Position numbers and translations under genes: made by a program. The notes beneath the pieces are model-generated. The model was not told the origin of the DNA. It worked only from the letters and a program-made list of their open reading frames with translations, and ran no database searches. Shown one piece after another: positions 1 through 64,000 of a stretch of 64,000 nucleotides of DNA (the first letter of the stretch is position 1; each line of letters begins with the position of its first letter). This DNA is from Acorus gramineus (taxonomy: Eukaryota > Streptophyta > Magnoliopsida > Acorales > Acoraceae): assembly GCA_030737835.1 (NCBI GenBank), contig JAUJYN010000012.1:4965585-5029584 (forward strand). The letters run 5' to 3'.

Positions 1-935
1 CTCGCCATCACAACCTTCACGCCATTCGCGTGCGCATTCTTAATAAACTCCCCATAATCAAGAACCTCCCCCTCCGTCCCAGGGTACTGGACCAAAACCC
101 CACAAACATCCCCCGCCGAGTAATCCACGTCACTCAAATCCACAACCTTTACAGTGAGCTCGAACCCGTCGGCCCGGGTCCTGCAAACGTCGATCGTCTG
201 CGGATGACAATTCGAGGAAACCAAGAACGTTTTCTTCTTCGACCTCTGGATGTTGTTGCACATCGCCATGGCCTCGGCGGCGGCGGTCCCCTCGTCGAGG
301 AGGGAAGCGTTCGACATCGGAAGCCCGGTGAGCTCCGACACCATGGTCTGGAAGTTGAGGAGGCTCTCGAGCCTCCCCTGCGCGATCTCCGCCTGGTAGG
401 GCGTGTACTGCGTGTACCACCCGGGGTTCTCCATGAGGTTGCGTAGGATCACGGGCGGGACGTGCGTGCCGAAGTAGCCCATCCCGATGAAGGACTTGAA
501 GACCTTGTTCTTCTCGGCGAGAGATTTCATGTGTTCGATCATCTGCGACTCCGTGAACCCCGAATCGAATTTAGGGTTCGCGAACCGCATCGGCGCGGCG
601 CGGATCGCGGCGGGGACGGTGGCGTCGATGAGGGCGTCGAGGTTCGGGAAGCCGAGGGACTCGGACATCTTGATCTGGTCGTCGGGGGTGGCGGAGTTGT
701 GGCGGCGGGGGAAGGTGTCGGTGGGGCGGAGGGAGTCGAGGGAGATCGAGCGGGTCTGGTTGAAGAGGTGGTGGCGGTGGTGGTGGGGGTTGTTGGTGGC
801 CGTTGGATTGGTGGGGACGATGATCGAAGGGACGAGAGTGGAGATCTGGCGAGGCGCACCACATGAAGGGGAGGAGCGGCGGGAGATCAGACGGTTGAGG
901 AGCGCCCGATTCGCCAGTCGCCGGGCTCGCTCCAT
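1..935 (-). CDS. GLDP: Glycine decarboxylase P-protein (GLDP), mitochondrial, N-terminal part; gene continues past left edge
   Basis: Reading the minus strand from the ATG at 935-933 gives one uninterrupted frame to the window edge (about 311 codons, no intron). The product starts [20 protein letters not shown], an Arg/Ser-rich mitochondrial presequence. It then shows the conserved P-protein block: [57 protein letters not shown], the [19 protein letters not shown] segment and [18 protein letters not shown]. The P-protein is the PLP-dependent subunit of the glycine cleavage complex, which decarboxylates glycine in the mitochondrial matrix during photorespiration and passes the aminomethyl group to H-protein. 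Family members are about 1,040 residues, so roughly 30% is present. The PLP lysine lies in the missing part. The start codon matches the known plant start MERARRLA. High GC (typical of such first exons) contrasts with the flanks. Overlapping frames on both strands are shadows. Confidence 0.96.
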
Positions 936-1020
936 TGTTTCTGAGAAGGTTTGTGTGAGCGGTGGTGTGTTTGGAGTGGTTGGAGGTGGTCTTTATTTGT
1001 AATTGAAGGTACACCGCATG

Positions 1021-1037
1021 TATCCATATATATCTTA
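1021..1037 (-). promoter_or_regulatory. Possible TATA box of the GLDP gene
   Basis: On the minus strand a GATATATATGGATA stretch lies about 90-100 bp upstream of the GLDP ATG, a plausible TATA position with a short 5' UTR. No other evidence; position and sequence only. Confidence 0.3.
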
Positions 1038-1040
1038 CAC

Positions 1041-2368
1041 TCGCACTGTACAGCGTGTTTGGAGAGGGAGTTGGTGACGTGTATTTTATCTTTAAAATAC
1101 TCTTATAAAAAAAAGAGCGGTTAAAGCTGACGTGGAAAGATGGAGATCTTGTGATTCAAATCTGAAAGAATGAATGGAAGGGGGAGTGGATGGAGTTTCA
1201 ATGGACGAGATGCTACGAATTCGGATTGTGTAGTGGAGGCGGAGGATTCGGAACGACTTGGAGAGTGGGGAGTTTTTCCGTGTGTTTCACAGGCAACTTA
1301 TCTCCTCTTTTGGGGCTCACAATTTTTCCTGGTTAGTGGAGAAAACTAATGGAATATTTTATTTTTTATTTTCTTATTGGCATGTAACTCGTGGAATATT
1401 TTAAAAAATGGTTAGATTCAGCATTTTTTATATTTTGAAAAAGAGATATAAATAATAAATATCACGATGTATATGTTTTGATAAAAAAATAAATATAAAT
1501 TTTTTAATGATGTATATACATTATCTAATAATATATGTGTTTTACTGAATTTTTAATTATGTATATAAAATTATAAAAATAATTGATATGCATTTTTTTT
1601 TTTTTTTGAACGCTTGCAATGGGTGGTTGGGTGAGCGAAGAAAAAGAAAACAAAAAACTCTGATCCAATTGGATTCCGTATCTCAACTTGTTTCATGTTT
1701 TTCTTTATAATATTTATTATTTGTGGTTGTTTAGGGTCAGTATCTAGGGTGTGGATTTTGGACCGTGGTTTTCTGGTACACCAACCACACATGTAACTAT
1801 CTAATGTTCCACTGGTGAGATTAAGTGAATGTTTTAATAAGTGTAGTTTAAAATAAGGGCCGTCTGATATGATCCAATGGCTTAGATGAGTTGCAATGGA
1901 TGAGAGAAAGATATGGGGGGAATGTCGTATTCAGCAATTAAGATTCGACACGGCGGATTCACGGGTGTTAATTATGGATTATAAACAAACTGGACCTGGG
2001 AAAAAGTAAGAATGACAAGGATGCACGTGGGAGACATGGAAGTTCACAATCAGTGGTTGTTCACTTCCATGTTTCCACGCGTGTCGTCACTCTTGCCTTT
2101 TACCGTGCAAGAGATCACTTGCCCCCGTTTGGATAGACAGTATTATTTATTATTGAGTATATGATTATTTAAACATAAATCAATAAAAATAAAGATAAAA
2201 TGATTGCATTTTTATTGCTTAGGAAAACTCCATATACACTCTTACAAACTGTCTCATATTTACATAGCACATTGTATTTTTCATGAATTCGTAAAACTCC
2301 CAGCAAACACGTAGTTAAATCTAGATCAGTCTTTCTGTCAATCAAACTAATCAATGGGGTAGTTCTTT
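1041..2368. other. AT-rich spacer, no gene recognised
   Basis: No coding pattern. Part of 1,440-1,570 (for example ATGATGTATATACATTATCT) resembles the CTCATTAGATAATGTATA motif family seen at 36.6-37.7 kb and near 59.9 kb, suggesting an old MITE fragment. Confidence 0.5.
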
Positions 2369-4412
2369 TTAGGGACATTCGCATGTATACCCTTGAAAAA
2401 ATATCTATTTGGCATTATACCCTGCTTAAAAGGATAATTGCACGTATATCCTAGAAAATTTTATCATTGTGCACGTATACCCCTGAGTTAACTTTTGTTA
2501 AATAAAAGTGAAATATTATGTTAACGGTGTTAAATATGACCTAAAATGACTAATATGCCCTTATGACCATTGGGGCATTGAAATTTGGAATTGCATGTAT
2601 ACTTTTTCTTTTTTTTTTTACATTTGAACTTGTATGTTTTTAGGTTTTTAGACTTTTATTTTTTTATTTTTCTGAAACATTATTCATAAAATGCAATATT
2701 TTGCCCCCACTATTATAAAATCCCGACTACATCACTGTCTGATACCCAAAAGTTACAAGTATTTCAACACTTCAATGACACCATCTGATGCTCCAAAACA
2801 CCGAAACCCTAAACCCCAAAAAACAAACACAAAATTAATGTTTGGGGAAGAGAGGATGTGAGAGGAGGCGTTTTTGTTTTTTTGGATTCTAGAGATGTGT
2901 TATAGCGCTATAAGGGACTTTTCACAATGAATGGTTAGATAGGTAACCGTAGTACGTGGTTAGGTCAAATTAGGGGCAGACCTACTAAGGGTCGAGTGGG
3001 GGCGATGGCACCCACTATAATTTGGGGAATAATGATGGGTTTTTTCTAACTAGAGATAAAAAAAAATTAGAAAATTTAGATGGGTGCATTTATATTTGGG
3101 TGTTTTCACTTTTTCACATTTGGGTGAAAGGGTTAGAAGGGGCTCAACATACCAGACATAGGATGTGTTTTGTTGCGCGATTGTAAAACTGATTCCGTAG
3201 GAAGCTCACTTTCTCAGCTTTCTGAAATCGCAGCTTTTGGGCACTATTTGCCTGAAATCTGTGTGCAGGAAACTGCTACAGTAAAACTGTTTGGTTGCAC
3301 GATTGTAAACGCAGCTTCCTGCAATCGCAATCGCAGCGCAATCGCGCAACCAAACACACCCATAGTGTAGGAAAAAAAGGGATTCAACTGTGCTTTCATA
3401 TCTGGGGAAAATGTTATAAGGCCTCAACATTTCCATCTTTTTAAAGGTTTGTTATTTTAAACTAAAAAAGTGTCCTTGTAGTATGTTTTTGAATTTTTTA
3501 TTTTTTATTGAATCTCTCTCTTTATTTTTCTGGGTCAGCATATCCACTTGGAAATTTTTTGATTTTCCTCATTTTAATCCACCAATATTTGACAACCATT
3601 CACAACCAAGTTAGCACTTATATGGTTTTAAATTTCTTACTTTGACATAATTATTTTTTACTATTGAATGACATCTTTATCAATTATAAATTTATCATAT
3701 ACCTACTGTGTTTGTGTATGTATAATGTCTTGATTGTCTTGACCTATCCCCCAATTTTGTGAGACATTTAAATGCATATATGGCTACAAGCCTCCATGAT
3801 TCATAAAGTCTAAAGGCACCTATAACTAATTTTTTTTTTTTGACAATCTTGATGAATTTTCAAAACATGAAAACCCGCATTGGAATGCCTTGATAATGAC
3901 ATGTAGACTTTTTAAAAATATCAAATATTTAACTACTTATGAAGTTTTTTGTGATATTACAGTCTTGAATACAACACATTGTACTTTCATGTATTATTGG
4001 CATTTTATTATATGAAATGTAAATTAAAATTTAATCGTATATTAGTAATAGGCCCCACTAGTTGGGTTCGCCACTGGGTCAAATAGATTAAAGGTGATAG
4101 AAGGAAGGGCATGCATGCATAGCGATCAATTAGTTTAGGGGTATACGTGCAATTACCTTTTTAAGTGGGCTATAATGCTAAATAGATGATTTTTAGGGGA
4201 ATACATGCAAATTTTTCTAGGGGTATAAGAAACTTTTCACATGGAATGGTTAGATAGGTAACCGTGGTTAGGTTAAAAAAATTAACAATGATAGACGGAA
4301 GGACATATATGCACTATGATCAAATTTTCTAGGGGTGTACGTTCAATTACCTTTCTAAATAGAGTATAATGCCAAATAGATGTTTTTTTAGGGATATAAA
4401 TGCAAATTTCTC
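2369..4412. mobile_element. Foldback (long inverted repeat) element, about 2.0 kb
   Basis: The left end (2,369-2,480, with ATCTATTTGGCATTATACCC and AATTGCACGTATATCCTAG) reappears as its reverse complement at the right end (4,320-4,412). A second, nested copy of the right arm lies at about 4,137-4,220. Arms are roughly 100 bp with moderate divergence. The interior carries no transposase and hosts a Tourist-like MITE. Superfamily unknown; Mutator-like foldback elements can look like this, but no target-site duplication was convincing. Confidence 0.6.
3161..3361. mobile_element. Tourist-like (PIF/Harbinger-type) MITE, 201 bp
   Basis: The left terminus GGATGTGTTTTGTTGCGCGA and the reverse complement of the right terminus GGGTGTGTTTGGTTGCGCGA match at nearly every base. 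The element is flanked by ATA on both sides (3,158-3,160 and 3,362-3,364). The GGG..TGTTTGGTT terminus is typical of PIF/Harbinger MITEs, which make 3-bp TSDs, usually TWA; ATA deviates slightly. It is nested in the larger foldback element. Confidence 0.7.
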
Positions 4413-4605
4413 TTCTTTTTAACCCCATATGTAAAATGACATTTTTATCTCACAAAATGTTTGATGATAACTCTCTCCCCCCTCATCAATTTTGGTGCCT
4501 TCAAAGCTCTTCTGATTCCAGTATTTGTTTCTCTCTCTCTCTCTACAACAACTGCAATGGACGCTATAAGATTGGAGGTCCTCATAGAGGTGGTTGTTTT
4601 TATGG

Positions 4606-4732
4606 CAGAGAAAGAGGTGGTGGTGGTGGGCAGGAGGGAGGAGGTAATAGGTGGATGGTGGCTTGGGATTGGTGGTGGTGGGAGGAGGGAGGGAGGGTGT
4701 GGACTGTTGGGGGGGGGGGGGGGGGGGTGATA
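4606..4732. repeat. G-rich low-complexity tract ending in a run of 19 G
   Basis: GGTGG/GGAGG-rich DNA ends in 19 consecutive G (4,709-4,727). It produces artefactual Gly/Val-rich frames on the plus strand and Pro-rich frames on the minus strand. No gene. Confidence 0.8.
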
Positions 4733-5219
4733 AATGATGGTTCAGGTGGTGGAGTGGTAGTTGAGATAAGCGATGCTATATTTCTCTGTTGTAGATCATA
4801 CAGTGATTTCATCTGTTATTTATTTCTCGACCTAATGTTTATTAAGATTTTTGAGTTGATATTCCATTGTACTTGAAGTCCAGCTTTGGGTTATTCATGC
4901 GTAGAATGTTTAAGTTACATATTAAGCATATTTTGCTCACTCAATTCTATTTCTTCCTATTAGGCAAATTACAGGCAGAGATTTTTGGGTCTTGACATTC
5001 GTTTTCTTTTGGTTCCACGTCTAGCTTGTGATTGGTATATATTATAATTATTTTGGTAGAGGTTGGTTTAACGAACCATGCATGTGATATATAGTTCTCT
5101 GTATGTATGGATGACTATATATGATGTATTATTTATTGGTATGTTGGCTGATTAAATCTTCCTTGGTGTGGTTATATATGTGATTATATATCTTGTTATA
5201 ACATGCTGCCCCTCATCTG

Positions 5220-5420
5220 GACAATTGTTAGAAACACAAAGATTTAATAAGGGTCAAATCAAACACCCTTGTATCCAATTTGATCTATTGTCCAATGGAT
5301 ACTCCTCTGCCCCCTTTTACTATAAATAGGGGATGTCCAAAGCTTCTTCAAATATAAAACAATCACCAATCAACTAAAATCACTTGCAATCCCATTCCCA
5401 CCAATTCCATACCCACACCC

Positions 5421-5459
<39 letters not shown>

Positions 5460-6030
5460 TTATTTTGAGATAAGAAAACCTATTTCCCACCAAGTTCCAC
5501 TCTCCAAAAACCCTCTCCAAAACCCTGGTTAAACCTGGTTTAACCTTAGCCAAAGCCCAAACCAAACCCTACCCAGGTTCTGCCCAAATAGAGCCAGGTC
5601 CCAAGCGGCTAATTTACAGTAGCCATCCCCCTTCATGCGGCTAGATTAAAGTAGCCGACCCCCTACTTCCACCTTGCGTTTTAAACCTCCCTTTGTCAAG
5701 TCCCCAAAGCAGAAAAGGATTCCCCGTTTTCACCTCTGTGTACGGCTGGCAACTTTTCCACAATCTACCCCCGCGAAGGCGATCAACAACACCACCAACT
5801 TTTTCTGTTTTTTAAGAAAACAGATGGCAATCACAAAAACCCATGAAACCTCCTGAGGAGCTGTCGCGCAACTCAACAAGGAACCAACCCCACACACATC
5901 CCCCTTTTCCTGAGTGGCGATCCGATCCAAGAACCCACAAGGCGGATCAGATTCGAACCTCTAGAAAAACCCCCACACACACTGGCCCCACACAGGAAAG
6001 GAGTCGAAAACCAATACCGACAACATGAAG
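5220..6030 (+). other. LTR-like or promoter-like segment, unidentified
   Basis: A TATA box (ACTATAAATAGG, about 5,319) is preceded by a CCAAT-like TCCAATGGATA and followed by a leader-like A/C-rich stretch, a (GA)n microsatellite (5,421-5,457), and a repeated GCGGCTA...AGTAGCC motif (5,606-5,665). This arrangement resembles an LTR plus the start of an internal region, but I found no second LTR, PBS or reverse transcriptase. Could also be a decayed gene promoter. Confidence 0.3.
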
Positions 6031-7751
6031 GACACTTTCCATATAGATGTATTATTTAAAGAAAAAAGTGATCGGATTAAACAATAGTTTTTCATTTTGA
6101 ATAGTGCACGATAAAAAAATCATGATAATACATTAAAATTAATTTATATAAATTATATGTATAAGAATATTTTTATATAAACCAATTTTAATTAGAATAA
6201 AATATTTTTGGAATTGAAAATAAACCCGGATCATGTTATTATCATGATAAGGGGATGCTTATAAAATCAAAGGAGTAAAAATATTTATATACACGAGCAG
6301 AGCATTACATTGCCCAAAATATTATCATTATACTCAGATCCTTTTGTAAAGTCAATGATATCCAAGATATAACTTTCTATAAGAAAAACAAATCTCTATC
6401 TATTTATTCAAAAGAAGCTAAGAAATAAATCCTATTCATATTTTAAATGGACTGAAATCCAATGCTGTTCTAATTTTAACCCTTACATATTGGAATTTAA
6501 AAAATGATAACTATAATATTGTCCTTCTCTAATTTTTACCCTTACATATTGGATTCTTAAAATATGATAAATGTAATATCATGATAATATAATTAAAATA
6601 AATTATATTCAATATATTTCAATGCTGCATATAGCTGTCCATACATTAAAATAAATTTATATGAATATATGCATATGATTATTTTATATATCCCAGCTTT
6701 AATTAGATTAATTTTTTAATCTTATAATTAATTAGGGATATCAGAATATTATCATGATAAGGGAGGGTTATAAAATCAAATCAAAGAAATATAAATATTT
6801 ATATACATAAAAGGAGTATTCCTTGTCATTATCTGAAAAATCTGAGAATAAAATTCTATGAACTCAAATCTTATCATATTTTTTTTTAAAGAATGTTGGT
6901 CCCAGGATTTGATCCATCGACCTATCAGAAATTTAAACCTTACATATGTATGTGAAATTTTGTTACGAATTTTTAATGGTTTTGCTTTTGCTTGTGTATA
7001 TAAGTAGTGGTTTTAAAACACATATATATACACAATAAATGGCGTTAACTGTCATCGAAAATAAATCAGGGATTGTATGCCAATAAACGATGCCAATAAA
7101 CGGCATTCCCTATAATTGCATTGAACACTAAATACGTAATAATTAATAAAAATTTAAGTACAAAATAATTGAACACAAACGCCATGCATTACATGTAAAG
7201 GTTAAAGTTTTAAAATTCCATGCATCATATGTTTGAGGAAACGGCATGCATCATATGAAAGGTTTATTAAAAGAATAGGCGATAAACATAGTCATCACAT
7301 AAGTATGATGAAATGCAAAGCTTAAAATTTTAATATGCCATTCATGATATGATGAAATGTGTGTAGTGGAATAAATTATAAATGAGATTACAATGATATG
7401 AATGGATTTTTATGGAATTGAATAGAATTGTAAGGGTAAAATGATTAAATGGTTGTGATTAATTAAAGGGGTAAAAAGGATTGTGATGGATTGAATGGAT
7501 TGTTAGGGATAAAAGAGTCATTTGGCAGTTTTTTTTTTTTTTTTTTGTGTTAAGAGACTTTTATACAGTGATGATGATGATATAGATATAAATTAGAGGA
7601 GATGGCTGTCCTACAATGCCACCTAGTGAATGGAGCATTATGCAATATTTGATCACATACATACAGATACACATATAACCAAACCTATGTAGCTTAAAGC
7701 CCTCCTTTTTGAAATTTTAGAAAAGAAAAACTAAATTGACCATCTAAAATA
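6031..7751. other. AT-rich spacer, no gene seen
   Basis: Contains a repeated ATCATGATAATA-type motif (about 6,118, 6,231, 6,571, 6,745), each near TTATAAAATCAAA or AATTAAAATAAATT. This suggests diverged copies of one small repeat. No open frame or RNA gene recognised. Confidence 0.45.
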
Positions 7752-8265
7752 GGAGAAAATCCATATAACTCATTGTCTTTTCCTGAAATCCATATAACCC
7801 TCTAAAAACATCTATGTAAATTCAAATAGCTGCCTGAGTTAATTTTTTTGTGACAAATTTGAATTATTTTACGAAATATTTTATTTGATTAAACCTAACT
7901 GAAAACATAGTATATGAAAACCCCACCAGATATGAAAATGTGAAAAATCCTTTATAAATGACGAATTTACCCCATCAGATATGGTTTTATAATATATCCA
8001 GAGAGGTAAAATTGTTATTTACAAAGATTATTTTTTTTTCGCATTTTAAACAATTTGTAGGTTTTTTTTGGTATATTGTGTTCTTAGTAAGGGTTAGTCA
8101 AACGGAATATTTGTAGAATATTCCTCATCTGCCAACGAAGGTTTAATTCAGGTGGTCACTTGGATTTATATAATATTTTTAGGAGTTTATATGAACTTTA
8201 GTAAAAGTCAACAGTTTATATGGAATTTAAGCCGTTTACATAAGGTTGTTTGAATTTTTCCCTTA
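7752..8265. mobile_element. Foldback MITE, about 0.5 kb (complete copy)
   Basis: The left arm (GAAATCCATATAACCCTCTA...CTGCCTGAGTTAA) is the reverse complement of the right arm (TTAATTCAGGTGGTCACTTG...GTTTATATGGAATTTAAGCC). A related element is at 14,795-15,300. A right half only is at 11,829-12,093, where the DEFL duplication begins inside the element. No coding capacity; superfamily not determined. Confidence 0.65.
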
Positions 8266-8308
8266 AAAATAATATAAAAAAAAAGATAAAAAAGAACAAT
8301 TTTTTTTT

Positions 8309-8386
8309 TTTTTGGGTAAAGGCGAACCCGCGACCTCTCGTATGAGAGGATGCATCTCGACCACTCAGCTGAGGGGGTCAGTTGCA
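8309..8386 (-). repeat. tRNA-derived SINE-like remnant, B box damaged
   Basis: Minus-strand copy of the element at 12,137-12,223. The A-box region is retained, but several bases of the GGTTCGAAC B box are deleted, so pol III transcription is unlikely. It lies about 450 bp upstream of DEFL copy 1. Confidence 0.45.
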
Positions 8387-8755
8387 AAAAAAACCAAGTT
8401 GAGATACCCTCTCACCATAATAATTTTTTTTTTTCAAATTTACGTGTGTTGCTTCTCTTGCCTAAATCAAATTTAAAATGGTATAATATATAGATTGATC
8501 TTTCCAAAAACTATATTTTTAGTAATAATACATTAATGTATTGATTGTCAGATTTTTTATTTGGAAGAATGTATCATTTTACCAAGCAAAAAGAAGAAAA
8601 AAGATTTATCATTTACCCGATTTGCTACATGAAAATCAATATAAATGCATTATCCATCATTATGTATATATCCCAAAATTCAATATATTCAATGTTGGGA
8701 GATTTCATTATCCATATTTAACATCTAAGGCGAACTTTCTATATGTTTGGATCAT

Positions 8756-8769
8756 TATATTATATATAG
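8756..8769 (+). promoter_or_regulatory. TATA box of DEFL copy 1
   Basis: TATATTATATATAG, about 70-85 bp before the ATG. This spacing fits a short 5' UTR starting near 8,795. The same sequence is present upstream of copy 2 (12,604-12,617). Confidence 0.55.
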
Positions 8770-8839
8770 CCCAAAAAGATTAAAACTCAGTCATCATATT
8801 TCAATACTCTAGAGGAAACTAAACTATTAAGCATATACC

Positions 8840-9341
8840 ATGAAGCCATCCTCATACATCCCACTCATTGTGGCTCTTTTGATTCTCCTCCACATAGGTA
8901 AATAAATATTTGCTTTATCTTTATTTTTCATTGTAATGTACTTAAAATATGTATGTTCTTGAATATTTCAGAAGTAATGTTGGTTTTCAAGTAATTTATT
9001 AAACATAAGAAAATACCATGAAAACTACATTAGAAATGCATTAATATGTATTTATTAAACAAAAAAAAATAATAATATGAAAACTCTATTACAAATGCAT
9101 TATTCTGTAACTTTAACCTTTTGATTTCTTTGGTTTAGGAATTCAAGTAATTGGTGACCCCGAAATGAAGACATGCAAGGAAGAGCTGGTGTCAAGAGTT
9201 GATTGCGAACCAGAACATTGCAACACATTTTGTAAGGCAGCACACAGCCAACAAGGATCAGGAGTATGCAACACTACTGATCCTTTTATCTGTGATTGCT
9301 ACTGGCCTGCGCCAGTTGATACCAAATGTCCATCACCTTGA
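8840..9341 (+). CDS. Secreted defensin-like (DEFL/LCR-type) cysteine-rich peptide, copy 1
   Basis: Two exons, 8,840-8,897 and 9,139-9,341, with a GT-AG intron of 241 bp; together 86 codons. Residues 1 to about 25 form a signal peptide (MKPSSYIPLIVALLILLHIG, ending near VIG). The mature part of about 61 residues has eight cysteines spaced C-x9-C-x4-C-x3-C-x11-C-x7-C-x-C-x9-C. The C-x3-C and C-x-C pairs plus a GVC gamma-core fit the cysteine-stabilised alpha-beta fold. An intron within the signal-peptide end is the usual DEFL gene plan. Such peptides act outside the cell in defence or reproductive signalling; the role here is unknown. A TATA box, an AATAAA signal near 9,405 and an identical second copy support a real gene. 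An 8-Cys LCR/SCR-like peptide is as far as I can place it. Confidence 0.85.
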
Positions 9342-9630
9342 AAAAAGAAGCTTATGTTGTAAGGGAAATGGAAATTTTTGAGATGTATAATATCTCAAAA
9401 TCTAAATAAAATAAAGTTCTTTGTGGTACTTACTTTCATCTCCCAAATCAAGATTGTTAGAATCATATGTTTTATTTTTATTAGATTTTAATAATTGTCA
9501 TTATAATTGTGTATTTATTATTTGTAGTAGAGTCATATTTGATATTACAAATATGTTTTTAATGTTTGTGAGATATAAAAGGAATACCACCATACTATTT
9601 AATACCAAATGCCTACGACCTTTTAAAAAA

Positions 9631-9783
9631 GGGTTAAAGACATCTAAGTCCCTACAAACATGAGAAAACCCATATAAGTCCCTACTAAAATTGGGACAGA
9701 CGTACGAGCCCCTGAAAACTAAGAAAAACCCAATTATCATCATTGAGTTAAATTTCCATCCAAACTTAACGGAGATAGAATAA
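9631..9783. other. Unique filler between DEFL unit 1 and DRG2 copy A
   Basis: This 153-bp segment replaces the roughly 2.75 kb (13,476-16,224) that separates the corresponding parts in the downstream arrangement. It contains two TAAGTCCCTAC motifs and no gene. Confidence 0.6.
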
Positions 9784-11800
9784 TTCAACTAGAATAATTT
9801 AAAACACAACCAAATAAAAAGTCACTTTATTCTCCATCAAACGGAGATAGATTGATTTAAATACCATAATGAATGGTTCTGAACAGAAATAACATGTAAT
9901 GATTCACCTAATGGAAATAATGATTCACCCAATGGAAATAGAGCCAAATAGTCATTTCACATCAAAGACCATCCTAACCTCCAATTTTATTTTTGCCAGA
10001 ATTCCCACAGAAGATATAGGTAATAGGTCAGAGATGCAACTTAAATGCTGTAATCTATAACATACATCATGCAAGTGATGATTTAAATAGGCTCAAACAA
10101 CTAATGGATTTATCTTGATAAAGAAAAGGAATGCACCTTTTAATAAGTGATCTTAGAATAACTACAATCCAGTTGATTAAAGTTCCTTATAGATTCATCT
10201 GAATAGCTGGGGTCATTATGGTAGAACCATCAATTCATGCTGTGTATGGCAGTTTCAATTCATTAAAATGTGTCCTCTATTCATGCTGCATGGCTTAAAT
10301 AGCTCTTGGAAAAAGAAATACAAACTAATATGGAAGGCCTGTTTTTGGGGGGCACTTGCATTATGTTTTCAAGGGGGCCTTCTTCTCTCTATCAGATATC
10401 CGGGCAGGAGCATTTGAATGTGACTTGAAGCGACCTCTACCACCCTCATCGGTCTCCTATAATTCCAATAAGTTTTTTACGTCAATAAAAAAAATAAAAG
10501 ATGAAACAAACACCAGATGTGGTAAAAATCTAGTGAACTTGAAGACGATAAAAATGAAAAAGCATTTCATATTTCAACCACTTAAGTATTCTCATGCAGG
10601 GATACGAGGAACAGGATATGTGTCCATCCATCTGAACTCGCTGGTTCTGTGCCTTAAACTTGGCCAAGAAAATTCATGGATTCAAGAACTTTACTCATTG
10701 ATGGATTTTAATGGACACAGGTTGATACCAGTTACAGAAATACTAGCCGACTTAACCAAGTTCAGAGGATGGGATTAAACATGTCCAAAGTAAATTTATC
10801 CTAGTTATATGAAATATCTTACAGACGTGGGTGTGATGATTTTGGCATCACGTTTGATCCTACACACGACCTCAACAAAATCCTTGAAAGAAAATATAAA
10901 GAGCAGAAAACTCACCTTTTTCTTCACTATCTGGACGACATCCTCGTCATGGAGAACGTGAGAGGTTCCACAGTGTTGTGGGAAGTGCCTTGCACTAGTA
11001 CCCCACACCAACACATATTTGACATCCTTTAGCAGGTTCCTATGTATATGATTACAGAAGTCTTCTACCGAGCAACCACCTCGGTCCTGCAATTAGATGT
11101 AACAGCCATCACAACTCGGAGAATAACAATTTATTTGATTCTGCATACTTGGAAAGGCCAAGTGAATGGGTGAACATACAGAAGAAAGAAGAACTGGGTC
11201 TGAGAAATCAGGTTGCTGCCCTTGTGGCTTCGTGTAGACCCTCACGAGCCCCATTGCCTCCCACATTTTTGCCAGAAGTCTGTCCAGGTTCAACTGTGAC
11301 ATCAAAACCAACTAATTAATGTGGGTGGGTTCCTTGTTTTTTTCTTCCTTTTTCTCCATGTTATTATAATCAAAACATTTTTTTCCTCCTCTCAGTTCTT
11401 TTTGGTGGAAATATGAGATGAATCAATTATTTCAATTGTAATGGAATGTGTGTGTAAAGAATCAACAAAAATATAAAGATAAGAATAACCTGCCTTCAAA
11501 TTGCAGCTAATAACAACTGAGTTAGGTTGGCGGGCAAGTTTGTCCACATCATCAATGCCAACAACGTCAATCTTGTTGTAAACGTAAATGCATTTCATGT
11601 ATTTTCGATTTCCTTCTATAACATCTATAAGATCATCGACAGTGGCATCCTCACGAAATAGCAGCTACATTTGTTAAGCCATAAGGAGCTGGTTATAATG
11701 CATAAAATCGACAGTAATGATCACTTTAAAATAGTGCAGCAGAATCCATGAAAAAAAAGAGATAAAACATAAAAAGAACATAAGATAACACAATGTGAAA
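9784..11800. repeat. Segmental duplication, DRG2 3'-end copy A
   Basis: Collinear with 16,225-18,234 and nearly identical, with a 7-bp insertion (TAATAGG) near 10,020 and scattered substitutions. It begins abruptly at TTCAACTAGAATAATTT and stops at CACAATGTGAAA, where DEFL-unit DNA follows. Confidence 0.92.
10361..11664 (-). pseudogene. Truncated DRG2 duplicate: exons 8-11 only
   Basis: Minus-strand exons 11,494-11,664, 11,180-11,293, 10,916-11,086 and 10,361-10,456 correspond to exons 8-11 of the intact gene at 16.8-36.2 kb. They encode [11 protein letters not shown] through the TGS domain to the stop after APLKT. Splice sites are kept, including the GC donor after exon 8. The first seven exons (HTH, G1-G3) are absent because the duplication stops in intron 7, so no GTPase can be made. 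Two amino-acid differences are visible in exon 9 (MWEAMG for MWEEMG; PVLLSS for PVVLSS), and at least one silent change in exon 11. The exons are otherwise open, indicating a recent event. Confidence 0.9.
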
Positions 11801-11870
11801 TAGTTATTTACAAAGATGTTTTTTTTTCTAGAGGGGTAAAATAGTTATTTACAAAGATGTTTTTTTTTCG
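11801..11870. repeat. Duplication junction with a 27-bp direct repeat
   Basis: TAGTTATTTACAAAGATG followed by a T run occurs at 11,801-11,827 and again at about 11,844-11,870. This is exactly where DRG2 intron-7 sequence is joined to the middle of the foldback MITE upstream of DEFL copy 2. Confidence 0.75.
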
Positions 11871-12136
11871 CATTTTAAACAATTTGTAGGTTTTTTTTGT
11901 ATACTGTGTTTTTAGTAAGGGTTAGTCAAACGGAATACTTGTAGAATATTCCTCATCTGTCAACGAAAGTTTAATTCAGGGGGTCACTTGGATTTATGTA
12001 ATATTTTCAGGGGTTTATATGAACTTTAGTAAAAGTCAACAGTTTATATGGAATTTAAGCCGTTTACATAAGGTTATTTGAATTTTTCCCTTAAAAATAA
12101 TATAAAAAAAAGAGAAAAAAGAACAAGTTTTTTTTT

Positions 12137-12223
12137 TTTTGGTGGGTAAAGGTGGGTTCGAACCCGCGACCTCTCATATGAGAGGGTGCATCTCGACCAC
12201 TCCGCTAAGAGGTCTGCTGCAAA
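12137..12223 (-). repeat. tRNA-derived SINE-like element with intact A and B boxes
   Basis: On the minus strand TAGCGGAGTGG matches a pol III A box and GGGTTCGAACCC a B box, about 32 bp apart, flanked by A/T homopolymers. The anticodon-arm region is a perfect palindrome (CCTCTCATATGAGAGG) and the acceptor ends do not pair. I therefore read this as a short SINE or tRNA fossil rather than a tRNA gene. Confidence 0.5.
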
Positions 12224-12603
12224 AAAAAAAAAAAAAAAAAAAAAAAGTTGAGATACCCTCTCACCATAATAATTTTTTTTTTCAAATTTACGTGTGTTGC
12301 TGCTCTTCCCTAAATCAAATTCAAAATGGTATAATATATAGATTGATCTTTCCAAAAACTATATTTTTAGTAATAATACATTAATGTATTGATTGTCAGA
12401 TTTTTTATTTGGAAGAATGTATCATTTTACTAAGCAAAAAGAAGAAAAAAGATTTATCATTTACCCGATTTGCTACATGAAAATCAATATAAATGCATTA
12501 TCCATCATTATGTATATATCCCAAAATTCAATATATTCAATGTTGGGAGATTTCATTATCCATATTTAACATCTAAGGCGAACTTTGTATATGTTTGGAT
12601 CAT

Positions 12604-12617
12604 TATATTATATATAG
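12604..12617 (+). promoter_or_regulatory. TATA box of DEFL copy 2
   Basis: Same TATATTATATATAG and spacing as in copy 1. Confidence 0.55.
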
Positions 12618-12687
12618 CCCAAAAAGATTAAAACTCAGTCATCATATTTCAATACTCTAGAGGAAACTAAACTATTAAGCATATACC

Positions 12688-13185
12688 ATGAAGCCATCCT
12701 CATACATCCCACTCATTGTGGCTCTTTTGATTCTCCTCCACATAGGTAAATAAATATTTGCTTTATCTTTATTTTTCATTGTAATGTACTTAAAATATGT
12801 ATGTTCTTGAATATTTCAGAAGTAATGTTGGTTTTCAAGTAATTTATTAAACATAAGAAAATACCATGAAAACTACATTAGAAATGCATTAATATGTATT
12901 TATTAAACAAAAAAAAAAAAATGAAAACTCTATTACAAATGCATTATTCTGTAACTTTAACCTTTTGATTTCTTTGGTTTAGGAATTCAAGTAATTGGTG
13001 ACCCCGAAATGAAGACATGCAAGGAAGAGCTGGTGTCAAGAGTTGATTGCGAACCAGAACATTGCAACACATTTTGTAAGGCAGCACACAGCCAACAAGG
13101 ATCAGGAGTATGCAACACTACTGATCCTTTTATCTGTGATTGCTACTGGCCTGCGCCAGTTGATACCAAATGTCCATCACCTTGA
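12688..13185 (+). CDS. Secreted defensin-like (DEFL/LCR-type) cysteine-rich peptide, copy 2
   Basis: Exons 12,688-12,745 and 12,983-13,185 (intron 237 bp) encode 86 residues that appear identical to copy 1: signal peptide, eight cysteines and the C-terminal DTKCPSP. The intron differs by a short indel in an A run, and the 5' and 3' flanks carry scattered substitutions while the coding part is unchanged. This hints at a very young duplication, gene conversion or purifying selection. Both copies keep TATA box, splice sites and AATAAA, so both could be expressed. Confidence 0.85.
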
Positions 13186-13440
13186 AAAAAGAAGCTTATG
13201 TTGTAAGGGAAATGGAAATTTTTGAGATGTATAATATCTCAAAATCTAAATAAAATAAAGTTCTTTGTGGTACTTACTTTCATCTCACAAATCAAGATTT
13301 TTAGGATCATATGTTTTATTTTTATTAGATTTTAATAATTGTCATTATAATTGTGTATTTATTATTTGTAGTAGAGTCATAATTGATATTACGAATATGT
13401 TTTTAATGTTTGTGAGCTATAAAAGGAATACCACCATACT

Positions 13441-13573
13441 ATTTAATACCAAATGCCTACGACATTTTAAAAAAAGAAGATATGCTTTAAGGGAAATGGA
13501 AATTTTTGAGATGTAAAATATCTCAAAATCTAAATAAAATAAAGTTCTTTGAGGTACTTTCATCTCCCAAATC
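13441..13573 (+). pseudogene. Remnant of a further DEFL copy (last codons plus 3' UTR)
   Basis: AATACCAAATGCCTACGAC aligns with the GATACCAAATGTCCATCAC end of the DEFL coding exon. It is followed by a close copy of the DEFL 3' UTR (AAGGGAAATGGAAATTTTTG ... AAATAAAATAAAGTTCTTTG). The stop and the rest of the exon are gone. DEFL unit 1 ends in the start of the same remnant (9,600-9,630), so the remnant predates the large duplication. An array of at least two genes existed first. Confidence 0.75.
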
Positions 13574-13739
13574 TGGATAAATTAAACAAATTTTGGCTCA
13601 TATCCATACGACTGCAATATTAGAACAACTTCACTACTCTTACAGAAATTAGATGATGTGGGTGATCGAATGTGAGGTACAACACTCGGTGAACATTATG
13701 CATATTTAATACATGCAAATACATAAATTGATGAGAAAT

Positions 13740-14389
13740 AATAATAATAATTTTTTTTTTGAAAAGGTAGTTCATTCATAATTAATTAAGACCGAATTAC
13801 AAATAGGCTGAAATATGGGAGAATAGAATACCGAAAAACATAAGGAAAGAAAGTAAGAAAACCTAACATCCTAACCCCATGGAACTAAAACATGCATGGT
13901 CACTTGTCCTGCCGCCAAGCAGCGTCGACGCCCTCCTACCCTCTCTGAGGAGTGTTGAAGACAGCATGCGTTGAGCGTTGCTAGGACCTTATCCCCACTA
14001 CCCAGTCCTCATTCCTCGATCCAAAATACACCCCAGGCTCCCACACGAGCCTCGCGCCTATTAGAAATCTCCCCCAATCCTTCAACAGCCGGATGACATC
14101 TTGCCACAGATTTTCAAGGTAGACAGGCTGACCTTTGAATATCAGCTCGTTGCGCGCACGCAAAATGGACCAAAGTCCTGCAGGAATGACTATTCTCCGA
14201 AATCGACTTTGAATGCATTTCTCACCTTGAGGAAGTGGCGAGTCCATAGTCTCCCGCAATTCCTCCAGGTTTTGAATGCCACATGTGAAACTCGCGGCCA
14301 CCCCGAGTCGGTCCCAAAGTCGGCCTGATATAGCGTAGTTGAGTAGCAGGTGCTCTATCGTCTCCGGTTTGATCCCGCAAAACAGGAGT
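13740..14389 (-). mobile_element. 5'-truncated LINE (L1-type), 3' end of ORF2 with poly(A)
   Basis: The minus strand encodes the C-terminal part of a plant LINE ORF2: FRRIVIPAGLWSILRARNEL, WQDVIRLLKDWGRF and upstream PETIEHLLLNYAISGRLWD (zf-RVT region), then a 3' UTR and poly(A), seen as T run near 13,752 on plus. It is flanked by TTGATGAGAAAT at 13,728-13,739 and 14,390-14,401, a 12-bp target-site duplication. Dead on arrival; no RT domain. Confidence 0.88.
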
Positions 14390-14794
14390 TTGATGAGAAA
14401 TTATTAACTGAGCATGAACTCGATCCATGAAATCTATACTCTGGTCCGGCTGTTTTTAGTTAAGACCCATTAGATCCTAGATGGACTGTTGAATCCTATC
14501 ACCCCAAAACAACGCTTCCACCAATACATGGGTTCATCGATCGATCGAATAAGGATGAATGACCACTATACCCATGTTCTTTCCTCCATTAAGTTATGTT
14601 AAATTTGGGATTGCGAGGGAGTATTATGGTAAATGGTGATGACAGCTTTGGGAACGCAAGAAATATTGTCAAACAGCCATTCATCAAGAGGTTCTAGAAA
14701 AGGGAATGACTGTCCCCAGCCTCACCATTTTCCATTCCTCAAGAGGTCTAGAAAAGCCCCCATTGGAGGCTGCCCCATGACGAGCAAAATCAAA

Positions 14795-15300
14795 ACTATC
14801 TGAAATCCATATAATCCCCTAACTTTTTGTAAAATTCATATAACTTCGTGAAAACACCTATATAAATTTAAATAACCCCCTGAATTAAATTTCAGTTGAC
14901 AGATAAAGAATATTATGTGAATATTTCGCTTGGTTAACCATATGTGAAGACACAATATACCAAAACTTATTTCCAATTTGTCAAAAACCTTATGTAAATG
15001 ATAATTTTATCCCTCTAGATAGAGCTTTATAATCCATCTGAATGAATAAAATCATCATTAACAGATGATTTTTCTCATTTTTAACACATTGTAGGATTTT
15101 TTTGGTATATTATATTTTCAACTAGGGTTAACCAGATAAAATATTCACATAATAATCATAATCTGTTAACAAAAATTAAACTCAGGGGTTATTTGGATTT
15201 GCATAAATATTTTCAGGGGGGTTGTATGGATTTTAGAAAACAACCGAGGGTTATATGGATTTTAGGTAGTTTACATGGGATTATTTGGATATATCCCTTA
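14795..15300. mobile_element. Foldback MITE, about 0.5 kb, related to 7,752-8,265
   Basis: Arms of roughly 200 bp are inverted: TGAAATCCATATAATCCCCT at the left, and TTATATGGATTTTAGGTAGT with GTTATTTGGATTTGCATAAA at the right. The whole could form a long hairpin. No coding capacity. Confidence 0.65.
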
Positions 15301-16224
15301 TGTAAAATGATAAAAATTCTAAATACTAATAACCGTCAATTTGGAAGCAAAACTTTTAACCCTGTTTGGATAGAATTATACTAGGAGAATAGGGTGGATA
15401 AGCCCAAAAACATGTTTGTTTGCAAGGAATAAGTGAATATGTTTGTGCTAAAATAAATGAGAATAGAATAATATTGGTATTTCAAGTCTTTCTAAAATTA
15501 TGTTATTCTACCCAATTTATTTCATTGATAAAAGAAGACCCATATATTAAATCACCTTTCATTACTTTTTATAAATCAATGAACCACATATCATATCACT
15601 TTCACCGTATCCTTACTCACCACAATATATAATTGATTAATCAAATAACAAAAACTTCATTATTATATTTTTCAATAAAGAATAATTAAAATACTAGACA
15701 AATTATTATTCTTTATATATACTTGAATAGTTATTTATTTTGGAATAACTTATGTTGCTATCCAAATGAAAACTTAGAACATCCAAAATGGTGAATCTAA
15801 TAATTGAATTCAAAAACCAATTCGGAATTGTCCACTGTGATTCAGCAATTGAAATACTAATGCTGTATACGCAAAATTGCAAGTGATACAGAAATACATA
15901 TACATGCACCATGATGCAAAAGCTCTTGAACCCCCATTTGGTTCAAGCATAGGGCTAGAATAAATGAGAATTAATTAGAATAACATCAAAATGGGTGTTT
16001 GGAAAGCTTAAATAAATGAAAATCTGTGTCAACATTAACTGATATAAAATAATATATAGATTCTAATCGACCATTGAAATTAAGTTATTCTAGGTTATTC
16101 AACCAAAACAATATGTAGACTCATTGTCAAACCAATTGTTATCACCTCTTACAAATCAAATCAATTGTCATAATTTTTTTTACCTTTTTATAAATCCCTA
16201 TCCATACATTTTTTTTTTACTTTT
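15301..16224. other. AT-rich spacer with MITE-like fragments
   Basis: CCTGTTTGGATAGAATTAT near 15,360 and TATCCAAATGAAAACTTAG near 15,760 are roughly inverted. CCATTTGGTTCAAGC near 15,935 looks like another terminus. Probably decayed MITEs; no gene. Confidence 0.35.
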
Positions 16225-18234
16225 TTCAACTAGAATAATTTAAAACACAACCAAATAAAAAGTCACTTTATTCTCCATCAAACGGAGATAGATTGATTTA
16301 AATACCATAATGAATGGTTCTGAACAGAAATAACATGTAATGATTCACCTAATGGAAATAATGATTCACCCAATGGAAATAGAGCCAAATAGTCATTTCA
16401 CATCAAAGACCATCCTAACCTCCAATTTTATTTTTGCCAGAATTCCCACAGAAGATATAGGTCAGAGATGCAACTTAAATGCTGTAATCTATAACATACA
16501 TCATGCAAGTGATGATTTAAATAGGCTCAAACAACTAATGGATTTATCTTGATAAAGAAAAGGAATGCACCTTTTAATAAGTGATCTTAGAATAACTACA
16601 ATCCAGTTGATTAAAGTTCCTTATAGATTCATCTGAATAGCTGGGGTCATTATGGTAGAACCATCAATTCATGCTGTGTATGGCAGTTTCAATTCATTAA
16701 AATGTGTTCTCTATTCATGCTGCATGGCTTAAATAGCTCTTGGAAAAAGAAATACAAACTAATATGGAAGGCCTGTTTTTGGGGGGCACTTGCATTATGT
16801 TTTCAAGGGGGCCTTCTTCTCTCTATCAGATATCCGGGCAGGAGCATTTGAATGTGACTTGAAGCGACCTCTACCACCCTCATCAGTCTCCTATAATTCC
16901 AATAAGTTTTTTACGTCAATAAAAAAAATAAAAGATGAAACAAACACCAGATGTGGTAAAAATCTAGTGAACTTGAAGACGATAAAAATGAAAAAGCATT
17001 TCATATTTCAACCACTTAAGTATTCTCATGCAGGGATACGAGGAACAGGATATGTGTCCATCCATCTGAACTCGCTGGTTCTGTGCCTTAAACTTGGCCA
17101 AGAAAATTCATGGATTCAAGAACTTTACTCATTGATGGATTTTAATGGACACAGGTTGATACCAGTTACAGAAATACTAGCCGACTTAACCAAGTTCAGA
17201 GGATGGGATTAAACATGTCCAAAGTAAATTTATCCTAGTTATATGAAATATCTTACAGACGTGGGTGTGATGATTTTGGCATCACGTTTGATCCTACACA
17301 CGACCTCAACAAAATCCTTGAAAGAAAATATAAAGAGCAGAAAACTCACCTTTTTCTTCACTATCTGGACGACATCCTCGTCATGGAGAACGTGAGAGGT
17401 TCCACAGTGTTGTGGGAAGTGCCTTGCACTAGTACCCCACACCAACACATATTTGACATCCTTTAGCAGGTTCCTATGTATATGATTACAGAAGTCTTCT
17501 ACCGAGCAACCACCTCGGTCCTGCAATTAGATGTAACAGCCATCACAACTCGGAAAATAACAATTTATTTGATTCTTCATACTTAGAAAGGCCAAGTGAA
17601 TGGGTGAACATACAGAAGAAAGAACAACTGGGTCTGAGAAATCAGGTTGCTGCCCTTGTGGCTTCGTGTAGACCCTCACGAGCCCCATTTCCTCCCACAT
17701 TTTTGCCAGAAGTCTGTCCAGGTTCAACTGTGACATCAAAACCAACTAATTAATGTGGGTGGGTTCCTTGTTTTTTTCTTCCTTTTTCTCCATGTTATTA
17801 TAATCAAAACATTTTTTTCCTCCTCTCAGTTCTTTTTGGTGGAAATATGAGATGAATCAATTATTTCAATTGTAATGGAATGTGTGTGTAAAGAATCAAC
17901 AAAAATATAAAGATAAGAATAACCTGCCTTCAAATTGCAGCTAATAACAACTGAGTTAGGTTGGCGGGCAAGTTTGTCCACATCATCAATGCCAACAACG
18001 TCAATCTTGTTGTAAACGTAAATGCATTTCATGTATTTTCGATTTCCTTCTATAACATCTATAAGATCATCGACAGTGGCATCCTCACGAAATAGCAGCT
18101 ACATTTGTTAAGCCATAAGGAGCTGGTTATAATGCATAAAATCGACAGTAATGATCACTTTAAAATAGTGCAGCAGAATCCATGAAAAAAAAGGGATAAA
18201 ACATAAAAAGAACATAAGATAACACAATGTGAAA
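16225..18234. repeat. Segmental duplication, DRG2 3'-end copy B (native locus)
   Basis: Partner of 9,784-11,800. Here the exons continue into the rest of DRG2, so this is the parental location. Confidence 0.92.
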
Positions 18235-21200
18235 AGGACTCCATGAATATTACTTGAGAATAAAACAAAATGAAGTAGAAGGCAAACAATCCAGCATGAG
18301 AACCATTATAGATGGTTCAATAAGATAATGTATGATGGTATATGAGAGGGTAAATGCTCAATGATTTGAATTGAAATGTAATAAGATTTAGTTAGAGAGG
18401 AGAAAAATGGCAATGCTACATTCTAGTAGAACATTTATCTGACAAAATCGTGATGGTCTATCCTGGCTGATGACGATTCACAATTAATAAAAATGTGGAA
18501 CAGAGAATATATATTGCCGTGCCATCTGCAAGGCTGATTTCAGTCAAGAACCATCAATCAATTTGATTTACAATCGGGCATGGCTATTAGTACCCCTACG
18601 ATCGCTCACACACCACGATTACTTGCATATACCCTCACTTTTTTGCTCCGCACACAGCTATTTTACAAGCTTTTTTTTGTTACTCCTTCACATCCTTACA
18701 TGCTTCTAGAACTCAAATGTTACTTTTTATACCTATTTGATAATACATATAAAAAATATCGTATAGCAAGAAAATAAATGATCCTGTTTGACCGAAAAAA
18801 AGCGTTAACATTATATGTTTAACTGCCAGTATGCCATTGCTCTTCACGAACTCATAAACCAATAAAATGACAAAACCAAAGGACATTTAAAAAATATTAT
18901 TCATACAACAACAATGACATCAACACGAAGAACAATATGTCTTTATACTTTGACTACTTGTCAGTCAAAAAAGTGTTTTTTTCTCCATTATACGAGTTTT
19001 GGATGTTTTTTAAGTGAAATATGGTCTCAACAATGGTTCAATGTAAGGCATCTGAACGCAAAAAAACAATAACTCGTATTCTATTGAGGTGGTGGTGGTA
19101 CACAACTCATATTTTAATTTTGGAGGAGAGATATGGGGAGCATAAAATAGCAGTGAGGTGTACATAACTCGTATTCTATTGGAGAAGGGGTACGAGAAGC
19201 CAAAAAATACACTCGTTGGGGTATACGGAGGAGAGTTTAAAATAAAATTAAAAAAAAATTTAAATTATTCCGCCAACTGAGGTATGTGAGCAATTATGGG
19301 GGTGTGAATAGCCATATCTTTACAATTACATGATTGATTGCTGACAGTTGCAAACAACATGTGAATATTTGATGCACTATGTTTCATGTCATAATCCATG
19401 AATGATGTGTATGTCTATGTTCCTGGTCACTGGGAGAAGTGAGATTCCCTGAACCCTTTAGCATGCAGTTTCAAATCAAGTCCATTATCATTTCCCACAG
19501 ATTACAAAATTTACCACCAAATATCAAGCTACTCAGTATATCTCCTCAAATGTGGTTTGCAATGAGTCAGTTCAGAGATATCATAGCTTGACAACTTTGG
19601 CTCAGGCCAAGAATCTATCAACTGTTTTATCTGAAAATCTCCCATCCCTCTCTTTCCTTTTTGCGCCCCCATGTCGCCACACGGGAGGGACATGGGGGCG
19701 CAAACAAAAAGGGGGGGATCCTATCAACTCAACTTGTTCCGTCCGACCTAGGATAATAAGCTCATGAGCTTGGTCTGGTCTTACTTCACCGTCGAGAAAC
19801 GAAAGAAGACTTCCATCTCCAAGCTTAGCTCAGACGTAGCTCGCTTCTTTTTGGGTATCTCTTTTCTTTCCAAATAAGTACATGAAAGAATCTATTAACT
19901 GTATCTGCACACAGATTTTGGTTTTATGTCTGAGATTATTATAAGCACAATTAATGAGTATGAATGGCTTACACTTCAGGATAGATTTTTCAGCTACAAA
20001 AGAATTGATTTAAAAAGCAAATGTAATATGGGGAAAGATGTTATGAAAGATAAAACAAAACTTCAGGAAAAAAAAAAGAAGAGATGTTTAATGACAAGTA
20101 TCTTGGGGTTCAAGAATGACAATAAATGAAACAGATCAATTTGCCTGAAGGATTCATCTAGAAAAAAATATAGCACATCCTTGCTAATTGTTCACCACCC
20201 ATTTTCCGCGTCCAATCATACTCCAACCCAGATCATCATGAGTGTCATCATTTCTATTGGTGGGGATGTTCCTAAATGCTATTTCTCCATAGATTCCATC
20301 AAGTCAATGAGGTTGTTTTTCATCTATATTTTTACGAGGAGCTAAGTCCCCCCCCTTCTTTCCCATCTCTCTCCCCACCCCAACCCAAGAAAAGAAAAAG
20401 GAAAACAGAATATTATTAAACTAAAACACCTATCCATCTCTTCCTTCTTTTCATTCTACAACGCCTTTTATATCTTTACTGTGAATGCCCAAAGATCCTC
20501 ATTATTTTCAACCGATCGTCCACAATCCTAAATTTTGTGATATGTTTAAAAACATAGCAGATGCATGCATCTGCTTAACCCATGAAGAAAACATCCCATG
20601 TGAAGTAACCTATCGAGTGATATGTGCTTTTTCCCTAACTCAAACGTCATGAGATCTGAAGAGCAAGTAATGAAATTTTGATCCACATCCCGAGTTTAAG
20701 AAAGGGGAATGGGATTTAGACTAACAGGAATACAATAGATCCAGGATTAGTATTATGTCCGAATATGATAAAAGATCTCAGTTAACTAAGAACAGATATT
20801 AAGTACTTGATCAAGGGCATTCTTTCTCATTTTGTTCTTTTACTCACTATTCCCTGTGGTCACCTTTGGCCTCCTTTGTTTTTCTTGATTTTTAGAATAA
20901 ATTAGTAAAATGTGATAAAAAAAAAAAAAGAAAAAAAAAAGAAACTTTCTTCAGCTTTAATGGAAAAAACCTGAGAAAACGTCTGAACTTTCTGTTCAAA
21001 TGCGTAAACCTCTGAGAACTTTCAGAGGCTTTACGTGCACTTATGAGAACTTCATGGAGCTTTCCACAACTTCTGTGACTTCTGAGAGCTTTAAACTTTG
21101 ACAGCTCTTCTTGTTTTACCCAGTTCTCCTTTCCCGCCTATCTACCTAATTACTATGCTGCTCTCACCCGTGTTGTGCAATGGCATAGTATACATAAAAA

Positions 21201-24200
21201 AGACACTGCACCACTGCATTTGAATATGCTACACAAGAGAGATGTGGCTTTATTTATGCTTCCTTCTGTAGTAGTACGAAAGAAAAAAAAAATCACGAAA
21301 TACGTATTGGAGTTATTATAGTGGAATAGGCCTTTCGGGCCTATTCCGGAAGGGCCAAAGGCTAAAATATTATGATTGGGCCCACAGGGGTTCAGGGGCA
21401 GCCCCCGGTTCGAATTTTTCTCATGTTTTTTTGTCTTTTTCTATTTCTAGGGATTTATATATCTTGTATCTATATAAGAAACCTTTTGGTCTCTGTTATT
21501 CAATATGACAATATTTCATTAGTTTCTTCTATATGCACATCCTTTCTACATGGCCGACCCAAAATTATGCTCCGCAGAGATGCAATTTTAATGCCTCCTT
21601 CCTGTTTTATAGAGCATTCACTATCTTGGCAGGTACACACAATCACACATGATTAATACCTTGCACATACAACTCCCCACTTCTTTGACCAATTTTTGAC
21701 AGATTAGAAACAAACACGATATATTATATTTCTTTGTCACTGTCCTTTGGATGCTTGAAGGCTTTTCCAGCATGAGTTTTGCCCTTGATTGGAATAAAGC
21801 AGCTTGGTGTCCATGATTCTAGCTAAATTTCATTTTTCATATTTTCATAGATCATCTAATGCCCAGCAATTTCCACAAACACAATCTTCACCTCATCATC
21901 CAGCGTTGTATTATTGTCATTTAACAAATATGCACCAGAGAGCCACATCTTAAATCCACTGTGCATATCTCACCTTCAATACGCTGATGATACACTCATA
22001 GTCTCTCATTGCAGTCATGAGAATGTTTTGTGTAATAAGTTGGTTCTGAGGTGCGACTAATTGAAATCTGGTTTGAGAGCTAATAATAACAAGAGCTCTG
22101 ACTGATATCAAGAAATTGAAAGACGAATTCATTCATTGTGCTATGATATTGGTCTGCAGGGTCTCCTAAGTTAAAAATTTTAAGAGGATTTTTGAGTTTT
22201 TCTTCTTTTCTTTTTTTTTCTTTTTTCTTAAAGCTGTTTTATCAAACCTGCCCATTTTCTTCTTCTCTATCTTCTTCATCCTTAAAAATTCCTCAAAATT
22301 TTGATATTATTATGAGGAGGCATTTATTGGTCAGTAGACAACACAGGAAGACAGAGGTCCACTTGATGAATTGGCATATGATCACAAGCAACAAGGATAG
22401 GGACATGGGAGTCCTATGAATGCTGCTCCACCGGGAAAACGGCTCTGGAGACCTCTTAATGAAACAGCCTCAATGCCATTTGTGTCTTTGCAATCAATTA
22501 AATTTTTTACAGAAACTGCCCTACTTTGGGGGTGACTCAACATCACCTACTGGATGTCCAAGGTGTGTTATGTTGTCGGAAATATAACCAAGATCCTATT
22601 CGGGAAGAGGATAGCTGGGCCCACCTACCACATGGTGCCCTTGCTGATGTGTTTCCATAGCTGTTTAGGGTGGCATTGAATCCTGATGATAGGGTATGGC
22701 TTCCCGAATCACAAAAAGACATGTCAACAGTGGAGATGGAGGTAGCCCTGTTGGGTATCTTGCAGAAAGTTCATGAAGAAGATGAGATGCTATGGAAGAG
22801 CAGGAAGAGACTAGTCTTTCTGCAGTCTTTTTACAAAATAATTTTCTTTCCTGTGCATCAAGGCCTTGTTAAATGACCTAGATTCATGTCTTCCGAACAA
22901 GTGTGGGTCATCTAAATTCCTGATACCCAGGTCTACATTGTCAGCCAGTACAGGAGCTTTCTAGAAGACAAAGAGTCTGGATCTTTTGCACCAAAGTCAA
23001 TAAATCGTCCAGTTCTCCTTCAACCCTTGATTACCAGGATTCATTACCTTGACACCATGCTGCTCAACCTCATCACTTTGAATTTCCTCCTCACTGCTTC
23101 ACATAGCAAGCTGAATTTTGATCGAGGTGGAAATCATGTTGGGCTCTTCCTTCAAGGCCAACGACTCCCCAAGGACTTCTTCACAGAAGCTACCAACCTC
23201 TTAGAACAAAATGCCCTTGCAACTCATTCCACCCCTTTCAATGATCAATGATTAGCAAACAGCATAGGGCCCCCAACTCCATTTCCACCCTGGTTGAACC
23301 CACAAGAGCATGCAAAACCATTGCGGCCCTTCCCTTTGCAAATCTCGCAGACTATTGGGTTTCAACATCCCTCTGCCAATTTCTAATGGTAGAAGAAGTT
23401 GGGCTACCATAAAATGGGACACTAGGAAATTTGCGACCCTCAAAAGTGGCATGAATCAAGAAACCTTTATTCAATAATTTAGGGAATTCATGTACATGTT
23501 AATAAGTTCGGCAAATTTTTGAACAATAATAACACGTACAATTGAGATTATTTCTCATTCTCATACACAAGTTTCCCATTACCACTAAACCAACACACAT
23601 GGTACACATTGTTCAGAAGTGCAGCTGAGAAAATACCTCAAAAAATTCCTGTCAATGAGGAAAAAAATAACTATTTATTATTACCAACACCTTTTGAATA
23701 TCTAAAAGTATGTTATTAAGCTATATTTGAAACTCAAGTCAATTGTTGGTAAATTGAGCCTCTTAGAGGCACTAGAAAATAAAGAAAATTTGAATACCAT
23801 TGTCTTCGACCATGCAATCTATCCATTTCAATTTTATTTTGCAGATTAGTATGGAGACCTAATCAGATGAACTCGTGTACCCATACTCATCTACAGTCCT
23901 ACTTTTGCTAATTGAACTTGATCACAGGTCCCATTCCCAAGAAAATTTCAAATGGTGAATATTAAGACGGTTAATCTCTTGGGCTACATTGCACGCAGAA
24001 GAACAATCATTCTACGACAATATCAAGCAATAGTTTCTAAGGAGATTACGCAGATATGTTGGTTATCTTCTGCACGGGATGTATTCCTAGAGATTATTGT
24101 TTGTATACAGCTCATTTTCTTCAGAGGTTTTTTATTCTTCGTGTTTGGGAATAAAATTACAAATGGTCATATCCAACCTCAATGAAATACAACCTCCACC

Positions 24201-27200
24201 CTCAAAAAAGAGGAGGACCAGCCACAAACCCTCGTCCTCCTCACACACACTTCATGCAACCTTGAGGAGGATATCTTATGAACAAAGCAACACCAATCAC
24301 CTATGAAGTTAGTTGAGTGAATTGCAAGATGATATTCTGCAGTTTAAAGATTTATACTAGATCCTAAAATAGAAAAATTCTAAAACATAAATATTATATA
24401 TAAGAACTGAACTGAGTACCTCGGCATTGTGTATTTTGTACTCATGTAGAATCTGATAACAAAGCTTCTCATCAACATGAGTTAAAGTTACGGTGCTGTT
24501 GAATGAAATCCCCCCCGTCTTTTTCTTCTTGAAATATATCTGTATATACACAAGACAAATGCTTGAATGCATAAGAAAAATCTTAATGCCAGAGAATACG
24601 AAATGCAGATCGAATCTGATGAAAAAAAGAATCAATACATCTCCAAAAGAAAACTATTCACCTCTTCCTAAACAATTTTTTTTTTTTGAAAGATAGGAAT
24701 TTTTATTAATTAAAAACCCCCGAATAAAAGGAGACAAGGGATCTCCATACAAAAACAAATAAAAAATATCGATTAGGAATAAATTCCAAATCGATAAAAA
24801 TACATAAAATTAATTCCTCAAAAAAAAAAATTACCCATAATCGTGGAAGGATTATCCACTTGGAGAACCATCTTCACCCAATCCTTTAGCATATATAAAA
24901 TTTGCACCCAAGTATTTTCCACATACACCCTCTTTTTCTGAAAGAGACCTTCATTCCTAGTCAACCAAATACACCAACAACCTGCTTGAGGAATTAGCTA
25001 TTGAAATTTAGCTTCATTACTACGATCACCTTTCTTCCTTCTTGACGGAATAGATTCCACATCTCATCAATATTATGGAAGCAACAAGTCAAACCAATAG
25101 CCTTCCCAACCAATTACCCAATCGACATAACAAAAGGGCATCTAAAGAACAAATGATCCCTATCCTCCTCGACACCTCCACATAGCAAACAAGAAGTGTC
25201 ACTGTCACAAGCCCATTTTGATCGACTGACCTTGGGGTCACCTCTTCCTAAACTTAGTCCATTCAGGAATGTATTTTATAAATGATGGAACAGGATTTCA
25301 GGATAAATAAGCAGTTTTTGTTGATTAAAAGAAATAATGATTTAAAATATAAACTAAACATAAGAAAGGAGCTTTAAACATACTCTTACAAGCAACAAAT
25401 AATACATCAGTAAGATTCTCCTATATTATTTCTGAAAAAAAAAAATAATATATCCATAACCTTCTATATACAAGAGGCCATTGGATGCAAGATAGAAGAG
25501 AAAAGAATAAGAAAAGAGATTCAATGTCTTCAATTGATCATCAAATGAAGTGAGTTTATCTCTCAGTAGTGCCCTGTGTGCAAAAATAGAGCCTGAATCC
25601 TAAAGCTTGTCAAAGTAGGACCCTGAACAAAATAGGACTCAAATAAAATTACATAAAAGTCCTAAAGTAATAAAAAATCATAATACCAAAACCTAATGCC
25701 TAATAAACTCTAATAAGTAGCAAATATCCTAAATATAATACCTAATCACAAAAGGAACCCAAATTATGAAGAACCCCATCTTGTTTCTCATCTCCATTCT
25801 AGTAGCTTCTTCATGCCCCAACATCCTACCCCTTTCCCTTTCTCTGTCCATTCACGGTATCTCAATGAAGAATTGATCAGGTCACTTTTCTGCATCTATT
25901 CCCCACATCAGTCACCAATGCAGTGTACATTGTTCCATACGTCTAGGTCTTGCTGATCATTGCACAACATTGGTTATAAAAATGAAGAAAAGAAGTAATG
26001 GTCATCTATTTAAGAAATGTCCAAGCACTTTTAGGATGCCTAATGAAAACCAAGAAATATGAGCAAGTGAACCCATATGAACTAAATACATAGCCATTAA
26101 GGCCATCTATACTGAAAAATTCATTAAGTTAGGTACATTGTTCCATACGTCCAGGTGTTGCTGATCATTGCACAACATTGGTTGAAGAATAGAAGTAATG
26201 GTCATCCATTCAAGGAATGTCCAAGCACTTTTAGGATGCCTAATGAAAACCAAGTAATGAGCAAGTGAACCCATATGAACTAAATACATTCATTACGTTA
26301 GGTTGTCTTAAATAAAATTTGAACAGCACAATAAAGGGATGCCTATACAGATTTTTGGCAAGACCAACGAGGAGGAAGAACGCATTAGTCAATCTTGCAT
26401 ATGACCAGATTCAGGATGAATGAAAAAGAACGGGTATAGTGGCATATATATGTCATTGGAAATAACACCATCAATGACAGGAAGGATGACAGCTCAAGGT
26501 TGAATATCAGAGAGCAGACCTCACAACACTAGGAAGAAATGACAAATGATCACGAGCTCATAAAGAACATTAGTGAAGAGAATTCTCTGCATGAATAGAG
26601 ATGGCAAGAAGAGCAATGACCAAGCCCTTCTGAACAATAATTTTGTAGTAAACACAGAGCTTGGAACCATAACTCATAATTAGTAGTTCAAGAAAATGCC
26701 AGCATCATGTGACATCCATATTTCAATTTCCACCTGTCCATCCATAAAGAGATAGAACATGCTCTGAGATGATATTTCAGAGGCGTCAATGAAAGAATAT
26801 GACATTCACAACTAAAGTAACCTAGTTCTTAAACAATGCAGGCAGATAATTAAATAAATCACTTGCTTGCACCCAGAATATTATACGAGCATGATAAGAT
26901 TCACCAAAACTAACTAATTGGTCATGCTGAAATATTTATCGCCATACTATCTTGTATCGTATAAACTGTTACTTCATATAATTGACTTTTATTGACTTAG
27001 CCATATGAACTAAATGCGGTGAAAGCCCCAATAAAGCAAGTCCACAAGGAATACGATAGACAGTAGAAAATAAAAGAGCAACAAATAAACACATACGAGA
27101 TTATTTTACCTGAGGTGGCCTCTTGTTTAAGCGTAAACCAACAGCTTCCAGTTCTTTTGTTAGTATTTGACGATGACCCTCACTCTGTAAGAATATGATG

Positions 27201-28017
27201 ATCAGCCAAATATTATACCAAAATATATACTTAATTAACATATATTAAAAGGAAAAAATGCTCCTGCTACACTAAATAAATAAAATGCAGCTCATGAGCA
27301 TTTTGTATTCTGAACCAAAAAAAAGATACAAGAAACGAGATTATCTTCCAAGGGCCCTCACCCTATTAACTTGCTCGATCTTTTGCATGTGAGCTTGTGC
27401 AAGTGTTTCTTGTGTGTATTAGTGTCTGTACCTGTGGGAATGTGTGGGCGTCTGTGCGCACATACATGTGTGCTTTATCCTTCGTGAATGTGTGCTTTGT
27501 CTGTGTATGAGCATGTGGGAGTCATGTGCTGTATGTTTGTGCAAGTACACATGGTATGGCTGCAATGGTATGGATGGGGGTTGTATGCACAGGTATGCAT
27601 GAGACTGCAAGTTTGTTCATATTGTGAGCATGGTTGGATGTGCACGTCCTTATTAAAATAAAATAGTGCGGGTGCGGTGCATTTATCTTACTCCAATGAA
27701 AATAAGATGTAAAATGGAGACCAACAATAGTTAGAAATATATACATAAATAACTGGAATCAAGGTCTATTCTCCCTAAAGATAGCAGTTTCCAGTATCAG
27801 GTCGCTTGTATATCTTTTTTTCTGAAAATATGGTAGGCATCTTACCTCAATTTTATTAAAATGAAGAGAATGACCGATTATAAAGCAAAACAAAAGGACA
27901 AGAAAACATAGTCCACAACAAGACAACTCCAGGTCACTGTAGAAGAGGTGTCTACATGGCCACCAACCCCGGAGAAGCACAAAAGCACCTCGCTACTCCT
28001 CAAAATCACAACCCACC

Positions 28018-28048
<31 letters not shown>

Positions 28049-31000
28049 CACCAGTCCGCTTGTATACCTTACACAGAGAATAATTAGACTCAACATTTAT
28101 GCCCTCATATTATTTTTATGACCAGATCCGTCCTTGTGTGAGGTATCAACAGCCTGAATTCCCATCAACATGTATCTGAAATAGATCCTTTTTTTGGGTA
28201 TCAGCTCAAATCGAGGCATCTTTTGGTTGCAAATATCCTTGTTGATCACTGAGCTGCGAGTCTGACACCTAAAATGAATCCCCATCTAGATGTTCATATT
28301 TTTATCCAAGACTGTCATTAATTGTTGTGAAGAGGCCCCCCATCAAGAATATATGTTAGCAAAATGAAAATGAAGATGAAAAATATGGAATCATCTTTAA
28401 TTCATTGAACTAAGTAGCCAATTTGGGCATGTGAAAGCAATAGTTCTACTACAAATTTACAACAAAATAGGGAGCAAACATTTTAAAGGAAATAAATCTC
28501 AAACATTTTAAGGGAAAAAAATCTTACTTTAGATGCATCAAGAACCATCAAAACAATGTCGGAGGACTTGGAAACAGCAATAACCTGGTAATGAGACAAA
28601 CATCATATTTCAAAACTTGGATTTATATTGTGTGCATACAGAACAAATAAATATACTACAATAGTAGACCTTGTCTGACATAACTCTGTGCATTGTTTTC
28701 CTCAAATAGGGGAAAAACTTCAAAACCAAATGCATGACATTTATCAAGAAAAAATTGACTGTCTACTACTGAGCAATCATTGAATCCTGTACAATTAGTC
28801 CAAAAGGCAACACATATACAATACATTTAGTCTTTCATCACATTTGTTAAACCATGACCCACCAAAGGACGAGGGCTAGACTGGGATTCTGATTATTTAG
28901 GGTGTTTCAAGGGAATATTACGGGATTATTGATTTACACATGTAGCCTTTTACTTTAATTAAAATTTGTTTGATAAAATATCAATGAGGATGAGAAGCTT
29001 AGGCTCTTCATAAATCTAGAGATGTTTTGAAATATTTTTTTTTAAAATATAGCAAGTAATAGATTTCGCAAGAGTTGAGACATGCACATAAATATCAAGT
29101 TTGTTAGTTGGGTGTCAATTCTGAAAACATGATCATCAAGGATGTCAAAAATACTCCATCAAGGTTGTCAAATCATCAAGGATGTCCAAAATACTCCATA
29201 TCTTGAGTAAAATATTAAAGAAATAGCATCATATCACTCTGTTTCTCGTAAATGTTGCAATCCAACTCAAGTACGAGATCAGATTAGCATAAGTGGTGCC
29301 TCAGCAATGATGCCATCTATTCTATGGTCAAAGATAAGCACTAAAAATGATCAACACATCAACCAATGGATGAAAATGTAATTAGATAGACAAGAAATAA
29401 TGAAGCATAAAAAGCATAAGAGGAAATTAGAGAAGCACCTGCCTCCCACGTCCCTTGCCTTCTGAAGCACCTTCAATGATTCCAGGGAGATCAAGAAGTT
29501 GAATCTTACAGTCATTGTAATGAATAATCCCAGGAATGCAAGTGAGTGTTGTGAACTCATAAGATGCAGCTTCCGAGTGAGTTCCCGTCAACAAAGTTAG
29601 AAGTGTAGACTTTCCAACACTAACCACAAAAAACACCAACATAATTAAACTTTTTCAATGCAGAATAAAAGGGCATACAAAGCATAGAGGAAAATTAACT
29701 TCTAAATATGTTAAACTAAAGTATAAATTTCTACCATTAAAATGATAGATGAGAAAACAAATTTACATTCCAGTTTCTCCTTTCTAATACACTAAATAAA
29801 GTGATGCCTCTAACTAGGAGGAGTTGGGTAAAACAGAAGAGTGTTTTGTCAAAATAGTTATAAAATATATTTGCCAAACTAATCTACCTGACCGATCAAC
29901 CACTACCACGTCGATGAGCTAGCAGTTTTATTGCTTTTCTATTTAGCAGAGCTGAAAACACCAATGATAAGAAGACAACAGAAGACACAGGTATTTAAAA
30001 ATTTCCATAGAAGACAAGCATGATTATGATATTCTCAATGGAGATTGAAAAAATAAACCGTACACTTGAGAACATCCTTAACAACGAGCTCTTCTGTAGA
30101 GATGACCAACAAAAAAAACACAAGTGCACTTGAAGACATTCTTGCCAATGACATAATTGCACTAAAAACCTTGCCAATGGTGATAATTGATCTTTTCAGT
30201 TGGGATATATTCTCAATTGGTGTTACTTTTTCAGTTATTGAAAATCCTTTCTACTTTATTAACACAAACAGTAACTAAAATCCACGAGAATGCAAGTATA
30301 TCATATTCTGTTTGTGAGACTTGAAAGCCCTTCTAAAGTATGTCTTCCACTGATAAACTTATCAAGAAATAATTAATTGCTAAAGACATCCCATCAGTAC
30401 ACAAGCAAATCCACCTCCACCTCGAGGAATTACTTTGGGGGGTGGACTTTGAGAATCTGTAGATGGTCTACCATTGACCACATAGATAAGTTCCAGCACA
30501 TCAGGATTCCACCAGCGACACCAGGCGCGGCCTTGAAACACCATGTCTTCAAGGAGGCCGGCTCCCAAAGAATCATCTGATCAATCGCTTCGAATTTAGT
30601 TTCTTGGATGCAACACACACTTACCTTGTTGTACTTTCCCAACTCCTAGATTGAACATTTTTTCCAAGTCACGCAATCCCTTGATATTCCAAGAAAGGCA
30701 GGTCAATATATGGACCGAAGGGAACCTTCATCCTAAGAAACTGCAGCCAGTTCCCCATCAACTCCTTCGGAGAGAGCAGTTCTCTCTCCACCTTCCCAGG
30801 TGGAGATGCCCCTTCGTTCCCTGGATTGTGGACCCCCAATTCAGGAGTGACTTCTTGTGCCATGTCAAGGAAAAATGGACAAAACAGGTTGGGGCCTGTC
30901 ACCAGGTCTATCCCACTAGGACCAGGCCAAATTGGGGCCCATCAACCACACCTAAACTAGCAATCCAAGTCAAAGTGAGCCATGACGGAAGCGAGCACAT

Positions 31001-34000
31001 GGGCCAAAGGATGGAACCTAGGAGCTAGGGCTGCCCTGGATTCATATGCAGAGGTAGATGGGTCAAGATTTTCCATGGAGGATCCCCTTGTGCCTCAGGT
31101 ATCATGCTCGCATCCACCATCTCCAAGCATGGAGGGAATCCACCAAACTCAGCATCACTTCCGCCACGTCGGGACTCGGGAACAAGAACGTACTCCCCAT
31201 ACTCAGGCATTGAGTCCACAAACCCCACCAACTGCAAATTCCCATTTGCCACAGAGTCCCTGGCCTTTCATTGCAAGGCAAATCCATCAGATGGTGGTTT
31301 CCTGTGGAGGTGGGTTTCCCTCCTTGTAGACGTCGCTAAGACCATATCTCCACCAACGGGCAAAGCGAGCAACCTCCGAGTCCCTAGCAAAACGTGTCAA
31401 GGGGACGGTTTGGCCAAGTCACGCTGAGTTTCCTTCCTATTCTCTTCACCATCATTGGTCTCACACACCTCGTCGAGCCGATCCCTGCCCACTGTGCAGC
31501 CCAAGAACATCTCTGGCCTAACAAGCCACCTCTACTTCCACCCCAACCTTTAAGTGGTTTTGATCGTGACCCACGATGATAGAATATGAGAATTGTGTCT
31601 AGCGGCCGCCACCACCACCTCTTTGGTCGTGAATCCGTTCTAGTCCATGTTCAATCTAACAATCTTCACCAGTGTTTGCATATGCGGTGTGCGATTTGCA
31701 TGCAGCTAGGGTATTGCACAAAGTATATGCAGTATGCGGGAGTATATGCGGTTATGTAATTTTTTATTAATAAAAAATGATTCTATGGTGACGACAAGAT
31801 AAATTTTGAAGATATCACAACCATACCTAATTTTTGTAATGTTTTTAGTCACACATTATAACATTAATATATTAGAAAACTTAAAAAAAAAATGTTCACA
31901 AACCATTTTTTTTTATACATACAAGGATACTTGTGATTGTGGATAAGCATAAACCCAGCTGTATTAATTATATAAATAGTGTCACTTAAACACACTAACA
32001 TATAAACAAAACATGGTTATATATGTTTAAGGTTGATCTCTCTCTCAACCCATGTGTTACATTTCCATAATAAAAAAATCCAATGAGTCACTTCTCCATT
32101 AACAAAAAAACATGTGTCAGTCACTTCTACAGTTCTACTTAATAAAAAAAAACACACGTATCACACACGCACTTTTTTTTTAAAGTGGTGCTCAACCAAA
32201 CCTATGGAAACGGCCCACATATGCGGGCCATTACCGAATATCACCCGATCATAGCATATGCTGCCGCACAGCCGCACAGGCTGCATATCCAAACATTAAT
32301 CACCACCTTGCAAAACTGAGCGACCACATCTCGGATGCGGCTTGTTGCCATCCAATGGAGAGGGGGGGTTGCGCTGAGCCAAACTTTCCACTTATAAGAA
32401 GGAAGTGGTGTCGTCCCGAACTCCAGAGTCCATGGGCGAATGCGGAAGAATCCATCGTGGCCAACTAGACTAGAGGATTCTATCCTTCAATCAGGCCATT
32501 TGGGATACTTATCATGAAGGAACTCCCCCCAATAATCGCACTTGTGAAGTGGCATCCTTTCCCCAAAGAGCTGGGAAAGCCCGCTTAACCTCCATAAGAG
32601 ACTATTCCAGCCCACATCTCCGCCACCACACTTTCGCAGAAATGCCTCTTCCACCCGAGGATCGAAGGAAGCTAGGAGTCTAGCGAAAGGGAGATGAGAG
32701 GTGATTTGAGCAACTCATTGTTCATCTATTGTTGGGGCTCCCCTTTGGGAGATTGCCTCTTGATAACTCACACCATAGCAAGAGCAAAAAATCAAAGGCT
32801 CTTGACATTGCTCGCTCCAATGCCCCGGCTACAGGCATCGGTAGCAAATTGTCATTCATACGCATCTCACGGTCATGCCCTACCCCCTTTATCAGGCCTC
32901 AAGAGGCACTACCCAGTCGGCACTTTATTTTCACAGTTTACCATCAATGTTCTTCTTCCCTGCGTACCTCTCATCAATCTACATTGCCTTATCTACACCT
33001 CACCATTCACCTCACCATTTATCACTTTCCATTCTATATTTTTGTCTTTTGATTTAAAAAAAAAAAACCCGTTTAGTGTATTAAAATGCAAGAAGCTAAC
33101 AAACATTAAAATCCTATATTACAAAATGGTCATGGGAAAAATTGTCAGTTAAAAACCTCTCCTTTAAAAGCCTAGAAAAACTCATTATAATAAATCTATT
33201 AACATGAAATTGATCAAATTGTAGCTACTATCTAATGAACTAAAAGACAAGAATGAGCAAACCTTGGAAACCCTATTAGTGCAACACGACCATGGCCAAA
33301 TTTTGTCACTTCAAAACCCTCCCCAGCTCCACTCGAACCCTAATGCAAAAAAATCATATTCAAGTCTAGCAAATAAGACATATAATAGAGATTTAGAAGA
33401 ACCTATAATGCATGCATTTATGATAATAAGATAAGGGTACAAGGATCGGATATGAAAAGGTTCCAGTACAATGATCCTCCACATTCAAAAACTTAGGTAC
33501 GACGAGTATCAAATGTTTATCTAATCTAATTTTGTGTAAATGGAGAACATAATATAGATATTAGTTGCGCAAATTAAATATTGTGTGTGAAAATGGATGC
33601 ATATATCCTACATCCTTAACGACAATATGGATATGATAATATAGGTAAGCAACATTAAGATAGTAGGATATAACCATGATGCATTTAGTGCATATCAGAA
33701 CCTTATCCTAGTATCAGGTATCAAACAATGATACATTAGAATTTGAGAAGAATCCAAGTAACATAGCATAAAACTACAGTCAAGTAGGAAATTGTTGCAG
33801 TATTTTTCCTATTTCTTATGTCTAGTCTTGAATGCTTGTACAAGCCTGAAATCCATAGCCACTAAAAAAAGTTTCCCCACCCACATCAGGCCTCGTGAAA
33901 GACATCGCAAATTAGCAAGTAGCTCTACCAATGGGCCACCCAGGAAATTTCAACCAACCACAACATTTGAGGTCTCACTTTCCTAAAAGGAGATTTTCTT

Positions 34001-36183
34001 CACCTTTTTAATGCGCCATTGGGATTTATTAATCAGGATAACCTCAAATTGGGGCAGATAAGAAATCTGATAGCATACTAAAAAAAATATTAAAAAGAAA
34101 AAAAAGGCAAGAGAGAGCTTTCCCAGGCTCACCTAACATACAAATTTCCCTCCCTTACAAGCCAAGGAACTCTGTCCCAATACAAAAATACCCCAATCTG
34201 TGATGAATCGTCATAATATTTATTTGCTTTACTTTACATGTCCATTTTAGCCCTTGAACGGTTGGTGGACGCACCCATGTGACTTCTTACTTGGAAGTCA
34301 ATTAGTTAGTTTTGCAGTTTTCTCCTTCAACAAAATGATATTCTTCTCAGATAAAAAAAAAAAGTCCTAAGCATGGTAATGAGCAACAGTCCACCTCCAT
34401 TACCCATGACACCTATTAAAAGTAATTGCATGGATGGATGGCATAAATACACAACATGGATTGCATAATTGCATAAATACACAACATGGATTGCATAATT
34501 GCATAAATACACAACACATGGATTGCATAAATACACAACATGAATCCAAAATAAAACATAAAGTAATGAAAAAATGAAAGTGAAAACTGAAAATGCAATT
34601 TAGCTAAAAAAAATCGTAGAAATAGTTCACATGAGAATCTAGGCATGCATGGCCATGTATAACTTTCTAATTTAAAGTCAAAGACATATATGGGCATAAG
34701 CGTGCCATTTATTTTTGGTGACGAGAAACCCCAACAAGAGTTGGAAGCAGCAAACCCATGCTTCTAGCTGGAAAGCCAACAACAAGTGGGCTCATAAAAG
34801 TTTAGCCATAGAGAATAATAAGAAAACAATTGTGTACCTTCGGAGGCTCCAACAACTGAGTCCTTAGCTTTGCTATCTTAGCCTTGAGCTGCCCAAGATG
34901 GTATTCTGTAGTTACAAAATGAAAATTTTGACTAAAATTAAATAAGGAATATACATAAAAAGATGAACTCCTAAAAATATTACAAGCATCCATAGCACAG
35001 AAGAAAACAGTGAACCAAATAATAATAAACATTACTAGACATATAGCAATAAGTCATGTAATTCAGTTCAAAGTAAACGTACTACTGCATAAAAAAAGAA
35101 TAATTCAAAGAAATTTTGACATTTAAAATAGAAACCCCAACCACACTTTTCCAACGTATTAGGATATCAAACATGGATCCTAAGGCATGCAAGAACACTC
35201 AGAAGGAGAAAAAAATTTGTTATAATCTGCTCTGTATAGAGTCTTTAGACACTTTTTGGTGAAGGATGAATTATACCACCTTGATTTTATTGAAATCCGG
35301 GTAAAACCCAAAACAAATCATATGGCAATGAGCACATGCTGGATGTATTGTCATCATATGCTTATTAACTATTTACTATTCACCTAGGTAGTCGTCAGGA
35401 TTTAATCATCGTTGAGGAAAAGCATATTGAATAAAAAGAGAAGCTCTCTTTTCTTTGCCTTAATTTCACTCCCAATACTCAATTTTCTTATAGACAGATG
35501 CCTTTGCAAAATCTTCAAGATTTACATTTTAGTTTAGCAATAATTACTTAATATGCTTCGACACTAATGGGTGCCTTTGAATAGAGTGGTGCACATTGTT
35601 GACAATTCTGTTTTATCATTGTTTGCATAATTATTATTATTATTATTATTATTTGATATCGGAGGGACTCCCCGTGGCTGACTTTGCTGTTTGCATAATT
35701 ATTTAAAGAAAAAATTAAAATAAAAATAAAAAGACAATGCCATAGGTATATTCATATATTCATCTATTTACATTTCAAAAAAGACAATTGCTACCTAAAC
35801 AATTCCAAACCCTACTTCAGGGTTTAACCTATTATGCTCTGGCATTTGATTTTCGTGCATAAAAGATGATCTAATCGATTTATTTGAAAATCTGGTGAAA
35901 GAGATGCTTAATAATAATAATAAAAATCATCTTTTTTTTATAATTGTTTCAAACAAGAGCATTACTAGTACATTCAATAATGACCCAGATTCCGATTTCA
36001 AAGAATGAACGCGTCATGACCAAAAAATTCCACAAAAACCCACAAAAGACACGGAATCAATTCAGACTATAATCATTGGAAATCCGTATCACAAAAATCA
36101 CAAACTGAAAGACCTGTGGCTTTGTTCTTCTGCGTCCGCGCCATCTCGGCTTCAATTTCTTTAATCTTCTCTATGATACCCAT
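16795..36183 (-). CDS. DRG2: Developmentally regulated GTP-binding protein, DRG2 type (complete, 11 exons, 399 aa)
   Basis: Minus-strand exons: 36,114-36,183; 34,838-34,905; 33,263-33,339; 29,439-29,619; 28,528-28,584; 27,110-27,184; 24,420-24,539; 17,928-18,098; 17,614-17,727; 17,350-17,520; 16,795-16,890. Phases join exactly to 399 codons, the length of Arabidopsis DRG2-type proteins. Domains: N-terminal helical region ([20 protein letters not shown]), OBG/DRG G domain with G1 GFPSVGKS (69-76), G3 DLPG (115-118), G4 NKID (246-249) and SCN as G5-like, then a TGS domain from [15 protein letters not shown] and a basic tail ending APLKT. DRGs are cytosolic ribosome-associated GTPases stabilised by DFRP partners. 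Nine introns are GT-AG; the one after exon 8 reads AAG|GCAGGT, a GC donor. The gene spans 19.4 kb because introns 3, 6 and 7 filled with transposons. No disabling change seen. Confidence 0.95.
18235..21319. other. DRG2 intron 7, unannotated part
   Basis: No coding signal recognised. It holds a perfect 16-bp stem hairpin at 19,660-19,704 and A-rich tracts near 20,925. Confidence 0.5.
19660..19704. repeat. Perfect GC-rich hairpin
   Basis: TTTGCGCCCCCATGTC and GACATGGGGGCGCAAA form a 16-bp perfect stem around a 13-nt loop. It lies in AT-rich intron DNA. Could be the tip of a degraded foldback element or a transcribed hairpin. Confidence 0.7.
21318..21560 (+). mobile_element. LTR-like fragment (possible solo LTR)
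   Basis: A GGAATAGGCC/GGCCTATTCC hairpin, a GC-rich GGGGTTCAGGGGCAGCCCCC block, then a TATA-like TATATAAG followed by a CTTTTGGTCTCTGTTATTC R-like region. This is the layout of many plant Copia LTR ends. No TG...CA ends, TSD or second LTR established. Confidence 0.4.
22420..23470 (+). other. Decayed coding-like sequence in DRG2 intron 7, unidentified
   Basis: Higher GC and codon-like texture than the surroundings, with short open stretches (for example [20 protein letters not shown] at about 22,680-22,740, and [20 protein letters not shown] near 23,150). No family recognised. Probably a degraded retrotransposon or captured gene fragment. Confidence 0.3.
24674..25237 (-). mobile_element. 5'-truncated LINE, 3' end with zf-RVT remnant and poly(A)
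   Basis: The minus strand reads [20 protein letters not shown], the Cys/His zf-RVT signature at the end of plant LINE ORF2, followed by decayed sequence with stops and a poly(A) tail (T run near 24,676 on plus). It is flanked by a 16-bp target-site duplication TCACCTCTTCCTAAAC (24,658-24,673 and 25,238-25,253). Inserted in DRG2 intron 6 in the same orientation as the gene. Confidence 0.93.
25925..26304. repeat. Tandem duplication, period 208 bp, in DRG2 intron 6
   Basis: GTACATTGTTCCATACGTC ... CAAGCACTTTTAGGATGCC ... CCATATGAACTAAATACAT occurs twice (25,925-26,132 and 26,133-26,304). The second copy lacks about 30 bp near its end. Diverged by point changes; no gene. Confidence 0.85.
27405..27660. 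repeat. Imperfect TG-rich low-complexity tract
   Basis: Degenerate GTGTGT/TGTATG sequence in DRG2 intron 5. It generates spurious His/Thr-rich frames on the minus strand. Confidence 0.6.
28017..28036. repeat. Run of 20 C followed by A8
   Basis: Homopolymer in DRG2 intron 5. The A/C-rich DNA just before it may be the tail of another retroelement. Confidence 0.8.
29620..30429. other. DRG2 intron 3, no feature seen
   Basis: AT-rich intron sequence between exon 4 and the LINE fragment. No repeat structure or coding signal recognised. Confidence 0.5.
30430..32700 (-). pseudogene. 5' portion of a LINE (ORF1 DUF4283-like to ORF2 endonuclease N-terminus), interrupted
   Basis: Minus strand, 5' to 3': DUF4283-like [20 protein letters not shown] and [20 protein letters not shown] (about 32,300-32,480), a CxxC-poor linker region, then the endonuclease start [15 protein letters not shown] (about 30,585-30,630). 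Many stops and frameshifts. A hAT-like MITE splits it at 31,672-32,296. The 3' two thirds of the LINE (RT, zf-RVT) are missing, so this is a deletion remnant and not an ordinary 5' truncation. It sits in DRG2 intron 3 in the same orientation as the gene. Confidence 0.75.
31672..32296. mobile_element. hAT-like MITE, about 0.6 kb, inside the LINE remnant
   Basis: Termini GTGTTTGCATATGCGGTGTG and (reverse complement of the right end) ATGTTTGGATATGCAGCCTG are inverted repeats. Flanks CTTCACCA and AATCACCA look like an 8-bp TSD with two mismatches. Removing the element and one flank joins the LINE frame as [13 protein letters not shown]. Confidence 0.6.
33340..34837. other. DRG2 intron 2
   Basis: AT-rich, no gene. 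Contains the tandem repeat at 34,435-34,545. Confidence 0.6.
34435..34545. repeat. Minisatellite, about 29-bp unit, 3-4 copies
   Basis: GCATAAATACACAACATGG followed by ATTGCATAATT repeats at 34,441, 34,470, 34,500 and, shortened, about 34,525. It makes spurious repeated CIYAI frames on the minus strand. Confidence 0.9.
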
Positions 36184-36530
36184 CTTATCTTTCGATGAGT
36201 ACCTTCACCACAATAGGACGGTTTTCTTCGAAAAACTGAAGCCTTTCCCTGTTAAAAAAATTTGATGAATCGAATTAAAGCAAATCGAACCAACTTGAAG
36301 AAACAACGGGAAATCAAGATGGGGAGACGGAGGAGTTGGAGGAGAGGACGATCGGATTGCGGATGAGATTACCGACGGTCAGGGATGGCCAAGCCGACTC
36401 AGAAGGGATGCAGAGAGAATGAGAGACTTGTGTATGGTTTCTCTGTTTGGAAGAGACAAGAGCGGTAATGGTGATGGTCTCAGGTCCATCTGATCTGGGG
36501 CGTTCAGACAAAGTTTTTATTTCCCAGGGT
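36184..36530 (-). promoter_or_regulatory. DRG2 5' UTR and promoter region
   Basis: Upstream of the DRG2 ATG (minus strand) a TTTTTTTAACAG near 36,250 could be the acceptor of a 5'-UTR intron. Further upstream is a GC-richer stretch to about 36,510, with no clear TATA box, as expected for a housekeeping gene. Confidence 0.35.
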
Positions 36531-36564
36531 TACTGGAGGATTTTTACTTATTATTATTTTTAGA

Positions 36565-37125
36565 AAAATGTTAAGAGTTACTTCCCAAAACTCATATCAT
36601 AAGTATTTTTATTTTTAAAAAAATAATAAACATTATCTAATGAGATATATGCTTCAGTAAAAAATGTATATCACTCCATTTCAAGTTGAATGAATCCATT
36701 TTTTATAAATGTAAAAAAATAGTTAACGAGGTATATATATCATCTAACAAGGTACTTATGACTGTATTTTAGACTGAGAAAAAATTGAGTGTAATAGCGC
36801 CCTTTATTTTTATTTTTTTTGAGAAAATGATGTCTCATGAGGCCCATCAACACCCGTTTTCATTTTGGACAGTATTACACTCATTTTTTCACGATCCAAA
36901 ATACAGTAGTATATATCTGGTTAGTTACCTCATTAGACAATGTATTTACCTCATTATATTTTTTTTACAATCGATAAAAATGGATTCATTAAATGCGAAA
37001 TTGAACGATATGCATTTTTTTTTATCAAATCATATATATCATTAGATAATATTTACTAATTTTAAAAAAATTAAAACATGTGGTGTAAGTTTTAGATTGT
37101 AAGAATGACTGAATCTAACCTTTTC
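36565..37125. mobile_element. Foldback MITE, about 0.55 kb
   Basis: AACATTATCTAATGAGATAT...TTGAATGAATCCATTTTT...AACGAGGTA at 36,628-36,752 is the inverse of ACCTCATTATA...AAAATGGATTCATT...ATCATTAGATAATATTT at about 36,945-37,055. A half copy lies at 37,460-37,720, and related motifs occur at about 1,440-1,570 and 59,945-60,010. Confidence 0.6.
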
Positions 37126-38134
37126 CTTTTGGGCAGGGATGTTGCCACCACTCATTATTCTAGCCACCACCTTTATTTACACAACTGCCATCCATACACT
37201 TATTCATTATAAATGACTAAGAGCACCAACCTATAACTGCCACCATCTTATAAATTTAGCCTGGTAACAACTGCGGCACCACTCTTTCATTGGTTGGGTC
37301 AAATGACCACATCAAATTTTTGAAAACAGAAAAAAAAAAGAAGCCCACTATTTTTGACCCATTACAATATTTTTAGATAAACCAGCCCATCAAAACCAGC
37401 CCATCAAAAATTAAAATTTTGTACACCCATTGCCCCATTAGAAAAAGAGTGCTGCTACACTTAATTTTTTTTCTCAATCCAAAACACAGACCTATATACC
37501 TCGTTACAGACTCAATAAAGCATATACCTCATTAGATGATGTATATACATCACTAAATTTTTTCTTACACTTGTTAGAAATGGGTTCATTCAACTTGAAA
37601 TTGAGCGAGATGCACTTTTCATCAAAGCATATACCTCATTAGATAATGTTTACTATTTTTTAAAAAATGAAAACACTTGATGTCTGAGTTTTGATTGATG
37701 AATATGACTGGGTGTATCATTTTCCTTAGAAAAAATAAAAAACATAAGACCCTAAAACACAAACACCACATTAGAATAAAAAAAGGCGAGTCTCTGGGAC
37801 TCCTCAACAGAGGACTGGCTGTTCACCTACAATGCTACACACGGACGGACGCGCCGATCACCAACGGATGGACAGACGCGCCGATCGTCGGTGGTTACGT
37901 TCTTGCTCTCCTCTTCCAACTCTACTTCAGGTATCTAATCAGGGATTTGGTTTTGGTTTTTTTTTTCTTCACTATTTTTGTATGTTAATATGAATTTCTT
38001 CTATCGTTGCATAATTTTGTATGAATAATGAATAAAACCCCTCACATTACACACCTCCTTCCTTCACTTATCTGTGTATCAAAAGCCCCTTCACTTGTCT
38101 GTGTATTCAAATATAGTTTAATATATGCTTGTTA

Positions 38135-38135
<1 letters not shown>
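37126..38135. other. Spacer with half-copy of the foldback repeat; no gene
   Basis: 37,460-37,720 repeats one arm of the preceding element (CATATACCTCATTAGATAAT, GAAATTGAGCGAGATGCACT). A short imperfect repeat GACGCGCCGATC occurs twice at about 37,850-37,890. Confidence 0.5.

Positions 38136-38214
<79 letters not shown>
38136..38214. repeat. Homopolymer of 79 consecutive G
   Basis: Uninterrupted G from 38,136 to 38,214 between TTGTTAC and TTTATGC. Could form G-quadruplexes, or be a sequencing/assembly artefact. Confidence 0.95.
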
Positions 38215-38216
<2 letters not shown>

Positions 38217-38413
38217 TATGCAAATTTTATTTTACAAATTGTTTCATTTGTTCAATGGATAAATTTTTAAAAAGAAATCAACTATAGAACATATTTTTAT
38301 CTTACTGAAGAAAGTTGTGGTGCTAAGCAAAGTTGTGTTGATGGTACAATCTTCCTTCGAATCCAGTGTAAGAAAACAAAATTTAGCTTTATCATCCTAA
38401 TGAACATGACGAA

Positions 38414-39590
38414 ATAAGAAGAGCGTATGTCCAAAAGGGTCATTGTCAACCTTTTGAGTAGGCCTGTCAACGGGTCGGGTCCGGGTCGGGTCGGGGTGGA
38501 CCCGGACCCGACCCGTGACAGGACCCGGCAGGTCCGGGTCCAACCCAGGACCCGGCGGGTCCGGGGAAATGTGGACCCGGACCCGTCGGACCCGGGTCGG
38601 GTCTGGGTCCGACCCGACCCGGATGGTTGGGTAAAAAAAAAAAAAAAAGAGAGAGAGAAGAGCTCATGTATTTGTTTGCCTTATCATTCTATTTGAATTT
38701 TTTTGTAATAAAACATTATTGTTAATGAGACTATGTTTGAATATAATTTTATACAATTTAAAAGAAGTAAATGAATTATTAAACAACATCCAAAACAAAA
38801 ATCACTAACATAAAAAACATATTAACCTAAATAATAAACATAACTAATTATACAAACATTCAAAACAATATTAACTTAAACAACATTCAAAACAATAAAC
38901 ACTAACATATTAACTTAAATAATAAACATAAATCATGCAACAAACTAATTAATCATACAAATTCAAAAGCTAATAAGTTAATTGTCTAAAACAAACCGAC
39001 GACAATACATTACTAAGTTTATTACATATTAAACAATCAAGTTCTTGCAAGTTGCAACATCAACAAAAAAAAAAATGTTATGATTATGATTATGACTTAT
39101 GATTTATAGGCTTGTTATGATTATGATTTATGAACTTGTAGATACAAAAATAAGTTAAGTAAGAAATAAAATTATGTATCAACTAATACTAATAGTCTTA
39201 TAATATATGAGCATATTTTAATAAAACAATCGGGTCTCGGGTCCAACGGGTCGGGGCGGAGTGGACCCGGACCCGACCCGTTTGTTTGTTCGGGTCCGCC
39301 GGGTCGGGTCCAACTCGGGTAGGGTCCAAATCGGGTCGGGTATATTACACGTGTAATCGGATCCGGGTCGGGTCAGGTCCGGGTCTGGACCCGACCCGTT
39401 GACAAGCCTACTTTTGAGCATAAATTCCCTCAAAGAAATATTAGTGGAGTCTTGTGTCGATTTAATCCCACTTGGTTTAAAGAATATGGTAATTGGTTGG
39501 AATAGAACATTGAAAAGGATGCAGTATTTTCAGTAATATATGATAAAAGTAGATCTTTTAAAAATTTTGTGAAATTTATTTTCTTTAATG
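38414..39590 (+). pseudogene. Decayed hAT-derived TTF-type zinc-finger (ZMYM1-like) gene fragment, split by a hAT element
   Basis: DEIRRAYVQKGHCQPFE is read up to 38,458. After removing 38,459-39,410 plus one TSD copy the frame continues HKFPQRNISGVLCRFNPTWF then KEYGNWLE, a stop, NIEKDAVFSV. This matches the plant TTF zinc-finger/hAT-dimerisation proteins (RRAYL.KGPCQP..HNFP...RRFNP.WF.EYGNWLEYS). The TAG after NWLE and the short extent show it is dead. Confidence 0.75.
38459..39410. mobile_element. Non-autonomous hAT element, 952 bp, with CGGGT/ACCCG-rich subterminal regions
   Basis: Termini TAGGCCTGTCAACGGGTCGG and, reverse-complemented from the right, TAGGCTTGTCAACGGGTCGG are near-perfect inverted repeats. 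A perfect 8-bp TSD CTTTTGAG lies at 38,451-38,458 and 39,411-39,418. Each end carries about 180 bp of arrayed CGGGTC/GACCCG in both orientations, likely transposase-binding sites. The centre (38,640-39,230) is AT-rich and non-coding. Confidence 0.93.
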
Positions 39591-40271
39591 ACCCCATTTA
39601 TGAAAATTTCTAGAGCCGCCACTGCCTGGACAAGCCCATCACCCAAATCCAAAATACATATTTACACAACATATCATAGGTTCTGGAATGGGTTAAACAC
39701 ATGGGATGTTTATGTGTTTATATTTTCTAGACAATTCTTTTGTCGATGGGAACAGAAAAAAAAACCGTAGGTTTTGGAATGGTTTAGACACATGGGTGTC
39801 TACGTATTAATATATCTAGTTTTGCTACCCATTTCCCTAGATTTTAATCCTCACTGATAAGGCCCATTAGGTGTCGTTTTTTCATTGATTGTCTGGTTAG
39901 CTTTTACAGAAGGGTAAAATAGCAAAATATAATACTACTATTCAACCCTTCATTTAAAATCCACACTCGAGCAACCCATTCCCCTCCTTTGACATTCTGT
40001 GTAATCTCTTCCTCACCTCTTCAAGAGAATTCCCTTTTTACCCTTCGACACGATCCGCCACTTCAAAAATTTATTCTAGCCGACATACTCATCTTCGGTT
40101 TTCGGCATCACTACCCCTGGATTCCTCTCATCGCCCTATATCATATAAGACGTGGTTCGACTATCTTTCAAGCCCTCCTTTAGCCTTTCATCACCTCCAA
40201 CCTCCACCTCCATTTTTTTTTTGAAATTCAGATACATTTCAAACAAAAAAAAAAAAATATTTTTTAAAATC

Positions 40272-40350
<79 letters not shown>

Positions 40351-40939
40351 TCATATATATTTGAAATGTAACAAAAGTTCAAGGAAAAACAAATACTTCT
40401 TAAATTCAAAAAATACAATGCACATAATGTTCATATACATTTGCAAAATGAAACTAAATTTCATGCAAAAATAACATAAACTGTTTAAATGAATGTACAT
40501 GATACGAATGTAACTAACTTAAAAAAAAACAAATACTGTTAAAAATCACATTAAAAAACATAGAGTATAATGCATGTAAAGTTCAGATGCATTTCAAATG
40601 TAACTGACTTCCAAGGAAACACAAATTATGTACGTGGAAAATGTGAAATGTATGTATATGTGTAATAATGTATGTAAAGAAAGCCATCTAACATTTGATC
40701 AAAACCACCATTCAAAGCCATACTTGCATTCAAAGTAAAATTGTTATAATTTCAATAACTGTTCCTACAAAAACCAAAATATTTGTTGAAATAAAAACAA
40801 AACATGGTGTCGATAGTCAACGAGAAGCTCATTATTTTTCAGACCACCAGAAAAAGGACCCTTCATCCTAGTTTCACCAATCTCTGAATCTGCTTCTACC
40901 TCTAGTTCTTCCCTCTCCTATTCCTCTTGTGATTCGACC
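39591..40939. other. AT-rich spacer; no gene
   Basis: Includes the (TA)n tract at 40,276-40,347 and repeated TTCATATACATTTG/TTCAGATGCATTTC motifs (about 40,353, 40,428, 40,583) that look like a degenerate tandem repeat of about 75-155 bp. Confidence 0.5.
40276..40347. repeat. (TA)n microsatellite, about 72 bp
   Basis: Uninterrupted alternating T and A. Confidence 0.95.
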
Positions 40940-40974
40940 TCAACATTTTGTGAACTTGAGGCCACTTATTGAAC

Positions 40975-42790
40975 GTATGAGATGACATGTCTGCTCTGGG
41001 CCACACTTTCTCATGGAGCAACAAACAAGCCACTCGTATAGCTTGTCGCCTTGACAGACTAGTTGGGAATTCGGCTTGGTTTTCTCTATTCCCCGAGGCT
41101 TATGTGCAATATATTCCGGAGCACCTTTCTGATCATGCTGCTTTGAAGCTATGTGCAATTCCGCCGCTGCCAAGCTACCTGAAGCCTTTTAAATTCTTCA
41201 ACGCTTGGATTGAACATGAGTCTTTCTGGGCAACTCTCGAACAAGCTTGGAGTGTGGAGGTTCAAGGCTCGGCAATGTTCAGAATTGCAAAGAAATTGCA
41301 ACACTTAAAGCAGACTCTCAAGGGCTGGAATTGTCACCACTTTGGATCAGTTCAGGATAGTCTCCGACAACCCCAAGACAGTCTCCAGTCGATCCAATCT
41401 GCTCTCCTCCAAGAACCTCTGAATGGGTCACTTGATAGGTGTTCCAAATTCTTCTATGCTCAGTTTGTGGCCAGGAAATCCTATAACACCCTTTGAAAGG
41501 TGTTGCTTCCTAATGGTGTGGGACTAGTGGATGAGCGACAAGTTCACACTATACGGTTGAGTTTTATAAGGACCTCCTCAACAAGGAGTCCTTCAGACCA
41601 CTTCCATCTATTAACTCCTGTAGAAAGCTTAGCAATGCACATAGAGATGCACTCTGCTTGGCAATTACTGAAGAGGAAATCTGCCTCAACTTGAAAACAA
41701 TGAAGGCAGATGGAAGCCCAGGACCAGATGGATTTAACATTGGCTTCTTCCAGAGGTGCTGGGATGTCATCAAGAGGGACCTCATTGCGGCTGTCCAAGA
41801 ATTCTTCCAATCTGGGAAACTTCTTGGCCAACTAAATACATCCTTCATAGCACTTATTCCTAAATGTGCAAATGCGGATTCATTGGATCTCTTTCACCCA
41901 ATCTCGCTATGTGGCTCCGTGTATAAGCTTATTACGAAGATTTTGGCTTCGAGGCTCCAAGAAGTGCTACCTTCATTGATTAGTCCCAACCAAACAACAT
42001 TCATTAAGGGCCGAAAAATTTCCCATGACATTCTCCTTGCGCATGAAATGATTAAATATCTGTCCAAGAAGAAGGGGAAAGGAAGGGCAACAATCAAGAT
42101 AGATCTTCGAAAGGCCTTTGACTCAATTCGTTGGCCATTCATTCAGGCTGTCTTAGAGGCAATGAACTTCAACACGCAATGGATCAAAGGACCATGGCAT
42201 GCATTCAGTCCCCTAGATTTTCTATGCTAATAAATGGTTCTCCTTTCGGGTTCTTCGAAAGCTCATCTGGTCTAAGGCAAGGAGATCCAATCTCACCTTT
42301 ATTATTTGTGCTTGGGATGGAAATTCTCTCCCAAAGATTGGATGCAGAGCTTATGCAGGGACAGACTGGTGGTTTCATCAAGCACTCCATGGTCATCAGT
42401 CACTTGCTCTTTGCAGATGATCTCATCATTTTTGCTCCCATCACAAGTTACTCCGGGAGAGCTAGCTATCAGACACATCTTATTGGAATTTGCTGCTCTA
42501 TCCGGTCTTCCGCTAAGCAGTAGCAAATCTGCTATATTATGTGGTGCTTGAGAGGATCTCCATCAACACTTTGCTTCTGAGATTGGCATTCCTTGTGTTT
42601 CTTTGCCTGTCATATATTTGGGTCTCCCGACAGGGGCTCTTACATCCATGCTCTACCTTCCTCTTGTTGATAAATTGCGGAAGCGACTTCAAAGTTGGCA
42701 TGAACATTTGCTATCACTTGCTGGCAGACTTGAACTTGCCAAAACTGTCTTGTATAGCCTATAATTGTATTGGAAATCATCATTTGCACT
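40975..42790 (+). pseudogene. LINE ORF2, first part: endonuclease C-terminus and reverse transcriptase
   Basis: GHTFSWSNKQATRIACRLDR and the SDH of the AP-endonuclease are followed by a linker, then RT motifs: [54 protein letters not shown] (catalytic D), [23 protein letters not shown] (FADD box), then YLGLPTGALTS and LELAKTVLYSL. Damage: a stop near 41,494 (TGG to TGA type), frameshifts near 41,560, 42,175 and 42,470-42,540, and TAA replacing a CAA-type codon at 42,762. Catalytically dead. Confidence 0.92.
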
Positions 42791-43239
42791 TGTTAAGACT
42801 GTGTCACTTTTTGGTTGTAAAATATCATGTTTTATTTATTTGAAAAAGTTTGAGCGCTCAGTTTAAAAATCTGACTGCATATTTACTCTCCTAGTACTGG
42901 CATTGGCATACCTGAAAATTTTCATCGCATTCTGACATCGTTTTAGAAATTATGCAGTTTTGACTGGTATCTGGGTTTGATTTTACTGGATTGGAAAGTG
43001 GTTGAAATTGATGTTTCATCTTCCATTAATTTGTCGAGCAAGCCACCACCACTTTAAATCACTATTGGGTGAGTGAGACTTGCATAAACTCACCCCCCTA
43101 ACCATCTCATCACACCAAACTCTCATTTAAACCTTTTTATCTCCATCTCTCTCTCCCCCACTCTCATATTTTTCCCCTCTTTGTGTTACGACCAACAGAG
43201 AATGAGAAGGAGAGAAAGTGAAGGAAAGGAAGCAAAGTG

Positions 43240-43480
43240 GAGTGTAGGAGGAGAAGGTAGTGTGTGTGTGTGTGTGTGTGTTTGTGCTTGTGAAGCCCCA
43301 ACCACCTCTTCTTTCTCTTCCTCCCAAAGGTCATTCCTTTCCCCCCTTATTGGTGTTGTTTGTGTGTCTGTTTGTGCTGAGAAATGGTGGCTGAATGTAT
43401 GTGTGTTGTTTGTTGTGAGAGGGAGTGTGTGTAGACCTAGTAGCATGTGATGGTGATGGTGATGGTGATGGTGGGAGCCC
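43240..43480. repeat. (TG)n and (GATGGT)n simple repeats
   Basis: TGTGTG tract at 43,258-43,281 and TGATGGTGATGG tract at 43,448-43,472, inside the solo-LTR-like element. Confidence 0.85.
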
Positions 43481-45599
43481 TTATGTGCACCCTCTTCTCT
43501 TCTTCCCAAGGTATCTTCACCTCCCCTTTGTGCCATGTAGGTGTTAGTGTTTATGCTTCAAAGAAGTATGAGTGTTGTTATCTAGTATTTTGGGTGGTCA
43601 GCAAGGATGTACAAGTCATGTTGTATGTGTTTTTCCCCTTTCTTGTTGTTGGGGGTTTTGTGTTGTTGTAAGGCAGATTTCTGTCTTATGCAAAATCCTT
43701 ATGAAATTAGTACCTAGATGCATGTTATGAAGATTATGTCTTTATGTGATTTGATCATCCATGTGTCTAGATGCTATATATAAAATTTGGTGTCACAATA
43801 TTACCTGTGTTATAAGTTATAACCTGTTTTGTAATGACTGTCCAGATTCGCGTAGGAATTGACTAGTTTATGAAAATATTTTATTTCGGGCATTTAGAGA
43901 TTAAATCAAGTTGTGATGTCTGCACGGATTATGATCCCAACATGATGTAAAATGTGTGTGATTTTTTTTCAGAATTTTTGGATATGTATTGGGTGCCGTG
44001 GAGACCAAAGTTTAGGGCTGGTTGTAGTAGATGTTCCAGTTTTTGCATAATTATGTGTCAAAGAGTTATTATGCATGGTGTGGGCAATATCAGGAGTTGT
44101 TGTCTTCATGAAGTAGGCTTGTATATGTGTCAGGATGCTTTATATTTAATTGAGCATCATTGGTTGTGTCTTGCAGATCTTGTAGACCGGACGCGCGACG
44201 ATCCAAGTACCTGTGAGTGGTTCGATCCACCCTTTCGGGAAGCGCTCGATGCACATAGTCATGCATCGCATACCCGTGGGGCACCCTAGTTATACTCAAT
44301 CATGATTGGTAGATTATATTGATATATTAGATCCATACTTGTTAGCATTAGGTGGTATCTTATATATCATGAAGTATAGAGTATGGCATGCCATAGGTAG
44401 TCTTTTATAGTATTGCCTTTATATTAGTAAATGCTTAGTATGATTGTGTCATATTTAGCCATGGTATGACATTTATGCTAGCTTACTAGTAGGCCTAGGT
44501 TGAATTGTATAAAGTGTGTATATACATGGTTTATTCATAGGTTATTTGGACATGTGGTCCATATACCTCTCTTGTGATAATTGTACGTATATTTAGTGGT
44601 TTGACCGTCACACTTATGTAGTAATATGCATGTTATTTACTGTTGATCTCTATATACTCCAAAAGCAGGTTAACATGTACATATTAGCTAATATTGTGGT
44701 GTAAACTTTTAATGCGATATCAATTGTTCACTTGTTGGAAAGTTCTATGTCGAATGACTTTTCTATTGCTTGAACACATATAGTTTTGGAGTGCAGGTTG
44801 GATTTATATCAGTTGAGCCATTTTAGGGAGTTGGGTATTTGAGGTGTTTTTGTTTTATTCAAGGTCTTCCACTACATGCATGGCTATATGAGCCAATCAT
44901 GTCCTCTCTAGGACTTGATATATTTCAATTGAAAGAGGTTTTTATACTCGAAAAGGAGATAATATGAAGTGATTTGTAATGCAATTCTTCTTCGTTGTGA
45001 TCATTTTTTTTTACTTAATTTAGTTCACATTTTCGGTGTTTGGGTGAAAGCTTTAACATTATAATTGGAACTGTCTCTATCGAATAATGTTATTCATTAT
45101 TTTATCTATATAGACATTTAGCATATGTTCTACTTGTAGCTATATGTACCTTCTTTTGGTGGGTATTGAACATTGAACCCTGTTCATCGCATAATCATTT
45201 ATTGGGGTGCACCTGTGTTATCTTATGTTGCTTGCTATGTTTTTATATGGTTCATGTACCTCTTATGAGGTAGAAATCCTCATGTTACATTTGATTTATG
45301 TAATATTATCGAGTATGATGGACTTGTAGTAGTTTATCTGCCCTACATCCATGCGAGGCTCTCATATGGGAATTTGGGATAATTCCTTTATTGTATTGGT
45401 GTTCATTAGCATATAGCTATGATATATGCTTGGCCTATCCTTAATAGGCGCGCGTGGATGACTTGCATTTAGGGTCATGCATTGTCATTGTTGAGTGCGA
45501 GAACTTAACTATTTTCCCCGCATCCGAGTGATGCATCTCTATGGGAATTCAATTGCATCGGTATTTGCTAACTGATAGTTGTTGATCTGTGAGGATCAT

Positions 45600-46445
45600 A
45601 TTGGGAGCATGGAATGCTTCTCCCCTACCTCGTATCCGTGTTGAAGCTACCCAGTGCTAAAGCTATCCTGGTTTGTGCCGCCATATTATACAATGCCCAA
45701 TATTCCAATACTCTTGTGGCTTTATACCTATCTTGGAAGGCTATCAAGAAGAGGGCTAGCTGGGAGAGGGCTACAGGATGATATTGGTATTTGCTAGTTG
45801 ATAATAGTTGATATGCAAGAATCATATTGAGAGCATGGAATGCTTCTCCCCTATCTCATATCCGTGTCTAAGCTACCCAGTGTTGGAGCTATCCTGGATT
45901 TTATCACCACATTGTAGGATGCCCAACGTGTATTTTGATACCGTTTCGGTGTCGGACCTACAATAGATGGCTGTCAGGAAGAGGGCTACCCGGGAGAGGG
46001 CTATCGGAAGGTTAAGGGAGTTAGCGAGTTAGTTTCTATTTCCAATAGTCCCATGTCACCCCTAGGGGTGAAGGTGAGGATGAGGTTGGAGTGTTTCCTC
46101 TCGTATCATCGTGCGTCGAAGTTGCCCAGCGTCGAAGCTATCCTGGATGGTGTCACCACATCATAGGAGGTCCAATGTGTATTTCAATACCCTTGTGGCT
46201 TCTTACCTATCTTGGAAGGCCGCCAGGGAGAGGATTACCGGATGGTATCGCGAGCGTGAAGTACTGCTTCTCTACATCATCGTGCGTTGAAGCTACCCGG
46301 TGTCGAATCTGTCCTATGTGGTGCCACCATATCGTTCGGAATGCCCAGAGTATGATGCCACTATCGTACGAGGTCCGAGTACCGACCATGGATGGCCGCC
46401 AGGATGAGGACTACCAGGGAGAGGGCTATCGGATGATGCGAGGCA
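45600..46445. repeat. Diverged tandem array, about four units of 180-250 bp
   Basis: Each unit carries a CATCGTGCGTCGAAG-like segment, GCTATCCTGGATGG or a variant, a CACCACAT core, CTATCTTGGAAGGC, and GGGAGAGGGCTA(T/C). Units start near 45,610, 45,838, 46,090 and 46,262. They lie within the solo-LTR-like element and produce false frames. Confidence 0.75.
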
Positions 46446-47148
46446 TCGTAACGTGTTATTTCTCGATGCAGATAATCTTTGTAGCGTAGTGCTAGTATGT
46501 GATACTACACGTTACTGTTAATGGGTTAGTTGTTCCCCAAACCTCCCCCCTCCCCTTCGGGTGAGGGTGAGGGTGAGATGAGTTCACGACTCCATGTGAC
46601 ATTTATATCTATTGGAATTCTCTTGTCCATATCCTTCCTTAGAAGAAAAATGCACTAATATTATATTATTATTGTAGAGCTTGGATTCTTGCCACTCACT
46701 GAGATCGTAGTTTACCCCTCGTGTATTGTTTATCTACCAGGGGCTGGGTTGGCGTGGAGTTGGAGCATCCCTCTGGCGTGGTTTCTTGTGTGGAGCGTTC
46801 CACCTTTCGGTTGGTGAGTGTGAGGTTGTCAGCAATCCTATTTTTTGTGTATGTATTAGTAATCGTGCATGTTGTACATATGGTTGTATTTGGACTAGAC
46901 TTGGACTCTATCACAGGACAGTGATTGTGTATTCGGGTCTATAATAATGTTTTTGAATTACAGACTTATTTGTATATTATGCTTCCACATTTTTAATTGG
47001 CTATCGCTTCCTTGTTGCCTTCTTACCTTATTCGATCCTTGTCGGTTATTGTTGCATTTTATTTGGAGTCATTATTGATCTCTAGTGTATGACTCTTGAT
47101 ATTGTATTATTGTTATGGTCCCGGGGACGGCCACTCGAGGGCGTAAAA

Positions 47149-48805
47149 GCACTCCCATCCGCAACTATCAAAGCATTGGAGCAAATAATTAGGGCCTTCT
47201 TATGGGGAGGACCTTCTCTAAAAAGGGCACTCAACCATGTCAATTGGAAAACGGTCTGTCTTCCCAAGGAGGAAGGAGGATTGGGTTTGAAGCGAATTGG
47301 GGACTGGTCGAGCGCAGCGCTTGGCTCCTATTTTTGGGAGGTGGCCACAAGATCTCACTCGTTTTGGACAGATTGGGTGTCAAAGAGATACTTGTCAAAA
47401 AAATCCATATGGATGGTAAAGCCCACTGTCTTAGGCTCTTGGATCTGGCCTAGGATCCTGGCTTCCGGACAATGGATACAACCACATGTCCAATTCATGA
47501 TTTTCACAGGGGAAAGAGTAGATATTTGGGACGACCCTTGGATCCATGGACGTAATCTCTCTGAGCTAATCACGACTCAAAGTGCATTGTGGGAAGAATA
47601 CCCTGATCTCTCAGCAGCATCGTTGAGTCAATAGGGGACATGGTCCAAACCAGATTGGTGGGATCCTAGTTGGGACTACATCTGGAACATTATTGAAATT
47701 GAGTGTGGCGGTCGATAGTTTTGTCTGGCCACATAGCATATCCGGCTCAATCTCCTCTACCACGGCATGGAAATTCATCAAGACCTCAGGGGTAAAGTCA
47801 AAGTGGGCCAAGTGGATTTGGTAGAAATATCAACCATCCAAGTTCTCAGCATGTGCTTGGCTCGCTTTACAAGGAAAAACTCCAACTCTGGAGCTCCTAC
47901 AAAGCAAGGGACTGGTGAGGGACACTTTATGCCCTCTGTGAAAAGTAAATTCCGAGTCATTGGATCACCTCTTCCTACACTGTTCATTCTCGGCTTACAT
48001 ATGGACGGCGGTATTGCGGAAAATGGGAGTTAGGTGAGTTAGGCATCTTCAATTGCCATTATTCGTTGATTGGCCTAACAAATACTTCCCAATGGGTGCT
48101 CCTCGAGCTATCATGCAGGCGGCTTTTGTGAAAGCCCTGTGGTCCATTTTGAAAGAGCGCTGCCAATGAACACTTCATTCAAAGGTAACTCACAAATCAG
48201 TGGTGCTAAGGTTGGTTTACTTGAATGTTCAGATCGCGTTCCAGGGCAAAGAGTTAAAGGAGATATGAGTCCCTACAATCCAAAAGCTAGCTAAGGATTG
48301 AGGCATCGTAATCCATCCCATCGAGAGCTCTCAGATGAGCGTTTCTTGGTTCCCGCCGGATCCTGGATGGGTTAAGTCCAATTCGGATGGATCCCTTCAC
48401 TAGACAGGGCAGGATTTGGAACGATCTTGCAGGACCACTCAAGGGAAATGCTGGTAGCTGTGGTAGTCCAGGACAAAGACCTTCACTCAATAAATATCTT
48501 AGAATATTAGGCGATCCTCCAAGGACTTAAACTGGCTGTTGCCCATGGATTCTCCAAAGTTCAAATTGAAAGTGATTCTTCAACTGCTATTAGTTGGACT
48601 AGGGGAAAGGGCAAGCTACCATGGAAAGCTCTCCGAGTACATTATGAGATGAGATCCATGCTCAACTCATTGCAAGAATGGCATGCTTCACACATTTTTA
48701 GATAAGGCAATCAAGTGGCGGATCACCTTGCAGCTTGGAGGAATTCGCCCAATGTGACCTTCGTTTGCCCCATGAAGCATGGCAAAATTTGCAATTTTTG
48801 GTGAA
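47149..48805 (+). pseudogene. LINE ORF2, second part: thumb, zf-RVT and RNase H
   Basis: The frame continues ALPSATIKALEQIIRAFLWG, LPKEEGGLGLKRIGDWSSAA and the DIWDDPWIHG motif to a stop at 47,632. The zf-RVT region is then spread over frames (SKPDWWDPSWDYIWN, WKFIK, CAWLALQGKTPTLELLQSKG). An RNase H-like segment follows (WVKSNSDG near 48,370, LKLAVAHGFSKVQIESDSST, WRNSPNVTFVCPMKHG near 48,750). Plant LINEs of the RNase H-bearing clade have this order. Several stops and frameshifts. Confidence 0.88.
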
Positions 48806-48983
48806 TCAGGATGTTGCAGGACAGAATATACTTGTGTGCGCCAAGGTTAACTCTCGAGTAAATAGCAGGATGAATCCCTTCACTCCTCTATAGCCGATTG
48901 TTTGGCCAATGGTTCAACGAATTACTTTTCTTTTGTATGTAATTAATTTATGGTTTAAAGAACTTTCATGTTGTGGTTGTAAC

Positions 48984-49164
48984 TGTTAAAGAGTCATTAT
49001 TAGGATAATATTATATCTTTATTATCATTATTGTGATATTATTAGTTTCCTAGTTTTCCTAGATTCCTTATCTGGTATTTTAGGGTTTCCTCTATATATC
49101 TATAAATAGAGCCCTTTGGCTCCTCTAATATAATAACAAGAATTCCCTTTTCTTTATTCTAACA
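48984..49164 (+). repeat. 5' LTR
   Basis: TG...CA ended, TATA box at about 49,101, direct repeat of 50,682-50,862. Confidence 0.97.
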
Positions 49165-49176
49165 TGGTATCAGAGC
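49165..49176 (+). promoter_or_regulatory. Primer binding site, initiator Met tRNA type
   Basis: TGGTATCAGAGC directly abuts the 5' LTR end, the standard PBS of plant Copia-type elements. Confidence 0.95.
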
Positions 49177-49266
49177 CTCCACCTCAAAAATCCTAGATCC
49201 ACAAAAGCTTCTCTTTCTCTTCCCCGCTTCGATTGAAGAGTCTTCAATCGGAGCGGGGGAGGAATT

Positions 49267-50364
49267 TTGCTCGCGAGTTCTAAAAGCCCTCGCCGTCGCC
49301 GTCGTGCCCTTGCCGTCGTGCCCTTGCCGTCGCCGTCGTGCCCTTGCCGTCGCCGTCGCCGTGCCCTTGCCGTCGCCGTCGCCGTCGTGCCCTTACCGTC
49401 GCCGTCGCCGTCGTGCCCTTGCCGTCGCCGTCGCCGTCGTGCCCTTGCCGTCGCCGTCGCCGTCGTGCCGTCGCCGTCGTGCCCTTGCCGTCGCCGTCGC
49501 CGTCGTGCCCTTGCCGTCGCCGTCGCCGTCGTGCCCTTGCCGTCGCCGTTGCCGTCGTGCCCTTGCCGTCGCCGTCGCCGTCGTGCCCTCGCCGTCGTGC
49601 CCTTGCCGTCGCCGTCGCTGTCGTGCCCCTGCCGTCGACGTCGCCGTCATGCCCTTGCCGTCGCCGTCGCTGTCGTGCCCCTGCCGTCGACGTCGCCGTC
49701 GTGCCCTTGCCGTCGCCGTCGTGCCCTTGCCATGGCCGTCGTGCCGTTGCCGTCGTGCCCCTGCCGTCGCCCCTGCCGTCGCCGTCATCGTCGTGCCGTT
49801 GACGTCGCCGCCCCTGCCGCTGCCGTCGCCGCTGCTGGCGCCGCCCTGCCGCTGCTCGCCCAGCCCTGCCGCGCGCCCTGTTGCTCCCTGCCGCGCCCAG
49901 TCCTGCCGTGCGCCCTGCCCGGTGCCCTACCGCGCCGTGCCCTGCCGCGCCGCGCCCTGCCGCGCAGTGCCCTGCCGCGTCGTGCCCTTGCCGTGCGGTT
50001 GCATCTGCCCGGATTTCCCGGGATCTGTCGCGCTGATCCTGGCCGGATTTCCCGGGATTTACTGGGACAGCTCCTGCCAGCCGGTCTCGAGCTGTCCGGA
50101 TCATCTCGCGCGTCCGACCCGGGCCACTCCCAGCATCCGACCCGGGTCCGCCCAGCATCCGACCTGGATGCGCGAACTCGGCTCGGGATGCGATCCGTCC
50201 TCCGGCCGCCCTCTCGCCGCCTCAGGCCGCCCTCCGCCGCCACCGGCCGACATCCGCCGCCTCCGGCCGCTCTCCGCCTCCGGCTCCTCCGGTCGCCGTC
50301 GTGCTCCTCCGGCCGCCCTGCCGCCGCCTCCGGCCGCCCTCCGCCGCCTCCGGCACCGCCTTGA
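49267..50364 (+). other. GC-rich minisatellite and open frames inside the LTR element
   Basis: 49,290-49,800 is built of CCGTCGCCGTCGTGCCCTTG-type units with variable numbers of CCGTCG. 49,800-50,000 is CTGCCGCGCCGTGCC-like and 50,000-50,370 is GC-rich unique sequence. Because the DNA lacks A/T-rich stops, several frames on both strands stay open for 130-365 codons. The longest plus frame starts MLASSKSPRRRRRALAVVPL and is Arg/Pro/Ala/Val repeat with no known domain. I do not call it a gene: no codon-level conservation can be seen. An Arg-rich product cannot be excluded. Confidence 0.6.
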
Positions 50365-50668
50365 GACTTCAAAATCACTAAATCGGTCATAACTTCCTCT
50401 CCGAAAATCCGATTAAGGTGATCCAGGGGTCCGTTTCGCTCGATTTTTCGTTCTCTATGCATCTGTGTGATTCTTTTCTTCATCCGAGATCTCTACGATC
50501 CTCCTCGCAGATTTGCACACCTTCGCGCATCTCCCTACGGCATCGACCGCCCTATCGCGCTCTCGTGCAATCTCACGACTCCCCTTGCACACCTCTATGC
50601 AACTCTCTATCACCAGCCTCCGCCACCTTCTCATTTTTCTGCAAACTCTAAGGGTTCTACCATTCAGA

Positions 50669-50681
50669 GTTTGGAAGGGGG
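50669..50681 (+). promoter_or_regulatory. Polypurine tract
   Basis: TTTGGAAGGGGG immediately before the 3' LTR primes plus-strand synthesis. Confidence 0.85.
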
Positions 50682-50862
50682 TGTTAAAGAGTCATTATTA
50701 GGATAATATTATATCTTTATTATCATTATTGTGATATTATTAGTTTCCTAGTTTTCCTAGATTCCTTATCTGGTATTTTAGGGTTTCCTCTATGTATCTA
50801 TAAATAGAGCCCTTTGGCTCCTCTAATATAATAACAAGAATTCCCTTTTCTTTATTCTAACA
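50682..50862 (+). repeat. 3' LTR
   Basis: Direct repeat of the 5' LTR with one visible mismatch in 181 bp. Confidence 0.97.
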
Positions 50863-50925
50863 GTAACTAATATAGAAATGCAATGACAAAGATTCTTTTT
50901 GACCCATCCAAAAAAAAAAAAAAAA

Positions 50926-51593
50926 TGAAAAACAGAAAAGCACTCGCAAAGTGTTTAAAAAAATAAAACCATTAAAACAATGAATTTTTTTTTAAAAAAG
51001 AACACAATCAAATTAACATGAAATAAAGGGTTTTTTTTTTCCCTTTTTTTTCTTTTCCCTAAAAAATCCTTTTAAGTTTCCTATACTATGATGATATACA
51101 TATATATATATATACATATTAGCTATATTAAGAATACAACATAGAGAAATCATTTTAAAAAAATATGTATAAGATTATTTTTAAAGAAATAGAAAACCAA
51201 TTGAAAAAAAATAAATTATATATATAAAAAAAACAAACGAGCCAAGACATCACATGCTCTGCTCCTCGTGCGCCTCCACTAAAATCTCCTCCACCAAGAA
51301 TTCGAGTACATGAAAAAAGAAACACAATCACAGTGAATCACTAAATAATCATAACCCATCAAAACAAACAAAATATAAACATGTATTAAAAATAAAAAAA
51401 CTATTCAGACCACCTTAATAAAAATCCTCCAAAAGAATTCATATCGACAGACACTGATATATCCTTCGCGCGGAAGAAATCAGAGAATTTCTGTAGTGAT
51501 AAATTTTTTTGGAGACCCTCCCTTTCACCTGATCTGACTAACACTAGTGAACGGACCCACCCACATCATTAGCCGAAATCTTCAACGCAGGCT
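50926..51593. other. AT-rich spacer downstream of CDC20
   Basis: Long A and T runs and a short TATATA tract near 51,100. The last 60 bases (51,526-51,593) are the former CDC20 C-terminal coding region discussed under findings. No other gene. Confidence 0.55.
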
Positions 51594-54500
51594 TTAATTT
51601 GGTGGCTCCGGTGTCCCAAAAACGTTCCAGAACTTCAGCGTCTCGTCCCCCGCATCCGATGCCACCGTACAGCCATCTGGGCTCTGCAAATTTTGATCAA
51701 AACCATGTCAAGAACACTATACAATTTCAGAATATGTAAAACATGGTAAACCATGAACATCAAGACTCTGAAGATACTAAACCATGGGAGGGCTCACCTG
51801 GGCCATGAAGAGCACTCGCGAAGTGTGTCCGGTGAGCTCCGCGACCTTAACCATGGAAGGGTACTTCCACAGTGTGAGCTGGTTCTGCGCGAATCCGTGC
51901 GAGCTCAGCAGCTCCCGCTCCTTCTTGTTCCAAAGCAGCGCGCACACCTGCGACCCCGTATCCACCGAGTTCAGGCACGCCCCCGTCTGCGTGTTCCAGA
52001 ACTTTATGCACCGGTCCCCACCTCCCCCTCCCGATGCCAATAGGTTGCTCTGGAACGGGCACCACGCGAGCGCCTTCACCGCCGCCGTGTGATTCTCGAA
52101 CCGGTGCAACCACTTGTTCGGCCCGCCTGATGACGACCGGTCCCATATGTGAATCAAATTGTCATTGCCTCCGCTTGCAAGGTGTCGGCCCGAGCTCGAC
52201 CACTTGAGCCCGCACACCTCCTCCTGGTGCCCCCTGTACGTCTCGACAACGCTCGACCGGACCCGAACATCGTTGTTGACGATCAGGCCGTCCATCCCGC
52301 CCGTCGTGAGGATGTGGTTGTTCCACGCGAGCGCGCCCACACGTGACCGGTGCCCTCCGTGGAGTGTCCTCAAGAGGCGCATCGCGGCGGAGTCCCAAAG
52401 CTGCACTTCGGAGTTGTTCAGCCCCACCGCGATGTGCCTCCCGTCCGGTGCCCAGCTCACGCTGGTGACCGGTCCGGTCTCCTCCTCGACGCTCAGCAGC
52501 TCAGATGTCGAACCGTCCAATCCGTCCCACAAGTAGACCTTGTTTCCGAGCGCGATTGACAACACGTTGTCGCTTCCCCAATCTAACAAGTTCAAGTAGT
52601 AGTCGTCGATGAGGTCTGGCGCGTCTAATGTCCTCTCCGCAGACTAGCAAATGATGTTCAATTCTATCAATGGAGGTGGTCCTAAAGAAACTAATTAACA
52701 TCAATGGATACTTAAATTGGGTACTTACTTGAGGAATGCATCGGTGGGGCTTGGCTGAGGACTTGGGAAGATGAGAAGAGCAGACCTCGTTGAAGATCAT
52801 CCCCTGAATGGATGCGGAGGGTTTGCTCTTGAAGGCGAGGATGCGAGTCTGGTTGTTCAAAAGGGTCTCTGCGAGGCACTTGCGATAGGCCTCTTTTGAT
52901 GGCGAACGCATCGAAGAGTTCTCTTTTTCTTTCCTTCTTCCCTCTGTTAGCAAGTAGTGGGCCATGTCGAAGTCCATGGAAGATCGGTTGGGGATGAAGC
53001 GATCACTCTGCAAGAACCAGAGATGTATGAACATTAGAATTACAGAACATGAAGAAGAAGTGAAACCCAAAAGATGTAAAATTTAAATGAGGAAAACCAA
53101 TAAGAGAGGTGATTTCAGAAAAATCAATGAAACAGATGGCAAAAAGGGAAACCAATAAGAGAGATTTCTAGGAAAAACAGATGCCCAATGTGGATTCAAG
53201 CAAAAAAAAAAAAAAATCACAGAATAACAAAATTAGGTGGAAAACTAGAAGAAAAAAAAAGAGGAGAACCCATATCATGAATCACATAAAGAAAAGTATG
53301 AACATAAAGATTCCTGAACAAGAAGGAAATGAGAAACCCAAAGAAGGCACACAACACAAAAGATGTAAAATTTGTTCTTACAAACATAAATCAGGGATCG
53401 CGTATATAACAATTTTGAACTAATCAACTATTACAATTGTAGATTGAAATTTTGCAAAGGACAACAAATATGAATGTGACGGATGAAATCAAGTGCTTGG
53501 CTAAAGGTCCTCACCATTCTGCAAGAAGATTCAAGGGATATATAATCAATGGTTTTCGGTTTCGCACGAAGAGCAATGACAAAAGTAGAACCACTCAAAA
53601 TAGTGGAGTTATGCTTAATGCGGATACAATGAGTTATGCAAGTCGAAAGGACAATAACCCTCGTAGGGGAGATGTTACTTTCTATGGGGAGTTGACAGAT
53701 ATCATTGAGATTCGCTACACCAATGAAATGAAATTTGTCATGTTCAAGTGTAATTGGATTAATAATCATTTGGGGTTGAAGGAAGACGAGTTTAAATTTA
53801 CATTGGTGAATTTCAATAATCTGTTATATAAGGACAATCGAATAATCGATGAACCTTTTATATTAGCATCCCAAGCTGAGCAAGTATGGTATGTGCAAGA
53901 CCCCGTGGAACCAAATTGGCATGTTGTTGTGAAGGTAACAAGTAGAGATTTGTTTGACATGTATTCAAAAGATTTTTCTTCTAATGTGAGAGTGGTCCCT
54001 CAAGTTGAGCCATTTAGTACTCAACAATTAGATGAAACCGCATTTGTTCGTATTGAGGATGTTGCTTGGGTGAGGCAAGGAATGGATGGAACAACAGTTG
54101 ATGTTGTTGGCGAAGATGACGTTGAGATGGCTGAATGTGAAGACATTTGACCACATTTAATTTTTCTAAATAATGTATGTTTTCACTTATATACTAAATG
54201 TGATGACATTTGATTACATTTAATTTTTTTTTGTTTACATATATATTATTGTCTCAGCTATAATATATTTTTTTAACAGGTGAATAATGATGAGGAAGAG
54301 AGGACATGGTATATCTATGTCTGAGAGGTTGCATTCTACCTCTGAGCCACAATCACGCCTGCACTCACAACCTTCTTTACAGCTTCCACCTCATAGACAA
54401 TCTCATTCAGAGCGTCTGTCCCAGTCCCATAGACAATCGTCTCAAGCTACTTCACAGGCCACCGTTTCTACACCACTTTCAAATGATTCAGGTTTTACTC

Positions 54501-57500
54501 TTAGTCCTATTACATTTATGCTTTAATTTTTTTGTGTATTATCTCTAAAATCAATTTTTATTTTAATACTATACATAAGGAGCTAGCATGTGTGGCACAA
54601 GCAACAACAGGAAAGGTCGAGGTTCAGCTCGATCTTTGTCCATATGGGGTACAGGGGAGAAGCTACATATAAACTTTAACGAGATGATGCAACCGATTGG
54701 TCTAAACGCGACGAAGTTGACATCCCAACTTGGCTATATAGCCCGGGATAGCCATAGAGTACCTTTGACGTATGTATCATGGAGCGATATGCCAGAAGAT
54801 GTATTAGATGATATTTGGAGAGATGTCGAGGTATAAGTTTATGTTATGTATATTTTTCTAAATAATTTATTTGGAGAGATGTCAAGGTATAACTAATTTA
54901 TATATTGAATTATCATTGTAGGATAATACTAATGCTCCAGTTGAATATAAAGAGAACTGTTTGCGGTCTGTTGGAAAATATTGGAAAGATTGGAAAGGAC
55001 GTCTCAAGAGTAAATACTTCAACGCATATAAGACGAATGAAGAGAGAATAAAGAATGTTCCACCTAGGGTAGAATCCAATCAGTGGAATATATTGGTTCA
55101 GTATTGGGGATCTAATGAAGCTACCGTATGCACTTTTCTTACATCATCCTTAAATTTCAAATTGATTAATTGATGCTCATGACAATTTTTTACTTCTATT
55201 TTAGGTGTTAGCGGATAAAAATAAAAGAAACCGTGAACAACAAGGCTTGCTCCATAGGACTGGAAGGACATCATTTGCAGAGCTACGTAGGGAGGTAATT
55301 TGTGAGTTTACTTAATAATTTATTATTATAGATATTTAAATTAGTTAATTGTGTATTTTATATCCTTGCAATAGTTGGCTAGCAAAGGGGAGGCTACAGA
55401 TCGAATGAGTGTGTTTGTAAAATCACGTCAAGACAAGAGTGGTTGTGCACCTGATGAAGAAACAGCGGAGGTCATTGTAAGTGTATATTAGGAAATCTCT
55501 ATCTTGTAACAAAATATGATATTCAAATTGTAGTTTTTTTTATACTCATAATTCTAACACAATGTATGTAAATATGTTTTGCAGTCTCAGATGGAACATC
55601 GACTTTCTGATGTGCCAGAGCCGGAACAAACACAAGCTATTCGAGAGAGAGTTTTCACTTCAGTGATGGGACCTGATGGACATGGTCGTGTACGAACATT
55701 TGGTTTTGGTCCCTCCCCGACAGACATATTTGGTCGACCACATATATCATCGAGGCCTTCTCAAGAATTATTGGATAGGATGCGTGAGGAGATTCGTAAG
55801 GAGATTCGAGAGGAGATTCGAGATGAGATTCGAGAGGAGGTGCGTAATCAGTTAAGAGAAGAGATGCATAGTGAGTTGCAAACTGCTGTACTAGTAGCAG
55901 TACGAGCTCACATGGAGTGTCCACGTGTGGCGACAACAAACCCTTCTACTAGTGGACAGGTAAACTATTAGATATACCGCTATGTATTTGTTATTATTTA
56001 TAAATATTATAACATATGATAATTTTGTTTGTAGGTTCCCGATGCATGTAGTTCGCATCGTCCACAATCTCCTTGATTGGTCGAGTTAGCATTGTAAAGA
56101 TTTTGATATAGTAAGTTTTTTTTGTTATCCAAATCTATGCTTTTCACCAATATATTTTTGATCCGACATACATGTCATGTTATATTCGTGCTTACAACTT
56201 TCAATGCCTATGTTTATCTCTTCTTTTTCTTTCTGGACTCTCTATTCCTCTGGACATTCTTATGTCTACTTGCATGCTATGTTTACTTTGCATAAGGCAC
56301 TGCCTGTATATGCATGGGAGCTGTAAAGTTTAGGCAGTAAATTTTCACATCAAACCAGTGTTTCATGTGCCAGTAGCGACTTTTATCAGCATTTTGATTT
56401 ATTTGGGTGATATATTGTAACTTCTTTATTTTATTGTCAGGAACCTGATCAGGGAGGTTGCTGGGTTTGCACCTTATGAGAAGAGGATTACTGAGCTTCT
56501 TAAAGTGGGAAAAGACAAGCGTGCTTTGAAATTGGCAAAGCGAAAGTTGGGCACCCATAAGAGGGCGAAGAAGAAGCGTGAGGAGATGAGCAATGTGATT
56601 CGCAAGATGAGGTTTGTCTAATTTTCTTAAATTATGATTTTTCAAGTAGTGTATACAAGTAGGATGGATTAAGTTCTGCATTTTGGTTCAAGATTTGTTC
56701 TTTAGCAATGTCATTGGGCACTTTGAGTTTTTTTTTTTTTTTGGGGTTTGGGGGGGAGGGGGGGGGGGACATCAATGCTTTTCACCAATATATTTTTGAT
56801 CCGACATACATGCCATTTAAGATGCGTTACTGAATGTCCTCATTGCCACATCATAAATGTAAATACATATTTACCATCCGCATGGTGCTAGCATTCACAA
56901 CCTATATACCTATTTATATAATTCATTATAAGACACCTGGTGAGAATCCCTTGAGACTCGAGTACATTTTTATTATATGTTTTGCTTTAAATATATGAAG
57001 CAAAAGATTGATTGTTAGCTAAATATATTACTTTTTTTTCCTCAAAAAAAAAAAGTTCTCTCTTCACTGCAATTACAGGACATGTACTCTTGAATCATTA
57101 GGACTTTTAATTAGTTAATTTGTATGCATAGATTGTTGGGAGATCTAGATTTGCATCTGGTTTGGAGATTTTAAGTTCAGTATGTATTTAGCTACACTTG
57201 TCATAATCTGTTGTAAGAATTAGTAGATCTATTCTCTCTCTATCAGAAGAAGAAAAGAATAGAATATCTTCTAGTTTTCTCTGCTCGAGGTCAGAACCTC
57301 TCTATTTCCTGAACTACTGCAAGATGAAATCTTATTGCATTCATTTACACAAAGTAGATCCCCCGTTCCTTCCAAATGGGGGCCAACTCTATTTTCTTGT
57401 ATAATATAATGCTTCTTGTCATCACCTCTCATCTGTAGAAAACAATTATTGTTAATTTCATAATAATTTTGATGTAAATGGTTAACTGCACTTGTGATAT

Positions 57501-58931
57501 CATTATTATTGTCATTCATATTGAATTGACTTGTAGAACTGAAGCTGCATGTACTGACATTGCTGCATCTTAATCCTTATTCAACTTCCAGTGAATAATT
57601 TATTATGGTTAAGCTTTGCCGTTTTTTCATTACATTTGGAATTCTTTGTGCAGGGCTGCTGCTGGTGGGGACAAAAAGAAGTGATAACTGGTTTCCTAGC
57701 ATCAGGATCTGTCATAATCCTATGCTGTTTTTTGAGAACTTATTTAGTTTAGAGAAGACTGAGAAGATGCTTGATGTGTATTGTTTTGATGACTATGGTT
57801 CAGATAAGGTATTGGGTGATGCCTGTATCATGTTGAAGTGATCTCAGCTTGTTAAGGATTTGAAGATTATGCCTGTATCATGTTGAAGTGATCTCAGCTT
57901 GTTTTTTGAGAACTTATTTTGATAAGGATTTGAAGATTATGGTTTCTGGTCATTTAAGGTTATGGTGTGATGGTATGGTTTTTTATTTCTGTTTATCTTT
58001 TGTAGTGGTTTTGGTAATTGAGAAAATAAATGTGCTATTTTGAATAAATCAATGCTGATGTAAGCTGTCTACTTTGTTGTAGGTCATTCTATTACAGATT
58101 CATTTGTTGTTTTGCTTCGATTGCCTTTAGTGTTTTAGTGGGTGTTTTAGTGGTTGTCATTGAGTAATAATTTGTTTTGCGCTTTATCCAGAACATGTTA
58201 CTTGAGTACACCGCTTAGTCTCATTAATGTGCATGCATTGCCAACTGTTACATCATTAATGCAATTCTTTCTAAAATCTCAAAAAAAAAAAAAACATTAT
58301 TTGCGACGGTTTAGGCCTCTGTCGCAAAAGTCAAAAAATAAAATAAAAATGTTTTTTGCGACAGCTAGTTTATCCGTCGCAAAATATGTAGTTTACACTA
58401 CTATAGTAAAAAGGAAGTTTTTGCGACGGATTATTTGCGACGGTAGCAAAACCGCTATAAAAGATACTTGCGACGGCTAAAAACCGCTGCTATTCTTTTG
58501 CGACGCCGTTTGGTACGACGGAACCCAAACCGCCGCAAAACCGTCGCAAAAGGGTATTTGCGACGGTTATAGAGGCTTTTTGCGACGGTTTCAAACCGTC
58601 GCAAAAAATGGTTTTTCTTGTAGTGAAAAGATGTAAAATTTGTTCTTACAAACATAAATCAGGGATCAGATCAGATGACGCAATAAAATAATAATAAAAA
58701 AAAAGCAGAGAGAATGTTCAGATGGCCCAATGTGGATTCAAACCCAAAACAGAATCACAGAACAACAAAATAAGGTGGCAAACTAGATAAAATGAAGAAC
58801 CCATATAATGAATCAAATAAAACAAGACCAGAATCAATCAAGAGAAGAATTTGAGGACTCACGTTCTGTCTTGAAGGGGGGTTTCGAAGGAGGATATGTT
58901 TCGGAAGGGGACGGCGAGACCCTGCATCCAT
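51594..58931 (-). CDS. CDC20: CDC20, WD40 activator of the anaphase-promoting complex (427 aa, 4 exons)
   Basis: Minus-strand exons: 58,863-58,931; 52,729-53,007; 51,798-52,643; 51,594-51,683. All junctions are GT-AG, phase 0. Exon 1 ([20 protein letters not shown]) has the typical MDAG start. Exon 2 has the C-box DRFIPNR (25-31), a KEN box (51-53), and RILAFK (78-83). Exon 3 begins [20 protein letters not shown] and holds most of the seven-blade WD40 propeller, with [34 protein letters not shown] and a [12 protein letters not shown] blade. Exon 4 completes the last blade ([20 protein letters not shown]). CDC20 recruits mitotic substrates such as cyclins to APC/C in dividing cells. Intron 1 is 5.9 kb because of a CACTA insertion. 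The protein ends GTPEPPN and lacks the C-terminal Ile-Arg expected of activators. Confidence 0.93.
53030..53399. repeat. Local repeat cluster in CDC20 intron 1, left side of the CACTA element
   Basis: GAACAT...GAAACCCAAA...AAAGATGTAAAATTT occurs at about 53,034-53,082 and again at 53,299-53,372. GCCCAATGTGGATTCAA...TCACAGAATAACAAAATTAG at 53,184-53,236 reappears at 58,728-58,772. The last 42 bp (53,358-53,399) are repeated exactly at 58,626-58,667. Confidence 0.85.
53452..54150 (+). pseudogene. CACTA TNPD-type protein, C-terminal DUF4216 part
   Basis: Open for 232 codons, probably starting at an acceptor (ACAATTGTAG near 53,443). [49 protein letters not shown] and [20 protein letters not shown] are DUF4216 hallmarks of plant CACTA transposase ORFs. 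The catalytic part that should precede it is absent, so it is a fragment. Confidence 0.85.
54287..56076 (+). CDS. CACTA TNPA-type protein (plant Transposase_24 family)
   Basis: At least seven exons with GT-AG borders: about 54,287-54,490; 54,583-54,831; 54,922-55,124; 55,205-55,294; 55,376-55,478; 55,585-55,960; 56,035-56,076. Segments: [74 protein letters not shown], then an E/R-rich repeat ([19 protein letters not shown]) likely to form a coiled coil. In En/Spm the TNPA-type protein binds subterminal repeats and helps transposition. I see no obvious stop within the exons; exact borders of the first two are uncertain. Confidence 0.7.
56137..56174. repeat. 38-bp direct repeat, left copy
   Basis: ATGCTTTTCACCAATATATT and following bases to CATACATG. 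Identical to 56,775-56,812; the two flank the eL36 exon segment. Confidence 0.9.
56441..57684 (+). pseudogene. RPL36: Captured fragment of ribosomal protein eL36 (RPL36) inside the CACTA element
   Basis: The exon 56,441-56,611 after a TTGTCAG acceptor encodes [40 protein letters not shown] and [21 protein letters not shown] intron of about 1.04 kb follows, then exon 57,654-57,684 encoding AAAGGDKKK and a stop. This is the C-terminal half of the 60S subunit protein eL36. The first exon(s), which encode the MTTPQ...TIFI half, are missing and no ATG exists. The eL36 frame is intact. A 3'-UTR-like stretch follows to about 57,950. Its position between the transposase gene and the transposon's right end marks it as transduplicated. 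Confidence 0.92.
56775..56812. repeat. 38-bp direct repeat, right copy (within the eL36 intron)
   Basis: Copy of 56,137-56,174. It follows a poly-T/poly-G tract (about 56,731-56,769). Confidence 0.9.
57815..57955. repeat. Short tandem duplication downstream of the eL36 fragment
   Basis: ATGCCTGTATCATGTTGAAG followed by TGATCTCAGCTTGTT occurs at 57,820 and 57,868, and AAGGATTTGAAGATTATG occurs twice. Confidence 0.85.
58296..58625. repeat. CACTA subterminal repeats and right terminal inverted repeat
   Basis: About eleven copies of TTTGCGACGG or a close variant in both orientations, ending with TTTTTCTTGTAGTG. These are the transposase-binding arrays that define CACTA element ends. Confidence 0.93.
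58626..58830. repeat. Right-flank copy of the CDC20 intron-1 repeat
   Basis: 58,626-58,667 equals 53,358-53,399. 58,728-58,815 resembles 53,184-53,290 (GCCCAATGTGGATTCAAAC, AAGAACCCATATAATGAATC). Confidence 0.85.
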
Positions 58932-59330
58932 GATGTTAAACAAAACCCAAAAAACACAAACACAAAAAATATCTAATAACCCAATAATCAAAACCTGCAA
59001 AACAAATGGTTATAGCAATAGAAAGAAAAACCCAGGTACAGAATCTGCAAACCAAAGGGGGTTAGATCCACAAAAGAAACAAAATTAGAATCAAAACAAT
59101 GTGAGAGAGAAAGATTGAGCGATTGTGAGGATCAGTGAAGAGAGATTCTTCTTCTTATGTGCACGAATTTGAAGAGAGAGAGAGACTGAGCGATTGTGAG
59201 AAAGCTTTGTTTCGTTTGTGATTTGTTGGGGGGGGGGGGTATTTATGATGTTCGAGGGTTTCCAACGGTTATTTTTTACTGGGTCTGAAATTGGAAATAT
59301 TTTCAGCATAGGTGGATAACTTACTGAATA
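58932..59330 (-). promoter_or_regulatory. CDC20 5' UTR and promoter region
   Basis: On the minus strand upstream of the CDC20 ATG: CT-rich stretches (59,170-59,190 and the 59,101-59,120 region), typical of plant 5' UTRs, and a run of 12 C (G run at 59,228-59,239 on plus). No clear TATA; the MSA element (AACGG core) expected of mitotic genes may be ACCGTTGGAAAC near 59,257-59,268. Confidence 0.35.
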
Positions 59331-62180
59331 AGCAACTGATATAAATTTGAATCAGCTGGGTCTTTCTAAATTTGAAGCAACTGATATAAATACACCCATC
59401 CATTTGACTACGTTAGGTCCATTTTTCAACCTTAAATTCAATCTATAAATATTTTTATTTTTTTAAAAATAGTATAAGTAATATAATAAGTTTAGTATTT
59501 TTATAAAAAAAAATAAATCATATACTCTAATGAATTGCATAAATGCATTTATATAAAATATGAAAAAAATTATTGAAAAATATATTTGGCTAAGGTGATT
59601 ATATGCTATGATAATTTTATATCAACGTTTATGAGACTGAAACTAGGGTTGAATAAAAACTGTGTAACAATACTCTGGTCCATTTGCAGTCCTGTATGTA
59701 GTGCAAAAATGATCCCCACTTATGCCTGTCAATTAGCAAGAAATATATTTTTAAAAAATTTAAAAAATTATCTGAAATCCAAAAATCCATATCATATATG
59801 AAAAGTACTATAACACATTAACACGGTATTTTTTTTCCAACCCCAAGATAGAAAATCATCGCAGTATATACTCACATTAACGAGTTATATGTTTCGATAG
59901 AAATTTTTCACATTTTCTATAAATGCATCAATGTAATTTATTGGAGTATATCTTCATTTTTTTTATAAAAGCATATACCTCATTAGATAGATATATTATT
60001 TTTAAAAAATTCAAAACACGTGTAGACTAGAAATAGAGTTGGATAAGGGACTGCACGTAACATTATCCTATTTGAAATAAACTATCTGTATCCGAAATAT
60101 TTCAGATTGGATGCAGATATAATGATATCCTATCTGAAAAATATTTGTATTCAAAATATTATTATATTATAATTTAATATATTTATATTTTAGGATAAGT
60201 ATGAGTTTTTTTTATTGTTATTTTACATTTAACTATGTAATGTTTTCTATGTATATTTATAATTTTATATTTTATATTAGATAATTATTATAAAAAAGTT
60301 ACATATTCAAATATTAGATATATGATTTTTAGTTTTGAATATCAGATTTTAAGATATTTGAATCATATAGATATTCACGGGTCACTGTGTATGTACAAAT
60401 GCACATGAAAGATTTATAGATATTTTTGAGATGCATTTAATGCAACATAATTCAATTGAATTGATATATACATAATAATTGAATAAATTTGTTATTTTTA
60501 AAATGTATTTTATTATAAAAAAAGATAAAATTTTATCAAGAAAATAAATTTTCAATATAAATATCACATAATCATATTGGAAAAAATCATATTAAAAATA
60601 TTAGAAAAATATTTTTTTAAAAATAATAAGTTTGATCCCCAAAGAAATAAATTATATAACACAGCCAAAAAAGATACGAAAACAATATCTATATGTGCAT
60701 TTGAGACAAGCAGATTATATGGAACGGTCTCAATAATAAAAAAATGAGGAACCGTGAAAGACAAAGTTTGAATGAGATCCAAATCATCTCTCTCATATAT
60801 AAATCACTATAAGTTTGATCACATCAAAATTATTACAAGCAGGCATCAAAATTATTCCGAGCAGCCAAGCAGGCTTCACAGGAAGGGGTCCCCACATGCA
60901 AATTTCAACGGTAGTTATGCATCACAGAGTACCAGCTTTTGAAACACAAATTTTCCTCGAATTTGCCCTTGAAACAGATGTCCAATACATCACAGAAATC
61001 TGACAATTTGTCTTTGATTAGTTGCTTTTCTTGCAAGCAAGTTAACACATCCATAAATTTACAATCTTAATAGATAAACTATTAATACTAAAAATCTAAT
61101 TATCAGTCACTCGAGTAAATTAAACAATATAAAAAATACAATATCACCAACCACCTTTAATTCAGACAAGACATTGTAAAATACAATCAACAATATATAC
61201 ACAAAGTGAACACTGCCTGATGTCAAAGACAAGGCATATGTGGTCATAGCATATCTGGTCGCCATTGTGAGCACGAATTATTGTCGCCTGTCATCAGCAA
61301 ATCAATAGACAAGGTTCAATGGACCTTTTTTAGTTACATGCCAAGTTCTTTGCCTCATAAATAAGACCGAATGAATGAGGAAGCAATTAGAAAGAAAGAA
61401 GCTATCTAATGTCTAGGAAGGAATGAGTGAAGTGAGATATTGTAATACATAGGGATAGATGACATAATATGTGAAAACAAAGAGGTAATGTTTTTGTGAT
61501 ATTCATTGAATGTACCAAAGATTCCTATGGATAAAAATGTACTAAAGAGCGTGGATTCTCATAATGGATGGCAAAATAATGACATTTCTATAAAGTTATT
61601 TGAGTGAATTTTTTTATTTCAGCAAATTTTGAATGCCAGCAATGAAGCAATCTAATGATTAACAAGAGGTTGCTTCAAATTTGAAATGTTAAACCAAACA
61701 ACCAAGGGAACATCATATCCAGGCCATTGCATAAATATGATACTAGTGATACTGGTCCAAAGGTTTGGACCTGATATTGTTTGTGTGCTACATATAGTTA
61801 AGGAAAGAAACCCAAAAAGATTAAGTTTAAAAATATAAATAGGATCGTTAGAAAGCATGTTAGCAACACGTTGAAGCGCTGAGTGATGTGAAAAAAAAGA
61901 AGATAATGAATGAGTGATGTTTTACCACCTAACTTGTCTACAATGAAGAACATGCTTGACTCGAATTCTAACAGGTTTGTAATTACCATTATCTTCATAA
62001 ATGTCATTTATAATTGTAAGGCATATTGTGCGTGTGTGTGTGTGTTATCAACATCAAGTGTCAGTATCATAACAAATTTTTTTTTACAAGGGATAAACCA
62101 AGCAAAGGCAGGAAGACAAAGGTAAATTAAATGCAGTGAACAAAATTCATATAATATTAAAGAGGCATAAAAAAGGTCAC
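59331..62180. other. AT-rich spacer; no gene recognised
   Basis: Very AT-rich, with a fragment of the foldback family (CATATACCTCATTAGATAGA near 59,970). 60,800-62,180 could contain 3' exons or introns of the B3-like gene to the right, but I could not identify them. Confidence 0.45.
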
Positions 62181-62672
62181 CTTGTAGCAAACTATTAATG
62201 CAAGCTTCATGCTCATAAACACAACCATACTCCAAAGAGTTTTTTGATGAACGGCGTTGTTTCTTTGACCCTTTGCTACATATGGACTCCTTACAAGCAT
62301 TTCCCAAAAATGCATCTTCAAGTAAGTCATCACAAACATCACCACCAACCTCCGCTTGGTGCTTTGTTGGCCTTTCCGGTTTCCTTTTTTGAACCTTTGG
62401 TGAGAGGATATTTTTTTCACATGCGCTTTGATCGAATATCTTCACCTTGAAATGCATGATTCCATCGTATTTAAAAAACGGAACGGCAAATCAGACTCTT
62501 TCAAGGAGTGATCATTCACGAAGTCTGACCAACCATCCATTATATACCAGCCATTGGTAGCGTTGCCTAATTTTATATGCCATATGCAACCTATGGGACC
62601 CTGAAGGACGACTGCCCTTTTGGATGCTTTATCTGATAGAAAATTTACCACCTTCCGAGGAATGTGCTTCAA
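62181..62672 (-). pseudogene. B3 DNA-binding domain exon (REM-like), frameshifted
   Basis: The minus strand encodes LKHIPRKVVNFLSDKASKRA, GCIWHIKLGNATNGWYIMDG and WSDFVNDHSLKESD, the first two thirds of a plant B3 domain. The rest, VPFFKYDGIMHFKVKIFDQS followed by ACEKN, is in another frame from about 62,490. One base seems to be missing in GATTTGCCG. A Lys/Arg-rich linker follows (KRKPERPTKHQAEVGG) to EHEACINSLLQ and a GT donor at 62,180-62,179. Either a recent pseudogene or a sequencing indel. REM-type B3 proteins bind DNA in the nucleus. No upstream exon or second B3 domain was found. Confidence 0.75.
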
Positions 62673-63205
62673 GTTATGGAAAAGAAAAAAGAAGTGTCAA
62701 CACAATAAAACTGAATACTAATGTTTTTAGAACTGGGGAAACAGCAAGCGAAAATAAAAGAATTCACTTTTAATAAAACTGCTAATATTTATGAAACAAG
62801 AAATCAACATGGTAAATTAACCTGTGTAGTATTTTATGGGGAATGTTAAGTCAAATTTGCCACTGATTTTGTACAGGACCAAAAGATAATGTGACGATAT
62901 AAATATAAATATAAATATATATTATTTTTATTTATTTATTTATTATTATTTTATTTTATTTTTATGTTGGATCTTCCTAAATTTCCAAATTTTTTTTTAT
63001 AAAAACAACATTGAATGATCTTCTCTGAAGCAAAGGTATTTCTTTACTCAAAACCTCATCAGGTATGACATTCTATATAATCCACAAGGCAATAAGGAAA
63101 AGAAAAGTTACAAAAGAAAACATCAAAAGCAAGGTTTTAGATGCTCAATAGATTTTGGGTGTATCTGGTCAACATGGAAGATAGTCTGTTCTTTTATTTT
63201 CTTAT
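62673..63205. other. AT-rich spacer
   Basis: TTTA/TATT-rich simple sequence near 62,900-62,960; no gene. Confidence 0.5.
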
Positions 63206-64000
63206 AATAAATGTTGTGTCTGTGTCATTTGGAGCGCTCTGTTTGAAGATTTGGGTACATAATTTTTTTTTCTAAGTTATGTATTCCTGATTTGGTGTTT
63301 GGATTTGATTTTGTTAAAATCCAAGATGAAGAGGTTTAAATATGAGTTTACTATGAGATGTCCAGTTTTGAGTTAGCTTTCGCACAGAAGTGGAATTAGA
63401 TCAACTGGATTCTTGTAGTAAAAGTTATGGGTATTTTTCCAAGTATACCCCGGGGATGGAAATTCTGGCAGCAGCCCTGTTCCATGTTCGGCTCTAATTT
63501 TGGATTAGCTGGAGAGATCATTTGATCATGACATAAACATGAAAGTTGTAGATAATATTCTTAGCTTTCCATCGGTCTTCGAATCAAGCAATTCGGAGCT
63601 GTATCGGGGAAGTTATGGCTGTTCCAGTGAAGCTTGCGCAGAATTTCTAGTCGGAGGGCGACTTAGTAAATTCTCCTTAAGATATTTGATAAATATCTTC
63701 TCTCTCTCTCTCTCTCTCCCCTCCCAAAATCTTCCGACCAGCATTTTTTCTCTCCTTCTCTCTTTTCAAACACACCCCCATGTGTTTGTTATAATTCCTA
63801 AAAGAGATGGTGAAGGAGATGGTGGAGGAGGAGGTGTTGGTGAGTTCATGTGTGTTGTTTGTTGTTCTCCCCTCTATATCAAGCTCCCTTTCTCATGATC
63901 TCTTCCCCCCCTGTTTGCTGCCATGAGGAGGCTGAGGAGAGGCCGAGGAGAGGTGGTGGTGGTGGTGGTTCCGGCGGCGGCGTTTCGGTGCGCGAAGGGC
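63206..64000 (+). mobile_element. Probable left end of a large LTR-type repeat running off the right edge
   Basis: Texture and some blocks resemble the start of the 42,791-47,148 element: TGTTGTGTCTGTGTCATTT here versus TGTTAAGACTGTGTCACTTT there, each followed by GAGCGCTC. A (CT)n-rich leader and GGTGG-rich tract follow in both. AAAGTTGTAGATAATATTC and TAGCTTTCCATCGGTC are phrases common in plant LTRs. No coding region recognised; the open frames are low complexity. Confidence 0.4.

Follow-up and report, generated by a model that had tools for sequence, protein, structure and literature searches.

A CACTA transposon in the first intron of a CDC20 gene carries a piece of the gene for ribosomal protein eL36 that the element captured. 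A full-length copy of the same chimeric element lies elsewhere in the genome, and the complete parent gene is retained on another contig. The borders of the captured DNA are a patchwork of transposon and host pieces, and the copy in CDC20 is truncated. Probably, template-switching repair brought the eL36 piece into the element, the chimera later moved, and an aborted repair truncated the copy in the intron. The order and direction of these events, and the kind of repair, are what we infer from the arrangement of the pieces.

A truncated CACTA element in CDC20

All coordinates are positions in the window, a 64,000-nt stretch of contig JAUJYN010000012.1, and the coding features of the element are on the + strand. 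As predicted, the element sits in CDC20 intron 1 (53008-58862); the host gene was recognized by a PDB match (E 8.7e-99). CDC20 lies on the other strand, which makes the eL36 piece antisense to it. The effect of the insert on CDC20 is probably neutral or mildly disruptive. The parts of the element and its flanks are as follows.

53358-53399, no strand: left copy of a perfect 42-bp duplication of host DNA; the final 3 bases, ATC, belong to the element sequence in C129 as well
53400-58625, + strand: 5'-truncated CACTA element, with 99.45% identity to the right-hand part of the C129 sibling
53443-54150, + strand: last TNPD exon, DUF4216 (PF13952); the remainder of TNPD is absent from this copy
54287-56076, + strand: TNPA-type gene with seven exons, an open 422-aa model, Transposase_24 (PF03004, E 2.6e-23)
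54287-54491, 54580-54830, 54922-55125 and 55205-55294, + strand: TNPA exons 1 to 4 (gene model)
55375-55476, 55585-55959 and 56035-56076, + strand: TNPA exons 5 to 7 (gene model)
57926-58289, + strand: stretch between captured DNA and subterminal repeats; 57926-58193 matches relatives C5:794k, C7 and C121
58290-58625, + strand: right subterminal repeats and terminus
58626-58667, no strand: right copy of the host duplication, beginning at the base after the terminus

The sibling (G000:C129:125982-137330) has both CACTA ends, a 3-bp duplication (ACG), and TNPD and TNPA sequence. Of the 11.35 kb of the full element, the window copy retains the right-hand 5.2 kb. The left 6.1 kb is gone, including the left terminus, and the copy begins in the intron preceding the last TNPD exon. 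The right terminus, CTTGTAGTG, is at 58617-58625, and within the window TTTGCGACGG and its reverse are confined to 58300-58605. The TNPA-type protein and these subterminal repeats place the window copy among CACTA (En/Spm) elements.

The original prediction was of a canonical CACTA right end. The right terminus and subterminal repeats agree with this, but CACTA terminal sequence is present at the right end only, and in place of a 3-bp target site duplication there is an atypical, perfect duplication of 42 bp. Relatives on C7 and C61 have both CACTA ends, with target site duplications AGA and ATG, respectively. Since they and the C129 sibling have both ends, the family is CACTA, and the window copy belongs to it in truncated form. 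TNPA- and TNPD-type genes had also been predicted. The first is present, but TNPD is reduced to its last exon: the Transposase_21 part is absent, and PF13952 is the only TNPD domain left. TNPD sequence in C129 matches PF02992 (E 1.5e-99), PF13963, PF13960, and PF13952, and it is through this copy that the family has the Transposase_21-type transposase TNPD.

The eL36 piece was captured from a gene on another contig

The window contains two eL36 exons (PF01158, E 2.5e-29) with the intervening intron and the stop codon, as had been noted.

56176-57854, + strand: collinear eL36 fragment, aligned to the parent on C8
56433, no strand: single A replacing 36 parental nt (the native splice acceptor and the first 22 nt of exon 3)
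56441-56611, + strand: incomplete eL36 exon 3, starting at the first whole codon that follows the AG at 56439-56440
57654-57684, + strand: eL36 exon 4, with stop TGA at 57682-57684

The collinear fragment begins with the 3' part of intron 2 and continues with exon 3, which lacks its start, then intron 3, exon 4, and part of the 3'UTR. The predicted parent was located as a complete gene on C8, and there are eL36 paralogues on C10 and C4. A resident eL36 gene in the window was considered and rejected: a tblastn search with full-length eL36 did not find exons 1 and 2, giving only chance-level matches for them.

The full-length C129 sibling holds the same eL36 piece with the same internal borders, and subterminal repeats flank the fragment on both sides. 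Therefore, the eL36 piece is within the transposon, which bears out the predicted capture. With the host fragment between two ends in C129 and the parent retained on C8, this is a transduplication. The chimeric element is at two loci (window and C129) with identical internal borders and different flanks, the signature of an element that has moved.

A protein role for the eL36 piece is unlikely

The frame had been described as intact, with possible splicing of the eL36 C terminus, by joins to 56441, to upstream transposon exons. About 67 eL36 codons are indeed open in both element copies, the one point in favor of a working fusion or shortened protein maintained by selection. However, an intact frame is not supported: the native acceptor and exon start were lost in the 36-nt replacement, so the acceptor at 56440 is not the native one. 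The modelled TNPA introns are in phase 0 or 1, whereas the eL36 piece requires phase 2, and all six TNPA donors tested reach a stop within 12 residues. Therefore, the eL36 frame cannot be reached from the modelled TNPA exons, and an in-frame TNPA-eL36 fusion is excluded by intron phase.

Divergence also argues against a functional product. The window piece differs from its parent equally at coding (4/200) and noncoding (32/1474) sites, whereas the resident genes on C8 and C10 differ from each other at 3/200 coding and 109/1459 noncoding sites. Between window and C129, the only two substitutions in this stretch are both coding (2/200, versus 0/1475 noncoding), and both alter a residue. This comparison, which covers only 200 coding sites, gave no indication that an eL36 product is under selection, purifying or otherwise. 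We consider a selected eL36 protein extremely improbable; judged from its sequence, the piece most likely has no role as a protein.

The capture borders are a patchwork

Two stretches border the collinear fragment.

56137-56174, + strand: extra copy of 38 nt from intron 3 of the parent eL36, displaced from native order and bordering the captured DNA on the left (exact parent match)
57856-57925, + strand: right-border patchwork (exact-match map)

On the left, CACTA sequence runs up to 56135, sharing ATC with the eL36 piece. The 38-nt piece, whose native-order copy lies within 56771-56827, joins intron 2 in CATGCCAT, an 8-bp shared sequence. On the right, a 16-nt CACTA piece (57856-57871) lies inside eL36 3'UTR sequence, accompanied by repeated 3'UTR pieces (57869-57903 and 57900-57919) and 6 extra nt; the joins here share ATG and TGTT. 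Random joins share 0.77 to 0.79 nt on average, with at least 3 nt in about 7%, at least 4 in 2 to 3%, and at least 8 in about 4 of 10,000. The 3, 3, and 4 nt shared at three of the four capture joins are each unremarkable. The base following the ATC join mismatches the parent, and two joins bear 1 and 6 extra nt.

This mixture, in which transposon sequence alternates with parts of introns 3 and 2 and of the 3'UTR, is compatible with template-switching repair. The starting point would have been a full-length element of the CACTA (En/Spm) type, bearing both TNPD and TNPA, in which a break or an excision gap arose in the noncoding DNA that separates TNPA from the right end. Synthesis during repair would have jumped to the unlinked eL36 gene as template, copied 38 nt of intron 3, and jumped back to intron 2 at the 8-bp shared sequence. 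It would then have copied about 1.7 kb through the last eL36 exons into the 3'UTR, and several short jumps between CACTA and eL36 3'UTR sequence would have preceded the return to the element. The chimeric element would have transposed afterwards, with C129 as its full-length copy.

Other family members carry pieces that match other loci

We excised 30 TNPA-matching loci and compared them with the window. Two (window and C129) run on into eL36, 21 have the common TNPA sequence to 56121-56135 and diverge afterwards, and the match of the other 7 to the window ends earlier. Thus, the predicted search for other copies yielded both a sibling with eL36 and relatives that share TNPA and the right end without it. 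The relatives supply the flanks only; the exact pre-capture element was not found.

The right-hand interval was searched in six members, and in every one it contains pieces with matches at loci beyond the scored family hits (12 such loci in total). One piece, containing TBP exons in the C121 interval, is an independent capture with two uninterrupted comparison loci, nested inside another captured piece. Its joins share at most 1 bp each and are also compatible with plain end joining of a filler; a 7-nt overlap suggested by BLAST ends at its right join came to at most 1 nt on base-by-base reading. Pfam had no matches in sense read-through translations of the C7, C121, C61, and C5 captured intervals. 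The C121 TBP exons thus went undetected, so this search misses short exons. Sense frames of the C43 interval gave Rab GDI just above the cut-off, whereas no antisense match in any of the six intervals passed a cut-off, and two were far below it. Against PDB, the Rab GDI peptide matched Rab GDI weakly (E 0.086), as did a carrier peptide its match (E 0.023). All three protein-matched pieces (eL36, TBP, and Rab GDI) have the same orientation as TNPA. Captured gene tails with a stop and 3'UTR include eL36 and one gene on C2; a search found no homologue of the C2 tail peptide. The left interval also varies between members, so we dropped the idea of a single capture slot right of TNPA.

Might two CACTA elements flanking an eL36 gene have been mobilized together, with the eL36 piece as the DNA between them? 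Such joint mobilization has been put forward for Arabidopsis Pack-CACTA elements (PMC13317346, PMC8903248). However, at its borders the eL36 sequence departs from native order and is broken up by CACTA sequence, and the parent is on a different contig, where C8:5718000-5743999 has no window match above 60 bits besides the eL36 fragment. The nesting of the TBP piece also speaks against it. We regard joint mobilization as very improbable here and favor template switching to an unlinked gene. A broader proposal is that, in this transposase-bearing family, the noncoding intervals to the left and right of the transposase genes are repeatedly replaced with pieces of host genes by template-switching repair from unlinked loci, and that the captured tails (eL36 and the C2 gene) may be borrowed TNPA transcript ends. 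We offer this as speculation and think it unlikely to hold as a whole.

The window copy may be the remnant of an aborted repair

The truncated element has the 42-bp duplication directly at its right terminus and 3 shared bp (ATC) at its left join, as aborted gap repair would leave. After insertion into CDC20 intron 1, the left side of the element would have been broken and then extended 39 nt beyond the insertion point on an uninserted chromosome. Joining of the extended end at ATC to the element interior would give a one-ended remnant with a 42-bp rather than a 3-bp duplication. The duplication and the 3-bp match could also come from another type of break. For this step only, a 42-nt staggered break might have been filled in and a broken, one-ended CACTA fragment ligated into it. 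On this view, too, the duplication would directly adjoin the intact end, and a few shared bases would be expected where the broken end was joined. However, it requires a cut exactly at the right terminus and a 42-nt stagger, whereas prior insertion requires neither, and we find it somewhat unlikely.

Discussion

CACTA gene capture is already known, and the value of this case is its base-level record. A literature search for ribosomal proteins with CACTA elements returned organelle-genome papers only. Elements of the Tpn1 family of Japanese morning glory, also CACTA, are likewise described as having common terminal regions and differing captured host fragments, some of them transcribed in chimeras (PMC5105172, PMC8195511). 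In those accounts, the capturing copies are nonautonomous with a replaced interior, whereas here TNPA is kept in the examined members and TNPD sequence in C129. Soybean Tgm-Express1 is likewise a CACTA element in a host gene intron and carries several host gene fragments, but its captured exons are reported to be spliced into the host transcript (PMC1947982); the eL36 piece, by contrast, runs antisense to CDC20, and its acceptor is gone. Chenopodium elements, as described, also hold host fragments outside the coding part of otherwise complete elements, in the 5' region (PMC8978399), whereas eL36 lies on the far side of TNPA, before the right end, even though members of this family vary in the left interval too. 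On wheat chromosome 3B, 140 CACTA-mediated capture events are reported, mostly of gene fragments, as here; as far as described, that is a survey without base-level borders (PMC4290129).

Pack-CACTA (Pack-TYPE) elements likewise transduplicate gene fragments between CACTA ends, but they are defined in these sources as nonautonomous, and their proposed mechanism is joint mobilization of neighboring elements rather than template switching to an unlinked gene (PMC8903248, PMC13317346). In the strict sense they have no transposase genes. Transposase sequence is kept here (predicted TNPA in the window, TNPD and TNPA in C129), so we do not file this element as a strict-sense Pack-CACTA. Gap filling in Pack-TIR elements (FoSTeST) is also described as template switching, with shared sequences of 1 to 36 bp (median 2) at the joins; those elements are animal, and that report leaves application to plant Pack-MULEs open (PMC8277862). 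A 2026 review treats the uptake of unlinked gene pieces by cut-and-paste elements as still open (PMC13317346).

In this family the parent gene, a full-length chimeric element, its truncated descendant, and relatives that lack eL36 are all available at base resolution, as is a second, nested capture with two uninterrupted comparison loci. This set makes template switching during repair directly testable in a plant CACTA family.

A captured eL36 fragment inside a CACTA element

Searches covered the 398.6-Mb Acorus gramineus genome, in which the window is G000:C32:4965585-5029584 (C numbers are contigs and L numbers retrieved loci). The element has these features:

53008-58862, minus strand, CDC20 intron 1 (CDC20 by PDB match, E 8.7e-99)
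53400-58625, right part of a CACTA element, inside this intron
58617-58625, CACTA right terminus CTTGTAGTG
Within the element, TNPA-type gene, seven exons, open 422-residue model (Transposase_24, E 2.6e-23)
Within the element, DUF4216 exon, the final exon of the transposase gene TNPD

Across the whole window, TTTGCGACGG and its reverse were confined to 58300-58605. CDC20 intron 1 also has a diverged direct duplication (53064-53290 and 58621-58821, pieces 81-85% alike) that predates the CACTA insertion. Near CDC20, the two copies of a 181-bp direct repeat (48984-49164 and 50682-50862, 99.4%) flank GC-rich (CCGTCG)-like repeats, an arrangement that resembles a short LTR-type or TRIM-like element. 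The longer direct repeats (9784-11800 versus 16225-18234, 99.3%; 7997-9630 versus 11827-13474, 95.9%) are probably LTR retrotransposon sequence.

With the eL36 part as query, a second copy was found on contig C129. This element has both ends (CACTACAAGAAAAACCATTTTTTGCGACG at 125982), is 11,349 bp long and has an ACG duplication on either side. Its TNPD sequence encodes Transposase_21 (E 1.5e-99), Transpos_assoc, DUF4218 and DUF4216, distributed across ORFs in more than one frame. These frame changes may be introns or lesions, and therefore we do not claim that the C129 element is active. Its TNPA is open across the same exons as the window TNPA. Window positions 53397-58626 match the right part of this two-ended element at 99.45% identity (14 substitutions). 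Therefore, the eL36 piece is internal to the element and was carried along when it moved, which agrees with the capture originally predicted.

Parent and fate of the eL36 fragment

A genome-wide search for the parental gene found it on C8, with all coding exons present and collinear with window 56176-57854. The eL36 genes on C10 and C4 are more distant. The captured copy differs from the C8 parent at 4/200 coding and 32/1474 non-coding sites (C8 versus C10: 3/200 and 109/1459), with a coding mask that takes in one intron base. Of 32 differences common to both element copies, 24 were element-derived, 7 parent-derived and 1 undecided, using C10 as judge.

The original prediction also held that the eL36 frame is intact and could be spliced to transposon exons. 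About 67 codons are indeed open in both copies, but the start of exon 3 and its acceptor are gone: in both, a single base replaces 36 parental nt that span the native splice acceptor and 22 nt from the start of exon 3. The acceptor proposed at 56440 is not the eL36 site. Its AG falls within a codon, and splicing from all six TNPA donors tested gave the wrong frame.

Pieces at the capture borders are out of native order

The borders of the capture were resolved as follows:

Ending at 56135, CACTA sequence, left border of the capture
56137-56174, parental eL36 intron 3 piece, exact copy (native-order copy within 56771-56827)
Stopping at 57854, eL36 3'UTR, then one extra base
57856-57871, 16-nt CACTA piece
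57869-57903, eL36 3'UTR, second occurrence
57900-57919, upstream 3'UTR piece of eL36, then 6 extra nt
From 57926, CACTA sequence resumes

At the left join (56135/56137), ATC is shared and the single base 56136 fits neither CACTA nor eL36. The join into intron 2 falls within CATGCCAT, present in both parent introns, with one base altered in the element. Four of the switches share 3, 8, 3 and 4 bases. Random joins share a mean of 0.77-0.79 nt (at least 3 in ~7%, at least 4 in 2-3% and at least 8 in ~0.04%), and only the 8-bp join is striking by itself. Template switching is suggested mainly because the pieces are out of native order.

In the available portions of the papers cited, CACTA capture of host fragments is already well documented: in Tpn1 (PMC5105172, PMC8195511), Tgm-Express1 (PMC1947982), wheat 3B with 140 events (PMC4290129), Chenopodium (PMC8978399) and as Pack-CACTA (PMC8903248, PMC13317346). 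The accessible parts of the open-licence literature searched yielded no switch-by-switch capture border for a plant CACTA element.

The left end is missing and the flanking duplication is 42 bp

The right end had been described as canonical. Its terminus and subterminal repeats bear this out, but the left end and a 3-bp duplication are missing from this copy; full-length relatives on C129, C7 and C61 have 3-bp duplications. The left join reads TTTTATC/GCGTATA in C129 versus CAGGGATC/GCGTATA in the window, with ATC common to both. The 42 bp ending in this ATC are repeated perfectly from the first base past the right terminus. A staggered break may have given rise to this duplication. In what we consider the best reading, the left side would have been re-synthesised 39 bp past the insertion point, with an uninserted chromosome as template, and then joined to the element interior. 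Rubin and Levy reportedly described abortive gap repair. Their model is cited in the available part of PMC8978399.

Captured pieces across the family

A genome search with TNPA gave at least 41 matches, at least 21 aligned over at least 620 bases. Among 30 excised TNPA loci, 2 (window and C129) run on into eL36, 21 match until 56121-56135 and diverge after, and 7 stop sooner. Most of the right end occurs at at least 40 places (best 40 of 127 candidates scored).

The interval between TNPA and the right end was searched in six of the TNPA-bearing members (window/C129, C7, C5:9330591, C61, C43 and C121). The interval of a further member, on C109, shares parts with C5 and C61. All six match places beyond the scored TNPA and right-end hits, comprising 12 loci at 93-100% identity (eL36 on C8; TBP on C5:2.33M; C6:12.64M; C6:14.54M, C2:22.32M, C2:20.49M; C9:16.23M, C5:23.15M; C7:13.01M; C32:1.16M, C3:26.60M, C6:12.56M). 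Because these family hits are the best-scoring ones, a locus without a protein identification might conceivably be a stray family fragment. Protein comparison named eL36 and TBP (E 2.5e-12). The C43 interval has an older Rab GDI exon (24.1 bits versus a cut-off of 23; PDB match E only 0.086), and a mitochondrial carrier match in captured sequence is weak (E 0.023).

The C7 interval (C7:6085400-6089399, L050) combines pieces of three outside loci, one of them a carrier-like gene whose copy skips internal stretches. At the joins, these pieces overlap by 6-11 nt in BLAST, which overstates the true shared bases. In the C61 interval (C61:1446400-1450399, L052), a short stretch resembling the element's own TNPD coding sequence by eye adjoins exon-like sequence.

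In the C121 member (C121:3500-7499, L055), a 964-bp TBP piece interrupts other sequence. Two loci lack the interruption, the C5:794k member and one C6 locus, the latter matching 856 bp around the TBP piece at 99.8%. This C6 locus is outside the family, and its exon-like open frames extend beyond the captured end. Therefore, the TBP piece is nested within another piece that had been captured earlier. Its joins share at most 1 bp, so insertion is evident without necessarily involving microhomology.

The eL36, TBP and Rab GDI pieces are oriented as TNPA. Antisense frames of all six intervals had no Pfam match above cut-off, and neither did sense frames in four of the five other intervals. Because this makes the test weak, we do not claim an orientation bias.

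We dropped the idea that capture is confined to one slot on the right of TNPA, as the left interval varies too (three left regions compared). The C61 left region shares its first 565 bases with C129, then has no match before TNPD. The C7 left region (only ~1.2 kb) shares the first 566 bases plus scattered pieces. That of C43 had no match and no left end in the stretch examined. In the genome, at least 27 places match the first ~548 bases of the C129 left interval over 320 bases or more (best 40 of 117 candidates). The remainder (L009:620-3180) mostly matches few places: C3:25.53M, C5:29.84M and C2:22.08M, all beyond the scored family hits and possibly further captures, and two relatives that match its last 0.8 kb. 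Both non-coding intervals of these elements are changeable.
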